Assembly (NCBI RefSeq): GCF_000264455.2
Contig: NC_017958.1
Coordinates: 310,001-374,000, forward strand
DNA from: Tistrella mobilis KA081020-065
GTDB taxonomy: Bacteria > Pseudomonadota > Alphaproteobacteria > Tistrellales > Tistrellaceae
Reading direction: 5' to 3'
DNA length: 64,000 bases
Shown here: positions 1 through 64,000 of the stretch, piece after piece
Numbering within the stretch: position 1 is the first letter of the stretch
How the letters are laid out: the number at the start of each line of letters is the position of its first letter
The notes under the pieces: generated by a model
The model's input: the letters and a program-made list of their open reading frames with translations, nothing else
Databases searched by the model: none
What the model was told of the DNA's origin: nothing
Made by a program: the position numbers and the translations under genes

Positions 1-81
1 GCCGCGGCCGCCGAAGGTCATGGTACCGAGGCAGAGTTCCGACACGAGCAGGCCCGTGCCGCCAAGGGTGTTGTAGCGCAT
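1..81 (-). CDS. Aldo/keto reductase, N-terminal fragment cut by the window edge
   Basis: The 27 visible codons read MRYNTLGGTGLLVSELCLGT followed by MTFGGRG. This is the typical opening beta-hairpin and first barrel strand of NADPH-dependent aldo/keto reductases (Tas/YajO-like, R-LGxTGLxVSxLxLGTMTFG). The ATG at 79-81 is preceded by a GGGGAA ribosome binding site. The gene is transcribed divergently from the LysR regulator at 241, which is a likely controller. Substrate cannot be judged from this fragment. Confidence 0.8.
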   Translation of the reverse strand, partial: MRYNTLGGTGLLVSELCLGTMTFGGRG

Positions 82-240
82 CGCTTTCCCCATTCGATCG
101 CTGTCGTTGTCGACAAGGCCCGATATGGCACGGGGGACTGCATCGGATAACCGCCCGGATCGGTCACGCCGTGTATAGTATGACTGAACAATGGCGGTGC
201 GATCCATCACCCCCGCTCCTGCGATCCGGACCAAACATCC
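82..240. promoter_or_regulatory. Divergent intergenic region between aldo/keto reductase and LysR regulator
   Basis: This 159-base gap separates two divergent starts, the standard arrangement for a LysR regulator controlling its neighbour. A relatively AT-rich patch around 171-190 could hold the promoters. I do not see a convincing long palindrome, so the operator is inferred from layout only. Confidence 0.4.
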
Positions 241-1167
241 ATGGCGAACGGCGACCCCTTCGACGGGCTGCATGAATTTCTGGCCATCGCCCGGCGCGGC
301 AGCATCCGCGGGGCAGCTGCCGAGCTTGGCGTCACGCCGGGGGCGGTCAGCCAGGCGCTTCAGGGGCTGGAACGGCGGCTGGGCCTGCCGCTCTTCCATC
401 GCACCACCCGGCGGATTTCGCTCACCGAGGCGGGGGAAACCCTGCTCGGGCGGCTGGGCCCCGCGGCCGACGCCATCACCGGCACCATCGACGGCCTGCG
501 CCGGATGACGGCCGAACCCTCGGGCACGCTTCGCCTGCTCGCCCACCGGATGGCGGTGGAAACGGTGATCCACCCGCTGATCCCGGCCTTCCGCGCCGCC
601 TGCCCCGGGGTCACGGTGGACATCACCATCGATGACGGGCTGGAAGACCAGATCGCCGGGCGCTACGACGCCCATATCGCGATCGGCGAATTCATCGACC
701 GCGACATGATCGCGGTCAGGGTCTCGCGCCCCTTCCGCTGGCTGGTGGCGGCTTCTCCCGACTATCTGGCCCGGCGTGGCCGGCCCGAGGTGCCGGAAGA
801 CATTGCCCGCCACGACTGCATCCGCTTCCGCCTGGCCCGCAGCCGGCGGATCTATCGCTGGGAATTCGAACGCCCCGGCCCCGACGGCACCGCCCAGGCA
901 CTGTCGGTCGACCCGCCGGGGGACATCGTCACCAACGACACAAAGCTGGTCCGCACCTTCGCCCTGCAGGGGCTGGGGCTGGTCTACGGGTCGGAGCTGA
1001 TGCTGGCGGAGGATCTTGCCGCCGGACGGCTGGAAACGGTGCTGGATGCCTTCATGCCCGCCCGCGACGCCCTGTTCCTGTGCTATCCCCGGGCCAGCCG
1101 CAGCGACCCCAAGCTTCGCGCCTTCGTGGAGGCCTGCCAGCGGCAGCTGCGCCGCAGCGGCGGCTGA
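241..1167 (+). CDS. LysR-family transcriptional regulator
   Basis: This 308-residue protein has the normal LysR length. The N-terminal winged helix-turn-helix covers roughly residues 4-63, with the signature AAAELGVTPGAVSQALQGLE followed by LPLFHRTTRRISLTEAG. The rest (about 90-300) is a periplasmic-binding-like effector domain of the subgroup with a YLARRGRP stretch and a conserved W in the domain centre. It stands divergent to an aldo/keto reductase and convergent to a TetR gene whose intended stop lies only a few bases beyond its own. A redox or quinone-related inducer is possible, since such LysR/AKR pairs are common, but the effector is not readable. Confidence 0.9.
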   Translation: MANGDPFDGLHEFLAIARRGSIRGAAAELGVTPGAVSQALQGLERRLGLPLFHRTTRRISLTEAGETLLGRLGPAADAITGTIDGLRRMTAEPSGTLRLLAHRMAVETVIHPLIPAFRAACPGVTVDITIDDGLEDQIAGRYDAHIAIGEFIDRDMIAVRVSRPFRWLVAASPDYLARRGRPEVPEDIARHDCIRFRLARSRRIYRWEFERPGPDGTAQALSVDPPGDIVTNDTKLVRTFALQGLGLVYGSELMLAEDLAAGRLETVLDAFMPARDALFLCYPRASRSDPKLRAFVEACQRQLRRSGG

Positions 1168-1171
1168 CCCG

Positions 1172-1839
1172 TCAGGCGGGGCGGCGTACCCCCCCGGCCC
1201 CGCCGTCCGGAACCGGTCGAGCCCGGCCATGCAGAACCCGACCATGAAATCGACCAGCACCGGCTTGTCGCGCGCATCATCCGCCACCTTGGCGAAGGGC
1301 CAGATGATCGCCTCGTCCAGCGCGCCGGTGATGCAGGCGGCGGCAAGCTCGGTGTCGAAGGGGATGAATTCACCCGCGGCGATGCCGTCCTGCAGGATCT
1401 CGGAAAACAGCAGATGGAAGCGGTGGCGGCAGTCCAGGCGCACCGCCTCGATCTCGGGCGAGACCGGCTCGGCCAGCAGGGCATGGGCCAGACGCGGCCG
1501 GCGCAGCGCGCGTTCAACATGCACCTGCACGGCGGCCGCCAGCCGCTCGCCATGCGGGCCCGGCCGGTCCGCCGCCTCGACCGAGGCGGCCAGTTCGCGC
1601 AAGGCTGCCGTCCGGAAGACCTCGGCATAAAGCGCGGTCATGGTCGGGAAATAGCGGTAGATCGTGCCTTCCGATATCCCGGCCTTCTCGGCCACCAGCC
1701 GGCTGCGCACACCCCGGAAACCGACCTCGGCGATCAGCTCTCGGGTCGCCTTCAGGATCATCATCCGCCGCTCGGCAAGGCGGCGGCGGGTCTCGGGCGT
1801 CTGTCGATAGGCCAAGGCTGGGGGCTCCGGTCCGGACAT
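1172..1839 (-). pseudogene. TetR/AcrR-family regulator with disrupted 3' reading frame
   Basis: From the ATG at 1837-1839 (RBS GGAGGAT) the protein has a clear TetR helix-turn-helix at residues 22-70, with GISEGTIYRYFPTMTALYAE as the recognition helix and following segment, then a helical ligand domain ending near FCMAGLDRFRTAGPGG. After that the frame does not stop: it runs antisense through the whole LysR gene and joins the aldo/keto reductase frame. A run of seven G (plus-strand C, 1189-1195) lies exactly where the frame fails. One extra G would give the natural ending VRRPA and a stop at 1172-1174, five bases from the LysR stop, making a 222-residue protein. I therefore annotate it as one gene with a one-base loss, real or a sequencing error. 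It probably represses the divergent acyl-CoA synthetase operon. Confidence 0.75.
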
Positions 1840-1873
1840 ATCCTCCTGCGAGCATGCACCGCCATGCACGCAC

Positions 1874-1907
1874 TTGCCAGTGGATAAACAATGAGTCCAT
1901 ACTCATT
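1874..1907 (+). promoter_or_regulatory. Probable promoter with TetR-type operator for the acyl-CoA synthetase operon
   Basis: A perfect inverted repeat AATGAGT-CCAT-ACTCATT occupies 1890-1907 in the gap between the divergent TetR and acyl-CoA synthetase genes. A -35-like TTGCCA (1874-1879) and a -10-like CATACT (1898-1903) with an 18-base spacer place the palindrome over the -10, as expected for repression by the adjacent TetR protein. The binding assignment is inference from position and symmetry. Confidence 0.6.
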
Positions 1908-1989
1908 TCTTAAAGGGGCCATCATCGGGTGAATGACGTCCGCACCCGTATCGACCATCCCGGTCGCCCCCGCCGGACGGAGAGCCCAG

Positions 1990-3657
1990 ATGACCGTCGA
2001 TCCGCGTCCCGATACCCAACCTGTAGACGATCTTGATATATCACAGGCAATCCGGGATGCCGGAGCAAAAACGCATGAGGTGCTGCCTGGCACACCCGGC
2101 GGGCATCTGGCGGAGATCGCGGCGCGCTTTCCCGACCGGCCGGCGATCGAGGGCGAGGGCCTGGTTCTGGACTATGCCGGGCTGGATGCGCGGGTGAACC
2201 GCACCGCCCGTCTGCTGACGGCGCGCGGGCTGGGCCGCGGCGACCGCATGGCGGTGCTGGCGGAAAACCGGTTGGATTATGTGGTGCTGGCCTTCGCCGC
2301 CGCGCGCACCGGCATCATCCTTGCCGCCCTCAACTGGCGGTTATCGGATGGTGAGCTCAGCCATTGCGTCCATCTGGTGGCCCCGCGGCTGGTGATCGCC
2401 TCGCCCCGGTTCCGCGACACCGCGCGCCGGCTCGGCCTCGACCCGCTGGTGTTCGGCCCGGACTGGGAAGCGGCGCTCAGCGCCGAAGAGGCAGGCCCGA
2501 TCCCGGGCGCCGAAGCCGAGGCCGAAGCCCGTCAGGAAGACGGGCTGCTGATCCTTTACACCAGCGGCACCACCGGCCTGCCCAAGGGCGCCATGATCAG
2601 CGCCCGGGCCGAGATGGCCCGGTTCACCCTCAGCCGGCGGGAACTCGGGCTCAGGCCCGAGCATATGTTCGTCGCCTGGGCGCCGATGTTCCACATGGTC
2701 TCGATCGAGCATGCGATGCATGTGCTGATGACCGGCGGCCGGGTGGTGGTGGTCGACGGGGCCGACATCCCGCGGCTGGTCGATCTGGTCGAGACCGGGC
2801 CGCATTGGTGGCTGGTGCTGATCCCGGGCATGATCGAGCGGGTGGCGGCCGAGATCCGCAGCCGCCGGGCCGCCCGGCCCGACTGGCGGCCGGCACGGAT
2901 CGAGATGGTGGGCGCGCTGGCCGATCTGGTGCCCCCGGCACTGATCGCCGAGATTTCGGGCGTGCTGGAAGCGCCCTACTGGAACAGTTTCGGCTCCACC
3001 GAAACCGGCATGCTGCCGGCCGCCGGCACCCGCTTCGCACCGGGCGAGGCGCCCGCCGACCTCGCCAAGGCCCCGAACAGCCTGCATCTCTGGCGGCTGG
3101 TCGACGAGGACGACCGCGACGTGCCCCCCGGCACAGCGGGCGAGATCGCCGTGCGCGGCCCCTCGGTCTTCAGCGGCTACTGGAATGCGGCCGCGACGAA
3201 TGCCAAAGACTTCCGCGGCGGCTGGTTCCATATGGGCGACATGTTCGTGGAGCGCCCCGACGGCCGGCTCGATTTCGTCGACCGCGCCAAATACATGATC
3301 AAATCGGGGGCCGAGAACATCTATCCGGTCGAGATCGAGCGAGTGCTGATGACCCATCCCGCCGTGGGCGAGGCGGTGGTCGTGCGCCGCCCCGACCAGC
3401 GCTGGGGCGAGGTTCCGGTCGCCTTCGTGGCCCTGGCGGACGAGGCCCCCCCGGTGACGGCGGCGGAGCTGACCGCCTGGTGCCGGGCGGGGCTCGCCAC
3501 CTATAAATGCCCGCGCGAGATCCGTTTCGTCGCCTCGCGCGACGACTTCCCGCGCAGCACCAGCGGCAAGGTCCAGCGCAAGACGCTGGAGGCGCAGCTT
3601 CAGGCCGAAACCGCGCCCCCCGTCGCCCGCGATGTCGTCGGGGAGAGTGCCGCATGA
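1990..3657 (+). CDS. AMP-dependent acyl-CoA synthetase (FadD/ACSL-like)
   Basis: The enzyme should activate a carboxylic acid with ATP and CoA through an acyl-adenylate. Motifs in order are the phosphate loop YTSGTTGLPKGAM near residue 189, the adenine-binding NSFGSTETG, then GWFHMGD, the hinge DRAKYMIKSGAENIYPVEIE, and the C-terminal catalytic lysine in STSGKVQRKTL. Length (about 555 residues) is normal. The frame is open from an ATG at 1933, but the ATG at 1990 follows a GGAG-like site and gives a family-like N-terminus, so I prefer it. It overlaps the next gene by ATGA, so synthetase, GST and SDR are translationally coupled. The substrate is probably a medium or aromatic acid but is not determinable here. 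Confidence 0.88.
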   Translation: MTVDPRPDTQPVDDLDISQAIRDAGAKTHEVLPGTPGGHLAEIAARFPDRPAIEGEGLVLDYAGLDARVNRTARLLTARGLGRGDRMAVLAENRLDYVVLAFAAARTGIILAALNWRLSDGELSHCVHLVAPRLVIASPRFRDTARRLGLDPLVFGPDWEAALSAEEAGPIPGAEAEAEARQEDGLLILYTSGTTGLPKGAMISARAEMARFTLSRRELGLRPEHMFVAWAPMFHMVSIEHAMHVLMTGGRVVVVDGADIPRLVDLVETGPHWWLVLIPGMIERVAAEIRSRRAARPDWRPARIEMVGALADLVPPALIAEISGVLEAPYWNSFGSTETGMLPAAGTRFAPGEAPADLAKAPNSLHLWRLVDEDDRDVPPGTAGEIAVRGPSVFSGYWNAAATNAKDFRGGWFHMGDMFVERPDGRLDFVDRAKYMIKSGAENIYPVEIERVLMTHPAVGEAVVVRRPDQRWGEVPVAFVALADEAPPVTAAELTAWCRAGLATYKCPREIRFVASRDDFPRSTSGKVQRKTLEAQLQAETAPPVARDVVGESAA

Positions 3658-4640
3658 GCACGATCATCCTGCACCATTACGACTATTCGCCCTTTTCCGA
3701 GAAGATCCGGCTGATCTTCGGGCTGAAGGGGCTGGACTGGCGGTCGGTGATCGTGCCGGCGATCAATCCCAAGCCCAAGCTGATGCCGCTGACCGGCGGC
3801 TATCGCTTCACGCCCGTGATGCAGATCGGTGCCGACATCTATTGCGACACCCGGCTGATCGCCCGCGAGCTGGAGCGCCGCTTTCCGACGCCGCCGCTCT
3901 TCGCCAGCCTGGCCGAACAGGGCCTGGCCGGGGTGGTGGAGGCCTGGGCGGAGCGCGACCTGTTCTGGCCGCTCGCCCGCTATATCAGCGGGGTCAATGC
4001 CGAACGCACGGAGCCGGGACTGAATGCCGATCGGGCGGCGTTGCGCGGCAAGCCCGAGCCGTCGCTGGCCCGGCTGCAGCAGGTGGCGCGCGACAGCCTG
4101 GGCCAGGCGCTGGGCGAGATCCGCCGGGTGGACCAGATGCTGGGCGACGGCCGCGATTTCCTGCTGGGCGGCAGACGGCCGGGCCTGGCCGATCTTGCGG
4201 TCTATCACGGCCTCTGGTTCCTCGACGCCCTGCCGATCCGCTGCGGCACCGCGCTCGACCTCTACCCCGCCATCCGCGCCTGGATGGGGCGGGTGGCAGC
4301 CCTCGGCCATGGCCGGGAAAGCCCGTTCACGGCCGAACAGGCGCTGGATGCCGCCGCCGCCGCCTATCCGGATCCGCTGCTCGCCTCGGCCGACGGGGCA
4401 GCGCCGGCGCCGGGCAGCCTGGTCGAGGTGCGGCCCGAAGGCTATGTGACCGAGCCGGTGACCGGCGAGCTGATCCGCGCCGATGCCGGCCGGATCAGCC
4501 TGCGCCGCATCCATCCCGCCGTCGGCGAAGTAATGGTCCATCTGCCCCGCCAGGGCTATGTGCTCCGCCCCGCCGGGCATGGTGGCCATACCCTGGCAAC
4601 CGCCCTGGAAGACCCTGTCGGAGAGGAAGCCTGCCGGTGA
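3654..4640 (+). CDS. Glutathione S-transferase family protein with C-terminal extension
   Basis: The start ATG overlaps the synthetase stop (ATGA). Residues 1-80 form a thioredoxin-like GST N-domain (HHYDYSPFSEKIRLIFGLKG, then the cis-proline region FTPVMQIG and the glutathione-binding D-TRLIARELE), with Ser in place of a catalytic Cys. Residues 90-220 are an all-helical GST C-domain ending in LADLAVYHGLWFL. Unlike a plain GST (about 210 residues) this protein is 328 residues long; the extra 100 residues look like a small beta-rich domain. The position between an acyl-CoA synthetase and an SDR suggests a role in the same degradative route, perhaps thioether cleavage or isomerisation. That role is inferred. 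Confidence 0.82.
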   Translation: MSTIILHHYDYSPFSEKIRLIFGLKGLDWRSVIVPAINPKPKLMPLTGGYRFTPVMQIGADIYCDTRLIARELERRFPTPPLFASLAEQGLAGVVEAWAERDLFWPLARYISGVNAERTEPGLNADRAALRGKPEPSLARLQQVARDSLGQALGEIRRVDQMLGDGRDFLLGGRRPGLADLAVYHGLWFLDALPIRCGTALDLYPAIRAWMGRVAALGHGRESPFTAEQALDAAAAAYPDPLLASADGAAPAPGSLVEVRPEGYVTEPVTGELIRADAGRISLRRIHPAVGEVMVHLPRQGYVLRPAGHGGHTLATALEDPVGEEACR

Positions 4641-5410
4641 CCACCCTGCTCGACGGCAAGATCGCCCTCCTCACCGGTGCCGCCTCGGGCATCGGCGCCG
4701 CCACCGCCCGCGCCATGCTCGACGAGGGCGCGCAGGTGATGCTCACCGATCTCGACGCCGCCCGGCTCGACCGTCTGGCGGCAGAGCTGGCCGAAGACCA
4801 TCCGGGCCGGGTGGCCGCCCTGCCCCAGGACGTGACCGACGAAGCCGGCTGGGAAGTGGCGACGGCGGCCGTGGCCGACCGTTTCGGCCCGATGACCGTG
4901 CTGGTCAACAATGCCGGCGTGCTGCCGGAACTCTGCCGGCTGGAAGACACCAGCCTGGCCGAATGGCGGCGGGTGATGACGGTCAATCTCGACGGCGTGT
5001 TCCTGGGGGTGAAGCACGGCATCCGGGCGATGAAGGACCGGGGTGGCGCCATGGTCAACATCTCGTCCGTCGCCGCCATGATCGGCATGCCGATCACCGG
5101 CGCCTATAATGCCAGCAAGGCCGGGGTGCACATGCTGACCAAATGCGCGGCGCTGGAATGCGCGCATCTGGGCTATGCGATCCGGGTGAATTCGGTCCAT
5201 CCCGGCTATGTCCGCACGCCGATGACCGGGCAGATCGCCGACACGCTGGGCGGCGACCGCTTTGACCGGCGGATGACGGCGGTGACGCCGATGCGGCGGC
5301 TGGGGGAGCCGCGCGAGATCGCCGATGCGGTGGTGTTCCTGGCATCGGACCGGTCGTCCTATGCCACCGGCACGGCGCTCGTCATCGACGGCGGCTGGAC
5401 CGCGCAATAG
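4637..5410 (+). CDS. Short-chain dehydrogenase/reductase (SDR)
   Basis: Translation begins at GTG 4637, which overlaps the GST stop codon (GTGA), so the longer open frame upstream is ignored. The 257-residue product shows the classical SDR cofactor loop TGAASGIG near residue 12, the NNAG motif near 93, an active-site Ser in NISSV, and the catalytic YNASK at about residue 156. An Asp after beta-strand 2 (LTDLDAAR) suggests NAD(H) preference. The C-terminus ATGTALVIDGGWTAQ is typical. It is the last gene of the coupled acyl-CoA synthetase/GST/SDR operon and probably oxidises a hydroxyacyl intermediate. Confidence 0.9.
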   Translation: MTTLLDGKIALLTGAASGIGAATARAMLDEGAQVMLTDLDAARLDRLAAELAEDHPGRVAALPQDVTDEAGWEVATAAVADRFGPMTVLVNNAGVLPELCRLEDTSLAEWRRVMTVNLDGVFLGVKHGIRAMKDRGGAMVNISSVAAMIGMPITGAYNASKAGVHMLTKCAALECAHLGYAIRVNSVHPGYVRTPMTGQIADTLGGDRFDRRMTAVTPMRRLGEPREIADAVVFLASDRSSYATGTALVIDGGWTAQ

Positions 5411-5497
5411 CCCCGGGTGGCGGGGCCTGGACCAGAGGGGGAGGTTCGGGGCAGGATCGGGAACGTCCCGCCCCTCCTCCGGAAGGCCCGCATCCCC

Positions 5498-5989
5498 ATG
5501 TCCCGCTCGCTGCCCCTCGCCGGCCTCGCCGGCGCCGCCTGCCTGATCGGCGCCACGCTGGCCCTCGCGCCCGCGCCGGCCAAGGCCGAAGAAGTCGGCT
5601 GCGTCAGCACCACCTTCAAGCTGATCGGCCCCAACAACAAGATCTGCATCGACAGCTTCCGCGACCCCAAGGTCGACGGCGTGGTCTGCCATGTCAGCCG
5701 CGCCAAGACCGGCGGGCTGAAGGGCGCCGTGGGCCTGGCCGAAGACACCTCCGACGCCTCGATCGCCTGCCGCCAGGTCGGCCCGATCACCATCCGCGAA
5801 AAGCTGAAAGAGGGCGAAGACGTCTTCCGCGAAAGCCGCTCCTGGCTGTTCAAGCGCCTCCAGGTCGTCCGCTTCTACGACGAGCCCAACAACACCCTGG
5901 TCTACCTGACCTATTCCGACGAACTGGTCGACGGCTCGCCCAAGAACGCCATCTCCACCGTGCCGATCATGCCGTGGCCGGAGAAGTGA
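5498..5989 (+). CDS. creA: CreA family protein
   Basis: A 163-residue exported protein. Residues 1-30 form a signal peptide (basic SR start, hydrophobic core, cleavage near APAKA-EE). The mature part matches CreA (YjeA-neighbour family, function unknown): [52 protein letters not shown] and ISTVPIMPW. Two conserved cysteines probably pair in the periplasm. I chose the ATG at 5498 because it directly begins the signal peptide. It stands alone between the SDR operon and lemA. Confidence 0.9.
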
Positions 5990-6109
5990 GGCGGCGCGCC
6001 GGCTGCGGCATGATCATCATGTGTCATCCACCCGCGGCAATTGCCCGCCGCCGCGCGGCGGCATAGTCTGGGCGGCGGTTCTGGCGCAGACGAGAGAAGG
6101 CGCAGGCGG

Positions 6110-6691
6110 ATGGAAATCTGGATCATCCTCGGCATCGTGGTGCTGGTGGCGCTTTATGCCATCGCCACCTATAACGGCCTGGTCGGGCGGCGGAACGGGG
6201 TGCGCAATGCCTTTGCCCAGATCTCGGTGCAGCTGAAGCGCCGGCATGATCTGGTGCCGAACCTGGTCGCCGCGGTGCGCGATGCCATGGCGTTTGAGCG
6301 CGAGACCCTGGAAGCCGTGGTCGCCGCGCGCGGCAAGGCGGTCGCCGCAACCCAGCGGGCGGAACAGGGTGGCAGTGCCGCCGATCGCGCCCAGGCGCTG
6401 GCGGCGGAACGCGAACTGGGCGCCGGGCTCGGCCGGCTGCTCGCCGTGGTCGAGGCCTATCCCGAGATCCGCTCGGGCACCCATGTGTCGGAGCTGACCG
6501 AAGAGCTGCGCTCCACCGAAAACCGCATCGCCTTCGCCCGCCAGCATTACAACGACAGCATCCAGTCCTATAACGACCGGGTGCAGATGTTCCCCTCGAA
6601 CCTGATCGCCGGCATGTTCGGCTTCCGGACCGAGGAATTCTTCCAGGTCGATGCCGCCGAGACGGCGGTGCCGACCGTGTCGCTGCGCTGA
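6110..6691 (+). CDS. lemA: LemA family protein
   Basis: A 193-residue membrane-anchored protein. An N-terminal hydrophobic helix (MEIWIILGIVVLVALYAIAT, residues 1-20) is followed by the LemA helical bundle: NGLVGRRNGVRNAFAQISVQ, KRRHDLVPNLV, VEAYPEIRS and the hallmark RQHYNDSIQSYND, then FPSNLIAGMFGF. It lies four bases upstream of an M48 metalloprotease gene. The LemA/M48 pairing is common in bacteria and suggests that LemA helps a membrane protease in envelope quality control. The actual biochemical role is not established. Confidence 0.92.
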   Translation: MEIWIILGIVVLVALYAIATYNGLVGRRNGVRNAFAQISVQLKRRHDLVPNLVAAVRDAMAFERETLEAVVAARGKAVAATQRAEQGGSAADRAQALAAERELGAGLGRLLAVVEAYPEIRSGTHVSELTEELRSTENRIAFARQHYNDSIQSYNDRVQMFPSNLIAGMFGFRTEEFFQVDAAETAVPTVSLR

Positions 6692-6695
6692 TCCC

Positions 6696-7859
6696 ATGGC
6701 CCGCGGCAAAGGCTGGCGGCCCTGGCAGAGGCAGGTCTCCCCCTGGGCGCGCCGGGGCCCATGGAACACCGGCGCCGACACGACCCCGCAGACGGATCCG
6801 GCCACCGATCCCGTCCCGGATCCGATACGCGAGGCGGAAGACCGGCCGGAACCGGTCGAGGGCATCCGTATCGACCGCACCGATTTCACCGGCGCCATCC
6901 GCGCCAACCGCCGCAAAAGCCTGGCGATCTGCCTGGGGCTAACCCTGTTCGGCATGGCGCTCGGCTACCTGGTCGGCTGGTGGGTGGCCCCGCCCTATGT
7001 GCCCGAAGGTGCCGGCCTGCTCGCTGTGCTGCTCTCGGGCGGCGGCGCGGTGGGGGCGGCGGTGATGGCGATGGCGGGCGGGCTCTGGTCCACGTTGGCA
7101 CTCACAACCGGTGATCGCATGGCGCTCGGCATCGCCGGCGCCCGCGAGGCCGACCCGATCGCCGATCGCCGGCTGCACAACGTTGTCGAGGAAATGGCCA
7201 TCGCCGCCGGCCTGCCCAAGCCGCGGGTGATGGTGATCGAGACCGACATGCCCAATGCCTTCGCCGCCGGGCTCACGCCCGAAAAGGGCACGATCGCGGT
7301 CACCCGCGGGCTTCTGAACCGGCTCAGCCGCGACGAGCTGCAGGCGGTGGTGGCGCATGAAACCGGCCATCTCGCCAATGGCGACAGCCGCTATATGGTC
7401 GTGGTGTCGGTGATGGTCGGGCTGATCGTGATCGTGGCGGCGATGGCGCGGAACATGGCCTATTTCGGCGGCGGCTCCCGCCGCGGCAGCGACCGCAATG
7501 GCGGCAATGCCCTGGCGCTGGTGGCCCTGCTGCTGATGGTGGTCGCGATCCTGGCGCCCTTCGCGGCGCAGGCGATGCAGTTCGCGCTGTCACGCCAGCG
7601 CGAATATCTGGCCGATGCCACGGCGGTGAAGCTCACCCGCAATCCCAAGGCGATGATCGGGGCGCTGATGCGGCTCGACGAAGCGGCGGCCGCAACCGGC
7701 CGCGATGCGCCCACCTCCGCCCGGGCGCTCGAAGCGCTCTGGATCGTCAACCCGCTCGACGGGCCCGGCGAAAGCGGCCGCCGGCGCCGCCGGGCCGGGC
7801 TGTTCTCCACCCATCCCTCGATCGACGACCGGATCGCGCGGATCCGCGCAATGGGTTGA
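6696..7859 (+). CDS. M48 family membrane metallopeptidase (HtpX-like)
   Basis: A 387-residue zinc protease. The N-terminal 65 residues are polar and disordered, two membrane helices follow (about residues 75-145), then the catalytic domain with HETGH at residues 221-225 (zinc ligands and general base) and further membrane helices around 235-300. The third ligand lies in QREYLADATAV. The C-terminus THPSIDDRIARIRAM matches the family. The start at 6696 sits four bases after lemA and is preferred over an upstream in-frame ATG lying inside lemA. Likely an inner-membrane quality-control protease acting with LemA. Confidence 0.9.
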   Translation: MARGKGWRPWQRQVSPWARRGPWNTGADTTPQTDPATDPVPDPIREAEDRPEPVEGIRIDRTDFTGAIRANRRKSLAICLGLTLFGMALGYLVGWWVAPPYVPEGAGLLAVLLSGGGAVGAAVMAMAGGLWSTLALTTGDRMALGIAGAREADPIADRRLHNVVEEMAIAAGLPKPRVMVIETDMPNAFAAGLTPEKGTIAVTRGLLNRLSRDELQAVVAHETGHLANGDSRYMVVVSVMVGLIVIVAAMARNMAYFGGGSRRGSDRNGGNALALVALLLMVVAILAPFAAQAMQFALSRQREYLADATAVKLTRNPKAMIGALMRLDEAAAATGRDAPTSARALEALWIVNPLDGPGESGRRRRRAGLFSTHPSIDDRIARIRAMG

Positions 7860-7874
7860 GCCGCAGCCACGCCA

Positions 7875-8375
7875 TCAGCCCTTCACACAATGGCGCGGCC
7901 CCCCGGCCGTCCCGGTCTCGTCGATCTCCGCCAGCTGGCGGCGGGCCGGCTTGACGTCCAGCAGCGGCGTGCCGTCCAGACAGTCCAGGCCGCGGACCAG
8001 CAGCGTGCAGCCCTCCTGCCCCTCCAGCGTCACCTCGGCGGTGCCGATCGGGTTGGGGCGGTTGGGGGAGCGGATCGAGAAGGTGCCCCGCGTCGCGCCG
8101 CTATGGCCGGGGTTCTGCACCACCAGATCCCGCCTTGCCCGGTCGAGCCAGTAGAGCAGTTCCAGCCGTGCGAAATCCCCCAGCCCTGCCAGCGCCGGCG
8201 CCCAGAGCGGGTCGATCTCCACCCGGCAGAGGGGGCCCTCCCCCGCCCGGCCCTGGCGCGGACACTGGCCCCGGCCGGTCCAGGGGGTGCGGATCCGGCC
8301 GATGAACACCAGTCCGGCATCGTCGGGCGCCGGGGCGGTCACCGTCTCTTCCAACGGACGCAGATCGATCTCCAT
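7875..8375 (-). CDS. trmO: TrmO/TsaA-type tRNA N6-threonylcarbamoyladenosine-37 methyltransferase
   Basis: The 166-residue protein matches the TsaA/TrmO beta-barrel SAM-dependent methyltransferase family, which in E. coli N6-methylates t6A37 of tRNA. Visible family motifs are VFIGRIRTPW near the start, the central FSIRSPNRPNPIGTAEV, and GLDCLDGTPLLDVKP near the end. It is shorter than E. coli TrmO (about 235 residues), lacking the C-terminal domain, as in many alphaproteobacterial homologues. A GGAGG site precedes the ATG. It is convergent with the M48 gene, only 15 bases apart. Confidence 0.85.
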   Translation of the reverse strand: MEIDLRPLEETVTAPAPDDAGLVFIGRIRTPWTGRGQCPRQGRAGEGPLCRVEIDPLWAPALAGLGDFARLELLYWLDRARRDLVVQNPGHSGATRGTFSIRSPNRPNPIGTAEVTLEGQEGCTLLVRGLDCLDGTPLLDVKPARRQLAEIDETGTAGGPRHCVKG

Positions 8376-8539
8376 GGGGCACGGGCCTCCAGTCGCGGGG
8401 TGAATGCCGTCCGATCATGCGCGGATGGTTCTCGATTGCAAAGCGTCGGCGGCACGGGTTGAATCACCGGGCTTCCGCCCCATCTGGCGAAAGCCCCCCA
8501 GGGTCCGGTTCCGGACGTCGAAACAGCGGCAGGTTTGAG

Positions 8540-9295
8540 ATGCAGGACCAGGAATCGCCCGCCACCCGCAAGACCATGCTGCTGACCGGCGCCAGCCGGG
8601 GCATCGGTCATGCCACGGTGAAACTGTTCTACCAGCATGGCTGGCGGGTGCTCACCCTCTCGCGCGCGCCCTTCGATCCCGAATGCCCCTGGCCGGGCGG
8701 GCGGGAAAACCACATCCAGGGCGACCTGGCCGACCCCGAGGCCTTCGAGGCGATCGCGGCCGAGGTGCGCCGCCGCCTGGGCGGCGGCGGGCTGAACGCG
8801 CTGGTCAACAACGCCGCCATCTCGCCCAAGCGGGCGGGCGGCGCGCGGATGGGCGTGGCCGATACCGACTACGCCACCTGGGCGGCGGTGTTCAACGTCA
8901 ACCTGTTCTCGGCGGCACTGCTCTCACGCAACCTGCTGCCGGAACTGAAGGCCACCGGCGGCACCATCGTCAACGTCACCTCGATCGCCGGCTCACGCGT
9001 GCACCCCTTCGCGGGCGTCGCCTATGCCTGCTCCAAGGCGGCTCTGGCCACGCTGACCCGCGAACAGGCCTTCGATTTCGGCCGCTTCGGTGTGCGGGTA
9101 AACGCGATCGCCCCGGGCGAGATCGACACCTCGATCCTCTCCCCCGGCACCGAAGACATCGTCCGCACCCAGATCCCGATGCAGCGCCTGGGCGACCCCA
9201 AGGAAGTCGCCCGCACGATCATGTTCCTGTGCTCGCCAGACGCGTCCTATATCAACGGCGCGGAAATCCACATCAATGGCGGGCAGCACGTCTGA
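8540..9295 (+). CDS. Short-chain dehydrogenase/reductase (SDR)
   Basis: A 251-residue SDR with TGASRGIG near residue 17, NNAAIS, an active-site region NVTSIAGS, and YACSK with the catalytic Tyr/Lys, closing with YINGAEIHINGGQHV. The second strand reads LTLSRAPFD, so the cofactor specificity is unclear. The C-terminus and SPGTEDIVRTQIPMQRLGDP resemble uncharacterised SDRs rather than FabG. I use the ATG at 8540, which starts a normal Rossmann N-terminus. It is monocistronic and followed by a hairpin. Confidence 0.88.
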   Translation: MQDQESPATRKTMLLTGASRGIGHATVKLFYQHGWRVLTLSRAPFDPECPWPGGRENHIQGDLADPEAFEAIAAEVRRRLGGGGLNALVNNAAISPKRAGGARMGVADTDYATWAAVFNVNLFSAALLSRNLLPELKATGGTIVNVTSIAGSRVHPFAGVAYACSKAALATLTREQAFDFGRFGVRVNAIAPGEIDTSILSPGTEDIVRTQIPMQRLGDPKEVARTIMFLCSPDASYINGAEIHINGGQHV

Positions 9296-9343
9296 CGGGC
9301 CTGAAACCTGCCGGAAAAACCCGGGCCCTGCCCGGAAAAAGAA

Positions 9344-9372
9344 GAGGCCGGCGCCCCTGAAGGCCCGGCCTC
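9344..9372 (+). terminator. Hairpin after the SDR gene
   Basis: An 8-bp stem GAGGCCGG / CCGGCCTC encloses a 13-base loop with a further 3-bp inner pairing, about 50 bases after the SDR stop. No clear U-tract follows, so it is a weak or factor-assisted terminator. Confidence 0.45.
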
Positions 9373-9453
9373 ATGATCTTTGTCCATGAGGGTCCGGTTT
9401 CCCGGAACGATCCCCACAGCACATGATCAGAAGTTAGCGATGGGGAGGGCAGA

Positions 9454-10121
9454 TTGCAACCGCCGTTCTCTTGCATGCCTGCAACGCTCTCGTCCATCGA
9501 GGCCGCGATATCTCCCGCCCGCCTCGGTCGCTATATGGCTGCCGCACAAGGCGACAGGAATCTGGCACTTCGTCTGTGCGTCTGGAATATCAGCCTCTGC
9601 GAGGCGCTCTATATGCCGGTCCAGTTTGCGGAAGTTGCGCTTCGAAACGCCATATGCAGAGCACTTGAAACACGCTACGGAGCAGGGTGGCCGCATAACG
9701 GTGCTTTTCTCTGCACCCTTCCTATGCGTCTGTCTGAAGAATTAAACAGAGCCGGCGAGACGGAAAGGCAACTTCACCGCGACCGAACGACACCTGACCA
9801 CATTATATCGGCGCTGTCATTCGGATTCTGGCTCCACACGCTGACCACGAACTACCGGGGAAGTCTTTGGCCCATTTATTTTCCATCTCCTTCCCGAACA
9901 AGCCTCAAAATATCACGCTGAGAGATGTCCATAGACGTGCTGATCGACTACGAATTCTGAGAAACCGGATCGCCCACCACAAACCGATCTTTGACCGTGG
10001 CCCTGTGTCCGACTACGACAACATCATCACGCTGATCGAGTGGATCTCGGACGAAACCGCGTGGTTCGTTCGCCAGACCGCCCGCCTCAGCCAGACGATC
10101 AATCAACGTCCACAATCATGA
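9454..10121 (+). pseudogene. Abi-like/HEPN-motif protein split by a frameshift
   Basis: Two overlapping frames together make one Abi-family protein. Frame 1 (9454-9921) starts at a TTG with a GGGAGG site and reads SPARLGRYMAAAQGD, then LCVWNISLCEALYMPVQFAE and VALRNAICRALE, typical of the family N-terminus. Frame 2 (open from about 9867 to 10121) continues with LFSISFPNKP and ends with RADRLRILRNRIAHHKPIFD, which carries the HEPN-type R-x4-H signature of Abi nucleases. Frames part at the CCC in TGGCCCATT near 9869-9873: one more C restores W-P-H-L-F. Base composition is visibly less GC-rich than neighbours, which suggests acquisition by transfer. If the shift is real the HEPN half is not translated normally and the gene is dead. 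Confidence 0.72.
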
Positions 10122-10244
10122 CCATCCCAGACCTATCGCGCGGGCGGCCCCCTCCCGATTGTCCCACCCCCGCGGCCGCGCTATGGTGCCCCCCGACGGG
10201 CCGGCGGTCATGATCCCGCCGGCCGGCCGCAAAAGGACGCGCCG

Positions 10245-10667
10245 ATGCAGCCGACCGATATGTTCTTCGACTACACCCTGGCCGCCCTGCCCGATTATCT
10301 GGGCTTCCTCGGCACCATGGCGGTGCTGATCGCCGTCTTCACGGCGATCTATCAGGCGATTACGCCCTATCGCGAGATCCGGCTGATCCGCGCCGGCAAC
10401 CGGGCGGCGGCCATCTCGCTCTCCGGCACGATCATCGGCCTGGCCATCGCGCTCAACACCGTGGCGGCGGGGGCGGTTTCGATCCTCGACATGGCGCTTT
10501 GGGGCGCCATCGCCTGCATCAGCCAGCTGGTGGTCTATCTGATCGTCGCCCGGCTGCTGGGCGATCTGTCGGCCGGTATCGAAGACGACCGCCTCGGCTA
10601 TGGCATTCTGCTGGGCGGTGTATCGGTCGCAACCGGGCTGGTGAATGCCGGGGCGCTGACCTATTGA
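10245..10667 (+). CDS. DUF350 membrane protein (YjfL-like)
   Basis: A 140-residue, very hydrophobic protein with four predicted membrane helices (about residues 18-38, 52-75, 82-105 and 115-138). It matches DUF350/YjfL, including the AISLSGTIIGLAIAL segment with conserved small residues and the DDRLGYGILLGGVS repeat-like half. It begins a three-gene set with a DUF1190 lipoprotein and a glutathionylspermidine-synthase-like ligase, the same association as in enterobacterial yjfKLMC and ygiBC clusters. Function is unknown; a link to polyamine or peptide ligation at the membrane is inferred from neighbours. Confidence 0.85.
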   Translation: MQPTDMFFDYTLAALPDYLGFLGTMAVLIAVFTAIYQAITPYREIRLIRAGNRAAAISLSGTIIGLAIALNTVAAGAVSILDMALWGAIACISQLVVYLIVARLLGDLSAGIEDDRLGYGILLGGVSVATGLVNAGALTY

Positions 10668-10744
10668 ACCTGAAGCCCTCGTTTCAGGGCCCGACGATCC
10701 CCATCTCTCGCTCATCCTCCCCCAACGCACGAGGTTGCTCCCCG

Positions 10745-11326
10745 ATGCGTCGCTCCCGCGCCGTGACCACCCTGCTCATCGCCGGTACCGCCCTCACCCT
10801 CGCCGGTTGTGGCGAAGACACCGAACAGGTGAAGATCTACGGCACCAGCGAGGCCTGCAGCGCCGAGATGACCGCCGCCGACTGCGCCGCCGCCGAGGCC
10901 GAGGCCCGCGAGGCGCATATCGCGACCGCGCCACGGTTCGACAGCCTGGCCGCCTGTGAAGAGGATTTCGGCGCCGATGGCTGCCAGCCGGTGCCCCAGC
11001 AGCAGGCCTCGTCGGGCGGCAGCTTCTTCATGCCGGCCTTCGCGGGCTTCATGCTCGGCCGGATGATGGGCGGCGGCGGGGGCTTTCACGGCCGCCCGGT
11101 TTATGTCGACCGCAACGGCTACATGTACAGCGGTGCCGACCGCTTCGGGCAGACCCGGCGCGAGAACGTGTTCCGCAACGGCCGGCCGACCAACTGGGCG
11201 GGCTCGGCCAATGTCGCGCGCAGCACGGTCAGCAACCCGGTGAAGCCTGCGGGTACGGTGTCGCCCGCCCGGCGTTCAGGCGGCTTCGGTTCGACCGGCG
11301 CCCGCGGCTATTCCTTCGGCGGCTGA
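10745..11326 (+). CDS. DUF1190 lipoprotein (YgiB/YjfM-like)
   Basis: A 193-residue lipoprotein: the signal peptide ends in a lipobox TLAGC with the lipidated cysteine at residue 22. The mature part shows the DUF1190 pattern of paired cysteines (SEACSAEM, ADCAAAEAEA, LAACEEDFGADGCQPV) and then a glycine-rich, low-complexity tail (FMLGRMMGGGGGF, FRNGRPTNWAGSA, GYSFGG). It lies between the DUF350 gene and the ATP-grasp-type ligase, 14 bases before the latter, so they are probably co-transcribed. The start is set by the signal peptide. Confidence 0.85.
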   Translation: MRRSRAVTTLLIAGTALTLAGCGEDTEQVKIYGTSEACSAEMTAADCAAAEAEAREAHIATAPRFDSLAACEEDFGADGCQPVPQQQASSGGSFFMPAFAGFMLGRMMGGGGGFHGRPVYVDRNGYMYSGADRFGQTRRENVFRNGRPTNWAGSANVARSTVSNPVKPAGTVSPARRSGGFGSTGARGYSFGG

Positions 11327-11340
11327 CGGAGACATCCCCC

Positions 11341-12552
11341 ATGCGCCGCGTCACCCACCCGCCCCGCCCCGACTGGGCCCGCCGGATGGAAGAGGAGCTG
11401 GGCTTCGTCTTCCACTCCCCCGACGGCACGGTCTATTGGGACGAGACCGCCCATTGGGCGTTCACCGAAGACGAGATCGACCGGATCGAGGATGCGGCCG
11501 ACGCCTTCCATGCGCTCGCCATCCGCGCCGCCGATCGCGCCGTTTCCCAGAACCGTCTGACGGAGCTGGGCATTCCGGGCTATGCGGTGGCGGCGGTGGC
11601 CGACAGCTGGCGCCGCTTCCGCGAGGGCGACCCACTGGAAGCCCCGGTCTATGGCCGGCTCGACATCGCCTGGACCGGCGAGGGCGCGCCGGCGCTGCTG
11701 GAATACAATGCCGCCACCCCCACCAGCCTTTACGAGACGGCGGTGGTCCAGTGGCACTGGCTGGAAGAGACCCATCCCGAGGCCGACCAGTTCAACCGCC
11801 TGCACGAAGCACTGGTCGAGGCCTGGGCCGCGCGCGGGGCCGCCATGGCCGGGCGGCCGATCCACTTCACCGCGGGCGATGTGGCCGAAGACATGGCGAC
11901 GGCCGGCTATCTGCAGGCGATCGCCACCGAAGCGGGACTCGCCACCAAGCTGGTCGCGATCGGCGACATCGCCTTCGACGAGAGCGACCGCCGCTTCTAT
12001 GACCCGGACGGCACGCCGATCGAGGCGCTGTTCAGCCTGTACCCGGTCGAATGGATGCTGCGCGAAGACTGGGGCGTGCCCCTGATCGAGGCGGTGGAGA
12101 CCGGGCGGCTGGTGCTGTTCGAACCGCTGTGGAAGCAGCTCTTCTCCAAGGGCATCCTGGCCTTCATGTACGAACTGGAGCCCGACCATCCCGGGCTGCT
12201 GAAGGCGGGGTTCGCCCCCGGCCTGTTCGCCCCGGGCGACCGGGTGGTGGCCAAGCCGCTCGCCGGCCGCGAAGGCGATGGCGTCGAGATCGTGACGCTT
12301 GGCCCCGACGGCATGCCGGCGGCCGACAGCGTGGTACGCCAGGCAAGCCCCGGCCCGCGCATCGCCGGCGACGAGGGCTGGGTCTACCAGGCCTTCACGC
12401 CGCTCGCCCCCGCCCCGGGCGGCCATGCGGTGGCGGGTGTCTGGATCATCGGCGACAAGGCCGTGGCGATGGGTCTGCGCGAGGATACGGGTGAGATCAC
12501 CGGGGTCGGCAGCCGCTTCGTGCCGCATCTGTTCACGCCGCGGAACGCGTAG
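11341..12552 (+). CDS. Glutathionylspermidine synthase-like ATP-grasp ligase (YgiC/YjfC family)
   Basis: This 403-residue protein matches the C-terminal synthetase module of glutathionylspermidine synthase, without the N-terminal amidase of E. coli Gss. Visible blocks are PDWARRMEEELGFVFH, YWDETAHWAF, the ATP-grasp strands PALLEYNAATPTSL and EPLWKQLFSKGILAFMYEL, KPLAGREGDGVEI, and a final GVGSRFVPHLF. YgiC/YjfC proteins have ligase folds but no confirmed glutathionylspermidine activity, so the substrates are uncertain. Last gene of the DUF350-DUF1190-ligase set, ended by a shared hairpin. Confidence 0.88.
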   Translation: MRRVTHPPRPDWARRMEEELGFVFHSPDGTVYWDETAHWAFTEDEIDRIEDAADAFHALAIRAADRAVSQNRLTELGIPGYAVAAVADSWRRFREGDPLEAPVYGRLDIAWTGEGAPALLEYNAATPTSLYETAVVQWHWLEETHPEADQFNRLHEALVEAWAARGAAMAGRPIHFTAGDVAEDMATAGYLQAIATEAGLATKLVAIGDIAFDESDRRFYDPDGTPIEALFSLYPVEWMLREDWGVPLIEAVETGRLVLFEPLWKQLFSKGILAFMYELEPDHPGLLKAGFAPGLFAPGDRVVAKPLAGREGDGVEIVTLGPDGMPAADSVVRQASPGPRIAGDEGWVYQAFTPLAPAPGGHAVAGVWIIGDKAVAMGLREDTGEITGVGSRFVPHLFTPRNA

Positions 12553-12561
12553 GCCGATCGG

Positions 12562-12595
12562 GGCCGCCCGGCGGGATCACCCCCGCCCGGCGGCC
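12562..12595. terminator. Bidirectional terminator hairpin between convergent genes
   Basis: A 14-bp stem with one mismatch (12562-12575 against 12582-12595) and a six-base loop lies between the YgiC-like gene and the convergent membrane protein, whose stop codon is inside the hairpin. The symmetry suits termination from both sides. Confidence 0.5.
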
Positions 12596-13212
12596 ACCCG
12601 CCGCAGCCGGACGTTCCACCAGATGATCGCCGGCACCACCAGCACCGTCGGCACCAGCCAGGTGGCGATCGGGGGCAGGCCGAGGGTCGGGCCGTTGACG
12701 ACCAGCGCGGCGGTGATGGTGCCGATCAGCGCGCCCATCATGCGCGAAAGGTGACGGGCGATGCGCGGCGGGCCGACGCGGCTCACCTCCATCAGGTCCT
12801 GGCAGGCGAGCGCGCCGCCGATCAGGCCGAAGACCGGCATGACGACATTGGCTGCCCCGCCCACCGCACCGGTCAGGCCGGCGACGATCATCACCAGGGC
12901 CAGGCCCAGCATCAACCCGGCGATCAGCCGGTCGGCCATGCCCGGCTCCGCCTTGCGACGGCGGGCGGCCCGCCAGCCGGCGGCGAGCAGATAGGCCGAA
13001 AACCCGGCAATGGCGAGCAGGAAGGACGAGAAGTTCACCAGCGCCAGCACCACCGAGGCGGCAAGCGATACGGCCATCGACCAGCCGAATACCCGGCCGA
13101 TCCGTCGGTGGCGGTCATTGCCCTTGCCCGGCAGGACCATCAGGGTCAAGCCGCTCGCCAGCGCCAGGGCGCCCGCCCCCACATGCAGCACCAGAAACGC
13201 CGTCGAAATCAT
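12577..13212 (-). CDS. Seven-helix membrane protein of unknown function (paralogue of 26546-27256)
   Basis: A 211-residue integral membrane protein with about seven hydrophobic helices. It begins STAFLVLHVGAGALALASGL, followed by VLPGKGNDRHRRIGRVFGW with basic residues that resemble DUF2306-like heme/quinone-type membrane proteins. Residues 70-130 (FSAYLLAAGWRAARRRK, ADRLIAGLMLGLALVMIVAG, then VFGLIGGALACQDL) closely match a second gene in this window at 26546-27256. No catalytic motif is recognised. It is monocistronic and convergent to the YgiC-like gene. Confidence 0.75.
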   Translation of the reverse strand: MISTAFLVLHVGAGALALASGLTLMVLPGKGNDRHRRIGRVFGWSMAVSLAASVVLALVNFSSFLLAIAGFSAYLLAAGWRAARRRKAEPGMADRLIAGLMLGLALVMIVAGLTGAVGGAANVVMPVFGLIGGALACQDLMEVSRVGPPRIARHLSRMMGALIGTITAALVVNGPTLGLPPIATWLVPTVLVVPAIIWWNVRLRRVAAGRG

Positions 13213-13348
13213 GCCTGCCCCGTTGCGATATTTTACCGCCGCCCATCGGGCAGCTGCGGCTTCATCATAATGGTACCGCCGTGCCGATGCTTGTGCGATC
13301 GAACACGGTTTGAGTGAGTTCCGTGTAAAATGCCCTCTCCGCCGGTCG

Positions 13349-14242
13349 TCAGCTGCGACGGCGAAGTTCGGTCGGATCTCCCAAAGCCTGGAGGCGACGG
13401 GCGACCTCGGCGCAGTCGTCGTCGATCCGGGCGGGTACGTGGAGCAGTGCCTCCAGATGGGCGTCGTCGAAGCTCTCGACCGGCACGCCCTGAGCGCGGG
13501 CGATGCGATGGCTGCGCACCAGCCCGGGCAGATAGGTCTCCAGCGAACGGGCCGAGGTCCGGATGCTCATCAGCGGCGTCTGCACCATGCGCCCGGCGGC
13601 CCGGCCGCTTTCGGCGAGCGCCCGTTCGCGCACCGCCCGGGAATTGGCGGCGTTGTAGTTGAAAATCGCGCCGCCCAGCAGGCCGAAGGCCAGGATCGGG
13701 GCGTATTCGGCATAGATCGCCACGTCGTGTTCGGGCGGACCGGTGATCAGGGCCATCGCCACCCCAAGCCCGGTGCCGATCAGGAACAGCATGATCAGGC
13801 TGAACCAGTCGACCAGCAGCACCAGAAGGAACAGCGCCGTCAGGGTCGACATCTGCCAGATGACCGAACCGCCGTTCATCACCGTCATGAAGGTGAAGAA
13901 GAAGGGCAGGCAATAGCCCAGCATCACCAGCCAGACAGCCGGGATCCAGGGCTGCAGCCGCGCCGGCCAGCGTCGGCGGAAAGCAAGCAGCAGACACAGC
14001 ACCGACCCGGCCAGGCGCAGGCCGAGATTCTCGTAAGCCTGGGGAAAGAGGAAGGTCCAGACCATCCAATAGGCCGGCATCATCACCGCACCGGCGATCG
14101 ACACCGGCACGAGATTGGGCTCGATATGGCGGAAACCGTTCAGGATGATGCCGCGCAGGCTGCCGGCCGGGACGTCGGTGCCGGGGCGCGCGGCCTCGCC
14201 AGCCGGCCTCGGGTCGGATCGGTAGGTGCTGCTGCCCGACAT
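13349..14242 (-). CDS. CqsS-like membrane sensor lacking the phosphoacceptor histidine and kinase domain
   Basis: A 297-residue protein. Residues 40-195 hold six or so membrane helices with segments typical of CqsS/LqsS-type alpha-hydroxyketone sensors (FRHIEPNLVPVSIAGAVMMP, GYCLPFFFTFMTVMNGGSV with WQMS). After a linker, residues 218-290 align with the CqsS-family dimerisation helices: TPLMSIRTSARSLETYLPGL, then HRIARAQGVPV and DDAHLEALL. In active kinases the first helix begins HELRTPL; here it is RMVQTPL, so position 218 is Arg instead of His, and no ATP-binding domain follows. It starts five bases after the stop of the full sensor kinase at 14248, so they form one operon. Possibly a receptor-only subunit for that kinase. 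The family match is from remembered patterns. Confidence 0.7.
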   Translation of the reverse strand: MSGSSTYRSDPRPAGEAARPGTDVPAGSLRGIILNGFRHIEPNLVPVSIAGAVMMPAYWMVWTFLFPQAYENLGLRLAGSVLCLLLAFRRRWPARLQPWIPAVWLVMLGYCLPFFFTFMTVMNGGSVIWQMSTLTALFLLVLLVDWFSLIMLFLIGTGLGVAMALITGPPEHDVAIYAEYAPILAFGLLGGAIFNYNAANSRAVRERALAESGRAAGRMVQTPLMSIRTSARSLETYLPGLVRSHRIARAQGVPVESFDDAHLEALLHVPARIDDDCAEVARRLQALGDPTELRRRS

Positions 14243-14247
14243 GGTCT

Positions 14248-15762
14248 TCAGCCCATCACCGTGCTGGGGCCCGTCGGCATGCCGCCCCGGCCCTTGTCAC
14301 CACGCCCCTTGTCACCGCGTCCCCCGGCGCGCGGATCGGCACCGCCGCTCAGCCGGCCGCCGGCGCCCTGGTCGCTGATCCCCGAATGCGGTCCGCCGCG
14401 TCGGCCACTACCCACCACACGCGCCGCCGGCCAGGCGATCTCGGCACGGGTTCCCTCGTTCACCCGGCTGATCAGCTGGAAGCGACCGCCATGCATCTCG
14501 ATCAGCGACCGAACCAGCGGCAGGCCCAGCCCGGTGCCTGCATAGCGACGGTTGAGCGCACTGTCCACCTGTCCGAAGGCCTCCATCGCCCGGTTGATGT
14601 CTTCAGGCGCGATGCCGATGCCGGTATCGACCACCGCGATCGTCAACCCGCCCTCCTCGGCAATCCGCGCCTCTACCGTGACACTGCCGCCGATCGGGGT
14701 GAATTTGACCGCGTTCGACAGCAGGTTCAGCAGCACCTGCTTCATCGCCCGCTGGTCGCCGCGCAGCGCCGGCAGGTCGGGTGCCAGCATGTTGACCAGT
14801 TTCAGCCCGGCCTTGTCGGCCTGGCCGCGCATCAGATTGGTCGTGGTCCGGACGATGCTCTCCAGCGTGAAGACGCTTTCGTCCAGGTTGTAGGCGCCGG
14901 CCTCGATCTTCGACAGGTCCAGAATGTCGTTGACGATGTCGAGCAGGTGGACGCCGCTTTCGTTGATCAGCCGGGCGAATTCCATCTGCTCGTCGATCTG
15001 GGCGTCGTTGCGCGGCCGATCGTTCATCAGGATCTCCGAGAAACCGATGATCGCATTCAGCGGCGTGCGCAGTTCATGGCTGGTATTGGCGAGGAAATCG
15101 GATTTGGCGATGTTGGCCGCCTGGGCAGCCTGCACCGCATCGGCCAGTTCGATCCGCAGGCGCAGCCCGTCGTCCAGCAACCGTGCCAGATAATGCGCAC
15201 CCACCGCCAATACGGCTGCCGATGCGGCGATCGCCAGCAGCAGCGGCAGATCCATCCGCCCGGCGATGATCAGCCCGCCGGCAAGTGCCGTTGATGTCAC
15301 CCCCAGCCAGACCAGAGCCGCCGTCAGATGACAGGACATCATCACCGTGCCGGCCACACCGATCGCGGCGGTGGCGAACAATACCTTGGCCATGTCGATC
15401 GAGGCAGCGGCAGGCGCCAGCACCAGCGGCGCCAGCCCCCAGATCACACCGCTGACCGCGATGATCATCAGGATCGGCAGGGCGCGTTGTTCGGGTTCCG
15501 TGTCGGCACCGCCATCACGCAGATCACGCTGGATGGCGGCGAAGCGCAGGCCCACCAGACAGTTGACCGCCACCAGCCAGAGCGCGATCTGCTGCTGGGC
15601 GGCAGCGGGCCAGATCAGCACCGCCAGGCAGATCGAGACCAGCGGTTCCATAAGGATGCCGATCCGGGCGGCGCGGTAGAGCGCATCGAGCTGCGCGGCG
15701 CGCATGCGCGCCGTCACTGTCGCCGCCTGACCCTCCGCTCCACCGTCCCGCCGCAGGTTCAT
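14248..15762 (-). CDS. Membrane sensor histidine kinase
   Basis: A 504-residue kinase. Residues 30-190 contain about six membrane helices in three pairs with short loops (a MASE-like sensor with no large periplasmic domain). The dimerisation domain has ANTSHELRTPLNAIIGFSEI with His229 as phosphoacceptor. ATP-binding boxes follow: N box LLNLLSNAVKFTP, G1 VVDTGIGI, F/G2 FGQV and YAGTGLGL. The C-terminal 50 residues are glycine/arginine-rich with a short tandem repeat RGDKGRGDKGRG. No receiver domain or response regulator is adjacent, so its partner is elsewhere. The next gene, five bases on, is the histidine-less CqsS-like sensor. Confidence 0.88.
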   Translation of the reverse strand: MNLRRDGGAEGQAATVTARMRAAQLDALYRAARIGILMEPLVSICLAVLIWPAAAQQQIALWLVAVNCLVGLRFAAIQRDLRDGGADTEPEQRALPILMIIAVSGVIWGLAPLVLAPAAASIDMAKVLFATAAIGVAGTVMMSCHLTAALVWLGVTSTALAGGLIIAGRMDLPLLLAIAASAAVLAVGAHYLARLLDDGLRLRIELADAVQAAQAANIAKSDFLANTSHELRTPLNAIIGFSEILMNDRPRNDAQIDEQMEFARLINESGVHLLDIVNDILDLSKIEAGAYNLDESVFTLESIVRTTTNLMRGQADKAGLKLVNMLAPDLPALRGDQRAMKQVLLNLLSNAVKFTPIGGSVTVEARIAEEGGLTIAVVDTGIGIAPEDINRAMEAFGQVDSALNRRYAGTGLGLPLVRSLIEMHGGRFQLISRVNEGTRAEIAWPAARVVGSGRRGGPHSGISDQGAGGRLSGGADPRAGGRGDKGRGDKGRGGMPTGPSTVMG

Positions 15763-15984
15763 GATGTGCCGATATGCCCTCTATCCCGGCCATTGAAACA
15801 TGTCCGGCCATTATGGCGGGATTCAGTGCCCTTGGCGATGGAGCGTTGTGAGCAGAGCCGTGGATGCACCTGATGCGTGTATGTCTCACAGGCATATAAA
15901 ATTAAAACGCATAAAATTCTTTGAAACTGCGAAAATCCCCGGCCCCGACGCAAAGCCGGGACCGGGGACCATCTGTCCGAACCG
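15763..15984. promoter_or_regulatory. AT-rich intergenic region upstream of the sensor kinase, with a terminator for the oxidoreductase
   Basis: This stretch lies upstream of the minus-strand sensor kinase and downstream of the oxidoreductase gene. Bases 15890-15935 are strongly AT-rich compared with the surroundings and probably carry the kinase promoter. The left part shows nothing recognisable as a gene. Confidence 0.4.
15937..15967 (-). terminator. Intrinsic terminator of the indolepyruvate oxidoreductase gene
   Basis: On the minus strand a stem CCCCGGTCCC / GGGGCCGGGG (10 bp, one G-U pair) with an 11-base loop is followed directly by ATTTTC, 18 bases after the oxidoreductase stop. This is a good rho-independent terminator. 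Confidence 0.7.
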
Positions 15985-18900
15985 TCATTCCGCCGCCTGT
16001 ACCACCGGCCCCGGCCTCTCCCACGCGGCCAACAGGCGCCGTTCCTTCAGGCGAACCCGTTTCAGGTTCTCGTCCTTCACGTGACCGAAGCCCCGAATAT
16101 CCATCGGCAGCTTCGCGATCTCCACCGCGCGGGCGTGATTTTCGGGCGTCAACCCCGCGACCAGCCGTTCCACCGTGGCACGGTATTCGGCGATCAGCCG
16201 CCGCTCGATCCTGCGCTCGGCGGTATGGCCGAAGGGGTCGAAGACGGTGCCGCGCAGCCGCTTCATCCGGGCGAGCAGGCGGAAAGCCCCCATCACCCAG
16301 GGACCATAGCTCGATTTGCGCGGCCGGCCCGTGGTCTTGTCGCGCCGGGCGAAAAGCGGCGGAGCCAGGTGGAAGGTCAGCCTGACATCGCCCTCGAACT
16401 GCCGCGCCAGCTTGTCGTGGAAGGCGCCGTCGGTGTAAAGCCGCGCCACCTCGTACTCGTCCTTATAGGCCATCAGCTTGAACAGCGACCGCGCCACCGC
16501 ATCGGTCAGCGCGGTGCTGCGGGGCATCACCCGCATCTCGTGCTGGCGCACACGCTCCACCAGTTCGGCATAGGCGCCGGCATAGCTGGCGTCCTGATAG
16601 GCGGTCAGGAAACCGGTCCGCCGGGCCATCACCTCGTGGATCGTTTCCGACAGCCGCTCGCTTTCGGCCACCGGCCGGCTGCGCGCCACCAGATCCCGCA
16701 CCCGGCGGATATCGTGGGCCGCACGCCGCCCCCAGAGGAAGGCATCCAGGTTGAGCTTCACCGCAACACCGTTCAGCTCGATCGCCTTCAGGATGCTGGC
16801 CTCGGCCAGCGGCACCAGCCCGCGCTGCCAGGCATAGCCCAGCAGGAACAGGTTGCTGGCGATGCTGTCGCCCAGCAGGGCCGTCGCGATCGGCCCGGCG
16901 TCGATGAAATCCACCCCCCCAGGGCCGGCCGCCCGGCGATAGGCCGCGCGCAGATCCTGGCCGGGGAAAGCCAGGTCCGGATCCTTGACGAAGGCCGCGG
17001 TCATCAACTCCTGGTCGTTGATCACCGCCCGGCTGCGCCCGGGATCCAGCAGCCCCAGCGCATCGGGGCGCGCGCCCACCACCAGATCGGCGGCCAGCAT
17101 CAGATCGGCACCGCCGGTGGTGATGCGGATCGACTTGATGTCTTCAGGGCGCTCTGCGATGCGCAGATGGGTGAAGACCGCCCCGCCCTTCTGGGCCATG
17201 CCGGTCATGTCGAGCACGCCGACACCCTTGCCTTCCAGATGGGCGGCAACGCCGATCAGCGCACCGATGGTGACCACACCCGTGCCGCCGACACCGGCGA
17301 CCAGAATGCCATAGGGCCGCGCCCCCAGCGCCGGCAGCTCCGGATCGGGCAACACCTCGAAGGGGGTGGCATCGGCGGTCTTGGGCGCGGGCTTGCGGAT
17401 CTTCGCACCAGAGACGGTCACGAAGCTGGGGCAGAAGCCCTGCAGGCACGACAGATCCTTGTTGCAGTTCGACTGGTCGATCTGGCGCTTGCGGCCGAAT
17501 TCAGTCTCCAGCGGCTGCACCGACACGCAGTTGCTCTTGGCCGAGCAGTCGCCGCAGCCCTCGCAGACCAGATCGTTGATCACCACCCGCCGGTCGGGAT
17601 CGACCAGGGTGCCGCGCTTGCGACGGCGGCGCTTTTCGGTGGCACAGGTCTGCTGATAGATGATCACCGTGCAGCCCTCGACCTCGCGCAGCATGCGCTG
17701 CACGGCGTCGAGTTCGCTGCGGTCATGGACCGTCACGCCCGCCGGCAGGCCGGCGCCACCCTCGTAAGCCGCGGTGTCGTCGGTCACCACCACCAGGCGG
17801 CGCACACCTTCCTGAAGCAGTTCATGGGCGATCTGCTGCACGGTCAGCGAACCGTCGATCGGCTGGCCGCCGGTCATGGCGACCGCGTCGTTGAACAGGA
17901 TCTTGTAGGTGATGTTGACCTTGGCCGCGATCGCGGCGCGGATCGCCAGGGATCCCGAGTGGAAATAGGTGCCGTCGCCCAGATTCTGGAAGACATGGGG
18001 CTCGGTGGTGAACGGCGCCTGGCCGATCCAGGATGCCCCTTCGGCGCCCATCTGGGTGAAGGTCTCGGTGCGCGGCATCACCCAGGTCGCCATGTAGTGG
18101 CAGCCGATGCCGCCCAGCGCCCGGCTGCCCTCGGGCACCACGGTCGAGCTGTTGTGCGGGCAGCCCGAGCAGAAGGTGGGCTTGCGCTCGATCGCCGCCT
18201 TGCCCGAGGACGCGTCCTCCAGCTGGCGCAGATGTGCCACCCGGGCACGGATACGCTCGGCCAGGCCAGGCTCGTCGGGCAGGAAGCGGGCCAGACGGTC
18301 GGCCAGGACCTGGGCGATCCGGCTGGGGCGCAGCTCCCCCGCCGAGGGCAGGATCCAGTTGCCGGCCTCGTCGAACTTGCCCACCACCAGCGGCCGGACA
18401 TCGGCGCGCCAGCCGTAGAGATGCTCCTTGAGCTGCGGCTCAACCACGGCGCGCTTCTCTTCGACGACCAGAACCTCTTCCAGGCCCTCGGCGAAACGGC
18501 GGATGCCTTCCGGCTCCAGCGGCCAGGGCATGGCGACCTTGTAGAGCCGGATACCGATCCGGGCGGCCAGGGCCTCGTCGATGCCCAGCTCGTCCAGGGC
18601 CTGGCAGACGTCCAGATGGCTCTTGCCGGCGGTGACGATGCCGATGCGGGCGCGCGGCGCGTCCATCACCACCCGGTCCAGCCGGTTGGCGCGGGCGAAG
18701 GCCGCGACCGCCGCCAGCCGGTAGCGATGGTGCCGGTATTCCTGATCCATCGGCGCATCGGGCCAGCGGATATGCACGCCATCGGCTGGAAACTCGAACT
18801 CCGGCAGCAGAACCCGCACCCGGCCGGCATCGACATCGATCGAGCCCGAGCTGTCGACCGTGTCGGCGATGGTCTTCATCCCCACCCAGGCACCCGAGAA

Positions 18901-19497
18901 ACGCGACAGCGCCCAGCCGATCAGGCCGTAATCCAGGATTTCCTGCACACCCGACGGGTTCAGGATCGGGATCAGACAGTCCATGAAGGTGTATTCGGCC
19001 TGATGCGGCAGGGTCGAGGATTTGGCGCCGTGATCATCGCCGGCCAGCAGCAGCACGCCGCCATGGCGCGACGAGCCGGCCATGTTGCCGTGCTTCATCA
19101 CGTCGCCCGACCGGTCGACGCCGGGGCCCTTGCCGTACCACATGCCGAACACGCCGTCGTATTTCGCCAGCGCCGCATGTTCCGGCCGGGTCAGATTGTC
19201 CATATTGGCCTGCTGGCTGCCCCAGACCGAGGTCATCGCCAGATCTTCGTTCACCCCCGGACGGAAGACGACGTGATGCGCCTCCAGATGCTTGCGCGCC
19301 TTCCAGAGCTGCTGGTCGAGCGTGCCCAGCGGCGAGCCGCGATAGCCCGAGATGAAGCCGGCAGTGTTCAGCCCGGCGGCCAGGTCGCGCTGGCGCTGCA
19401 TCAGCGGCAACCGCACCAGGGCCTGGGTTCCGGTCAGAAAGATCCGTCCGCGCTCGACGGTGTACTTATCGTCCTGCGACAATTCGGGCAGCGTCAT
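15985..19497 (-). CDS. Fused indolepyruvate:ferredoxin oxidoreductase (IorAB-type)
   Basis: About 1170 residues from the ATG at 19497 (MTLPELSQDDKYTVE), fusing the subunits of 2-oxoacid:ferredoxin oxidoreductases. It should oxidatively decarboxylate indolepyruvate or other aryl pyruvates with CoA, thiamine diphosphate and Fe-S clusters. Residues 30-380 are the pyrimidine-binding and related alpha domains (GTQALVRLPLMQRQRDLAAG, FISGYRGSPLGTLDQQLWKA). CSGCPHNSS near 441 and GDGTYFHSGS near 505 belong to the TPP half. A cysteine cluster CEGCGDCSAKSNC near 643 and CNKDLSCLQGFCPSF near 680 can hold Fe-S clusters. GVGGTGVVTIGALIG near 731 starts the gamma domain. The upstream in-frame extension to 19644 has no family similarity. 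Monocistronic, role in aromatic amino acid catabolism inferred. Confidence 0.92.
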   Translation of the reverse strand: MTLPELSQDDKYTVERGRIFLTGTQALVRLPLMQRQRDLAAGLNTAGFISGYRGSPLGTLDQQLWKARKHLEAHHVVFRPGVNEDLAMTSVWGSQQANMDNLTRPEHAALAKYDGVFGMWYGKGPGVDRSGDVMKHGNMAGSSRHGGVLLLAGDDHGAKSSTLPHQAEYTFMDCLIPILNPSGVQEILDYGLIGWALSRFSGAWVGMKTIADTVDSSGSIDVDAGRVRVLLPEFEFPADGVHIRWPDAPMDQEYRHHRYRLAAVAAFARANRLDRVVMDAPRARIGIVTAGKSHLDVCQALDELGIDEALAARIGIRLYKVAMPWPLEPEGIRRFAEGLEEVLVVEEKRAVVEPQLKEHLYGWRADVRPLVVGKFDEAGNWILPSAGELRPSRIAQVLADRLARFLPDEPGLAERIRARVAHLRQLEDASSGKAAIERKPTFCSGCPHNSSTVVPEGSRALGGIGCHYMATWVMPRTETFTQMGAEGASWIGQAPFTTEPHVFQNLGDGTYFHSGSLAIRAAIAAKVNITYKILFNDAVAMTGGQPIDGSLTVQQIAHELLQEGVRRLVVVTDDTAAYEGGAGLPAGVTVHDRSELDAVQRMLREVEGCTVIIYQQTCATEKRRRRKRGTLVDPDRRVVINDLVCEGCGDCSAKSNCVSVQPLETEFGRKRQIDQSNCNKDLSCLQGFCPSFVTVSGAKIRKPAPKTADATPFEVLPDPELPALGARPYGILVAGVGGTGVVTIGALIGVAAHLEGKGVGVLDMTGMAQKGGAVFTHLRIAERPEDIKSIRITTGGADLMLAADLVVGARPDALGLLDPGRSRAVINDQELMTAAFVKDPDLAFPGQDLRAAYRRAAGPGGVDFIDAGPIATALLGDSIASNLFLLGYAWQRGLVPLAEASILKAIELNGVAVKLNLDAFLWGRRAAHDIRRVRDLVARSRPVAESERLSETIHEVMARRTGFLTAYQDASYAGAYAELVERVRQHEMRVMPRSTALTDAVARSLFKLMAYKDEYEVARLYTDGAFHDKLARQFEGDVRLTFHLAPPLFARRDKTTGRPRKSSYGPWVMGAFRLLARMKRLRGTVFDPFGHTAERRIERRLIAEYRATVERLVAGLTPENHARAVEIAKLPMDIRGFGHVKDENLKRVRLKERRLLAAWERPGPVVQAAE

Positions 19498-19838
19498 TTC
19501 GGCGTCTCCACACGACATCGTCCCCGCCTGAAGCGGATCCCCGGGTGATGGCCCCGCCTTCGCCGCAATCGATGCGTCGGGCATCGATGCGCCGGGCCGG
19601 GCTCGTCTTGTCGATGCTGACCGGCCTCGATGCCGGCAGATCAAATTAGGTCAGCATTAGTGACCTATTTTTCCGGTTATACGATGGATGCAGGTGATGC
19701 CGCAACATCCTTGTCCGAGGGGAATAGAGCGCGGATTTTTCAGGGTTTCCCGAAAGAAAATCCCCGACATCCCTCAAAAATCATGCGGAAAATTATCGCG
19801 CGACACCTCGTCGGTGCGAGGCGCGACCTGACCCACGA
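19498..19838. promoter_or_regulatory. Upstream region of the oxidoreductase with an inverted repeat
   Basis: About 340 bases without a convincing gene. It holds an inverted repeat TAGGTCA-N7-TGACCTA at 19647-19667, about 150 bases before the oxidoreductase start and inside a less GC-rich patch (19640-19700). That is the best candidate operator for the oxidoreductase gene. From 19700 to 19838 I see only degenerate sequence that leads into the end of a truncated TetR gene. Confidence 0.45.
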
Positions 19839-20237
19839 TCACAGGCCGGCAGGCCGGTCGGCAGCAGCCCGGGCGCGCCTCAGAACCGCTTCGGCCCCCT
19901 CCAGAAAGAGTTCGACGCCGAAGGCCAGCTGCGCAGCGCCATAGGTGTCCACCCCCAGACCGGCGATCCGTTCCAGATTGGGAAATCCGGGCGGTCCGAC
20001 CTCGGACAGGGCCGTGCGGAGTGAACGGGCACGGGGTCGTTCCGTCTCCCGGCCCGCCTGGACGATGTCGCGCGCATGGCCGAGACAGAGGGTGGCGAGC
20101 ATGGTCACCATCCGAACGGCGTCTTCGTCCGGAAAACCGGCCGCGTTCAACTGAGCGAACAGCGCCTCGGCCGGTTCCAGCGCCCAGGCGGTCACCGCTT
20201 CGTTGAACCAGAGGTATTCGGACAACTCCCCCAGCGA
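19839..20237 (-). pseudogene. TetR-family C-terminal domain remnant
   Basis: About 130 residues that look like the ligand-binding C-terminal half of a TetR regulator (YLWFNEAVTAWALEPAEALF, then ATLCLGHARDIVQAG, and DTYGAAQLAFGVELFLEGAE at the end). There is no helix-turn-helix: the frame opens only at about 20237, with a stop just upstream, and the first usable start is TTG 20225. The missing N-terminus would lie exactly where the DUF2236 remnant begins on the other strand. I read this as a truncated gene left after a deletion. It may still be translated, but could not bind DNA as a normal TetR. Confidence 0.6.
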
Positions 20238-20956
20238 TCAGCACCTGATACGGGTCCACGAGAAGGTGGCCGGGGAGGTCATCGATGTCGGCGCGCCCGA
20301 GATCGGCGGCTACCGGGCCAATTCCCCGCGCGAATCGATGTGGGCCGCGCTGACCGAGATGCATTCCATGCTCTGGGTCTATGAACGCCTCGGCTTCCGG
20401 GGCCTCCGGCTCCCGCGGCGCCTCTCGGCCGAGGAACGGGATCAGTACATTCGCGAGGTCAGCGACTACTGCCGTCTGTTCCCGCACGATGAAGCGGATC
20501 TCCCTGCCTCTATGGCAGATCTGCAAGCGCTCTAACAAAAAATATGACCACCTCTTCGGTGTCACGAAGACGCTCAGCATCATTCCGGAAACGGGCGACG
20601 ACTTCCATGAATTGTGGAAATCGTCGATTCAGAAGAACCATCACCCGTCACAGCGCAAGGTCAAACGCCAGCTCTTCTCCCAGGAAGGCCTGTTCAAGCT
20701 CATCGCCATGAGTGCCGTCTCCTCGAAGACACGCCGCAACAGCGGCGTGACGCCGCGCCGGGAAAAGATGATCCTGGCGGCACGCTTCGCGATGATGCCG
20801 TTGATCTGGCTGCTCCAGCGCGGCCCGATCGAACGCTATTTTCTGAGGATGATGTGGGGACCGGACGCGGTCGATCTGGTCAGATCCGCGCGCAGGCTGC
20901 ATGCGGATGCAAAACGGGCACGGAAGCACTCGGCCCGTCAGGCGCGCTACGCCTGA
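20226..20956 (+). pseudogene. DUF2236 (MpaB-like oxygenase) remnant, N-terminally truncated and frameshifted
   Basis: Two frames give the C-terminal two-thirds of a DUF2236 protein, the family of latex-clearing-protein-like b-type heme oxygenases. Frame 1 to 20535 reads HLIRVHEKVAGEV, ESMWAALTEMHSMLWVYERL and LPRRLSAEERDQYIREVSDY. It stops at TAA 20533. Frame 2 continues KKYDHLFGVTKTLSIIPETG and onward to a basic C-terminus at 20956. Removing one A from the TAACAAAAAA stretch at 20533 would join them as LYKKYDHLF. The N-terminal part (usual heme/Asp-rich start) is missing and the sequence abuts an opposite-strand TetR remnant. Most likely a decayed gene. The family assignment is moderately sure. 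Confidence 0.6.
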
Positions 20957-20964
20957 CGGGCCGA
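20930..20964. terminator. 15-bp hairpin at the end of the DUF2236 remnant
   Basis: A perfect 15-bp stem (20930-20944 with 20950-20964) and five-base loop overlap the stop codon of the DUF2236 remnant. It ranks among the strongest hairpins in the window, but no U-tract follows. Confidence 0.6.
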
Positions 20965-20983
20965 ACGGACGGATGCCGGCGCA

Positions 20984-21008
20984 GCGGGCGGGCTTTATGC
21001 CCGCCCGC
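20984..21008. terminator. Terminator between the DUF2236 remnant and the NtrC-type regulator
   Basis: A perfect 10-bp GC stem GCGGGCGGGC / GCCCGCCCGC with a TTTAT loop, followed on the plus strand by GTCTTTT. It lies between convergent genes and could also serve the minus-strand regulator, whose stop is at 21025. Confidence 0.6.
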
Positions 21009-21024
21009 GTCTTTTCGTCCCGGC

Positions 21025-22731
21025 TCAATCGGTGCCGTCGAGACCCAGATCGCGCAGCTTGCGATAGAGGGTGGACCGGCCGATGCCCAGGCGGCGGGCC
21101 ATCTCGCTCACCCGGCCGCGATACTGGCGCAGCGCCATGCGGATGATATCGGCTTCAATCTCTTCCAGCGGCCGGATATGGCCCGCCTCGTCGAAGGCGC
21201 GGATCGGCGCCTCGGCCTCGTCGTCGCGCGGGCGCAGACCGGCTGCCGGCAGCGAGCCCTGGGGGGCCGGCGGCATCGGCGCAGGCATCGGCGCCTGGGC
21301 GAAGCCCTGGGGCATCATCGGGGCCGGCTGGCCGCCGCCCGCCGCGACCAGCATCGGGCGTCCCACCGGCATCTGAGTACCGGGCATCGGAGTACCCGGC
21401 ATGGGCGCAGGCGCCATCTGGCCCCCCGCCTGCGGATAGGCAAGCCCGCCCGGCGTCGGCGCCAGCGACGGCTGGCCGCCGGGCCCGGCATAGACCGGCG
21501 GACCGGCGCCGTAATCGCCGGGCAGCGCGGTATCGCCGAAGCCGTTGGCACGATAGGCCGCCTGCTGAACCTGGGGGAAATGCTCCACATCCAGGATGTC
21601 GACATCCGACAGCACGACCGCACGGAAGATCGCATTCTCCAGCTGGCGGACATTGCCCGGCCAGTGATAGGTGGTCAGCAGCCGCTCCGCCGCCTCGGTC
21701 AGGCCGCGGATCCGCTTGCCCTCTGCCGCCTCGAAGCGCTGGATGAAATGGCGAGCCAGAACCAGGATGTCGTCGCGCCGGTCGCGCAGCGGCGGCACAT
21801 AGATCGGAAAGACGTTGAGGCGATAATAAAGGTCGTCGCGGAACTGGCCGGTCTGGACCAGATCCCACAGATTGCGGTTGGTGGCCGAAATCAGCCGGAT
21901 ATCGATCGGCACCGGCTGCTTGGAGCCGACGGGGTCGATTTCACCCGCCTGCAGGGCGCGCAGCAGCTTGACCTGCAGATCCGGGCGCAACTCGCCGATT
22001 TCGTCCAGAAACAGGGTGCCGCCCGAGGCCTCCTGGAACTTGCCGATATGGCGCTCGCTCGCCCCGGTAAACGCCCCCTTCTCGTGGCCGAACAACAGAG
22101 TTTCGACCAGATTTTCGGGGATCGCGCCGCAATTGACCGTCACCAGCGGCCCGTGGGCGCGGTCGCTGCGGGCATGGATCGCCCTGGCGATCAGCTCCTT
22201 GCCGACACCGCTCTCACCCTCGATCAGGATCGGGATGGTCGAATTGGCCGCCCGCGCCACCAGGCCCAGCACGGCGCGGATCGCCCGACTGTCGCCCAGA
22301 ATATCGGTCACCGGCATCGGCCGGCCGCGCCGCGGCGCCACGCCGTCCAGATCGTCGGCGACGCCGGGACGCAGCGCCTGACGGATCGCGATCTGCAGCC
22401 GGTCGGCCGAGACCGGCTTGACCATGAAATCCGTCGCACCGGCCCGCATCGCCTGTACCGCCACATCAATGCCGCCATGGGCGGTGAAAACCAGAATCGG
22501 CAGATGCGGCCGGGTGGGCCGCACCTGGTTCAGCACGTCGATGCCCGACAGCCCCGGCATGGTGAGGTCGAGCAGTACCGCATCCACCCGCTCGCGCCCC
22601 GGCATCAGCAGGCGCACCGCCTCCTCGCCGCTGCCCACCGGCCGGGGCCGATAGCCGAAACGGCCGATCGTCGCCTCCAGCAGCCGGCGCTGAGCGGGGT
22701 CGTCATCGACGATCAGGATGGTGGGTGTCAT
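21025..22731 (-). CDS. NtrC-family sigma-54-dependent response regulator
   Basis: A 568-residue regulator. The receiver domain (1-120) has acidic DDD at 9-11, phosphoacceptor Asp55 (LLDLTMPG) and Lys105. The AAA+ domain (145-380) has Walker A GESGVGKE at 172-179, the sigma-54 contact loop GAFTGA at 219-224 and Walker B FLDEIGE at 241-247. A long proline/methionine/glycine-rich linker of about 130 residues (repeats like MPGTPMPGTQMP and APMPAPMPPAP) separates it from a Fis-type helix-turn-helix at the C-terminus (VSEMARRLGIGRSTLYRKLR). The start at 22731 begins the receiver domain directly. No cognate kinase is adjacent. Target genes are unknown. Confidence 0.92.
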   Translation of the reverse strand: MTPTILIVDDDPAQRRLLEATIGRFGYRPRPVGSGEEAVRLLMPGRERVDAVLLDLTMPGLSGIDVLNQVRPTRPHLPILVFTAHGGIDVAVQAMRAGATDFMVKPVSADRLQIAIRQALRPGVADDLDGVAPRRGRPMPVTDILGDSRAIRAVLGLVARAANSTIPILIEGESGVGKELIARAIHARSDRAHGPLVTVNCGAIPENLVETLLFGHEKGAFTGASERHIGKFQEASGGTLFLDEIGELRPDLQVKLLRALQAGEIDPVGSKQPVPIDIRLISATNRNLWDLVQTGQFRDDLYYRLNVFPIYVPPLRDRRDDILVLARHFIQRFEAAEGKRIRGLTEAAERLLTTYHWPGNVRQLENAIFRAVVLSDVDILDVEHFPQVQQAAYRANGFGDTALPGDYGAGPPVYAGPGGQPSLAPTPGGLAYPQAGGQMAPAPMPGTPMPGTQMPVGRPMLVAAGGGQPAPMMPQGFAQAPMPAPMPPAPQGSLPAAGLRPRDDEAEAPIRAFDEAGHIRPLEEIEADIIRMALRQYRGRVSEMARRLGIGRSTLYRKLRDLGLDGTD

Positions 22732-22995
22732 ATGATGGATGCGCCGTTCCGATGCCGTGGACGGGCGGCCGGAAACCCGGCCGGCCGCGAGAGACTGCAT
22801 ATTTAATCAGATAAGCGTATCACGTCCATTTACCAAGTTGGCCAACGCCAACGGCGCGATGGGCTGATGGCTGGGGTTGACCTGTGACGGTTCATTGAAA
22901 TCACTGGCGCATGTCCGTTCGGGTTGGTCGGCTCCGCCCGCCGGCCTATATTGTGTCCACCACGACGACACGGTTCCTTGAGGAGCAGCCTTCCC
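22732..22995. promoter_or_regulatory. Divergent intergenic region of the NtrC-type regulator and pepF
   Basis: The 264-base gap holds a palindrome GTTGGCCAAC at 22837-22846 in an AT-richer stretch, and a possible sigma-70 promoter for pepF, TTGGTC (22924-22929) with TATATT (22948-22953). No sigma-54 GG-N10-GC element stood out. Confidence 0.35.
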
Positions 22996-24807
22996 ATGCC
23001 CGACGGCCACGAGCCCCTTCGCCCCGAGATCGGCGATCTGCCCCGCTGGCGCCTCGACGATCTTTATGCGGCCCCGGACGATCCGGCGATCGATGCCGAT
23101 GTCGCCACGGCACGTGCGGATGCGGAGGCCTTCGCCACGGCCCATGAAGGCCGTCTTGCCGAGCTTGCCCCCACGGCCCTGGCCGATGCGATCGAAACCT
23201 ATGAACGCATCGAAGAGGCGATGGGCCGGATCGGCTCCTATATCGGGCTGATGCACGTCACCCGCCTGGACCAGGCCGAGGCCGGGCGCCGCTATCAGAC
23301 GGTGTCGGAACAGCTGACCGAGATTTCGAGCCGGCTGCTGTTCTTCGTGCTGGAGTTCAACCGGCTGGACGATGCAGCACTTGCCGCCGCCTACGAGGCC
23401 GAGCCGCGGCTTGCCCGCTACCGCCCCTGGATCGAGCGGCAGCGCGCCTTCCGGCCGCACCAGTTGGAAGACCGGCTGGAAAAGCTGCTCCTGGAGAAGT
23501 CGGTCTCGGGCCGCGCGGCCTGGGTGCGGCTGTTCGATGAAAGCTGGGCCTCGGCGCGCTTCACCATCGACGGCGAAGAACTGACCTCGGACGCCGTGCT
23601 CTCGCGCCTGGGCGATCGCGACCCCGAGCGCCGGCGCAAGGCCGCGGCCGCCTTCTCCGAAGGTCTGGGCCAGCGCATCCCGATGCTGACGCTGATCTAC
23701 AACACCGTGGTCAAGGACAAGGAGACCGAGGATCGGTGGCGCGGCTTCGCCCGGCCGATCTCGTCGCGCAACCTGTCCAACCAGGTCGAAGACGAGGTGG
23801 TGGATGCGCTGATCAAGGCGGTGCGAGAGGCCTATCCGCGGATCTCGCACCGCTATTATGCGCTGAAGGCCCGGCTGCTCGGCATGGAGAAGCTGAACTA
23901 CTGGGACCGCAACGCCGCCTATCCCCAGGATGCCGATGCCGCGATCCACTGGGACCGGGCGCGCGAGATCGTGCTCGACGCCTTCGGTCGCTTCATGCCC
24001 GAAATGGCCGAGATTGCCGGCCGGTTCTTCACCGAGAACTGGATCGACGCGCCGGTCGCCCATGGCAAGGCCGGCGGCGCCTTCTCGCATCCGACCGTGC
24101 CGGGCGCCCATCCTTATGTGCTGATGAACTATCAGGGCAAGGCGCGCGACGTGATGACGCTCGCCCACGAACTGGGCCATGGCGTGCATCAGACGCTGGC
24201 GGCGCATCAGGGCCTGTTCCTGTCGGAAACCCCGCTGACGCTGGCCGAGACCGCCTCGGTCTTCGGCGAAATGCTGACCTTCCGCGCCCTGCTGGATGCC
24301 GAGACCGACCCGACCCGCCGCCGGCTGATGCTGGCCTCGAAGATCGAGGACATCATCAACACCGTGGTGCGCCAGGTGGCCTTCGCCAGTTTCGAGATGA
24401 AGGTCCACGACGCGCGCCGGTCGGGCGAGCTGACACCCGAAGATCTGGGCCGGATGTGGTTCGAGGTTCAGACCGAAAGCCTGGGCCCGGCCTTCGATTT
24501 CTCGGAAGATTATCGGAACTGGTGGGCCTATATCCCCCACTTCTTCCACACGCCCTTCTATGTCTATGCCTATGCCTTCGGCGAATGCCTGGTGCACGCG
24601 CTTTACGCCGTGCACGAACAGGGCGATCCGGATTTCGTCGCCAAGTATCGCACCCTGCTCGCCACCGGCGGGGCCAAGGATCATCGCGAACTGCTGGCGC
24701 CCTTCGGCCTGGATGCCGGCGATCCGGCGTTCTGGAGCCGTGGCCTTCAGCTGATCGAGGGCTATATCGACCGTCTGGAAGCGGAAGTCGCGGCGGCGGG
24801 TCTCTGA
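22996..24807 (+). CDS. pepF: M3 family oligoendopeptidase F
   Basis: A 603-residue cytosolic zinc peptidase that cleaves short oligopeptides. The N-terminal helical domain (residues 30-200) is followed by the catalytic M3 domain with HELGH at 391-395 and the third ligand Glu in LAETASVFGEM about 25 residues on. SHPTVPGAHPYVLMNYQGKA and FYVYAYAFGECLVHALY are typical PepF segments. An AGGAG site precedes the ATG at 22996. The ABC1-kinase gene follows after 54 bases, so the two are probably one operon. Confidence 0.93.
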   Translation: MPDGHEPLRPEIGDLPRWRLDDLYAAPDDPAIDADVATARADAEAFATAHEGRLAELAPTALADAIETYERIEEAMGRIGSYIGLMHVTRLDQAEAGRRYQTVSEQLTEISSRLLFFVLEFNRLDDAALAAAYEAEPRLARYRPWIERQRAFRPHQLEDRLEKLLLEKSVSGRAAWVRLFDESWASARFTIDGEELTSDAVLSRLGDRDPERRRKAAAAFSEGLGQRIPMLTLIYNTVVKDKETEDRWRGFARPISSRNLSNQVEDEVVDALIKAVREAYPRISHRYYALKARLLGMEKLNYWDRNAAYPQDADAAIHWDRAREIVLDAFGRFMPEMAEIAGRFFTENWIDAPVAHGKAGGAFSHPTVPGAHPYVLMNYQGKARDVMTLAHELGHGVHQTLAAHQGLFLSETPLTLAETASVFGEMLTFRALLDAETDPTRRRLMLASKIEDIINTVVRQVAFASFEMKVHDARRSGELTPEDLGRMWFEVQTESLGPAFDFSEDYRNWWAYIPHFFHTPFYVYAYAFGECLVHALYAVHEQGDPDFVAKYRTLLATGGAKDHRELLAPFGLDAGDPAFWSRGLQLIEGYIDRLEAEVAAAGL

Positions 24808-24861
24808 GGGCCCGGCTGCCGGGCCTCCGGCGCCGCCTGCCCGGAAGGAGCCTCCTCCCCC

Positions 24862-26265
24862 ATGACCACGCCCACCTCTCATGACGATACCGCCACCCCC
24901 GGTGGGGTGGCGGGAACGTCCGACGAAGACGATCGCCTGGGCGGTCGGATCCGGCGCTATGCCCGGGTCGGCACCGGTGTCGGCGGCCTGGCCGCCCGGC
25001 TGGCGGGCGAGCGCCTGTTCGGCCTGCCGCTGGATCGCGGTCGCCATGCCGAGGATCTGCGCGCAGCCCTGGGCGGGCTGAAGGGGCCGCTGATGAAGGC
25101 GGCCCAGATCCTGTCCACCATTCCCGACGCGCTGCCACGCGAATATGCCGAAGAACTGGCCCAGCTTCAGGCCGATGCGCCCTCGATGGGCTGGCTGTTC
25201 GTCAAGCGGCGCATGGCGACCGAACTCGGGCCCGACTGGCGCAGCCGGTTCGGCAGCTTCGAACGCGAGGCCGTGGCCGCCGCCTCTCTGGGGCAGGTCC
25301 ACAAGGCCACCACCCATGACGGCCGGGCGCTTGCCTGCAAGCTGCAATATCCCGACATGGCCTCCGCGGTGGAGGCGGATCTGCGTCAGTTGAAGCTGAT
25401 CTTCGGCATCTACCGCCGCTATGACCGGGCGATCAACCCCGACCAGATCCATGCCGAACTGTCGGCGCGGCTCAGGGAAGAGCTGGATTACGGCCGCGAG
25501 GGCCGGCAGATGCGGCTCTATGCCCATATGCTGCGGGGCGAACCCGATGTGCATGTGCCCGACTGGCTGCCGGAGCTGTCGACGAAGCGGCTGCTGACCA
25601 TGACCTGGCTCGACGGCGCCCGGCTGATGTCGTTCCGCGACGCAGATCAGACGGTGCGCGACCGGATCGCCATGAACATGTTCCGGGCCTGGTACGTGCC
25701 CTTCTACGAGTACGGCGTGATCCATGGCGACCCGCATCTGGGCAACTACGCCGTCCGCCCCGAGGATCACGGGATCAACCTGCTCGATTTCGGCTGCATC
25801 CGTGTATTCCGGCCAGGCTTCGTGAAGGGGGTGATCGACCTCTATCACGCGCTCGACCGCAAGGACGACGAGCTGGCGGTGGAAGCCTACCGCGCCTGGG
25901 GTTTCGAGAAGATCGACAAGACCCTGCTCGAGGTGCTGAACACCTGGGCCGGTTTCCTCTACCGGCCGCTGCTGGAAGACCGGGTGCAGCGGATTCAGGA
26001 AGAAAGCAGCGGCCAGTACGGCCGCGCGGTGGCCGAGAAGGTCCATGCCGAACTGAAGCGGTTGGGCGGCGTTACCCCGCCGCGCGAATTCGTGCTGATG
26101 GACCGGGCCGCGATCGGGCTGGGATCGGTCTTCCTGCATCTGAAGGCCGAAATCAACTGGCACCGGATGTTCCGCGATCTGATCGACGATTTCGATGTCA
26201 ACACCCTGACCAGCCGTCAGGAGGCAGCACTGGCGGCGGTGGATCTGGACCGTCCGGCCGATTGA
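24862..26265 (+). CDS. ABC1/UbiB (ADCK)-family atypical kinase
   Basis: A 467-residue member of the ABC1/COQ8 family, which supports ubiquinone biosynthesis through an unusual ATPase activity. Family marks are LKGPLMKAAQILSTIPDALP (the KxGQ motif reads KAAQ), the alanine-rich loop AAASLGQVHKA with the lysine strand ALACKLQYPDM, catalytic GVIHGDPHLGNYAV and metal-binding LLDFGCIR. KAAQ/KVAQ appears to be a subgroup feature of alphaproteobacterial homologues rather than a defect. There is no C-terminal membrane helix, unlike E. coli UbiB. It follows pepF and is ended by a strong hairpin. Confidence 0.9.
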   Translation: MTTPTSHDDTATPGGVAGTSDEDDRLGGRIRRYARVGTGVGGLAARLAGERLFGLPLDRGRHAEDLRAALGGLKGPLMKAAQILSTIPDALPREYAEELAQLQADAPSMGWLFVKRRMATELGPDWRSRFGSFEREAVAAASLGQVHKATTHDGRALACKLQYPDMASAVEADLRQLKLIFGIYRRYDRAINPDQIHAELSARLREELDYGREGRQMRLYAHMLRGEPDVHVPDWLPELSTKRLLTMTWLDGARLMSFRDADQTVRDRIAMNMFRAWYVPFYEYGVIHGDPHLGNYAVRPEDHGINLLDFGCIRVFRPGFVKGVIDLYHALDRKDDELAVEAYRAWGFEKIDKTLLEVLNTWAGFLYRPLLEDRVQRIQEESSGQYGRAVAEKVHAELKRLGGVTPPREFVLMDRAAIGLGSVFLHLKAEINWHRMFRDLIDDFDVNTLTSRQEAALAAVDLDRPAD

Positions 26266-26283
26266 CGTCCGGTGCCTGATCAT

Positions 26284-26319
26284 TGGCCGGTTCCGCAGGG
26301 GCCGCCGCGGAACCGGCCA
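26284..26319 (+). terminator. Terminator after the ABC1-kinase gene
   Basis: A perfect 13-bp stem TGGCCGGTTCCGC / GCGGAACCGGCCA with a 10-base loop begins 18 bases after the stop codon. A T-rich stretch follows after about ten bases. Confidence 0.65.
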
Positions 26320-26545
26320 CCTCATGTCATTTTCGTGGCAGGCGCCCCATATCGTGGCCCCCGCCGTGACATTATGCGGAGTCGCAGCGGAATCAGATGG
26401 TTACCTCGGTTACATAAAAAGCCGTCAAAATCCTTGATATAAAAATCATGGTTAACAGATGGTTTACGCTTGCCCAGTGTTCCGGGGGCCCCATATGACC
26501 CCTCATGACGGCGGGGCAAAGACGGGACATCGGGAGGGGCAAACC
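26320..26545 (+). promoter_or_regulatory. AT-rich promoter region of the second membrane paralogue
   Basis: Bases 26385-26470 are unusually AT-rich for this genome and include several runs of four to five A. They probably contain the promoter of the gene at 26546. An exact -35/-10 pair cannot be fixed with confidence. Confidence 0.4.
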
Positions 26546-27256
26546 ATGGTTGTCGACGGACTATTGGCCACCGAGGCCGCCGCGGCCGCGGCGGCGGTGC
26601 TCGCCGCCTTCAGACTTGCTCTTTTGCCGCACGAGGATGCACGTATCCGGCCGATGAGCCGGATTTTCGGCGTGCTGATGGGCATCTCGATCCTGGCCGG
26701 GCTGGGGCTTGCGATCGTGCAGCCCTCGGTTCTGCTGCTGATCGTCACCCTGCTTGCCATCTATACCCTGATCGCCGGCTGGCGGGCCACCACCCGACAG
26801 ACCGCCGAGCCGTCCACCGCCGACCGGATGATGTCGGGCGTGGTGATCGGCACCGGCCTTCTGACCGTGATGGCCGGGCTGACCGGCATGATCGGCCGCG
26901 AGGTCGACCCGGCGCTGGCGGCGGTGATGCCGGTTGCAGCCAACGTCGCCCTGCCGGTTCTGGGCCTGGTCGGCGCCTTCCTGGCGGTTCAGGACGTTCT
27001 GGAAGAACCGGGCCGGGTGCGGGTCGGCCGGCATATGGTGCGCATGCTTGGCGCGCTGGCCGCCACCGTCACGCTCGCCCTGGTGCTGCACCGCCCCTTC
27101 GCCAGCCTGGGTGGCGGCATGATCGCCGATGGCGCCCATTGGATGGTGCCGGCGGCCGTCACCCTGCCGATGATCACCATGTGGACGCTGAGGCTGCGCC
27201 GTGCCGTGGCCGCCATGGCGGCCAGGCGTCGCACGCCGCAGGAAGCGGTGAACTGA
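26546..27256 (+). CDS. Membrane protein of unknown function, paralogue of 12577-13212
   Basis: A 236-residue protein with about seven hydrophobic helices. The strong site GGGAGGGGC before the ATG at 26546 fixes the start over two upstream ATGs in frame. The middle and C-terminal parts resemble the gene at 12577-13212: LIAGWRATTRQTAEPSTADR, VMAGLTGMIG, PVLGLVGAFLAVQDVLEEPG and an RLRRAVAAMAARR tail. The N-terminus lacks the HVGAGALAL and DRHRR section of its paralogue. The TADR and QD segments shared by both may be functionally important. No family name is recognised. Confidence 0.75.
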   Translation: MVVDGLLATEAAAAAAAVLAAFRLALLPHEDARIRPMSRIFGVLMGISILAGLGLAIVQPSVLLLIVTLLAIYTLIAGWRATTRQTAEPSTADRMMSGVVIGTGLLTVMAGLTGMIGREVDPALAAVMPVAANVALPVLGLVGAFLAVQDVLEEPGRVRVGRHMVRMLGALAATVTLALVLHRPFASLGGGMIADGAHWMVPAAVTLPMITMWTLRLRRAVAAMAARRRTPQEAVN

Positions 27257-27283
27257 GACGCCGTGAGCCCGTGAGGGCGCCCG

Positions 27284-29938
27284 TCAGCCGGGCTGGGGCG
27301 CCTGATCACCGGGGACGGTTCTGACCCGTGTCAGGTCGGCGGCTGCCGCCTGTTCGCGCGCAGCTGCCATGCGATGCCCCGCCCAGCGTTCAAAATCCGC
27401 GGCATCCATCGGCCGGGCGATGGCATAGCCCTGGGCGACATCGCAGCCCCAGCTGCCCAGCAGCGTCAGGATTTCCTCGCTCTCCACCCCCTCGGCCACC
27501 ACCGAGAGCCCCAGATTGTGGCTCATGCCGATGGTCGAGCGCACGATCACCGCATCCTCGCTCGCCGCCGAGAGATCGCGGATGAAGGACTGATCGATCT
27601 TCAGTTCCTGCACCGGCAGCCGCTTCAGATGGGCGAGCGAGGAATAGCCGGTGCCGAAATCATCCACCGAGATCGTCACGCCGCTCCGTCTCAGCCCTTC
27701 CAGCACCGCACGCGACCGGTCGGGGTCGGTCATGATCGCACTCTCCGTCACCTCCAGCGTCAGCCGCCCGCCCTCGATCCCCTCGGCCTCCAGGCTGCGG
27801 CCGACGAAGCCCACGAGATCCGGATCATCCAGATCCAGGGCCGAGATGTTGACCGACAGCCCGATATCGAGCCCGGCCAGCCGCCAGCTGCGCATCCGGC
27901 GCACCGCCTCTCTGATCACCCAGCGGGTCACCCCCCGGGTGGCACCGCTCTGCTCGGCGAGCGGGATGAATTCGGCCGGCGAAATCATGCCATAGGTGGG
28001 ATGCTGCCAGCGGATCAGCGCTTCCGCCGCCACCAGCCGGCCGGTGGCGACATGGATCTTGGGCTGATAGAGCAGCCGGAACTCGCCATGTTCCGCCGCA
28101 TGGCGCAGGTCGCGGATGAGGGCGATCCGGCGGCGATGGTCGTCGTCGCGCCCGGCCTGGTAGAGCTGGATCCGCCGCGGCAGGCGCGCTGCATCCTGCA
28201 TGGCGATCGCCGCCCGCCGCAGCAGATCCTCGGCCGTGCGCGCGTCGTCGGGATGGATCACGATCCCCACCCGGCAGGCGATCGACATATCGGTGCCGCC
28301 CACCTGCTGGGGCACCGCGAACAGCCGCTGGATGCGATCGGCCGCGATCATGGCGCGCGCCTGGTCGGTCCCGGGCATCAGCACCAGGAATTCATCGGCC
28401 AGCAGGCGTGCTGCGATTTCCCCCGGCGCCAGGGTCGTCTCCAGCCGCCGGCCCAGCTGGCGCAGCACGGCATCGCCGCCGGCATGGCCGATCGCCTCGT
28501 TCACCGCACCGAAATCGCTGAGACCCAGATGCAGCACCGCCACCGGCTGGCCGCGCTCCACCGCCGCTTCCAGCCAGTCTTCGGCCGCCCGGCGGTTCAG
28601 AAGACCGGTCAGTTCGTCATGGCGCGCCTTGTGGCTGGCTTCGCGCTCGATCTCCGCCATGTGCAGCCGGGCAGCTTCTTCCCGGCGTTCGGCGGCGAAG
28701 CGGCGCTCCCGTTGCTGGTTCATGGAATCGGCCAGACCGAAGGCCAGCAGCATCACCTCGATCGACGAGCCCACGATCAGCGGCCAGATCCGGAAACCGC
28801 TGGCCGGCAGCAACTCGCTCAGCTCCAGATAGTGCAGGGCCACGGCGACGATCAGGGCGAAGAAGGCCGGCACCGTGAAGCGGGCCTCGCGCACGCCCTT
28901 GAACAGCAGATGGACGTTCAGCAGATAGACCACCACCACCAGCAGCAGGCCGATCAGGCTGAACGCCACCGCCAGCACATACTGTCCGAAGGCCAGCGGC
29001 ACCAGCCCCGACAGGGCTGCGATCATCAACAGGCTGACCGCCCGTCGGGTGATCACCGACACATGGCGATGCAGCCGGACATAGCGCACCACGAACAGGC
29101 TGCCGGTCACGAAGGCCAGGATGATCGATCCGGCGGTCATGGCGTTGCCGAAGGCCGGCAGATCCGGCCAGACATACTGAAAACCATAGCCGCGATAGCT
29201 GGCGCTGCCGGCCAGCACCGCCAGCAGATGCAGGACATAGAGGCCGACCGGCCCCTGCCGGGTGGCCAGAAAGACCAGAAGATTGAACGAGGCCAGGGCC
29301 GCGAGCCCGCCATGGAACATCGACAGCAGCAGGCTTTCGCGCCCTGAGGCGGTGAAGAAGCCGGTATAGTCATAGAGCCTGAACGGCATCATCGCGAACA
29401 GGCCGTCATGGGTATCGAAGCGCAGATAGACCGTCACGCTCGCATCCGGCGGCAGATGATAGGGCAATGCCAGATCGCGATAGGGCATGAGCCGGCTGTC
29501 GAAGGGCCGCCGGTCGCCGCTTTGGTTGGCCAGCAGCACCCGGCCGTCGGGGTCGGTGACGTACCAGTCCACATAATCCTGCTGCGACGTGCCCAGATCG
29601 AGCACCACCCGCGCCGTGCGGGCCGAGGGGTTGGTCAGCGTCACCCGGGCCCACCAGGCCATGTCGGGGGCATAGCCGAAGCGCAGAACCCGGTTCGGCG
29701 TAGCCGTCCAGCCGGTGGCCCGGCGCGCCGCCTCGAGATCCATGCCGCCGCCTGGGTCGGGCAGGAGGCGGGTATAGGGCGCCAGGTCGACCCCGGCCCC
29801 GATGCCTTCGGTCATCACCGCCGGTGCCTCTGCGGCAATCGCGGCCCGCACCGCGCCGCCCCCCGCCATCAGGGATGCCAGAAACAGCATCCCGATCAGG
29901 GCGAGGCACAGGCGGCAGCGGACCGATCCCGGAGGCAT
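27284..29938 (-). CDS. 7TM sensor with degenerate GGDEF and EAL domains
   Basis: An 884-residue membrane c-di-GMP protein. A signal peptide (1-40) leads to a periplasmic 7TMR-DISM extracellular beta domain (about 45-185), seven membrane helices (190-400), a short coiled coil, a GGDEF domain (about 440-600) and an EAL domain (620-870). The GGDEF active loop reads LLADEF, so diguanylate cyclase activity is unlikely. EAL is intact: AEALIRWQHP, LEVTESAIM, VDDFGTGYSSLAHLKRLPV and ELKIDQSFI. I predict a c-di-GMP phosphodiesterase responding to an external ligand. The ATG at 29938 is preferred; an overlapping TTG at 29944 would couple it to the upstream M20 gene. Confidence 0.88.
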   Translation of the reverse strand: MPPGSVRCRLCLALIGMLFLASLMAGGGAVRAAIAAEAPAVMTEGIGAGVDLAPYTRLLPDPGGGMDLEAARRATGWTATPNRVLRFGYAPDMAWWARVTLTNPSARTARVVLDLGTSQQDYVDWYVTDPDGRVLLANQSGDRRPFDSRLMPYRDLALPYHLPPDASVTVYLRFDTHDGLFAMMPFRLYDYTGFFTASGRESLLLSMFHGGLAALASFNLLVFLATRQGPVGLYVLHLLAVLAGSASYRGYGFQYVWPDLPAFGNAMTAGSIILAFVTGSLFVVRYVRLHRHVSVITRRAVSLLMIAALSGLVPLAFGQYVLAVAFSLIGLLLVVVVYLLNVHLLFKGVREARFTVPAFFALIVAVALHYLELSELLPASGFRIWPLIVGSSIEVMLLAFGLADSMNQQRERRFAAERREEAARLHMAEIEREASHKARHDELTGLLNRRAAEDWLEAAVERGQPVAVLHLGLSDFGAVNEAIGHAGGDAVLRQLGRRLETTLAPGEIAARLLADEFLVLMPGTDQARAMIAADRIQRLFAVPQQVGGTDMSIACRVGIVIHPDDARTAEDLLRRAAIAMQDAARLPRRIQLYQAGRDDDHRRRIALIRDLRHAAEHGEFRLLYQPKIHVATGRLVAAEALIRWQHPTYGMISPAEFIPLAEQSGATRGVTRWVIREAVRRMRSWRLAGLDIGLSVNISALDLDDPDLVGFVGRSLEAEGIEGGRLTLEVTESAIMTDPDRSRAVLEGLRRSGVTISVDDFGTGYSSLAHLKRLPVQELKIDQSFIRDLSAASEDAVIVRSTIGMSHNLGLSVVAEGVESEEILTLLGSWGCDVAQGYAIARPMDAADFERWAGHRMAAAREQAAAADLTRVRTVPGDQAPQPG

Positions 29939-29940
29939 GG

Positions 29941-31146
29941 TCAAGCGCCTGCCGGCGCCGAGGCTTCGGCCAGCGCCACCCAGAAGGCGGCGGCATCGCC
30001 CAGGACCGCATCGTTGAAATCATAGCCGGGGTTGTGGATCATGCAGCTGGTCGGCCCCGACTCAACACCATTGCCCACCACCAGATAGCAGCCGGGAACG
30101 CCCTCCAGCATATAGGCGAAATCCTCGCTGCCCATCGATGCCTCGGGGATGTCGATCACCCGTCCGGCACCGAAGGCGTCCACCGCCACCGCACGCGCAA
30201 AGGCGGTCGCCTCGGCGTCGTTGATCACCGCCGGATAGCCCCGGTCCACCTGGACGGTCGCCGTCGCCCCCCAGGCGGCGGCCTGGCCGGCGACCAGCTC
30301 GCGGATGCGCATCTCGATCAGGCTGCGGGTCTCGGGGTCGGTGGTGCGCACGCTCGCCTTCAGCACCGCCGTTTCGGGGATGACGTTCGCCGCCTCGCCG
30401 GCCCGGAACGCGCCCACCGTCACAACGGCCTGCCGGGTGGGCGGCACGTTGCGCGCGACGACCGATTGCAGGGCCAGCACGATCGCCGATCCGGCCACGA
30501 TCGGGTCCACGGCCCGTTCGGGATAGGCGCCATGGCCGCCGCGGCCGCGGACGGTGATCACGTAATCGTCCGATGCCGCCGTCAGCGCACCCGGGCGGAA
30601 GCCGAACACGCCGGCAGGCAGCCCCGGCATGTTGTGCAGGGCATAGATCCGATCGACCGGGAAGCGGGTGAACAGCCCGTCGCGCATCATCACCGCCGCC
30701 CCGCCGCCATGCTCCTCGGCGGGCTGGAAGATCACCCGCAATGTGCCGCGGAAGCGCCGTCGTTCGGCCAGGCAGCGCGCGGCCGCCAGCAGGATGGTGG
30801 TGTGGCCGTCATGGCCGCAGGCATGCATCCGGCCGTCATGCAGGCTGGCATGGGGCAGGCCGGTGGTTTCCGTGATCGGCAGGGCGTCCATGTCGGCGCG
30901 GATGCCGATCACCGGCCCCGGCCCGGTGGTCAGGGTGCCGACGACACCGGTCCCGCCCAGGCCTTCATGAACCTCCCACCCCCAATCGGCCAGCGATCGG
31001 GCCACCAGCGCGGCGGTCCGCCGTTCTTCGAACGCCAGTTCCGGATGGCGATGCAGATCGTGGCGCAGCGCCACCATTTCATGCAGCCAGGCTGCGATCT
31101 GACGGCCTGGTCCACTCGGCTTCGACTGCGGCTGGGGGGCGGACAT
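29941..31146 (-). CDS. M20-family amidohydrolase (hippurate/N-acyl amino acid hydrolase type)
   Basis: A 401-residue metal-dependent hydrolase expected to remove acyl groups from N-acyl amino acids. It shows RHDLHRHPELAFEE near 28, the metal-binding MHACGHDGHTTILL near 105, the acid/base FQPAEEHGGGA near 140, and the dimerisation domain VRGRGGHGAYPERAVDP. The C-terminal ligand histidine lies in CMIHNPGYDFND. It sits immediately before the EAL gene (stop and start nearly overlapping), so both may share a transcript from the promoter region at 31147-31374, although a functional link is not obvious. Confidence 0.9.
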   Translation of the reverse strand: MSAPQPQSKPSGPGRQIAAWLHEMVALRHDLHRHPELAFEERRTAALVARSLADWGWEVHEGLGGTGVVGTLTTGPGPVIGIRADMDALPITETTGLPHASLHDGRMHACGHDGHTTILLAAARCLAERRRFRGTLRVIFQPAEEHGGGAAVMMRDGLFTRFPVDRIYALHNMPGLPAGVFGFRPGALTAASDDYVITVRGRGGHGAYPERAVDPIVAGSAIVLALQSVVARNVPPTRQAVVTVGAFRAGEAANVIPETAVLKASVRTTDPETRSLIEMRIRELVAGQAAAWGATATVQVDRGYPAVINDAEATAFARAVAVDAFGAGRVIDIPEASMGSEDFAYMLEGVPGCYLVVGNGVESGPTSCMIHNPGYDFNDAVLGDAAAFWVALAEASAPAGA

Positions 31147-31374
31147 GAAGCAACCTCCGGTTCACCACGATTTGCCCGGATGAGCATAACAGGATGCAAT
31201 GGCCGCGCTTCATCAAATCGCCAGACGGAACAACCGCGCTTTACCGTCGTCGCCGCAAATTTTACAACCTTATGTATATGATTTTCTGTCATTTAATTCC
31301 GATTAGTCGTGACTCTTTATTAACCTCAGGTAGAATGTTGATGTTTCTACAACCCCCGTATGGAGGGAGACGCC
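31147..31374. promoter_or_regulatory. AT-rich divergent region upstream of the HDO cluster
   Basis: The gap between the divergent M20 gene and the 55-residue gene. Bases 31240-31350 are far more AT-rich than the genome average, which marks a likely strong promoter for the operon to the right. I do not see a clean operator. Confidence 0.45.
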
Positions 31375-31542
31375 ATGAGCGACAATGTGGTGGACGTCAG
31401 GGAGACGGTGGCGAAGCTCGGGCTGGACGCGAAGGAGCCCGACATCGCCCTTCGCACCGGGCTGACCGGCGGCAAGACCTTTCTGGTCCAGATCCGTCCG
31501 GCCACCCAGGAGAAGCCGGTGCTGATCGCCGTGCATCTCTGA
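31375..31542 (+). CDS. 55-residue small protein, first gene of the HDO cluster (possible precursor or accessory peptide)
   Basis: The ATG at 31375 has a good GGAGGGAG site. The 55 residues divide into a charged N-terminal part (MSDNVVDVRETVAKLGLDAK) and a C-terminal part with G, T and K residues (LRTGLTGGKTFLVQIRP, then PVLIAVHL). There are no cysteines and no signal peptide. I do not recognise a family. A leader-like acidic N-terminus, its position as first gene, and the stable hairpin just after it would fit a RiPP precursor, but an ordinary small protein or subunit of the next enzyme is equally possible. Confidence 0.6.
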   Translation: MSDNVVDVRETVAKLGLDAKEPDIALRTGLTGGKTFLVQIRPATQEKPVLIAVHL

Positions 31543-31564
31543 GCCGGCGACATCTGAACGATCG

Positions 31565-31596
31565 GGCGCCGACCCGGGGCTCCCCGGGCCGGCGCC
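31565..31596 (+). terminator. Intercistronic hairpin between the small gene and the ThDP enzyme gene
   Basis: A stem of 7 + 7 bp with one mismatch (GGCGCCG-A-CCCGGGG against CCCCGGG-C-CGGCGCC) sits in the 83-base gap and has no U-tract. It may act as a partial terminator or RNA-stabilising element that lets the first gene be expressed above the rest. Confidence 0.55.
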
Positions 31597-31625
31597 TTCC
31601 CCGCCGACGCCGAAGGAAGCCCCCG

Positions 31626-33383
31626 ATGAGCCACGCCGCTCCCGATCCGGCTGCATCGCGGATCGATGCCGATCCGGCCCCCCTGCTCCATGGCGGCATC
31701 GTCGCTGCCGCCCAGCTGCGCGCGCTGGGTATCGGGCATCTCTTCACGCTGACCGGCGGGCATCTGTCGCCGCTGTTCGACGGCTGCGCCCGCACCGGCA
31801 TCCGGCTGGTCGATTTCCGCCATGAACAGGCCGCCGCCCATGCCGCGGATGCCATGGCCCGGCTGACCCGCCAGGTCCAGGTATCGGCTGCAACCGCAGG
31901 TCCGGGCGTGGTCGGGGCCGCGGTCGCGGTCGCCAATGCCTGGGCGGCCGGCAGCCCGCTGATGCTGCTGGCCGGCCGCAATCCCGGGGCCACGGAAGGC
32001 ATGGGTGCGCTGCAGGAAGCCCCCCAGCTCGACATGCTGAAGCCCGTCACCCGCATGACCGCGACACCGGGCGATCTGTGGCGCCTGCCCGAATTGCTGG
32101 CAGAGGCCGCCGCCACCGCCATGGTGCCGCGGCCGGCCCCCGTGGCGCTGGATCTGCCCTTCGACCTGCTGATGGGCCGCATGCCGGCCGATGCGCTCAG
32201 TTTCGCGCAGGGGCGCGGCCAGAGCCACGCCCCCGCCGCCGATCCGGATGCCGTGGCCAAGACCGCCGCCCTGCTCCGCGCCGCCCGCACCCCCCTGCTG
32301 CTGGCCGGATCGGGCGTCTATTGGGCGGGGGTGGAAGAGGCGCTCGACCGTTTCGTGCGCGAGACCGGCTGCCCGGTCTTCGCCAATGGTGCCGCCCGCG
32401 GCATCCTGCCGCCGGATCATCCGCAGATGCACAATGCCGCCCGCGCCCGCGCCCTGCCCGCGGCCGATCTGATCATCGCGGTCGGCATCGATTTCGACTT
32501 CCGCCTGAATTACGGCCGCGCACCGCTGATCGACCCCGATTGCGTGATCGTCCATGTCGATGCAGACCCCGCCAGGCTCGGCCGCAATCGCGGCGCGGTC
32601 ATGGGCGTCACGGCCAGCCCGCGCCATTTCCTGACCGCCCTGGCCCAGGCTTTCGAGGCCGATGGCCACCGGGTGCCGGCCGCCTGGCCCGAACAGCTTG
32701 CCGCCCGCGATGCCAGGGCGGCCCGCGCACGTCAAGACCGCCTGGACGGCGACGGCCCGATCGACCATGCCCGTTTCGCGGCCGAGGCCGCCCGGTTCGT
32801 CACCCCCGACACCGTCACCATCGGCGATGGCGGCGACGTGATCGCCGAAACCGCCGGCGCCATTCCGGTCGGCCGCCCGGGCCACTGGATGGATCCGGGC
32901 CCCTTCGGCTGCCTGGGCATCGGCCTGCCCTTCGCCATCGCCGCCCGCCTGGCCCGGCCCGCATGCCCGGTGCTGGCGGTGCAGGGCGACGGCGCCTTCG
33001 GCTTCAACGCCATGGAAATCGACAGCGCCGTGCGCGCAAAGACCGGCTTCGTGGTGCTGATCGGCAATGACGGCGCCTGGGGCGAGATGCGCAATTTCCA
33101 CGACGACATTTTCGGCGACGCCAATCTCGACGGCCAGTTCTTAAGCCGCGCCACCCGCTATGACCGCCTGGCCGAAGCGCTGGGCGGCCATGGCGAGCGG
33201 GTGGAGCGCGCCGCGGGCATCGCCCCCGCCCTGGCCCGTGCCGCGCGCGCCGCCGAAGCGGGCGTGCCGGCCGTGGTCGAGGTGATGCTCGATCCGGCCG
33301 CCCGCCGCCCGGCCGGCGCCGTCTCGGGCAAGGCGATCGCCGCAGCCTTCGGCGGCGGCGATCCCGACGCCTTCAAGTCCTGA
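31626..33383 (+). CDS. Thiamine-diphosphate-dependent enzyme, acetolactate-synthase/acyloin-lyase like
   Basis: A 585-residue ThDP enzyme with the three usual domains. The pyrimidine domain (20-190) has catalytic Glu in FRHEQAAAHAADAMARL and the ATAGPGVVGAAVAVANAW stretch. A central domain follows (LLLAGSGVYWAGVEEALDRF). The pyrophosphate domain (390-560) has the metal-binding GDGAFGFNAMEIDSAVR with the downstream Asn in LIGNDGAWGEM. It resembles acetolactate synthase large subunits and oxalyl/2-hydroxyacyl-CoA lyases, but there is no small subunit gene, and it lies in an operon with HDO oxidases. Substrate is therefore unassigned: decarboxylation or carboligation of a 2-oxo acid is the likely chemistry. 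Start at 31626 follows AAGGAAG. Confidence 0.85.
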   Translation: MSHAAPDPAASRIDADPAPLLHGGIVAAAQLRALGIGHLFTLTGGHLSPLFDGCARTGIRLVDFRHEQAAAHAADAMARLTRQVQVSAATAGPGVVGAAVAVANAWAAGSPLMLLAGRNPGATEGMGALQEAPQLDMLKPVTRMTATPGDLWRLPELLAEAAATAMVPRPAPVALDLPFDLLMGRMPADALSFAQGRGQSHAPAADPDAVAKTAALLRAARTPLLLAGSGVYWAGVEEALDRFVRETGCPVFANGAARGILPPDHPQMHNAARARALPAADLIIAVGIDFDFRLNYGRAPLIDPDCVIVHVDADPARLGRNRGAVMGVTASPRHFLTALAQAFEADGHRVPAAWPEQLAARDARAARARQDRLDGDGPIDHARFAAEAARFVTPDTVTIGDGGDVIAETAGAIPVGRPGHWMDPGPFGCLGIGLPFAIAARLARPACPVLAVQGDGAFGFNAMEIDSAVRAKTGFVVLIGNDGAWGEMRNFHDDIFGDANLDGQFLSRATRYDRLAEALGGHGERVERAAGIAPALARAARAAEAGVPAVVEVMLDPAARRPAGAVSGKAIAAAFGGGDPDAFKS

Positions 33384-33421
33384 GCCTGGATGGATCCCGA
33401 TCACGAGAGGCGCCGTTCCCC

Positions 33422-35497
33422 ATGTCCGTCGACACCTTTCCCCCCCACCCCGCCGCACCCCGCCGCCCGCGCCTTGCCGCCCGCATCGTCGAGGCGGCGG
33501 ACGGCATCGCTCTCGACCGCGGCGGCACGCGCTTCCATCTGGAGGCCGGGGGCGTGGATGCCCCGGCGCTGGGCCGGGTGCTGCGCCTGATCGATGGCGG
33601 TCGCGATGCCGAGGCGCTGGAGCGCGAGGCCGGGGGCGCCGACATGCCCCGGCTGATCCGCGACCTCGCCGCCTTCGACCTGGTCGACGAAGCGGCCCCG
33701 CCGGCCGCCCGGTCGGGCCGGGCCGCCCTGTTCGCGATCGAGGACCGGACCAACCGCCTGCTCTTCACCCGGCTCTATCGCAACCGGTTCTGGCGGGCGA
33801 TGCTCGACGATCCCCATGCCGTGCCCGAGCGCGTCTTCCATGGGATGGCGATCGAGAACTACCACTTCCTGTTCCGCGAAAGCTGGTTCGACAGCCCGGT
33901 CCTGGCCTGGACCGGCAGCACGCCCGCGCGGGTGGCGATGAACCGCTTCTACGGCGAAGAGGTCGGCCATGACGAGCTGATCCTGAAGGCGCTGGAGGCC
34001 GTGGGGCTCGACCGCGAAATCCTGGCCCGCACCGTGCCGCTGCCCGAGACGATGGCGCTTGCCAATGCGCTGTCGCACTGGGCCCGGACCGACCCGATCC
34101 TGTTCTTCGCGACGCTCGGCGTGCTGGAAGGCCGGGACATCGACGTCGACAGCTTCGTGCGCGCGGCCGAGCGCCGCGGCATGGACGAGGCCTTCATCGG
34201 CCCGATCCGTGCCCATGCCGGCATCAACATGAACGGCGGCCACGGCCTGCTCACCCGCGAGATCTTCGATGCGCTCGACGGCATCGGCGAGGACGAGCTC
34301 GGCCGGGTGATCGACGGGCTCGACCTGTTCGTCGAGCTGTATGACGATTTCTACGGCGCGATCCTCGATCACTATGCCGTGCCGGGCGACCGGGTGCGGC
34401 GGGTGGAGGGCTTCGCCCCCGATACCGGGCTGCCGGCGATCGCGGGCAACGTCACCACCGATCCCTCGGCGCCCGAGGCGGCGGTGCCGCGCCGGCCGAA
34501 ACTCAGGGACGGTGTCGGCGTGGCGATCGAGCCCGCCTCCATCCGCCTGGATTACGGCGATCAGGGCTGTGCGATCGACATCCTGCCGGAAGGGCTGGAC
34601 GAGGCGCGCCGGCTGATGGCCGCCCTCGCCGCGGGTGCCCCGCGGGCGCAGCTGGCGGCCGTGGCCCCCGGTTTCGGCGCCGCGGGTGTGGGCGAAATCC
34701 TGCAGGCGCTGGACGGGCTGGGCCTGCTGGAAGACGCCGATCCCGGCATCGCCCATGGCGTGTCGGGCGCCCAGGCGATGCGCGAGCTGCGCCGCTTCGT
34801 CGCCGCCGCCGAGGCGCGGATCTGCACCGGTGCCCTGGGCCGGGCCTTCGCCGAAGGCAGCGCCTCACGCGCGCAGCTGATCGGCTATGCGATCGAATAT
34901 CATCAGGTGGTGCGGATGGGCCCGCGGGCGGTCGCCCCGGCGCTCGGCCATGCCGGATCGCCGGCCCGAACCCGGCTGCTGGAAGGCTTCCTCGCCGAAG
35001 AGGTCGGCCACGACCGCACCCTCGCCGATGCCCTGGCCGCGGTCGGCATCGACGAGGATCTGCTCGACCGGCTGGTGCCGCTGCCCGAGACTTTTGCGCT
35101 CACCTCGACGCTGGCGGTGCTCGCCGCCCAGGATCCGGTCTCGTTCGAGGCCCTGCTCTTCCTGTTCGAGCGGCCGGCGCAGCGGTTCCACGATCTGCTG
35201 GTCGATCACGCCCGGGCGCTCGACATGCCCGAAGGCTTCTGGTCGCCGCTGGTCTGGCATGCCGGGCTGAACGACGAAGGTGCGCATGGCGACATCTCGT
35301 CCCGCCTGATGGGCTTGCGTGATTTCGTCGGCCGGGAGCAGACTCTGGTGACGCTGAAGGCGGCCGTCACCCTGCTCGAAGCCTTCGACCGGCTGGAGCG
35401 CCGTATTCTCGGCCATTACGGGCCGGGTGCCGACCCGATCCCGGCCCTGCGCCTGCCGCTTTCGATGACCGCCACCCGCGGAGAGCCTGCCCGATGA
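33422..35497 (+). CDS. Tandem haem-oxygenase-like diiron (HDO/PqqC-like) protein, two modules
   Basis: A 691-residue protein of two related halves. Each half begins with a small alpha/beta domain of about 70 residues (FHLEAGGVDAPALGRVLRLI, then LIRDLAAFDLVDEA) that looks like the winged-helix or recognition domain seen in peptide-modifying enzymes. An all-helical HDO domain follows. Shared motifs are E-x-YH (145-148) or EYH (492-494), EEVGH (179-183 and 526-530), an isolated Glu in VLEGRD or LFERPA, and H-x3-N-x4-H (265-274 and 613-622), a plausible diiron ligand set. PLPET follows EEVGH in both. It starts 38 bases after the ThDP gene and overlaps the next gene (ATGA). Annotation pipelines would call it iron-containing redox enzyme; the reaction is unknown. 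Confidence 0.78.
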   Translation: MSVDTFPPHPAAPRRPRLAARIVEAADGIALDRGGTRFHLEAGGVDAPALGRVLRLIDGGRDAEALEREAGGADMPRLIRDLAAFDLVDEAAPPAARSGRAALFAIEDRTNRLLFTRLYRNRFWRAMLDDPHAVPERVFHGMAIENYHFLFRESWFDSPVLAWTGSTPARVAMNRFYGEEVGHDELILKALEAVGLDREILARTVPLPETMALANALSHWARTDPILFFATLGVLEGRDIDVDSFVRAAERRGMDEAFIGPIRAHAGINMNGGHGLLTREIFDALDGIGEDELGRVIDGLDLFVELYDDFYGAILDHYAVPGDRVRRVEGFAPDTGLPAIAGNVTTDPSAPEAAVPRRPKLRDGVGVAIEPASIRLDYGDQGCAIDILPEGLDEARRLMAALAAGAPRAQLAAVAPGFGAAGVGEILQALDGLGLLEDADPGIAHGVSGAQAMRELRRFVAAAEARICTGALGRAFAEGSASRAQLIGYAIEYHQVVRMGPRAVAPALGHAGSPARTRLLEGFLAEEVGHDRTLADALAAVGIDEDLLDRLVPLPETFALTSTLAVLAAQDPVSFEALLFLFERPAQRFHDLLVDHARALDMPEGFWSPLVWHAGLNDEGAHGDISSRLMGLRDFVGREQTLVTLKAAVTLLEAFDRLERRILGHYGPGADPIPALRLPLSMTATRGEPAR

Positions 35498-37092
35498 CCG
35501 CGCCCGCCGCCCCCTTCTCCTCTGAGAGCGTCCCCGTCTCCCCCGCGAGCGTCCCCTTCTCCCCCTGGAGCCTCGGCGCCTATCGACGGCCGCGGCTGGC
35601 GGTGCTGCGAATCGATCCCCGCAGCCCCGACACCCTCGCCCTGGTCCATGACGGCGGCGTGACCGAACTCGACGTCACCGGCATCGGTGCGGCCGACCTC
35701 GCCGCCCGGCTCGACCGGCTGCGCGATGCGGCGGCGGGGGACTGGGCTGCGATACGCAGCGCCTCGGCGGCCCGCGCACAGCGGCGTGCGGCGGGCGCCG
35801 ACCCGGATCCCGACGGGCTGGTCGATCTTCTGGACGGGCTCGACCGGCTGGGGCTGATCGCCGAAACCGATGACGGCCACGATGTTCTGGTCGCCGATCA
35901 CGCCCGGCTGGATGCAGCCCTCGACCGCGCAGCAGGCTGGATCGCCGCCGGGCGGCGCGAGATCGGCGGGCTCGACCACACCGCCATGCTGGATCTTGCC
36001 CGCAGCCTGCTCGACCGCATCCGCGATCTGATCGCCGGCGGCGGCCAGGCGGGCCCCTTCGCCCCGCCGCCGGAGCTGCCGCAGGGCGCCGGCTTCCATG
36101 CCACCATCCTGCGGCTGCTGGTCGAAGCCTGGGCGGTGACCGCGCCGTTAAGCCTGGTCGCCACCGGGCGCCTGCTCGCCCGGCTGACCGGCACCGAGGC
36201 ACGGTTCTCGGCCCCACCCGGCTGTCTTTATGACATCACGGAAGCCGAATGCCATCTGGGGGTGGCGGCAACCACGCTGATCCTGGCGGGCCTGCCCGGG
36301 GCCGAACGCCGGGCGCTGCCTCCCCCGGGGATCCCGATCCCCGAAACCGGCATCGGCCTGATCCTCACCGCCGAGGCGATGACCCCGGGCCTGCTCTCCG
36401 CCATCGGCGACGACCGGATCGGGGCGCTGCTGGCCGGCCGGGATGCCGGCATCGCAACCGCGATCGCGCGCGGCGTCTATCTGGCGCAGTACCATGTTTC
36501 GGCACGGATCACCGACATCTTCCTACCGGCAATGCGCATGGCGCTGCGCCCGGGACTGCGCGGCCGCATGCGGCGTTATCATGTCGAGGAAAGCGGCCAT
36601 GAAGCCCATGAGCTGGAGGCCTGTCGCCGGCTGGGGCTCGATGCCGACGCGGTGATCGACGGTCTGCCGCTGCCGCCCTTCACGGCCTATGTCGACCTGC
36701 TGGGCCTGATCGCCGATCGTGCACCCGCCGCCTTCCCGGCGGTGCTGATCGTGACCGAAGGCCTGCCCGGCCGGCCCAATCCGATGAACGGCCGGCTGGC
36801 CGCCGCCGGCATCACCGCCGCAGAGGATGCCGAGGTCCGCGCCCATGAGCAGATCAATATCGGCCTCGACCACACCACCATGCCCCGCCGGCTGGGTGCC
36901 GAAATCCCGCATCTGGGCCGCGACGATGCCCGCCGGGCGCTGGATCTTTATGCGCTGATGGTGGAGCTGAACGCCCGCGCGCTGGGCTGGCTCGCCGCCT
37001 TCCATGGCGACCCGGCCCGCCGCCCCGTCCCCGACTGGCTGCCGGTACCGGCACGGGATCTGGCCGACTGGGCCCGCGACGGCCTGGTCTGA
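35494..37092 (+). CDS. HDO-domain protein with divergent N-terminal region, third module of the cluster
   Basis: A 532-residue protein, translationally coupled to the tandem HDO gene. The first 120 residues carry a small domain like that of the partner (RLAVLRIDPRSPD, DLLDGLDRLGLIAETDD). Residues 130-320 are helical, with no clear family. Residues 325-500 form an HDO domain with QYH at 332-334, EESGH at 365-369, Glu in IVTEGLPG and H-x3-N-x4-H at 451-460 (HEQINIGLDH). The set parallels both modules of the previous gene. Also PLPPF replaces PLPET. It probably acts with the partner as a heteromeric oxidase. Last gene of the operon. Confidence 0.72.
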   Translation: MTAPAAPFSSESVPVSPASVPFSPWSLGAYRRPRLAVLRIDPRSPDTLALVHDGGVTELDVTGIGAADLAARLDRLRDAAAGDWAAIRSASAARAQRRAAGADPDPDGLVDLLDGLDRLGLIAETDDGHDVLVADHARLDAALDRAAGWIAAGRREIGGLDHTAMLDLARSLLDRIRDLIAGGGQAGPFAPPPELPQGAGFHATILRLLVEAWAVTAPLSLVATGRLLARLTGTEARFSAPPGCLYDITEAECHLGVAATTLILAGLPGAERRALPPPGIPIPETGIGLILTAEAMTPGLLSAIGDDRIGALLAGRDAGIATAIARGVYLAQYHVSARITDIFLPAMRMALRPGLRGRMRRYHVEESGHEAHELEACRRLGLDADAVIDGLPLPPFTAYVDLLGLIADRAPAAFPAVLIVTEGLPGRPNPMNGRLAAAGITAAEDAEVRAHEQINIGLDHTTMPRRLGAEIPHLGRDDARRALDLYALMVELNARALGWLAAFHGDPARRPVPDWLPVPARDLADWARDGLV

Positions 37093-37113
37093 CGGGGGTC
37101 AATCCGGCAGCGG

Positions 37114-37521
37114 TCAGCGGGATGACGATGCCGGCGCTGCTCTTGGAAGATCCGTCTCGCCGAAGTCATTGCCCTTAAAAAGCAAAGGCTCTGCCATGTC
37201 CTTCGCCAGGGCATAAGCAAAACAATCACCATAATTGAGACCCGCCTTGTGGCGTCCTTTTCCGAAATTCAGAAATGCCAGACGAGCAAGATGCCCCTGC
37301 TCCACAGTCACCGGCTCGATCACAATGCCTGCCCGGCGAATGAAGAGATCAGCCTGCTGCATTCCCGTCGAGCCAAGCTGCTTATCGATCACCATCGACA
37401 ACTCAAGATAATTGGCGACGCTCATTCGACAGATATCGGCATCATGTATAAAATTCACAAAGGCCTCGGCCTCCGCCTCTCGATAAAGAATCGCGACCAT
37501 TGCGGAGGTATCCACAATCAT
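37114..37521 (-). CDS. vapC: VapC-family PIN-domain toxin
   Basis: A 135-residue PIN ribonuclease: acidic residues Asp4 (IVDTSA), Glu40 (YLELSM), Asp99 (NYGDCFAYALA) and Asp119 (KGNDFGETD) form the metal site expected of VapC toxins, which cleave tRNA or rRNA. The start overlaps the antitoxin stop by ATGA, typical of coupled TA pairs. Codon use and lower GC compared with neighbours suggest a mobile origin. It is convergent with the HDO operon, 21 bases apart. Confidence 0.92.
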   Translation of the reverse strand: MIVDTSAMVAILYREAEAEAFVNFIHDADICRMSVANYLELSMVIDKQLGSTGMQQADLFIRRAGIVIEPVTVEQGHLARLAFLNFGKGRHKAGLNYGDCFAYALAKDMAEPLLFKGNDFGETDLPRAAPASSSR

Positions 37522-37766
37522 TTCGGCAGCCCACGTTCATCGTAAAGCAAATCGCCATGTTCAAGATATGGGCGCTTTACGTGGGCTGCAGCATGATCTG
37601 CAATGGCAAGAAGCTCCTCGACGCTCGCCTTGGCGGAGGGCTGTCGGAGCCGTGCGTAGCGCTCGCGCAGGGCTTCCGTCACCACGCGGCTCATGCTTTG
37701 GCCGGTCGCATCGGCAATAGCCTGCGCCAGACGCCGGGCTTCCGGATCTTTGACGTTCAGGCTCAT
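37518..37766 (-). CDS. vapB: VapB-family antitoxin
   Basis: An 82-residue antitoxin of the Rv0623/VapB (PF07704-like) type. The N-terminal MSLNVKDPEARRLAQAIADA and QSMSRVVTEALRERY form a ribbon-helix-helix DNA-binding domain, and the C-terminal tail (DLLYDERGLPK) would wrap the toxin. The frame is open further upstream, but the ATG at 37766 gives the canonical N-terminus. It should autoregulate the vapBC promoter located between it and 37875. Confidence 0.9.
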   Translation of the reverse strand: MSLNVKDPEARRLAQAIADATGQSMSRVVTEALRERYARLRQPSAKASVEELLAIADHAAAHVKRPYLEHGDLLYDERGLPK

Positions 37767-37875
37767 GACATCCCCCTGTTTCGCAGACTGGCCGCCTTCC
37801 GGCCTCAGTTTACCCCTCCATAGATGGGGCGGATAGGCTGTAACCGCCAGATTCTCGGGGCGCGGGGCCGACAGG

Positions 37876-39150
37876 TCACATGACCAGAATTGCCCTGAAA
37901 TCATTCACATTCGTCCGCGTCGCCCCGGTCACGATCCGGGTGTCCAGCCGGGCGAACAGGGTGTGGGCGTCGTTGCGGGCCAGCATCTCCGCCGGGTCGA
38001 GGCCGAGCGCGCGGCAGCGGGAGAGCGTATCGGGGCCGATGATGGCACCCGCCACCGGCTCGGCGCCGTCGATGCCGTCGGTATCGGCGGCCAGGGCGTG
38101 GATGCCGGGCGCGCCGCCCAGCGCCAGGGCAAGCGCCAGCAGGAATTCGACATTGCGGCCGCCGCGTCCGTCGCCGCGCACGGTGACGGTGGTCTCACCG
38201 CCCGAGAGCAGGACCGCGGGGGCCCGGACCGGCTGGCCATGGGCGCGGGCCGAGAGCGCCATGCCGGCCATGACGCGGGCAACCTCGCGGGCCTCGCCCT
38301 CGATCCGGTCGCCCAGCACCAGGGGGGTGAGGCCAAGGCGGGCCGCTTCTGCCGCCGCAGCTTCCAGCGCCAGCATCGGGGTTGCGATCATGTGATAGCG
38401 GGCCTGATCGAAGACCGGATCGCCGGGTTTCGGGGTCTCGTTGGCGGGGTCGGCGAGCGCCCGGGCGACGCTGTCAGGGGGCGTGATTCCCCAATCCGCC
38501 AGCACCCGCCCGGCATCGGCAAGCGTGGTGGGGTCGGGCACGGTCGGCCCCGAGGCGATGGTCGCCGGATCGTCGCCGGCCACATCGGAAATCGCCAGCG
38601 TCACGACCCGTGCCGGCGCCGCCGCGGCCGCCAGCCGGCCGCCCTTGATCGCCGAGAGATGCCGGCGGACGGTGTTCATCGCCCCGATCGGCGCGCCCGA
38701 AGCCAGCAGCGCCCGGGTCACCGCCCGCTTGTCGTCGAGCGGTACTCCCGCCACCGGTGCCGCGGCGAGCGCCGAGCCGCCGCCCGAGATCAGGGCCAGC
38801 AGCAGATCGTCGGGGCCGAGGCCGCGCGCCAGATCGATCAACGCCGCACTCGCCCGCCGCCCGGCCTCGTCCGGCACCGGATGGGCGGCTTCGACCACGC
38901 GGATATGCCGCGTCTCAAGTCCATGGCCATAGGGCACGATCACCAGCCCCTCGGGCCGCATCGGCCAGTCGGCGGTCAGCTCGTCCACCGCCGCCGCCAT
39001 GGTCGCCCCGGCCTTGCCCGCGCCCAGCACCATCAGCCGCCCCCTGGGCGACGCCGGCATATGCGGGGCAAGCAGCGCCGCCGAGGGGCGGCTGGCGGCC
39101 AGACCGATGTCGAACAGGCGCCGGAGCAGGGTTTCGGGGGCGAGGGTCAT
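37876..39150 (-). CDS. Glycerate 2-kinase (GckA/TtuD, DUF4147-MOFRL)
   Basis: A 424-residue kinase that phosphorylates D-glycerate at C2 with ATP. The N-terminal DUF4147 domain has VLGAGKAGATMAAAVDEL and LLALISGGGSALAAAPVAGV; the C-terminal MOFRL domain has VLLSGGETTVTVRGDGRGGR followed by NVEFLLALALAL and ADTDGIDG. Start at 39150 gives the normal N-terminus MTLAPETLLRRLFDIGLAA; the longer open frame is noise. It is divergent from the creatininase gene. Confidence 0.92.
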   Translation of the reverse strand: MTLAPETLLRRLFDIGLAASRPSAALLAPHMPASPRGRLMVLGAGKAGATMAAAVDELTADWPMRPEGLVIVPYGHGLETRHIRVVEAAHPVPDEAGRRASAALIDLARGLGPDDLLLALISGGGSALAAAPVAGVPLDDKRAVTRALLASGAPIGAMNTVRRHLSAIKGGRLAAAAAPARVVTLAISDVAGDDPATIASGPTVPDPTTLADAGRVLADWGITPPDSVARALADPANETPKPGDPVFDQARYHMIATPMLALEAAAAEAARLGLTPLVLGDRIEGEAREVARVMAGMALSARAHGQPVRAPAVLLSGGETTVTVRGDGRGGRNVEFLLALALALGGAPGIHALAADTDGIDGAEPVAGAIIGPDTLSRCRALGLDPAEMLARNDAHTLFARLDTRIVTGATRTNVNDFRAILVM

Positions 39151-39349
39151 GGGCGGCGGATCCGTCTGGTCAGGGGAAGAGGCGGCGCGAAGATCGTGAC
39201 CGGAGGTCGCACGGCTTGGCAAGTCCTGCAGGACGGGCCATTCTTGTGGCGCACGCGCACCCCTCCCCCTCCGGTGGCTGGCCGGCCACCCATCAAGGGT
39301 AGGGCCGGCCGTCGTCCAGAGATCCGATTCGTCGAGAGATCCGCATCCG

Positions 39350-40093
39350 ATGATCCCGTCACGACAGCGCCTGCCCCATCTGACCGCCACCGCGCCGCTG
39401 GCCGCGATCCTGCCGGTGGGGTCGTTCGAACAGCACGGCCCCCATCTGCCGATGACCACCGACACGCTGATCGCCGGTGCCGTCGCCGCCGCGATCCACG
39501 ACGCCCTGCCGGCGGACATGGCCGCCGCCACGCTGGTGCTGCCGCCACTGCCGGTCAGCTGTTCCCAGGAACATGCGGGCTTCCCCGGCGCCGTCTGGGT
39601 TGGTGCCCGCGCGCTTGCGGGTTTCGTGGAAGATCTGGCGGCGAGCCTGCGCCATCAGGGCATCGGCGTGTTCGCCATCGTCAACGCCCATGGCGGCAAT
39701 TACGTGCTGGCCAATCTGGTCCAGGAACTGAACCTGACCGCCCATCCCCGCACCCTGCTGCTGCCCGGCCGCGACCATTGGGCAGAGGCCCTGCAGGCGG
39801 CCGGCATCGCCCGCAGCCTGTCGGAAGACATGCATGCGGGCGAAATCGAGACCTCGATCCTGCTCGCCGCCGCCCCCGATGCCGTTGCACTGCCCCTGCC
39901 CGCCGCCGATGGCGCGCGCGAGCGGCCGCGGCTGACCGAGCTGGGCATGGCCGCCTATACCCGCAGCGGCGTGATCGGCGATCCCTCTGCCGCCACGGCA
40001 GAGAAGGGCCGTGCCCTGCTCGCCGCCCTGGGGGCGACCGGCGCGACCGAGATCGTGCGCGCCGCGGTCATCGTCGCAGGCGACGACAGCTGA
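39350..40093 (+). CDS. Creatininase family protein
   Basis: A 247-residue metalloamidase. Metal ligands are visible: Glu in VGSFEQHGPHLPMTTDT with His and Asp nearby, the HGGN in VNAHGGNYVL, and Glu in EDMHAGEIETS. The family includes creatinine amidohydrolase, MftE peptidase of mycofactocin and FAPy deformylase. Here no mycofactocin genes accompany it; the next gene encodes an N-formylglutamate amidohydrolase-like protein, so a role in amide nitrogen catabolism is inferred. Confidence 0.9.
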   Translation: MIPSRQRLPHLTATAPLAAILPVGSFEQHGPHLPMTTDTLIAGAVAAAIHDALPADMAAATLVLPPLPVSCSQEHAGFPGAVWVGARALAGFVEDLAASLRHQGIGVFAIVNAHGGNYVLANLVQELNLTAHPRTLLLPGRDHWAEALQAAGIARSLSEDMHAGEIETSILLAAAPDAVALPLPAADGARERPRLTELGMAAYTRSGVIGDPSAATAEKGRALLAALGATGATEIVRAAVIVAGDDS

Positions 40094-40105
40094 GGCAGGC
40101 CGGAT

Positions 40106-40867
40106 TTGACCGTCCCCTTCACGCCCGCCCCCTTCACGCCCGAGTTGATCCGCCCCGAGGCCCACGCCCGGGTGATCTTCCTCTGCGATCACGCCAGCAA
40201 CCACATCCCGCCCGAATATCAGGGGCTGGGCCTGGATCCGGCCGTGCTGGGCCTGCATGTCGCCTGGGATATCGGGGCGGCAGAGGTGACGCGCCGCCTG
40301 GCCGGTGCCTTCAACGCCCCTGCGGTGCTGACCACGGTCTCGCGGCTGGTGCTGGACGTGAACCGCTTCCTGGATGATCCGGCCTCGATGCCCGGCCGCT
40401 CCGACGGAATCGAGGTGCCGGGCAACCGCGGGGCCGATCCGGCTGAGCATCAGGCGCGGGCCGCACGGATCTTCCACCCCTATCACACCGCGGTCGACCG
40501 CCGGATCACCGCCCTGGTCGCCGCCGGGCTGCATCCGGCAGTGGTCTCGGTCCATTCCTGCACCGACCGGATGGGCGGGCAGCATCGCCCCTGGCATGTG
40601 GGTGTGCTCCATGCCCGCAACGACCGGCTGGCGATGCCGCTGCTCCGCCATCTGCGCGGCGTGCCCGAGCTGGTGGTGGGTGACAACCAGCCCTATTCGC
40701 TGAAGACGATGCGCGGCTACACCACCGACATCCATGCCGAGCGCCGCGGCCTGCCCTATGTGGCGCTGGAGATCCGCCAGGATCTGATCGTGACCCCGGC
40801 GGGTGCTGCGGTCATGGCCGGACTGATCGCCGCCGCCCTTTCAGCGGCGATCGCCGGGCTGGACTGA
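40106..40867 (+). CDS. N-formylglutamate amidohydrolase family protein
   Basis: A 253-residue zinc hydrolase. Family segments are VIFLCDHASNHIPPEYQGLG near 23, LHVAWDIGAAEV, TVSRLVLDVNR with the conserved NR pair, and VVSVHSCTD. The start is TTG at 40106, twelve bases after the creatininase stop, since no ATG fits. The sequence begins with a duplicated PFTPAPFTPE. It is more like the stand-alone HutG-type subfamily used beside amidases than the histidine-pathway enzyme, as no hut genes are near. Confidence 0.88.
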   Translation: MTVPFTPAPFTPELIRPEAHARVIFLCDHASNHIPPEYQGLGLDPAVLGLHVAWDIGAAEVTRRLAGAFNAPAVLTTVSRLVLDVNRFLDDPASMPGRSDGIEVPGNRGADPAEHQARAARIFHPYHTAVDRRITALVAAGLHPAVVSVHSCTDRMGGQHRPWHVGVLHARNDRLAMPLLRHLRGVPELVVGDNQPYSLKTMRGYTTDIHAERRGLPYVALEIRQDLIVTPAGAAVMAGLIAAALSAAIAGLD

Positions 40868-40919
40868 TCGGCCTCGGCGCCCCACATTCCCCGTCTCCCG
40901 TGTGATGAGGACCAGCCAG

Positions 40920-41222
40920 ATGACCGATACCCGCACCGAACTCGAAGCCGCCGTCTTCCGCCGCCTGGTCCAGCATCTGCGCGACCGGCCGGAGGTGCAG
41001 AACATCGATCTGATGAACCTGGCCGGCTTCTGCCGCAACTGCCTGTCGAACTGGTATGCCGATGCCGCGGCCGAAAAGGGCGAGCCGATCGACAAGGAAG
41101 CGGCGCGCGAGTTGGTCTATGGCATGCCCTATGCCGAATGGAAGGCCCGCCACCAGACCGAGGCGACGCCCGAACAGCAGGCGGCCTTCGCCGCGAAACA
41201 GGCGGCGGCGCACAAGGCCTGA
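40920..41222 (+). CDS. DUF1244 protein
   Basis: A 100-residue protein with the DUF1244 core: AVFRRLVQHLRDRPEVQNID, then LMNLAGFCRNCLSNWY with two conserved cysteines, and LVYGMPYAEWKARHQ. The family is common in proteobacteria, has a helical fold with a likely metal site, and no known function. The ATG at 40920 matches the family N-terminus better than 40902. It may be co-transcribed with the amidohydrolases. A hairpin follows. Confidence 0.9.
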   Translation: MTDTRTELEAAVFRRLVQHLRDRPEVQNIDLMNLAGFCRNCLSNWYADAAAEKGEPIDKEAARELVYGMPYAEWKARHQTEATPEQQAAFAAKQAAAHKA

Positions 41223-41236
41223 GGGGCACACAAGGG

Positions 41237-41263
41237 CTGACGCCGACCGCGGTCCGGCGTCAG
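41237..41263. terminator. Hairpin between DUF1244 and YtcJ-type amidohydrolase genes
   Basis: A 9-bp stem CTGACGCCG / CGGCGTCAG (41237-41245, 41255-41263) encloses a self-complementary ACCGCGGT. It lies between two convergent stop codons and can serve both directions. Confidence 0.5.
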
Positions 41264-43164
41264 ACCGCCCAGCAGCCGCAGCCGACGGCCCCCCAGAAGC
41301 CGGCCAGATCGCCGTCCTGCACCGGCAGGGAAGCGGCGCGCGGACGGGCATGGGCATGGCCGTGGATGCCGCAGGCGCCGGCACAGCAGCTGCCGGCCGC
41401 GGCGACCGAGCGGTCGATGCCCTCGGCCGCCATCGCCGCCTTGCGCTGCTTCATCTGGTCCAGCGCATAGCGCCTGGTCGGCGCCCAGTCGGGGCTGACC
41501 GGCAGCGGCGGCGGCGCCAGCCGGTCGAAGGGGCCGGCGCCATGCACGATCCGGCCGCCGACGATGGTCAGCAGGCTTTCGATCCCGGCGATCGCCTCGT
41601 CGGCGACCGTCATCAGATCCTCGGACAGCACCGCCAGATCGGCGAACTGCCCGGCCTGGATCCGGCCCTTCTTGCCTGCTTCGGTCGAGAACCAGGCCGA
41701 GCCCTCGGTCCACATGCGAAGCGCCTCCAGCCGCGAGGGTCGGGTCGAGGGCGGGTAGAGCTGCAGACCGCCCACCGTCCGCCCGCCGATCAGCCAGGCG
41801 AGCGCCGTCCAGGGATTGTAGCTGGCCACCCGGGTCGCATCGGTGCCGCCGCCGACCGGCAGGCCCATATCCAGCATCCGGCGCACCGGCGGCGTGGCCT
41901 CGGCGGCGCGGGCGCCATAGCGATCGACGAAGGCCTCGCCCTGAAAGGCCATGCGGTGCTGGACCGCAATGCCGCCGCCCAGCGCCGCGATCCGCTCCAG
42001 ATTGCGCGGGGTGACCGTCTCGGCATGGTCGAAGAACCAGTGCAGCCCGTCGAAGGGGATCTCGCGGTTCACCCGCTCGAACACGTCGAGCGCGCGGCCG
42101 ATGCTTTCATCATAGGTGGCGTGCAGGCGGAAGGGCCAACGATTGGCGACCAGCACCCGCACCACCTGCTCCAGCTGACCCTCCATCTCGGACGGCAACT
42201 CGGGGCGCGGCATGAAGAAGTCTTCGAAATCGGCGGCCGAAAACACCAGCATCTCGCCGGCACCGTTGTGGCGGAACCAATCGCCGCCATCGCCCGGCGT
42301 CACCTGGGCGGCCCAGTTCACGAAATCCTCTGTCTCGGCGCCCGGACGCTGGGTGAAGAGGTTGTAGGCGATGCGCAGCGTCAGCTGGTCGTTCTCGGCC
42401 AGCCGGCGGATGATGGCGTAGTCGTCCGGATAGTTCTGAAAGCCGCCGCCGGCATCGATCACGCTGGTGACGCCCAGCCGGTTCAGCTCACGCATGAACT
42501 GGCGGGTGGAGTTGATCTGATCCTCCGGCTCCAGCTTCGGCCCGCGGGCGAGCGTCGCATAAAGGATCGCCGCATTGGGCTTCGCCAGCAACAGACCGGT
42601 CGGCTCGCCATGGGCATCACGCTGGATCTCACCGCCCGGCGGTTCCGGCGTGTCACGGGTATAGCCCACCGCGCGGAGTGCCGCCCGGTTCAGCAGCGCC
42701 CGGTCGTAGAGATGCAGGATGAAGACCGGCGTGTCGGGGGCCGCCGCATTGATCTCGTCCAGCATCGGCAGCCGCTTCTCGCGGAACTGGTACATGGTGA
42801 ACGAGCCCACCACCCGCACCCATTGCGGGGCAGGCGTCACCCGCGCCTGCGCCTTCAGCAGGGCCAGCGCGTCGTGAACGCTCTCGATCCCCTCCCAGCG
42901 CAGCTCCATGTTGTAGTTCAGCCCGCCGCGGATCAGATGGGTGTGGCTGTCATTGAGCCCCGGGATCACCCGCCGGCCGCCCAGATCGATCACCCGGGTC
43001 TCGGGGCCGGTCGTCACCGCCAGATCCTGGCGGCGGCCGACGGCCAGAATGCGGCCGTCGGCGATTGCAACCGCATCCGCCTCAGGGTTGGCGGGGTTAA
43101 GCGTGGTGACCCGGCCATTGACCAGCAGCAGGTCGGGCATCGGTGATCCGCTGGATGCAGACAT
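41260..43164 (-). CDS. YtcJ-like amidohydrolase
   Basis: A 634-residue member of the amidohydrolase superfamily (YtcJ group). Residues 10-60 and the C-terminal part form the beta-sandwich, with LLLVNGRVTTLNPANPEADA and RVIPGLNDSHTHLIRGGLNY carrying the first metal histidines. GLHWFFDHAETV and LPVGGGTDATRV give the later ligands. The end (SCCAGACGIHGHAHARP, then FWGAVGCGCWAV) is rich in Cys and His, a tail seen in other family members. GGAGGA precedes ATG 43164. It follows the XapX gene, and both face an AraC regulator. Confidence 0.9.
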   Translation of the reverse strand: MSASSGSPMPDLLLVNGRVTTLNPANPEADAVAIADGRILAVGRRQDLAVTTGPETRVIDLGGRRVIPGLNDSHTHLIRGGLNYNMELRWEGIESVHDALALLKAQARVTPAPQWVRVVGSFTMYQFREKRLPMLDEINAAAPDTPVFILHLYDRALLNRAALRAVGYTRDTPEPPGGEIQRDAHGEPTGLLLAKPNAAILYATLARGPKLEPEDQINSTRQFMRELNRLGVTSVIDAGGGFQNYPDDYAIIRRLAENDQLTLRIAYNLFTQRPGAETEDFVNWAAQVTPGDGGDWFRHNGAGEMLVFSAADFEDFFMPRPELPSEMEGQLEQVVRVLVANRWPFRLHATYDESIGRALDVFERVNREIPFDGLHWFFDHAETVTPRNLERIAALGGGIAVQHRMAFQGEAFVDRYGARAAEATPPVRRMLDMGLPVGGGTDATRVASYNPWTALAWLIGGRTVGGLQLYPPSTRPSRLEALRMWTEGSAWFSTEAGKKGRIQAGQFADLAVLSEDLMTVADEAIAGIESLLTIVGGRIVHGAGPFDRLAPPPLPVSPDWAPTRRYALDQMKQRKAAMAAEGIDRSVAAAGSCCAGACGIHGHAHARPRAASLPVQDGDLAGFWGAVGCGCWAV

Positions 43165-43192
43165 GGGCTGTGATCCTCCGGTTGGGCGGGCA

Positions 43193-43483
43193 TCAGGCGG
43201 GACGGGAGGGGTCGGATGCAGGATCATCGCGCCCCTCGGTCTTCGACGCCTGCCGGGGCAGATCGCCGAAGATGTGCGGGGTGCATTCCTGGCGCATCCA
43301 CGACAGGGTGATGCCCTCGCCGCCGAGCGCGCGCTTCGCGATCGGCACCACCTGCTCGCCGATCAGAATACCCAGAAGTCCGAGCAAAGCGATGACCGGC
43401 GGCGCGGGCGAGCGCACATTCAGCAGACCGTAGATCACGCCGACCAGCAGGCCGGCACCGAGGGAGAGAACATAGATCTTCAT
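43193..43483 (-). CDS. XapX domain (DUF1427) small membrane protein
   Basis: A 96-residue protein with two membrane helices and the XapX/DUF1427 pattern: KIYVLSLGAGLLVGVIYGLL, NVRSPAPPVIALLGLLGILI, GEQVVPIAKR. The C-terminal 30 residues are a polar extension. XapX proteins are often encoded beside amidohydrolases and AraC regulators, as here. Function is unknown. The RBS CGGAGG fixes the ATG at 43483. Confidence 0.88.
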   Translation of the reverse strand: MKIYVLSLGAGLLVGVIYGLLNVRSPAPPVIALLGLLGILIGEQVVPIAKRALGGEGITLSWMRQECTPHIFGDLPRQASKTEGRDDPASDPSRPA

Positions 43484-43633
43484 GGCGCTGCGGCCTCCGG
43501 CCCGCAAGGTCTTTGGCGGTGCCGTCAAGCGCACCGCAATCAGCGCCAGCTTCCCGCCATCGGCCTGATGCGTCTTTCACCGGATTGCTTTAATTCTTAG
43601 CCGCAGATTGCTGTCCGGCGAGGGAGGGCGGAG

Positions 43634-44530
43634 ATGGGCGTCCACGCCTTCGATGAGGAACCCGCGCATCTGGCGCTCTATCGCCGGCTGGGTGCCACGG
43701 TCGCGACCAGCCCTGTGGGGGTGGCCGAGCGCTGGAATGCCCCGGTCAGCCGCCAGGTCGCCCGTCTGGGCGAGGCGACCGACTTCCCCGGCGTCGATCA
43801 CTACGTGCTGACCATCCAGATCGCCGGCCCCGTGGTCCGCCGGGTCGACCGGCCGGTTACCGACGAAGCCGGGCGCGACGGCACCGTGTCATTGCAGGTT
43901 CCCGGCAGCGGCGGACGGTTTCGCGCCGAGGCGGCGGCCCCGGTCGACTACGCCCATCTCTATTTCCGCCAGTCATTGCTGGACGAGGTCGATGACGGCC
44001 ATGGCGGCCGGCGGGGTGCCGGACGGCTGGCCGATTTCTTCGGCCGGCCGGATGGCGAGCTGCCGGGCCAGGTGACGACCTATCTGACCCGCGCCTTCGA
44101 CACGACCGATCCGCCCGGCCCGATCGAGATGGATTCGCGCGCCTATCTGATCGCCCTCGACCTGCTGCGCCGCCACAGGGCTGCGCCGGTCGCGGATCCG
44201 GAGCGGGCCGGTCTGCCGGGTGGGCGGCTTGCCCGGGTACACGGCCTGATCATGGACCGGCTGCACGAGCCGATCCGTCTGTCGGATCTGGCCAGCGCCG
44301 CCGGCCTCACCCCCTATCATTTCGCCCGCAGCTTCCGCGGCGAGACCGGAGAGACCCCGCTCGCCTATGTCATGCGGCTGCGGCTCGAAAGGGCCCGCGA
44401 CCTTCTGACCCGCACCCGGCTGCCGATCGCCGAGATCGCCGCCGCCACCGGCTTCGCCAGCCAGGCCCATCTCACCACCCGCTTCCGGCGCGCCTTCGGC
44501 ATCACCCCCGCCCGGTTCCGCGAGGGCTGA
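43634..44530 (+). CDS. AraC-family transcriptional regulator
   Basis: A 298-residue regulator with an N-terminal effector-binding half (residues 1-190) and a C-terminal AraC double helix-turn-helix (195-298): RLSDLASAAGLTPYHFARSF, then GETPLAYVMRLRLERARDLL, IAEIAAATGFASQAHLTTRF and FRRAFGITPARFR. It diverges from the XapX/amidohydrolase pair across a 150-base gap and is likely their activator. Effector unknown. Confidence 0.92.
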   Translation: MGVHAFDEEPAHLALYRRLGATVATSPVGVAERWNAPVSRQVARLGEATDFPGVDHYVLTIQIAGPVVRRVDRPVTDEAGRDGTVSLQVPGSGGRFRAEAAAPVDYAHLYFRQSLLDEVDDGHGGRRGAGRLADFFGRPDGELPGQVTTYLTRAFDTTDPPGPIEMDSRAYLIALDLLRRHRAAPVADPERAGLPGGRLARVHGLIMDRLHEPIRLSDLASAAGLTPYHFARSFRGETGETPLAYVMRLRLERARDLLTRTRLPIAEIAAATGFASQAHLTTRFRRAFGITPARFREG

Positions 44531-44658
44531 GCCGGCCTGCCACCGCATCGCCGCGATTGCGCCGGCCCGCGCCAGCCGCTATCTTGCCGCCCTTGCACGG
44601 GATCCCCGCGGCCGGGGGTTCCGATGGTCATCTGCCTTGAGAGACGGGGATACGATCC

Positions 44659-44910
44659 ATGACCGAGGTCGGCGGCATCGCGGGCGACGTGCTGCGCTCG
44701 TATATCGAGCGGATCGAGCGGCTGGAGGAAGAGAAGGCCGGCATCGCCGCGAACATCCGCGAGATCTTCGCCGAAGCCAAGGGCAACGGCTTCGATACCA
44801 AGGTGATGCGCCAGGTGCTCAAGCTCCGCAAGATGGAGCCGCACGATGTCGCGGAGCAGGACGAACTGCTCGAACTCTACAAGCGCGCCCTGGGCATGCC
44901 GATCGGCTGA
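44659..44910 (+). CDS. gapR: GapR-like nucleoid protein (DUF2312)
   Basis: An 83-residue coiled-coil protein of the DUF2312/UPF0335 family. In Caulobacter GapR binds overtwisted AT-rich DNA ahead of polymerases. Visible family sequence: LRSYIERIERLEEEKAGIAA, NIREIFAEAKGNGFDTKVMR and KLRKMEPHDVAEQDELLELY. It is essentially restricted to alphaproteobacteria, which supports the taxonomic call. Stand-alone, with a strong terminator. Confidence 0.93.
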   Translation: MTEVGGIAGDVLRSYIERIERLEEEKAGIAANIREIFAEAKGNGFDTKVMRQVLKLRKMEPHDVAEQDELLELYKRALGMPIG

Positions 44911-44930
44911 GCCCCCGGCGACGGAATTCG

Positions 44931-44974
44931 AACGGGCGCCGCCTCTTCATCGAGGCGGCGCCCGTTTTCGTTCC
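44931..44974 (+). terminator. Intrinsic terminator of gapR
   Basis: A perfect 15-bp stem (44931-44945 with 44952-44966) with loop TTCATC, followed by TTCGTT. It lies 20 bases after the gapR stop. Confidence 0.85.
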
Positions 44975-45040
44975 ACAGGCGGCAGGCTATGCTCTCACCC
45001 CGGGGGCGACACGGTCCCCGGATCAGAGGGAGACGACGCC

Positions 45041-45385
45041 ATGGCCCTGCTCACCATGCTCGAGATCGACGGCATAGAGCCGGAACGCTCCACCCCCAAC
45101 CCCGCCAATGTGCTGGAGGGCACGCCGGTCTTCCGCACCTGGAGCGTGGAAGAGCGGCCCGACGGCCTCGCCGCCGGACTCTGGGAGGCAACGCCCGGCA
45201 AATGGCGCTTCGTCAGCGATTGCTGGGAATACTGCCGCATCCGCTCGGGGCTTTCGATCATCACCGAGGATGGCGGCACCGCCCGCCGGGTCGGCCCCGG
45301 CGATGCCGTCATCCTTCAGGAGGGCTTTACCGGCACCTGGGAAGTGGTGGAGACCACGCTCAAGGACTATGTGGTCAAGACCTGA
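45041..45385 (+). CDS. Cupin-domain protein (DUF861/EutQ-like)
   Basis: A 114-residue single cupin barrel. PVFRTWSVEERPDGLAAGLW, ATPGKWRFVSDCWEYCRIRS and GPGDAVILQEGFTGTWEVVE correspond to the DUF861 cupin group. Such proteins are often small sugar- or ureidoglycolate-binding enzymes, but the usual metal histidines are not seen, so enzymatic activity is uncertain. An AGAGGGAGA site precedes the ATG. Its end overlaps the convergent DoxX gene by eleven bases. Confidence 0.82.
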   Translation: MALLTMLEIDGIEPERSTPNPANVLEGTPVFRTWSVEERPDGLAAGLWEATPGKWRFVSDCWEYCRIRSGLSIITEDGGTARRVGPGDAVILQEGFTGTWEVVETTLKDYVVKT

Positions 45386-45851
45386 CCCGCGCCGGTCGCA
45401 AACGGGTCGCGATCACCCGATCCAGCGCCAGCCGCCCCGGCCCCGCCAGGGCGATGACCAGCCCGGCCAGGATCCATGGGATCTGTTCGGCCGGCTGTGA
45501 AATGCCGTTCTCCAGCCCCTGGGGCGTCTGACCCACCACCAGCAGGATGGTAGCCGACATCACCGCGAGGCCCAGCCCCGCGAGCCGGCCGGCGAGCCCT
45601 ACCGCCAGCAATACCGGCAGGGTGAGTTCGGCCGTGGTGGTCAGCAGCGCTGCGATCCACGGATCGACACCCGGCAGCGGGTGGATGTCGCCGAACAGAA
45701 AGGTCTGGGTCGACCAGCGCTCCACCCTGAGCATGCCGGTGTGGAAAAACGGCCAGGCCAGCCAGAGCCGGAGCGCCGCCAGCAGACCGGCCGCGATCCA
45801 GCCGTCGCCGGCCCCGGGCAAGCGGTAATAGCCCTGCAGGATACGTCGCAT
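45375..45851 (-). CDS. DoxX family membrane protein (bufferin operon, BufD-like)
   Basis: A 158-residue protein with four membrane helices and the DoxX pattern (LRLWLAWPFFHTGMLRVERW, AELTLPVLLAVGLAGRLAGL). It is the last gene of the operon DUF2282-DUF692-DUF2063-DoxX, the composition of bufferin clusters, where a DoxX protein commonly occupies this place. Its role there is not known; a redox or membrane function in copper handling is a guess. Confidence 0.85.
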   Translation of the reverse strand: MRRILQGYYRLPGAGDGWIAAGLLAALRLWLAWPFFHTGMLRVERWSTQTFLFGDIHPLPGVDPWIAALLTTTAELTLPVLLAVGLAGRLAGLGLAVMSATILLVVGQTPQGLENGISQPAEQIPWILAGLVIALAGPGRLALDRVIATRLRPARVRS

Positions 45852-45869
45852 GGGGAGATCCTTCGATGA

Positions 45870-46637
45870 TCAGGCAGCAGGGCCGAGCGCGCCCGCGGAT
45901 ATCAGCCCGCCCAGCGCCGCCGGCAGGTCGAGATCGGGGCGGCGCTCCAGTGCCAGCGCGACCACGGCGGCAAGCGCCGGCACCTCGCCCCGGTCGTTCG
46001 GACGGAATAATCCGGCCAGAATGCCGGTCCCGGCGGGCATGAGGCGGTGAACCGGCAGGCCGGACGGACCACGCACCACCAGCACGCAGTCCGGCCCGCG
46101 CTCCACCGCTTCGGCCAGATCCATGGCGGCATCCGGCTGATGGGCCGCCCAGATCGCCTGGACCGGCCAGGGCGCATCGACCACCCGGGCCGAAGGCCGG
46201 AGCGCCAGGCGCGTCGGCGAGGCCTCGCCGGGGTGAAAGACCGGGGTCTCGGGCGCAAACCAGACCGCCAGCCGCGCCCATTCCAGCCGCGCCACCCAGG
46301 AGACCGCCGGCCAGAGATCGGCCTCTGCCGCCAGTTGGTCGGGGAAATCGGCGCCCCAGGCCGACAGCTGCGGTACGGCCGGCGGGTGATCACGCAGATA
46401 TGTGCGGGCGAAGATGGCGAATGCGGCGTCGCCGATCATCATCCGGGTGACCGGAAACGCCGCGGCCAGCGCCTCGATCGCCGCGCCCGCGGCATTGCGG
46501 CGATGTACCGCCAGCCGGCGCTGCAGGGCGGCGGCGGACCAGCGGGGATCGGCCCAGCCGGCAACGGCCGCCGGGTCGACCGGCGCCCGGCCAAGCGCCA
46601 TCGCCGCCATCCGGTCCTGAAAATCGCCGAGGCTCAT
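45870..46637 (-). CDS. bufC: DUF2063 protein, BufC-like partner of the DUF692 enzyme
   Basis: A 255-residue DUF2063 protein. Residues 3-100 form the N-terminal domain that binds the precursor leader in bufferin and TglI/MbnC-like systems (LQRRLAVHRRNAAGAAIEAL, AAAFPVTRMMIGDAAFAIFA, then RTYLRDHPP). The C-terminal half is a looser domain. Its start overlaps the DUF692 gene stop by ATGA, which fits a stoichiometric BufB-BufC complex. It probably recruits the precursor peptide. Confidence 0.88.
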   Translation of the reverse strand: MSLGDFQDRMAAMALGRAPVDPAAVAGWADPRWSAAALQRRLAVHRRNAAGAAIEALAAAFPVTRMMIGDAAFAIFARTYLRDHPPAVPQLSAWGADFPDQLAAEADLWPAVSWVARLEWARLAVWFAPETPVFHPGEASPTRLALRPSARVVDAPWPVQAIWAAHQPDAAMDLAEAVERGPDCVLVVRGPSGLPVHRLMPAGTGILAGLFRPNDRGEVPALAAVVALALERRPDLDLPAALGGLISAGALGPAA

Positions 46638-47494
46638 GGCCGCACCCGATCGATGGCGAGATCGGCCCGCGCCGCCTCGGCGATCAGCACCGTCCAGGGC
46701 GGCAGATCGGTGTCGCGTTCCAGCAGAACCGGCACCGGCCCGGTCGCCACCAAAGCCTGATCGAGCAGATCCCAGACCGGATCCGCCACCGCATGGCCGT
46801 GATCGTCGATCAGCAGCGTCGGGGCCGCAGGGTCGTCGGGATCCGGCTCCACCGCATGGCCGGCGATGTGGATCTCGCCCACCGCCGCAAGCGGCATCGC
46901 CGCCAGCCAGGCACGCGCATCCCCGCCCAGATTATGGGCGCTGACCGCGATGTTGTTGACGTCGAGCAGCAGGCCGCAGCCGGTCTGCCGGACCAGGGCG
47001 GTCAGGAAGGCCGGCTCGTCCATCTCACCGGCCAGCGGCAGATAGGTGGACGGGTTCTCGATCAGCAGCGGCCGCTTCAACGCATCCTGAATGCGGCAGA
47101 CATTGTCTGCCAGACTGCGCAAGGCCCCCGTCGTCATCGGCAGCGGCAGCAGGTCGTCGATCCAGCCGGCCGGTGTCCGGCACCAGGCGGCGTGTTCCGA
47201 TACCAAGACCGGGTCCAGCCGGCGGACCAGATCGACCAGCCGCGCCAGATGATCGGCATCGATGCCGCCGGCACTGCCGGGCGACAGGCCGACGCCATGG
47301 ATCGAGACCGGCAGATCCGCCCGCAGCCGTTCAAGATCCCGCAGCCGCGGATGCGACCCGGCACCCGGGTGCGCGGGCATGAAGGTCTCGGCATGGATCT
47401 CCACCCAGCCGGGCCTGGCGGCGGTTCCCGACAGAAGGCCGGGGAGGTGCGGCGGGCGCAGGCCGATCCCTGCGATCGCATTGGTGCCTGCCAT
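46634..47494 (-). CDS. bufB: DUF692 multinuclear iron enzyme (BufB-like)
   Basis: A 286-residue TIM-barrel iron enzyme of the MbnB/TglH/BufB family, which oxidises cysteine residues in a precursor peptide (to thiooxazoles in bufferins). Conserved blocks: GIGLRPPH at the start, VEIHAETFM with ligands, SIHGVGLSPGSAGG, VSEHAAW, LIENPSTY, LLLDVNNIAVSAHN, GEIHIAGHA and the late DDHGHAV. All usual His/Asp/Glu ligand positions seem present. It follows the DUF2282 precursor gene directly and is coupled to the DUF2063 gene. Confidence 0.92.
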   Translation of the reverse strand: MAGTNAIAGIGLRPPHLPGLLSGTAARPGWVEIHAETFMPAHPGAGSHPRLRDLERLRADLPVSIHGVGLSPGSAGGIDADHLARLVDLVRRLDPVLVSEHAAWCRTPAGWIDDLLPLPMTTGALRSLADNVCRIQDALKRPLLIENPSTYLPLAGEMDEPAFLTALVRQTGCGLLLDVNNIAVSAHNLGGDARAWLAAMPLAAVGEIHIAGHAVEPDPDDPAAPTLLIDDHGHAVADPVWDLLDQALVATGPVPVLLERDTDLPPWTVLIAEAARADLAIDRVRP

Positions 47495-47540
47495 ATCACC
47501 GCACCTCCTGCCGGATGGATCATTTCGCCTTGTGGAACAC

Positions 47541-47828
47541 TCAGCTCTTCTTCGGGTTCATGCCCTTGAAGGGTTCCAGCATGCCACCCATGCCGACGCA
47601 GCTGCCCTTGGCCACCGCCTTCCAGTCGGCGCCGTCGTAATCGGCCTTGGACATGCCGGCACAGGAATGGGTGCCCGCGGCATTGGCGCAGTCGTTCTGG
47701 CCCGCCTTCGAGATGCCATAGCACTTCTCGGTCTCGGCGGCCGTGGCCGGAACGGTGGCGAGGGTCACGGCGGCCAGCGACATGGCGGCGGCGATGGCGG
47801 CGGTGACGTTGTCGATACGCATGGTCAT
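47541..47828 (-). CDS. bufA: DUF2282 bufferin-type precursor (BufA1-like)
   Basis: A 95-residue exported precursor. The ATG at 47828 (RBS GGGAGCAGGA) starts a signal peptide (1-30, cleavage near ATA-AE). The mature part has four cysteines at 36, 47, 56 and 77 in [25 protein letters not shown] and GSCVGMGG, the expected BufA1 layout. In described bufferins two central cysteines become thiooxazoles and the product chelates copper in the periplasm. Followed by bufB, bufC and DoxX in the same direction. Confidence 0.88.
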
Positions 47829-48327
47829 CGGATCCTGCTCCCTCTCGATCGGGCGGCGATGCCGGTCCCCCCTGGAACCCGTCCGCATCCCTGCCGTCCT
47901 TGAGACGAGCATAGTCAGGATACGGGCCCGGCCGCCAATCACCCTCCGCATCCTCGTCTTCACGATTTCGTGCGCCCCGCGTGACGCCCGCCGGGTCGAC
48001 AGCCCGGGAGAATTCTCCGCAAGAAAAAACACCTTTAAGTTGTGTGAATAAATCAAGACACCATAGAAGGGCGCAGGGCGATTGCACCCTTCATACGTGT
48101 GTCTTCTGCGGCCTGAAGATGAATGACGCGTGATGAAATATCGTCGTTAAGTTTCAGTTCATGATTCGATCCCTCCCTCTCCCCATGTAGCTTAGAGCGA
48201 GCCCGCGTCCATGGACGCAGCTCCGGATTGCGAACATCGGGCAGAACGCGCCGATGACCGCCCGGTTGCGCGAGAAACGCGCCCACCATTGTCCGGATCC
48301 CCGGACCTGTCCCTCAGGAGAAGACAC
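47829..48327. promoter_or_regulatory. Divergent regulatory region of the bufferin operon and cqsA
   Basis: Five hundred bases without a convincing gene. Bases 48020-48150 are AT-rich and probably hold the divergent promoters. Two perfect palindromes stand out: GGAGAATTCTCC at 48007-48018 on the bufferin side, and GCGTCCATGGACGC at 48205-48218, about 110 bases before the cqsA start. Either could be an operator. The leader of cqsA (48219-48327) has an AGGAG site at its end. Confidence 0.5.
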
Positions 48328-49608
48328 ATGCTCACCAACGACATCGCCACCGTCCGCACCGCCGCCGTCGACAGCCTGCACCGCACCCTGTCGGGCCCCC
48401 AGCCCTTTGCGGCGGCGCAGCCCCGCAGCCAGGGCGGGCTCGCCCCCGAACTGCCGGGCCTGCAGCGCCGCATGGCGGAATGGAAGGCCGAGTACCCCGA
48501 GCATCATGTCACGGTTGGCCGCGCGCCGCAGGCCGGATCCATCATGCTGGCCAATAACGATTATCTCTCGCTCGCCGATGACGGCCGGATCATCGGCGCG
48601 CTCCGCGCCGCCCTCGACGACGTGAAGACCGAGACCTTCATGTCGGGCGTGTTCGTGCAGTTCCTCGACGCGCAGGGCGCCTATGAGCGCGAGATGGCCC
48701 GGTTCCTGGGCTCGGAAGGTGTTGCCCTCTGCCAGTCGGGCTGGGCCGCCAATGACGGGCTGATCCAGGCGATCGCCGATGCCGACACCCCGGTCTATGT
48801 CGATCTTTACGGCCATGCCTCGCTCTGGCAGGGCATCCACAGCGCCGGCGCGAAGCCGCGGCCCTTCCGCCACAACAACATGACCCATCTGCGCAGCGTG
48901 ATCGCCAAGAACGGCCCGGGCGTGATCCTGGTCGATTCGGTCTACAGCACCAGCGGCGACCTCTGCCCGCTCGACCAGCTCTGCGATCTGGCGGAAGAGA
49001 CCGGCTGCATGCTGGTGGTGGATGAAAGCCATGGTGTCGGCGTGTTCGGTCCCCAGGGCTCGGGCCTCGTCACCGCCATGGGGCTGGAGCATCGGGTGCA
49101 TTTCCGCACCTTCAGCCTGTCCAAAGCCATGGTCGGCCGCGGCGGCATCGTCGCCGGCACGAAGAAGACGCTGGAGTATTTCCGCTACACCTCGCGGCCG
49201 GCGATCTTCAGCTCCACGGTTCTGCCGCACGAGATCGCCGGCTTCCGCGCCACGCTCGACGTGATCCGCGCCGACGAGCACCGGCGGTCGCGGCTCTTCG
49301 CCAACACCGCCTATCTGCGGGCGGGCCTGGCGGAGGTGGGCATCGACGTGGGCTCCAGCCCGGCGCCGATCATCTCGCTGATCGGCGGTGCCGAAGCGAA
49401 GACAGCACGGCTGCGCGACCGGCTGGAGGATCACGGCATCTTCGGCGCGGTGTTCTGCGCGCCGGCCACGCCCAAGGGCCGGTCGCTGGTCCGGCTGACG
49501 GTCAATTCCGGTCTCACCCAGGCCGATCTGGACCGGGTGATCCGGGCGGCGGCGGATTGCCGCGACCTGCTGGTCAGCGACCTGCGCCTCGAACGTGATG
49601 CCGCCTGA
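48328..49608 (+). CDS. cqsA: CqsA-type alpha-hydroxyketone autoinducer synthase
   Basis: A 426-residue PLP enzyme of the alpha-oxoamine synthase family that most resembles Vibrio CqsA and Legionella LqsA, which make CAI-1 type signals from acyl-CoA and SAM or an amino acid. Specific similarities: IMLANNDYLSLADDGRI, ETFMSGVFVQFL, CQSGWAANDGLIQAI, YVDLYGHASLWQGI, FRHNNMTHLRSVIAKNGPG, ILVDSVYSTSGDL, VVDESHGVGVFGP and PAIFSSTVLPHE. The PLP lysine is Lys266 in FSLSKAMVGRGG. The N-terminus is about 40 residues longer than in Vibrio. AGGAG precedes ATG 48328. It is divergent from the bufferin operon and ends at a TTCG hairpin. A CqsS-like receptor is encoded 34 kb away in this window. Confidence 0.88.
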   Translation: MLTNDIATVRTAAVDSLHRTLSGPQPFAAAQPRSQGGLAPELPGLQRRMAEWKAEYPEHHVTVGRAPQAGSIMLANNDYLSLADDGRIIGALRAALDDVKTETFMSGVFVQFLDAQGAYEREMARFLGSEGVALCQSGWAANDGLIQAIADADTPVYVDLYGHASLWQGIHSAGAKPRPFRHNNMTHLRSVIAKNGPGVILVDSVYSTSGDLCPLDQLCDLAEETGCMLVVDESHGVGVFGPQGSGLVTAMGLEHRVHFRTFSLSKAMVGRGGIVAGTKKTLEYFRYTSRPAIFSSTVLPHEIAGFRATLDVIRADEHRRSRLFANTAYLRAGLAEVGIDVGSSPAPIISLIGGAEAKTARLRDRLEDHGIFGAVFCAPATPKGRSLVRLTVNSGLTQADLDRVIRAAADCRDLLVSDLRLERDAA

Positions 49609-49628
49609 TCCGCGGATCCCGACCCGGC

Positions 49629-49650
49629 GGGCGGCCCTTCGGGGCCGCCC
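49629..49650. terminator. TTCG-loop terminator hairpin after cqsA
   Basis: A perfect 9-bp stem GGGCGGCCC / GGGCCGCCC closed by the very stable TTCG tetraloop, between the convergent cqsA and dehydratase genes. No U-tract on the plus strand. Confidence 0.65.
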
Positions 49651-49671
49651 CGATCCGGCAGCAGGCGGCGT

Positions 49672-50652
49672 TCAGGCCGCTGCCGGTGCCGCGATGAGCC
49701 CGGCATAGAGGGCGGCATCGATATTGCCGCCCGACAGCACCACGCCGATCCGCCTGCAGCCGGCCAGCCGGCCGGCGGCGGCATCGGCCATGGCGCCGGC
49801 GAGGGCGGCCGCCCCCGCCCCTTCCGCCAGGTTATGGGTGTCGGCGTGACAGGCCCGCACCGCCTCGGCGAGTCCGGCTTCGGAGACGGTCACAAATCGC
49901 GACACGCCGCGACCGATCACCTCCAGCGCCCAGGGGTCGGGCGACCGGCAGGCGATGCCGTCGGCAAAGGTCGTGGCCTGTTCGGTCTCGATCCGCCGGC
50001 CGGCGGCGAAAGACAGCGCATAGGCCGGCGCCCCTTCCGCCACCACGCCCACGATCTCGGTCGCAAGCCCCAGCGCATCGCGGGCGCGCACCGCGCCGCA
50101 TATGCCCGAACCCATGCCCACCGCCACATACAGCCGGTCCAGCGCCGGCGCGGCGGTCAGGAATTCCAGCGACTGAGTGGCGGTGCCGTCGGCGATGTCG
50201 GGAGAGATCGCCGGCACCATCACCGCCCGTCCGCCCGCGGCCTCGACCATCGCCGCGGCATGGTCGCGCGCCGCCTGATAGTCGGCGCCACCCTCCACCA
50301 CCTCGGCGCCCAGCGCGCGCATGGCGGCATTCTTCCCGGTGCTGTTGCCGCGCGGCACCACGATGGTCGCGGCGATGCCGTGGCGCCGGGCGGCGAAGGC
50401 GACCGCCTGGCCGTGATTGCCGCGGGTGGCGGCGATCAGATGCCGGACCTCGGGCCGCGCCCGCAGCAGGCGGGTGACGTGGACGATGCCGCCGCGCAGC
50501 TTGAAGGCACCGATCGGGGTGTGGTTGTCATGCTTCATCCAGGTCTCGACCGCCAGCCGCCGGGACAGCAGCGGCCAGGCGATCTGTGGCGTGGGCGCCA
50601 TCGCCTCCCCCACGATCCGGCGGGCATCCTCCAATGCGGCATTGATCGTCAT
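49672..50652 (-). CDS. Threonine/serine dehydratase-like PLP enzyme
   Basis: A 326-residue fold-type II PLP enzyme. The PLP lysine is Lys51 in IGAFKLRGG, the phosphate-binding loop is in VAVGMGSGICGAV, and RGNHGQAVAFAARRHGI is the substrate-binding segment. Such enzymes deaminate threonine, serine or 3-hydroxyaspartate. No regulatory ACT domain is present. It is divergent from a MocR regulator with paired operator copies, so it is probably inducible catabolic rather than the biosynthetic IlvA. Confidence 0.88.
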   Translation of the reverse strand: MTINAALEDARRIVGEAMAPTPQIAWPLLSRRLAVETWMKHDNHTPIGAFKLRGGIVHVTRLLRARPEVRHLIAATRGNHGQAVAFAARRHGIAATIVVPRGNSTGKNAAMRALGAEVVEGGADYQAARDHAAAMVEAAGGRAVMVPAISPDIADGTATQSLEFLTAAPALDRLYVAVGMGSGICGAVRARDALGLATEIVGVVAEGAPAYALSFAAGRRIETEQATTFADGIACRSPDPWALEVIGRGVSRFVTVSEAGLAEAVRACHADTHNLAEGAGAAALAGAMADAAAGRLAGCRRIGVVLSGGNIDAALYAGLIAAPAAA

Positions 50653-50671
50653 CCCGGCGTCTCCCCTGCAC

Positions 50672-50690
50672 GATCGTCCTAAGGACAATC
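50672..50690. promoter_or_regulatory. MocR operator copy 1
   Basis: The palindromic core GTCCT-A-AGGAC lies in the element GATCGTCCTAAGGACAATC, 20 bases before the dehydratase start. A second, near-identical element lies 106 bases away at 50778. Confidence 0.55.
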
Positions 50691-50777
50691 TTTGAATTCA
50701 CTTCGTCAGCTCAGATGGTTGTATCGTTCCGACGTCATCTTCAGGACACGCCTTCACCGGCCGCCGGTCAACGGCGC

Positions 50778-50796
50778 GATTGTCCTGAGGGCAAAT
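50778..50796. promoter_or_regulatory. MocR operator copy 2
   Basis: GATTGTCCTGAGGGCAAAT repeats the element at 50672 in the same orientation with a few changes, 25 bases before the MocR start. The 106-base spacing is about ten helical turns. Binding is inferred. Confidence 0.5.
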
Positions 50797-50820
50797 TTCA
50801 CGGCAAGGGGACGTGCAATC

Positions 50821-52302
50821 ATGGACGCGCTGCACGAGGGCTGGCGGCAGGCGGTGGAGGCCGCGCGCGGCGGCGCGGTCTATCGCGCACTCGCCGATGC
50901 GATCGCCGCCGATATCGCCGCCGGCCGCCTTGCCCCCGGGGCCGCCCTGCCGCCGCAGCGCCGCCTGGCCTGGGGGCTCGGCGTCGCCATCGCCACCGTC
51001 ACCCGTGCCTATGACGAGCTGTCGGCCCGCGGGCTGGTGACGGCAGAGGTCGGCCGCGGCACCCGGGTCGGCCGGCGGCGCCGCGCCGATGACGGGGTGA
51101 TCGCCCCGCGGGAGGCCGCACGCCCGCGGCGGCGGCGCGAGACATCCGCCGAGGCCGAGGACGAGACCGCGCTGATCGACCTTTCCCTGGCCCAGCCCGC
51201 CGATCCGGCAGCGGCGGCCGCCCTCTCCCGCACGCTTGCCGCCCTGGCGGCCGCCCCCCAGGCGGCGGAGCTGCTGGCCTATCAGCCGGCACGCGGCGCC
51301 GCTCGCCACCGTGCAGCCGGGGCAGCCTGGCTCGGCCGGGCCGGCTGGTCGCCCGATCCGGCGCGGGTAACGGTCACCGCCGGCGCCCAGCATGCGCTGG
51401 TGGTGGCGCTGGCCGCCATCGCCGCACCGGGAGAGGCGGTGGCGGTCGAAGGCCTCGCCAACCCGTCGATCCTGGCCGCGGCCCGCTTCCGCGGCATCCG
51501 CCTGAAGCCCCTGCCGATCGACGCCGAGGGCGCCGACCCCGCCGCACTGGACCGGCTGGCCGCCGAGGACGGCCGGCTGCGCGGCGCCATTCTCTCCCCT
51601 TCTCTGCACAACCCGACCGGCGCCAGCATGGGCCCCGCCCGCCGGGCCGATCTCGCCCATGTGATCGCGCGTCGCGGTCTGTTCCTGATCGAGGACGATG
51701 TTCACGCCCCCCTTGCCCCCCCAGCCGCCCTGCCGGCGCCGGTCGCGGCGCTCTGCCCCGATCAGGTGCTGCTGGTCGGCAGCCCGTCCAAGGTGCTGGG
51801 GCCGGGGCTCAGGGTCGGCTGGCTGGCGGCACCGGCCGCCCTCGACGACCGCATCGCCGCCGCTCTCTGGGCCTCGGCCTGGATGGCGCCGCCGCTCGGC
51901 GCCGAAATCGTCACCCGCTGGATCGACGACGGCACGGCCGAAACCCTCGCCACCGCGGCGCGCGCGGCCAATCTGCGCCGCCGCACCCTGCTCGACCAGC
52001 GCCTGCCCGGGCTGGACCTGACGCTTGCCCCGGCCTGCGCCCATGCCTGGATCGGTCTTGGGCCCGACCGGGGCCATGATCGTGTCTGGGATCCGGACCG
52101 CTTCGCCGAAGCCGCCGAAGCCGCCGGTGTGCGCGTCGCTCCGGCCCGGGCCTTCACCGTGCCGCCGGTCCCCGTCCCCGCCGCCGCCCGCCTGTCGCTG
52201 GCCGCCGCCCCCGACGACGCCGTGTTCCTGAAGGCGCTGGACCGCCTGGCCCGGCTGCTCGACCCGCGGGCAGCGCCGTCATCGCTTCGCCCGATCGCGT
52301 AA
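50821..52302 (+). CDS. MocR-type regulator (GntR HTH fused to aminotransferase fold)
   Basis: A 493-residue regulator. Residues 10-85 form a GntR-like winged helix (VYRALADAIAADIAAGRLAP, LPPQRRLAWGLGVAIATVTR, AYDELSARGLVTAEVGRGTR). Residues 110-480 form a class I aminotransferase-like PLP domain with HNPTGASM and the PLP lysine at about Lys324 in VGSPSKVLGPG. This is the MocR/PdxR architecture. It is divergent from the threonine/serine dehydratase gene and probably controls it, perhaps sensing an amino acid-PLP adduct. ATG 50821 starts the HTH naturally. Confidence 0.9.
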   Translation: MDALHEGWRQAVEAARGGAVYRALADAIAADIAAGRLAPGAALPPQRRLAWGLGVAIATVTRAYDELSARGLVTAEVGRGTRVGRRRRADDGVIAPREAARPRRRRETSAEAEDETALIDLSLAQPADPAAAAALSRTLAALAAAPQAAELLAYQPARGAARHRAAGAAWLGRAGWSPDPARVTVTAGAQHALVVALAAIAAPGEAVAVEGLANPSILAAARFRGIRLKPLPIDAEGADPAALDRLAAEDGRLRGAILSPSLHNPTGASMGPARRADLAHVIARRGLFLIEDDVHAPLAPPAALPAPVAALCPDQVLLVGSPSKVLGPGLRVGWLAAPAALDDRIAAALWASAWMAPPLGAEIVTRWIDDGTAETLATAARAANLRRRTLLDQRLPGLDLTLAPACAHAWIGLGPDRGHDRVWDPDRFAEAAEAAGVRVAPARAFTVPPVPVPAAARLSLAAAPDDAVFLKALDRLARLLDPRAAPSSLRPIA

Positions 52303-52444
52303 AACGTCTCATAAATTAAAGGTTGCAAATATCGTCTGTTAATCCTGTTATTGATTAGTCATACTTCTTGCACAGTACCCCGCCGGAAGCAACCACCGCC
52401 CGCCGCCACCGGGCCGGGCGCCCGTTCCAGGAGGTATGCCCCCC
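52303..52444 (+). promoter_or_regulatory. Promoter region of the lactate permease gene
   Basis: An AT-rich gap with a plausible sigma-70 promoter TTGCAA (52323-52328), 17-base spacer, TGTTAT (52346-52351). It ends in an AGGAGGT site that fits the GTG at 52445 (ten bases away) and lies too close to the ATG at 52436, so it decides the start. Confidence 0.5.
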
Positions 52445-54148
52445 GTGCCCACCGAAACCTCCGGGCTGATGGCCCTGCTGGCCTTCCTGCCGATCCTCGT
52501 CGCCGGCATCCTGCTGATCGGCCTGCGCTGGCCGGCGGCGCGTGCCATGCCGATCGTCTATCTGCTCACCGTCGCCATCGCCCTGGGCGTCTGGGGGATG
52601 AGCGGCAACCGCGTGCTCGCCTCCACCCTTCAGGGGTTGATCCAGACCGCCGGCCTGCTCTGGATCATCTTCGGCGCCATCCTGCTGCTCAACACGCTGA
52701 AGCATTCGGGCGGCATCGCCGCGATCCGATCGGGCTTCACCGCGATCAGCCCCGACCGCCGGGTGCAGGTGATCCTGATCGCCTGGCTGTTCGGCTCGTT
52801 CATCGAAGGCGCCTCGGGCTTCGGCACGCCGGCCGCGGTCGCGGCCCCCCTGATGGTGGCGGTGGGCTTCCCGGCCGCGGCGGCCGTCGTCTTCGGCATG
52901 ATGATCCAGTCGACCCCGGTCTCGTTCGGCGCCGTCGGCACGCCGCTGATCGTGGGCGTGCAAACCGGGCTCGACCGGGCGGCGCTGTCGGCGACGCTCA
53001 CTGCCCAGGGATCGTCCTGGGACGCGTTTTTCGGCCTGATCACCTCGGAAGTGGCCATCATCCATGCGATCTGCGGCACGCTGATGCCGCTGTTCCTGAT
53101 CATGGTCATGACCCGCTTCTTCGGCCGCAACCGGTCCTGGACCGAGGGGCTGTCGATCCTGCCCTTCGCGATCTTCGCAGCCTTCGCCTTCACCCTCCCC
53201 TATGTTGCGGCGGGCATGTTCCTCGGCGCCGAATTCCCGTCGCTGATGGGCGGGTTGATCGGGCTCGCCATCGTCACCGCCGCCGCCCGCGCGGGCTTCC
53301 TGGTCCCCCGCGACCGCTGGGATTTCGCCCCGCCGTCGGAATGGCCGGCCGGCTGGATGGGGCGGGTGGAAATCCGGCTCGATCAGCTGACGGCCCGCCG
53401 CATTCCGGTGGCGCTGGCCTGGGCGCCCTATGTGCTGCTCGCCGTGATCCTGGTGGTCAGCCGCACGGTGCCGGCTGTCGGCGACGCGCTCAGATCCGTC
53501 ACCTTCCGGGCCACCAACATCCTGGGTGAGACCGGCATCGGCGGCGATTTCGCCCTGCTCTATCTGCCGGGCGGCATTCTGGTCATCGTCTGCCTGGTCA
53601 CGCTGCTGCTCCACCGCATGAAGCCGGCCGCCTTCGGCCGGGCGGTCGGCGAAAGCGCCGGCACGCTGGTCGGCGCCGGTTTCGTGCTGATCTTCACCGT
53701 GCCGATGGTGCGGGTGATGATCAATTCCGGCGTCAATGCCGAAGGGCTCGCCAGCATGCCGGTGATGATGGCCCGCGCCGTGGCAGACGGCGTCGGTCAT
53801 GTCTACCCCCTCTTCGCCCCCACGGTCGGCGCGCTCGGCGCCTTCCTGGCGGGATCGAACACCGTCTCCAATCTGATGCTCAGCCAGTTCCAGTTCAGCG
53901 TCGCCGAACTGCTGGGCCTCTCGGGCGCGCTCATGGTGGCCGGCCAGTCGGTAGGGGCCGCCGCCGGCAACATGATCGCCATCCACAATGTCGTCGCCGC
54001 CTCGGCGACCGTCGGCCTGCTCGGCCGCGAGGGCTCGACGCTCCGCATCACCATCCTGCCGACGATCTATTACGTGCTGCTCGCCGGAACCCTGCTGCTG
54101 ATCGGGTTCCACGTGCTCGGCCTCGGTGATCCGCTCACCCCGGCCTGA
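52445..54148 (+). CDS. lldP: L-lactate permease (LctP family)
   Basis: A 567-residue secondary transporter with about 13 membrane helices. Family motifs include [50 protein letters not shown] and a final [20 protein letters not shown]. It imports lactate or glycolate with protons. The start is GTG 52445 on RBS spacing. No lactate dehydrogenase gene is adjacent, so substrate rests on family only. Confidence 0.88.
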
Positions 54149-54151
54149 TCA

Positions 54152-54186
54152 CCATGTGGCGGGGGCGTTGCGCCCCCGCCACATGG
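54152..54186. terminator. Strong terminator hairpin between lldP and arsR
   Basis: A perfect 16-bp stem CCATGTGGCGGGGGCG / CGCCCCCGCCACATGG with a three-base loop begins three bases after the permease stop. No U-tract, but the stem is exceptionally stable. Confidence 0.7.
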
Positions 54187-54187
54187 C

Positions 54188-54221
54188 TTGACGTCTTCTA
54201 TATTTTGAATATTCTAGAATT
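54188..54221 (+). promoter_or_regulatory. arsR promoter with overlapping operator
   Basis: TTGACG (54188-54193) and TATTCT (54210-54215), 16-base spacer. The palindromes GAATATTC (54207-54214) and ATTCTAGAAT (54211-54220) overlap the -10 and end right before the arsR ATG at 54222. They fit binding by an ArsR dimer. Predicted transcription would begin at or next to the ATG. Confidence 0.6.
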
Positions 54222-54560
54222 ATGAAAAAAACAGAGGTCATCACCGCCCTGGCGGCGCTCGCCCACGAGGCGCGGCTCGACACGTTCCGCCTGCTGGTCC
54301 AGGCGGGGCCAGGGGGGTTGCCCGCGGGCCAGATCGCCCAGGCGATCGGTCTTGCCGCCCCCACCGCCTCGTTTCATCTGGCCCAGCTGAAACAGGCGGG
54401 GCTGGTCACCTGCCGGCGGGAAAGCCGCTCGCTGATCTATTCTGCCGCCTTCGACCGGATGACCGGACTGATCGGCTTCCTGACCGAAAACTGCTGCGGC
54501 GGCAACCCGGCCGCCTGCGGCCTGCCGCACCCGGGGGCTGGGACGCCCCCATATGCCTGA
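54222..54560 (+). CDS. arsR: ArsR-family metalloregulator
   Basis: A 112-residue winged-helix repressor: [60 protein letters not shown] cysteine pair in [12 protein letters not shown] near the C-terminus probably binds As(III), which is the arrangement of the C-terminal-cysteine ArsR type. There is no Shine-Dalgarno before the ATG. It heads arsR-acr3-arsH, eight bases before acr3. Confidence 0.9.
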
Positions 54561-54568
54561 GGCACTGC

Positions 54569-55630
54569 ATGCCTGAAACCGGCCGCCTCTCCTTTCTCGA
54601 CCGCTGGCTCACCCTCTGGATCTTCGCGGCCATGGCCGCAGGCATCGCCCTCGGCCATCTGCTGCCCGGCCTGCCGGCTGCGCTCGACCGGCTGACCGTC
54701 GGCACCACCAATCTGCCGATCGCGATCGGGCTGATCCTGATGATGTACCCGCCGCTCGCGCGGGTGCGTTACGAAGACCTGCCCAAGGTCTTTGCCGACC
54801 GGCCGGTCCTGCTGCTGTCGCTGGTCCAGAACTGGCTGATCGGCCCGGTGCTGATGTTCACGCTGGCCGTGATCTTCCTGCACGATCAGCCGGGCTACAT
54901 GACCGGGGTGATCCTGATCGGCCTTGCCCGCTGCATCGCCATGGTCCTGGTCTGGAACCGGCTGGCCGGCGGCGACGGCCAGTATGTTGCCGGGCTGGTC
55001 GCCTTCAACGCCATCTTCCAGCTGCTGTTCTTCGGCCTCTATGCCTGGCTGTTCCTGACCGTGCTGCCGCCGCTCCTCGGGCTCGACGGGGTGGTGATCG
55101 AGGTCGGCTTCACGACGGTCGCCGAAGCCGTCACGATCTATCTGGGCATTCCGTTCCTGGCCGGCTTCCTCACCCGACGGATCCTGATCGCGACCCGCGG
55201 CCCCGACTGGTACGAGAGCCGCTTCCTGCCCCGGATCGGGCCCGTGACGCTGGCCGCCCTGCTCTTCACCATCATCGCCATGTTCGCGCTGAAAGGCGGC
55301 GACGTGGTCCGGCTGCCGCTCGATGCGCTGCGCATCGCCCTGCCGCTGGTGATCTATTTCGTGGTGATGTTCGCGGTCTCTTTCGTCATGGGCCGCCGGA
55401 TCGGGGCCGACCATCCGCGCACCACCGCCATCGCCTTCACCGCCGCCGGCAACAATTTCGAGCTGGCGATCGCGGTTGCGATCGCCGCCTTCGGCCTCGC
55501 CTCCCCTGCTGCCTTCGCAGCCGTGATCGGGCCGCTGGTCGAAGTGCCGGTGCTGATCCTGCTGGTCCAGGCCGCCCGCCGCGCCGCGCGCTTCTGGACC
55601 ACCCCAACCCCAGGACCCGCCCGCCGATGA
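54569..55630 (+). CDS. acr3: ACR3-family arsenite efflux transporter
   Basis: A 353-residue transporter with ten membrane helices of the BASS/ACR3 type. [20 protein letters not shown], the conserved cysteine in [13 protein letters not shown] (thiolate needed for arsenite) and [20 protein letters not shown] are family signatures. It exports arsenite from the cytoplasm. Overlaps arsH start by ATGA. Confidence 0.93.
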
Positions 55631-56391
55631 CCACGATCACCCGCCTGCGGCCGCTCCCGGACCCGCATCATCTGCCGGCGCTCGATCCGCACTATGTGAT
55701 CCCCGACCCCGCCGCCGGGCTGGCGCCGGGCGGGCCCGATCACAAGCCCAGGATCCTGCTGCTCTACGGCTCGCTACGCGACCGCTCCTTCTCGCGCCTG
55801 GCCGTCGAAGAGGCGGCCCGGCTGCTGGAGGCCTTCGGGGCCGAGACCCGGATCTTCGATCCGCACGACCTGCCCCTGCCCGACCAGGTGCCGGGGGATG
55901 ACCACCCCGCCGTGCATGACCTCCGCGCCCTGTCGCTCTGGTCCGAGGGGCAGGTCTGGTGCAGCCCGGAACGCCATGGCCAGATCACCGGCATCATGAA
56001 GGCGCAGATCGATCATCTTCCCCTGCAGATGAAGGGCCTGCGCCCCACCCAGGGGCGGACGCTCGCGGTGATGCAGGTCTCGGGCGGCTCGCAGAGCTTC
56101 AATGCGGTCAACACGCTGCGTCTGCTCGGCCGCTGGATGCGGATGTTCACCATCCCCAATCAGTCGAGCGTCGCGAAAGCCTGGCAGGAATTCGACGAGG
56201 TCGGCCGCATGCGACCGTCTGCGTATTACGACCGGATCGTCGACGTGATGGAGGAACTGGTCCGCTTCACCATCCTGCTCCGCCCTCATGCGGGCCAGCT
56301 GGTCGATCGCTATTCCGAACGGCGCGAGGCCGGGCAGCAGGCCGGCGCCACGGCCGAACTGGTGGCGAAGTCGATCGGGACCGGCCGTTGA
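55627..56391 (+). CDS. arsH: ArsH NADPH-dependent FMN reductase
   Basis: A 254-residue flavoprotein. [20 protein letters not shown] carries the flavin phosphate loop, and [40 protein letters not shown] and [20 protein letters not shown] are typical ArsH sequences. It oxidises trivalent methyl- and aryl-arsenicals or reduces quinones. It is coupled to acr3. No arsC arsenate reductase is in the operon. Confidence 0.93.
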
Positions 56392-56488
56392 TCGCGGCAC
56401 ACGCGCACCAGGGCTGACGCCTTCGGCCCAAGCTGGCATGATGGCGGGCCTGCACTCTCTCCGCCGACGGCGGTTGCCGCCGACGGCC

Positions 56489-58312
56489 ATGAAAGCCGGA
56501 CCCGCCATGCTCGCCCGCCTCCGCCGATCCGCCGCCGCCGGGATTGCGGCGGCCCTGCTCGCCTCGGTTCTGACCGGTCCCGCGCTGGCCCAGACCACGG
56601 CCGGCCCGTCGATGACCGATGGTCGTGCAGCGCCGGAAGCGGCGACCGGCCGCGCCGCAAGCCGTGGCCCGGTCGCCACCCGGCAGATGATGGTGGTCGC
56701 CGCCCATCCGCTCGCGGTCGATGCCGGGCGGGCGGTGCTGGAAGACGGCGGCAGCGCCGCCGATGCCGCAATCACCGTGCAGCTGATGCTGGGCCTGCTG
56801 GAACCACAGTCGAGCGGCCTCGGCGGCGGTGCCTTCGTGCTCTACCATGCCGCCGCCGCGGGCCGGCTGACCACGCTGGATGCGCGCGAGACCGCCCCCA
56901 CCGCGGCGGGCCCCGACCTTTTCCTCACCCCCGACGGCAGCCCGATGGGCTTCCGCGACGCCGTGCCCGGCGGCCGGTCGGTGGGGGTGCCGGGGGTGCC
57001 GGCATTGATCTTCGCGCTGCATGAGCGCTGGGGCCGGCTGCCGCTGGAGCGGCTGTTCCAGCCTGCGATCGCGCTCGCAGAGGCCGGGGTGCCGGTCTCG
57101 CCGCGCCTGGCGGGGCTTCTCGCCGACCCCCGCGCCTCGGCCTCGCTCCGCAAGGATCCGCGGGCCATGGCGCATTTCATGCCGGGGGGCCAGCCGCCCG
57201 CTCCGGGCACGCTGCTACCCAACCCCGATTATGCCGACACGCTCCGCGCCCTGCTGAAGGATGGCGTCGCCGCCTTCTATGCCGGGCCGATCGGCGCCGA
57301 TCTGGTCGCGGCCGCCGCCGCGCGCGCCGACAATCCCGGCCGGATCGCCGAGGCCGATCTTGCCGCCTATCGGGTGGTGGAGCGGCCCCCGGTCTGCGTG
57401 CCCTATCATGCCCATGACGTCTGCGGCATGGGCCCGCCCTCGTCGGGCGGGCTCGCGATCGGCCAGATCATGGGGCTTCTGGACCGCCATCCCCTCGATC
57501 CGAAACAGAGCCCGCTGGCGCTGACCAACATCCATCTGCTGGCGGAGGCATCAAAGCTCGCCTTCGCCGATCGCGACCGCTGGGTGGCCGATCCCGACCA
57601 TGTGCCGGTGCCCGTGGCCGGGCTCGTCAACCCGGTCTATCTCGACACCCGGGCGCGCACCATCGAGCCGGGCAAAGCCCTGCCGGTGCCGGCCCCGGCC
57701 GGCCTGCCGCCGGGGGCCCAGACCCTGGCGCTGGCAGCCGATCCCGGCCGGCACGAGAACGGCACCTCGCATCTGTCGATCGTCGATGCCGCGGGCGATG
57801 TCGTCTCCATGACCACCAGCGTCGAGGGCGCCTTCGGCTCGGGCGTGTTCGTGCGCGGCTTCCTGCTCAACAACCAGCTGACCGATTTCTCCTTCCGGCC
57901 CGAGATCGACGGCCGGCCGGTGATCAACCGGGTGGAGCCGGGCAAGCGGCCACGCAGTTCCATGGCGCCCACCATCGTCTACGGCCCCGACGACCTGCCG
58001 GCGATCGTCGCCGGCTCTCCCGGCGGCAGCCGGATCATCGGCTATGTCGCCCAGGCCCTGACCGCGATGATCGATTTCGACATGGACCCGCAGGCGGCGG
58101 CGGAGCTGCCCCATGTGCTGAACCGCAACGGCCCGACCGAGATCGAAGCCGGCACCGGGGCCGAAGCCCTGATCACCGGCTTCGGCCTTCTGGGCGATCA
58201 GACCGCGACCGCCGAGATGACGAGCGGGCTGAACCTGATCCGGATCCGCCCCGACGGCACGCTGCAGGGCGGCTCCGATCCCAGGCGTGAAGGCATTGCC
58301 GCGGGCCGGTGA
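56489..58312 (+). CDS. ggt: Gamma-glutamyltransferase/glutathione hydrolase
   Basis: A 607-residue periplasmic Ntn hydrolase made as a precursor. The ATG at 56489 starts a signal peptide (about 1-36, ending GPALAQ). The large subunit contains ADAAITVQLMLGLLEPQSSG and LDARETAP; self-cleavage should occur before Thr426 in HENGTSHLSIVD, releasing the small subunit with SMTTSVEGAFGSGVFVRGFL and the oxyanion loop SPGGSRII. It cleaves gamma-glutamyl bonds of glutathione. The alpha/beta hydrolase gene follows after 35 bases. Confidence 0.92.
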   Translation: MKAGPAMLARLRRSAAAGIAAALLASVLTGPALAQTTAGPSMTDGRAAPEAATGRAASRGPVATRQMMVVAAHPLAVDAGRAVLEDGGSAADAAITVQLMLGLLEPQSSGLGGGAFVLYHAAAAGRLTTLDARETAPTAAGPDLFLTPDGSPMGFRDAVPGGRSVGVPGVPALIFALHERWGRLPLERLFQPAIALAEAGVPVSPRLAGLLADPRASASLRKDPRAMAHFMPGGQPPAPGTLLPNPDYADTLRALLKDGVAAFYAGPIGADLVAAAAARADNPGRIAEADLAAYRVVERPPVCVPYHAHDVCGMGPPSSGGLAIGQIMGLLDRHPLDPKQSPLALTNIHLLAEASKLAFADRDRWVADPDHVPVPVAGLVNPVYLDTRARTIEPGKALPVPAPAGLPPGAQTLALAADPGRHENGTSHLSIVDAAGDVVSMTTSVEGAFGSGVFVRGFLLNNQLTDFSFRPEIDGRPVINRVEPGKRPRSSMAPTIVYGPDDLPAIVAGSPGGSRIIGYVAQALTAMIDFDMDPQAAAELPHVLNRNGPTEIEAGTGAEALITGFGLLGDQTATAEMTSGLNLIRIRPDGTLQGGSDPRREGIAAGR

Positions 58313-58347
58313 GCCGCGAGCCGGTGACAGGAAGGAAGATCACGGGC

Positions 58348-59241
58348 ATGGACATGAAGCGCATCCGGGCCGGGCAGCTGGAGATCGCGTATCTGGAGGC
58401 CGGCGCGGCGAGCGGCCCGCCGGTGGTGCTGCTGCACGGTTTTCCCTACGACGTCCACGCCATGACCGAGGCGGGGCGGATGCTCGCCGCCTCCGGCCAT
58501 CGGGTGCTGATCCCCTGGCTGCGCGGCTATGGTCCGACCCGCTTCCTGGACGACGCGACGCCGCGTTCGGGCGAACAGGCGGCGCTGGGGGCCGATCTGC
58601 TGGCCTTCCTGGAGGCGCTCGACCTGCCGCCCGCCGTGCTCGCCGGCTATGACTGGGGCGGGCGCGCCGCCTGCATCGTGGCGGCCCTCCGGCCCGAACG
58701 GGTGCGCGGGCTGGTGAGCGGCGGATCGGGCTACAACATCCAGAACATCGCCGCCGCATCTGCACCGGCAACGCCCGAGGCCGAGCATCGCTGGTGGTAT
58801 CAGTATTATTTCCACGGCGAGCGCGGCCGGGCCGGTCTCACCCGGAACCGCCGCGATCTCTGCCGGCTGCTGTGGAAACTCTGGTCGCCGGACTGGGATT
58901 TCGACGACGCGACCTTTGCCCGAACCGCCGCCGCCTTCGACAACCCCGATTTCGTCGAGGTCGTCCTCCATTCCTATCGCCACCGCTATGCGCTGGTGGC
59001 GGGCGACCCGGCCCATGCGGCGATCGAGCAGCGGCTTGCGGCCCAGCCGCCGATCACAGTGCCCGCGATCGTGCTCCAGGGCGGCAGCGACGGGGTCGAT
59101 CCGCCCGAAGGCCGCGATGGCGACCGCCGGCAGTTTCAGGGTCCCTGGTCTTACGAGGTGCTGCCGGGCATCGGCCACAACATTCCCCAGGAAGCACCCG
59201 CGGCCTTTGCCCGCGCGGTGGCAGAGCTTGCCCGCCGCTGA
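58348..59241 (+). CDS. Alpha/beta hydrolase (epoxide hydrolase/dehalogenase-like)
   Basis: A 297-residue alpha/beta hydrolase with VVLLHGFPYDVHAM (oxyanion loop HGFP), the nucleophile elbow GYDWGGRAA with Asp102 as nucleophile, and the catalytic His in LPGIGHNIPQE. An aspartate nucleophile and a W after it indicate the epoxide hydrolase or haloalkane dehalogenase group rather than esterases. Cap tyrosines could be in WWYQYYFH. The stop overlaps the start of the next gene (TGATG). Confidence 0.85.
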   Translation: MDMKRIRAGQLEIAYLEAGAASGPPVVLLHGFPYDVHAMTEAGRMLAASGHRVLIPWLRGYGPTRFLDDATPRSGEQAALGADLLAFLEALDLPPAVLAGYDWGGRAACIVAALRPERVRGLVSGGSGYNIQNIAAASAPATPEAEHRWWYQYYFHGERGRAGLTRNRRDLCRLLWKLWSPDWDFDDATFARTAAAFDNPDFVEVVLHSYRHRYALVAGDPAHAAIEQRLAAQPPITVPAIVLQGGSDGVDPPEGRDGDRRQFQGPWSYEVLPGIGHNIPQEAPAAFARAVAELARR

Positions 59242-60308
59242 TGCCGTCCCTGCCTCTGCCCTTCGTCGGCGCGCTGCTGCTCGCCATTCTCTGCGCGCGG
59301 CTGGTCGCAGGCAGCGAGCCCGGCCGGCGGATCACGCCGCCGCTGGTGTTCGTTGCCGCCTGCACGCTGGATCTTATCGTGGTCGGGCTGCGCTGGAGCA
59401 CCGATCTCGCGGCCATCCGCGCCCTTCAGCCGGTGGTCGCCGCCACCCTGCCGCCGCTCGCCTGGCTGTGCTTCGCCCGCCTCACCCGGCCGCGACGCCG
59501 TGCCCTCTGGCCACATCTGCTGCCAGTGGCCCTGGTGGCGGTGCTGTCGGGCATCTGGACGCTGTGGAAGGCGCCGATCGATGGGGTGCTGGCGGCCGTC
59601 TTCCTTGGTTATGCCGCAGCCCTGCTGCGCCTCGCCGCCCGCGGCCCCGATGCGCTGGCGGCGGCGCGGCTGGACGACGCCCCAAAGGCCATCCGGTCGA
59701 TACGTCTGGTCGGGCTGGTACTGGCGAGCTTCGCCCTGGTCGACCTCGCCATCGCCGTCGATGTTGCGCTCTCGGCCGGTCGCCATGCTGCGCTGATCGT
59801 GGCCGCGGCCAATCTGATCGCCCTGCCCGCCGGCGCCTGGGCCATCGCCACCACCGGCCTTGCCCCGCCGCAGCAGCCGGCGGTGCCAACGGAACCGCCA
59901 CAAGCGAAGACGGCACAGGATGACGAGCCTCCGGCTGACGAGGACGACCTCGCCGAGGATCAGGCGATCATCGACCGCCTCGACGCCCTGATGCAGGACC
60001 GCGCGCCCTATCGCGACCCCGACCTCACCCTCGACCGCCTCGCCCGCCGTCTGGGCCTGCCGGCCCGTCGCCTCTCGGCCGCGGTCAACCGCCGCCTGAA
60101 CCGCAATGTCTCGCAACTGGTCAACGACCACCGCGTGGCCGAGGCCTGCCGCCTGCTCTCCACCACGGACGCCCCGGTCACCCGGATCATGTTCGACGCG
60201 GGCTTCCAGACAAAATCCAACTTCAACCGCGAATTCCGCCGGGTCACCGGCACCACCCCCAGCGCCTGGCGGCGGGATCGGCGGGGGGCGGGGGCGCGCA
60301 CGCCGTGA
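59241..60308 (+). CDS. Membrane-anchored AraC-family regulator
   Basis: A 355-residue protein with seven hydrophobic helices in residues 1-215, an acidic linker (about 220-245) and a cytoplasmic AraC double helix-turn-helix (250-345): LTLDRLARRLGLPARRLSAA, VNRRLNRNVSQLVNDHRVAE and FDAGFQTKSNFNREFRRVTG. This is a one-component membrane sensor. The start overlaps the hydrolase stop, so it may control that operon, or sense its product. Confidence 0.88.
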   Translation: MPSLPLPFVGALLLAILCARLVAGSEPGRRITPPLVFVAACTLDLIVVGLRWSTDLAAIRALQPVVAATLPPLAWLCFARLTRPRRRALWPHLLPVALVAVLSGIWTLWKAPIDGVLAAVFLGYAAALLRLAARGPDALAAARLDDAPKAIRSIRLVGLVLASFALVDLAIAVDVALSAGRHAALIVAAANLIALPAGAWAIATTGLAPPQQPAVPTEPPQAKTAQDDEPPADEDDLAEDQAIIDRLDALMQDRAPYRDPDLTLDRLARRLGLPARRLSAAVNRRLNRNVSQLVNDHRVAEACRLLSTTDAPVTRIMFDAGFQTKSNFNREFRRVTGTTPSAWRRDRRGAGARTP

Positions 60309-60340
60309 TCGTCACCATGTCTGCCGAAAGAGAGGCACCG

Positions 60341-60499
60341 ATGTCCATCACCCTCTTCCTCGACCTGCTTGCCGCCGACATCGACGCGCATCCGGAGCGC
60401 CTGATCCCGCTCGATCCCGCCCTTATACAGCATGCCCTGGCGCTGACTGCCGGGGTCGAGATCGATCTCGACGCCCCGCTGTCGGATGAAGATGAGTAG
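60341..60499 (+). CDS. Small PrlF-antitoxin C-terminal-like protein
   Basis: A 52-residue acidic protein from the ATG at 60341 (RBS GAGAGG); a GTG at 60305 overlapping the AraC stop would give 64. The sequence FLDLLAADIDAHPERLIPLD, PALIQHALAL and GVEIDLDAPLSDEDE matches the toxin-binding C-terminal part of PrlF antitoxins (partner of YhaV). The N-terminal AbrB-like DNA-binding half is absent and no YhaV toxin follows, so it is either a remnant or a stand-alone antitoxin. The match is from memory of the family. Confidence 0.6.
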   Translation: MSITLFLDLLAADIDAHPERLIPLDPALIQHALALTAGVEIDLDAPLSDEDE

Positions 60500-60580
60500 G
60501 GGCGGTGCACTCGCCGTCCTGACGATCCACACACCCCAAACGGGTTCAAACCGAAGATCCGCGCCCCGCTTGCGCCCCCG

Positions 60581-61729
60581 TCAGCGGCGGGCCAGGATGA
60601 CCGTGCCGGCGGTGCCGAACATGCCGCCCACGCCCTGGACGACCGAAATGCGGGCGTCCCTGACCTGTGCCCCTTCGGGCGCCGTGCCGCGCATCTGGCG
60701 GACGGCTTCCTGAAGCGCGTACATGCCGTACATGCCGGAATGCATATAGTTGATGCCGCCGCCATTGGTGTTCATCGGCAGCCGGCCGCCGGGGGCGGTG
60801 TGGCCGTCGGCGATGAAGCCGGCCGCCTCGCCCGGTTTCACGAAACCCAGCGCCTCCAGCCCATAGAGCGGCACATGGGCGAAGGCGTCGTAGATCATCA
60901 GATGGTCGACATCGGCGCGGTCGATGCCCGCCGTGGCGAAGGCCTGGTCCCCGGCCACGCGGAAGGCGCGGGAGCTGGTGTAGTCCTTCATCTCGGTGAT
61001 CATCAGATGTTCGACGCTCTCGCCCGTGCCGATCACGTCGACCGGGCGGGTCGGGAAATCGGCCGCGCGGTCGGGAGCGGTCAGCACCAGCGCACCGCCG
61101 CCATCGGTGACCAGACAGCACATCAGGATGCGGAACGGCCAGGCGATCATGCGCGAGGCCAGCACCTCGTCGATCGTCACCGGGTCGCGGCGGAAGGCGC
61201 GCGGGTGGAAACCGGCCCATTGCCGCTGCACCACCGTCACCCGGGCGAGATCTTCCTCGGTCACCCCGAAGGTCTTCATGTAGCGCAGCGCCGGGATGGT
61301 GAACAGCGTCGCCGCCATGGTCGGGGTATAGCCCAGTTCGAACTGGCCCATCAGCGAATGCGCGGGCACCGTCCAGGGCACATGGCCGACCCGCGACCGG
61401 CCGCTTTCGCCATGGGTGATCAGCACCGTGCGGCAGAGCCCGGCCCGGATCGCCGCCGCGGCATGGGCGACATGGGTCATGAAGGAACAGCCGCCAATAT
61501 TGGTGGCATCCACCCATGTGGGCGTGATGCCCAGATACTGGGCCAGCATCGCGGGGTTTTCACCCGCCGTGGCGATGCCGTCGATATCGCCAGGGGTGAG
61601 GCCGCAATCGGCCAGCGCATTCAGCGCCGCATCGGCATGCAGATCCAGTTCCGACATGTCGGGCAGCACGCCGAGCCGGGTGGTTTCGGCCGCCCCCACG
61701 ATCGAGGCCAGGGGGTGGGTCAGGCTCAT
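60581..61729 (-). CDS. Thiolase-like acyltransferase (SCP-x/acetyl-CoA acetyltransferase-like)
   Basis: A 382-residue thiolase-fold protein. It starts LASIVGAAETTRLGVLPDMS and carries the nucleophile region DATNIGGCSFMTHVAHAAAA with the Cys, then DAFAHVPLYGLEALGF and TNGGGINYMHSGMYGMYALQ, where the usual histidine-containing GHP loop is altered. Such proteins work with a DUF35 OB-fold partner encoded just upstream (overlap ATGA) in steroid side-chain or acyl-CoA degradation. Ligase or retro-aldol activity like Ltp2 is possible. Confidence 0.85.
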   Translation of the reverse strand: MSLTHPLASIVGAAETTRLGVLPDMSELDLHADAALNALADCGLTPGDIDGIATAGENPAMLAQYLGITPTWVDATNIGGCSFMTHVAHAAAAIRAGLCRTVLITHGESGRSRVGHVPWTVPAHSLMGQFELGYTPTMAATLFTIPALRYMKTFGVTEEDLARVTVVQRQWAGFHPRAFRRDPVTIDEVLASRMIAWPFRILMCCLVTDGGGALVLTAPDRAADFPTRPVDVIGTGESVEHLMITEMKDYTSSRAFRVAGDQAFATAGIDRADVDHLMIYDAFAHVPLYGLEALGFVKPGEAAGFIADGHTAPGGRLPMNTNGGGINYMHSGMYGMYALQEAVRQMRGTAPEGAQVRDARISVVQGVGGMFGTAGTVILARR

Positions 61730-62148
61730 GCACCGGCTCCGTTGCTCGTGGCCACCGGCCTGAATTTGGGCAGGGTGATCGTCTCGGAGACCGGCTCGAA
61801 CACCACCTCCAGCGCCATGTCGAGCGGCAGCGCCTCGGGTGTCTGGGGGCAATCCACGATATTGGTCATCATCAGCGGCCCTTCGTCCAGCCGCACCACC
61901 GCCACTGCATAGGGGCCGTCGCCGCCCTTGGGCACCATGTGGTTGATCACATAGCTCCAGAGCGTCGCCCGGCCGCTGCATTTCAGCGCCGTCACCTCCC
62001 GCCCGCCGCAGGCGGGGCAGAAGGGCCGGGGCGGAAAATGGCGGCCGCCGCAGGCGGTGCATTCCTGAACGTAAAGCTCACCTCTCCGGGTCGCGTCCCA
62101 GAACCAGGCCGTCGACGGCGTCGGTTCGGGCAGGCTGCCTCTCAGCAT
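61726..62148 (-). CDS. Zn-ribbon OB-fold (DUF35) protein
   Basis: A 140-residue DUF35 protein: a helical start, then a rubredoxin-like zinc ribbon (CTACGGRHFPPRPFCPACGG) and an OB-fold (GRATLWSYVINHMVPKGGDG, PYAVAVVRLDEGPLMMTNIV). These partner with thiolase-like proteins as acyl-CoA-binding subunits; the coupled downstream gene is one. It is divergent from the BKACE gene. Confidence 0.9.
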   Translation of the reverse strand: MLRGSLPEPTPSTAWFWDATRRGELYVQECTACGGRHFPPRPFCPACGGREVTALKCSGRATLWSYVINHMVPKGGDGPYAVAVVRLDEGPLMMTNIVDCPQTPEALPLDMALEVVFEPVSETITLPKFRPVATSNGAGA

Positions 62149-62477
62149 CGGTTACCCTCGTCTGTGGTGTGTCATGCCCCAGGGCTCATGCCCCAGGACC
62201 CGTCTTCGACGACGGCCGGGGCAGAAAGGAGTTTGACAAGCGGGGGCCAGATGATCAAATCTTTGATCAAAGATCGAGCATCAATCGCTCACCACCTCCT
62301 TTCCCCCGCATGCCTGCCCGGCAGGTCGCCTTCCCCGGCGGCATCTCACCGGGCGTCTTCCCCGCCTGGCGGGCGCGGCCTTCCATTGCCGTCGATTGAA
62401 TACGATGGCATGTGATCAACCGCGGCCGGACGGGCATGCCCCTGATGTCATTCCCCCGAGGACGAGGACCCTCCCCC
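62149..62477. promoter_or_regulatory. Divergent region of the thiolase pair and BKACE gene, with palindrome
   Basis: About 330 bases without a gene. It contains a direct repeat of CATGCCCCAGG near 62173 and 62188, and a perfect 12-base palindrome CTTTGATCAAAG at 62261-62272 flanked by another GATCAAA, in an AT-richer patch. This is the best operator candidate; binding by a GntR- or TetR-type repressor is a guess. Confidence 0.5.
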
Positions 62478-63455
62478 ATGGCAGACGTGCCCGAGACCGC
62501 GGCCGATGCGGCCGCAAAGCCCCGCAGCCGCGGCAAGAAGCTGATCATCAGCTGTGCGGTGACCGGCGCCGTGCACACGCCGACCATGTCGCCGCATCTG
62601 CCCTATACGCCCAACGACATCGCCACCCAGGCGGTGGATGCCGCGAAGGCCGGCGCCGCGATCCTGCATCTGCATGCGCGCGATCCCGAAGACGGCCGGC
62701 CGAGCCCGAAGCTTGCCCATTACGAGGGCTTCGTGCCCCGCATCCGCCAGCAATGCGATGCGGTGATCAACATCACCACCGGCGGCTCCACCGCCATGAC
62801 CATGGAACAGCGGCTGGAAGGCCCGCTCGGCCTCTCGCCCGAGATCTGCTCGCTCAACATGGGCTCGATGAACTTCGTCTATTCCGATCTGGGGCAGCGC
62901 TATCAGAACTGGCGCTTCCCCTGGGAAAAGCCCTATGTCGAGGCGACGAAGGACGTCATCTTCCGCAACACCTTCGGCGATATCGAAACCATCCTGCGCG
63001 AGATGGGCGAACGCCGGGGGGCGCGCTTCGAATACGAGTGCTACGACGTCGGCCATCTCTATACGCTGGCGCATTTCCTGGACCGCAAGCTCGCGACCCC
63101 GCCGCTCTTCGTGCAGATGGTCTTCGGCATCCTGGGCGGCATCGGCGCCGACCCCGACAATCTGATGCACATGAAGACCATCGCCGACCGGCTGTTCGGC
63201 GACGCCTTCGAATGGTCGGTGCTGGCTGCCGGCCGCCATCAGATCAATTTCGCGACCATGGCGGCTGCCATGGGCGGCCATGTCCGCGTCGGGCTTGAGG
63301 ACAGCCTCTATGCCGGCCCGGGCAAGATGGCCGAAAGCAATGCCGAGCAGGTCGCCAAGATCCGCCGGATCGTCGAGGAACTCGGCCGCCCGATCGCGAG
63401 CCCCGAAGAAGCGCGTGCCATGCTGGGCGTGCCGTCGAGGGCCGCCGCGGCCTGA
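62478..63455 (+). CDS. BKACE (beta-keto acid cleavage enzyme, DUF849)
   Basis: A 325-residue TIM-barrel Zn enzyme that cleaves beta-keto acids with acetyl-CoA (Kce-like). Signature motifs: ISCAVTGAVHTPTMSPHLPY, AGAAILHLHARDPEDGRPSP with the zinc histidines, INITTGGS, YECYDVGHLYTLAHFLD and HVRVGLEDSLYAGPGKMAES. Substrate specificity in this family varies widely and cannot be told here. ATG 62478 gives the family N-terminus. It is divergent from the thiolase pair and is followed by a transporter gene. Confidence 0.92.
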   Translation: MADVPETAADAAAKPRSRGKKLIISCAVTGAVHTPTMSPHLPYTPNDIATQAVDAAKAGAAILHLHARDPEDGRPSPKLAHYEGFVPRIRQQCDAVINITTGGSTAMTMEQRLEGPLGLSPEICSLNMGSMNFVYSDLGQRYQNWRFPWEKPYVEATKDVIFRNTFGDIETILREMGERRGARFEYECYDVGHLYTLAHFLDRKLATPPLFVQMVFGILGGIGADPDNLMHMKTIADRLFGDAFEWSVLAAGRHQINFATMAAAMGGHVRVGLEDSLYAGPGKMAESNAEQVAKIRRIVEELGRPIASPEEARAMLGVPSRAAAA

Positions 63456-63490
63456 TTGCCGACACGCCGACCTTCCGCACCATCCCCCTC

Positions 63491-63531
63491 CCGTCCGGTG
63501 CCCTTGCGGGGAGCGCAAGAGCACCGGACGG
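63491..63531 (+). terminator. Two-step hairpin between BKACE and the transporter gene
   Basis: An 11-bp stem (63491-63501 with 63521-63531) continues, after a single C/A mismatch, into a 6-bp stem CTTGCG / CGCAAG with loop GGGAG. There is no U-tract. It may be a terminator or an RNA element that tunes transporter expression. Confidence 0.55.
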
Positions 63532-63623
63532 CGAGCGGCAGACCACCCGTCTGAAGCCCCCGATACGACCCAGACCGAGACGGACAGACAAGAACCGCAC
63601 GGGACCATCGACAGGAGGCAGGA

Positions 63624-64000
63624 ATGCTGCACACACGGCCGAGGGGGCGCCTGCGCGCCCGCCTCATTGCCGCCGCCGCCTCGGCGGCGTTGACCCTGAC
63701 GGCCATTGCCGGCGCCGCCCAGGCCCAGAGCCGGGAAGAGACGTTGCGCGTGGTGACCGGCGGCCAGGTGAATACCCTGGACGCCGGCATGCAGGGCATC
63801 ACCCGCGACGGCTTCGGCCTGAACTGGAACATCTACGACCGGCTGGTCAGCTGGGACCGGAAGAAATTCGGCGACGGCTATATCTACGACTTCGACCATA
63901 TGAAGGGGGAGCTGGCCGAGAGCTTCACGATCAGCGATGACGGCCTGACCGTCACCTTCAAGCTGCGCCCCGACGCCACCTTCCATGACGGTTCGCCGGT
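63624..64000 (+). CDS. Peptide/solute ABC transporter substrate-binding protein, N-terminal part
   Basis: The visible 125 residues begin with a signal peptide (ending AGAAQAQ, about 35) after a strong AGGAGGCAGGA site at 63610-63623. They continue with REETLRVVTGGQVNTLDAGM, YDRLVSWDRKKFGDGY and FTISDDGLTVTFKLRPDATF, typical of family 5 extracellular solute-binding proteins (dipeptide, nickel, opine binders). The gene runs past the window edge. Placement after BKACE suggests it imports a substrate of that pathway. Confidence 0.9.
   Translation, partial: MLHTRPRGRLRARLIAAAASAALTLTAIAGAAQAQSREETLRVVTGGQVNTLDAGMQGITRDGFGLNWNIYDRLVSWDRKKFGDGYIYDFDHMKGELAESFTISDDGLTVTFKLRPDATFHDGSP

Follow-up and report, generated by a model that had tools for sequence, protein, structure and literature searches.

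The window analysed here, a stretch of 64,000 nucleotides from Tistrella mobilis, encodes a receptor of the CqsS/LqsS quorum-sensing family that has lost both its phosphoacceptor His and its ATPase domain, directly beside a complete histidine kinase with a membrane domain of another type. Judged by sequence, the receptor belongs with a few other phospho-dead receptors of CqsS type from Alphaproteobacteria. We think it probable that the two genes form a split receptor, in which the non-catalytic sensor would control the co-encoded kinase through its retained DHp helices. The features concerned are the following.

13349 to 14242, minus strand: non-catalytic CqsS/LqsS-type receptor, 297 amino acids, with a six-helix sensor and DHp hairpin and without an ATPase domain.
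13652 to 14143, minus strand: membrane sensor of the receptor, about residues 34–197, placed by alignment and predicted helices.
13379 to 13651, minus strand: DHp-like helical hairpin of the receptor, about residues 198–288, placed by predicted helices.
13589 to 13591, minus strand: codon of Arg218, at the phosphoacceptor His position by alignment.
14248 to 15762, minus strand: candidate partner histidine kinase, 504 amino acids, with its own membrane domain, HisKA (His229, SHELRTPL) and HATPase_c.
48211 to 49608, plus strand: cqsA, alpha-hydroxyketone-type autoinducer synthase (NF005526, 478.2 bits against an NCBI cut-off of 428).

The receptor reading frame begins with ATG, and local BLAST aligns its product with CqsS kinases from Vibrio (12 sequences, 32–36% identity, E about 1e-31 to 1e-22) and with LqsS-type kinases from Paraburkholderia, betaproteobacteria and Luteibacter (34–37% identity). 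An AlphaFold2 model (14 rows; mean pLDDT 84.5, pTM 0.66) comprises five membrane helices, a long helix spanning residues 178–250, and helices at 260–266 and 269–288. The long helix is predicted to continue the sixth membrane helix, giving a six-helix sensor that enters a DHp hairpin. Foldseek returned no solved structure at E ≤ 0.001 with this model, and a sequence search found no solved relatives (two matches, best E 0.091). In the column occupied by His in 11 of 11 His-bearing alignment rows the receptor has Arg218 (GRMVQTPL); the adjacent residue is Met, as opposed to Glu in the same 11 rows, and the subsequent Pro-Leu is retained. No Pfam or NCBIfam domain was matched at E ≤ 1, hence neither HATPase_c nor a receiver domain, and translation terminates where the second DHp helix ends. 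Because the stop is just 136 bp from the next open reading frame on the same strand (12577–13212), there is no room downstream for an ATPase domain. The initial annotation had described a protein that keeps the membrane sensor and both dimerization helices, carries Arg in place of the phosphoacceptor His and ends before the ATPase domain, a description with which the homology, the predicted helices, the alignment column and the missing domain match all agree. A search of the whole genome with the receptor sequence and a three-row sensor profile, in which all candidates were scored, found no second CqsS-type sensor.

The head-group specificity of Vibrio cholerae CqsS is reported to be determined by W104 and S107 (PMC3376566). 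The aligned equivalents in the receptor, counted from H194, are Trp129 and Ser132; by the same count the receptor has Phe at the F162 position, Leu at F160 and Gly at F166, and at the C170 position it has Phe, as does V. harveyi. The Trp is little informative because all 22 rows compared keep it, the Ser being more selective. From these residues the sensor looks able to bind an alpha-hydroxyketone.

The truncated His-less form is present, free of internal stops, in all three genomes of the genus, that of the window included, and the receptors of the other two are 99% and 95% identical to it. A sequencing error is therefore an unlikely cause of the missing 3' part. Relative to the other species of the genus, the whole gene has a dN of 0.030 and a dS of 0.313 (dN/dS about 0.09), the sensor part a dN of 0.016 and a dS of 0.269, and the DHp part a dN of 0.0099 and a dS of 0.364 (dN/dS about 0.03). 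By these estimates the receptor is a maintained gene under strong purifying selection.

Genome contigs scanned with the single receptor protein yielded no relative. Scanned with an alignment of three rows they yielded 24 loci, which together with five plasmid loci and L045 make up the 30 receptor rows compared. Twenty-five rows carry the His (among them L041 and L044, with AHEMRNPL and AHEMRTPL), four lack it, and one (L069) has a GGDEF domain in the kinase's place. The His-less rows are a genome of the same species (L045), two alphaproteobacterial MAGs (L046 and L047) and a Sneathiellales MAG (L048), the three MAGs having Lys at the His position (AKEMQSPL, AKEMQLPL and SKELRPPL, respectively). 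When the search alignment took in the kinase core, 373 of the 385 class genomes were matched, with no more than four candidates scored in each; this result is informative solely for matches starting in the sensor, and ten rows chosen from such matches all keep the His. A sensor-profile search of 190 relatives of G002, one of the class genomes, added no high-scoring member to the genus and G002 itself.

The His-less receptors differ in the state of their ATPase domain. In L048 Pfam still recognizes HATPase_c (3.6e-17). L046 and L047 give no such match at E ≤ 1, their N-box Asn is absent, and most Gly residues of the G1 and G2 boxes are lost (one in G1 is kept by L047). A structure model of L046, moderate in confidence (mean pLDDT 70.9, pTM 0.44), has 58 matches to histidine-kinase cores at E ≤ 0.001, the best being 7z8n_A (GacS, 1.1e-6), so this protein seems to carry a folded pseudo-ATPase and not random sequence. 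As read from sequence, the domain is intact in L048, ruined in L046 and L047, and gone in the genus. The truncation that the initial annotation had proposed to look for in relatives is present in all three genus genomes, and L046, L047 and L048 keep the full length. Between L046 and L047, dN/dS is 0.27 in the DHp part, 0.38 in the ruined ATPase and 0.13 in the sensor, making the DHp part less constrained than the sensor. A tree built without the His box joins the genus firmly with L046 and L047 (99/98). When L048 is included a single change of state is needed, on a branch with 59/10 support that occurs in 64% of 200 bootstrap trees; support for tracing L048 and the others to one loss of the His is weak. 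Counting the sisters L046 and L047 as one, the six His-less genomes (three of the genus, three MAGs) represent about three independent lines.

The kinase ends 5 bp upstream of the receptor on the same strand, a spacing that suggests co-transcription, and both of its catalytic domains are matched (HisKA 2.8e-20, HATPase_c 8.8e-26). When its membrane domain was compared with the receptor's sensor, no kinship was found: hhalign gives a probability of 6%, with an alignment confined to where the chain leaves the membrane domain. Scanning for promoters and terminators turned up one promoter-like site ahead of the kinase start and three terminator-like sites inside the receptor frame, a yield near chance. 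The neighbour had been annotated as a complete, co-transcribed kinase of a different sensor type; its completeness and distinct sensor stand, and its co-transcription is a reading of the gene spacing. A sigma-54-dependent response regulator encoded a few genes upstream on the same strand (21025–22800) is a candidate target of the kinase.

Orthologues of the kinase are encoded with the receptors of L046, L047 (both 42% identity) and L048 (38–39%). In these MAGs the kinase precedes cqsA in the same orientation, the frames being 0.2–0.5 kb apart, and the receptor is convergent to cqsA, as opposed to the kinase-receptor tandem with its 5-bp spacing in the window. The linkage of receptor and kinase, which recurs in four lineages, has survived a rearrangement. 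None of the 25 His-bearing loci, examined with flanks of 4–8 kb (some cut by contig ends), has a kinase of this type, the matches found there being kinase-core matches to the receptor kinases themselves. Five window proteins were tested against the relatives' loci, and only this kinase type and cqsA recur with His-less receptors. Across the 385 class genomes, with no more than seven candidates scored in each, a profile of the kinase membrane domain picks out 59 genomes at E ≤ 1e-8. Its scores are 297–368 bits in G002 and the three genomes of the genus, and the highest among the remaining 381 is 69.6 bits. Among the candidates so scored, the high-scoring sensor type is confined to genomes with a His-less receptor. 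Counted by lineage, with the genus taken as one, this co-occurrence amounts to two lines, to which L046 and L047 add from another collection. A single-sequence search with the membrane domain at 1e-10 had found the genus alone; G002 was missed and later recovered by the alignment search.

The synthase gene is not adjacent to the receptor. It lies about 34 kb away in the window and about 35 kb away, on one contig, in the other two genus genomes, and cqsA is also present in each of L046, L047 and L048. Its true start may be further in than annotated, the match to the family starting at residue 90. In the class, cqsA exceeds the cut-off in 7 of 385 genomes, namely the three of the genus, G002 (two copies) and G187, G280 and G358 (one other genus).

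In the split receptor that we propose, CqsA would make an alpha-hydroxyketone signal that binds the six-helix sensor. The receptor would relay the resulting conformational change via its DHp helices to the complete kinase, with which it would associate in a mixed DHp bundle or as a docked complex, and would switch its partner between phosphorylating and dephosphorylating a response regulator. The elements of this scheme that we infer are ligand binding, physical pairing, the direction of control and the target regulator. The initial annotation had offered two roles, a ligand-sensing subunit controlling the neighbour kinase or a decoy. The former idea is well supported by genome context, namely the gene pair in four lineages, its co-occurrence and the cqsA gene in the genome, with physical pairing, ligand response and control being presumed. 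The latter has nothing specifically in its favour and keeps some plausibility from other cqsA genes that adjoin kinases without a CqsS-type sensor. We also lean, with somewhat less assurance than for the pair itself, towards a split receptor conserved in Alphaproteobacteria, its sensor subunit acting solely via a dedicated kinase whose membrane domain is unrelated. In that reading the relatives would preserve intermediates of the loss: His lost with the ATPase intact, His lost with the ATPase ruined, and both lost.

These other cqsA genes are the basis for a second division of labour, one that we consider unlikely, in which the 14248 kinase itself is the alpha-hydroxyketone receptor and the CqsS-like protein serves as a co-receptor, attenuator or signal sink. 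G187, G280 and G358 have cqsA and, with all candidates scored, no CqsS-type sensor at E ≤ 1e-3, and both the G187 gene and the second G002 copy are divergent to kinases with another membrane sensor. The kinase at the second G002 copy aligns with residues 117–400 of the 14248 kinase (36%, 7e-42), a match that extends into the membrane domain. Because cqsA adjoins such kinases, kinases without CqsS kinship may sense alpha-hydroxyketones, the 14248 kinase perhaps alone. However, a CqsS-type sensor with its head-group residues kept has been held under purifying selection in the genus, the membrane domain of the kinase has no kinship with CqsS, and a pure sink would presumably have no need of so well conserved a DHp part.

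The usual output of these systems is also missing. LqsR-like genes occur in 10 of the 25 His-bearing loci, in eight of them between receptor and cqsA, and a receiver domain is found in the C-terminal part of the 12 Vibrio receptors and those of L041 and L065 (in L057 also by Pfam); L043 showed neither. No LqsR match was found in any of the four His-less loci, and the three genomes of the genus have none anywhere at E ≤ 1e-3. The best match in G002 is 1.7e-4 over 74 residues, and all four alphaproteobacteria tested that have His-bearing sensors give 1e-30 to 1e-51. Both the locus and the genome-wide results indicate that absence of the His accompanies absence of LqsR and presence of the 14248-type kinase.

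It is less likely still that the receptor targets something else, its DHp helices binding, for example, a response regulator or another protein. The DHp helices of histidine kinases double as the regulator-docking surface, and the genus does not encode LqsR, which usually fills the regulator role, both of which would fit such a target; yet it is the 14248-type kinase that, with cqsA, recurs beside His-less receptors among the five proteins tested and co-occurs with them in the class sample. A last reading, in which the gene is the decaying, functionless remnant of a CqsS kinase, as the joint loss of His and ATPase domain and the absence of LqsR might suggest, is so improbable that we set it aside. 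It is opposed by the low dN/dS (about 0.09, and 0.03 in the DHp part), by the intact frame in all three genus genomes and by the absence of the His in three relatives that keep the full length.

In the known CqsS and JqsS systems the receptor is reported to be a sensor kinase (PMC3285556, PMC3566124). The T. mobilis receptor resembles CqsS of Vibrio and LqsS/JqsS of Legionella, Janthinobacterium and Paraburkholderia in its homologous six-helix sensor, W104/S107-equivalent residues, DHp hairpin and a cqsA gene in the genome. It differs from them in lacking the phosphoacceptor His (H194), the ATPase domain, a receiver domain and LqsR, and in having a separate complete kinase encoded beside it. 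In keeping the DHp part with catalytic residues lost, it is comparable to pseudo-histidine-kinase modulators of the DivL and RetS type. Kinase-inactive DivL is described as toggling CckA in Caulobacter, and RetS as heterodimerizing with GacS in Pseudomonas (PMC12189002). The likeness is one of functional analogy, to a kinase-dead protein that modulates a partner kinase and to a hetero-association that lets one sensor kinase control another. Unlike the receptor, DivL reads cell-cycle cues and retains an ATPase-type domain, and RetS, a hybrid kinase, has its own activities. A truncated ChrS pseudokinase of Corynebacterium is reported to boost signalling through HrrS in a manner that requires its DHp, and was active in vivo, yet gave no significant heterodimerization in two-hybrid assays (PMC9491836). 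It offers a parallel in that catalysis is lost and the DHp is needed for an effect through a second kinase, but it is a laboratory-evolved mutant and not a conserved natural gene, and its context is heme and not a quorum signal. A CqsS sensor has been reported to be able to regulate a foreign cyclase (PMC4821796). By analogy with these precedents, we propose that the receptor acts on its co-encoded kinase. The accessible text of an article on the evolution of such systems (PMC8895600) makes no mention of a truncated CqsS, and no His-less or truncated CqsS-type receptor appeared among the open-licence PMC papers listed in literature searches.

If the proposal is true, sensing and catalysis would have come to reside on separate proteins in a well-studied quorum-sensing family, and relatives may still display steps by which this happened. 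The pair would provide a small natural system, with a predictable small-molecule input, for a DHp-bearing protein controlling another kinase, a form of control that is an open point in DivL-CckA and RetS-GacS. Alpha-hydroxyketone quorum sensing would also be predicted in these alphaproteobacteria.

Several other arrangements of synthase and sensor were observed. In L106 (2891–4105) and L110 (3210–4127), cqsA is divergent to kinases that share a non-CqsS membrane domain and a motif like RRxRAFxVSHVxGPP, possibly a second kind of alpha-hydroxyketone receptor. In G280 (L105:1-2649), cqsA is continuous in one frame with a part that, judged by eye, resembles an RND/MMPL-type transporter, which suggests a synthase-transporter fusion. 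Four alphaproteobacteria with genomes of 1.5–2.6 Mb (G021, G250, G153 and G235) have His-bearing CqsS-like kinases and LqsR, and are absent from the seven class genomes with cqsA over the cut-off; their sensors have possibly been repurposed or listen to others. On a Paraburkholderia caribensis plasmid (L041), a CqsS-like kinase of hybrid type neighbours a gene resembling beta-ketoacyl synthase III, and the stretch of the locus examined contains no match to cqsA. In a Desulfocapsa MAG (L069:7971-9065), a CqsS-type sensor (25% identity) is fused to a GGDEF domain and seems to be wired to a diguanylate cyclase.
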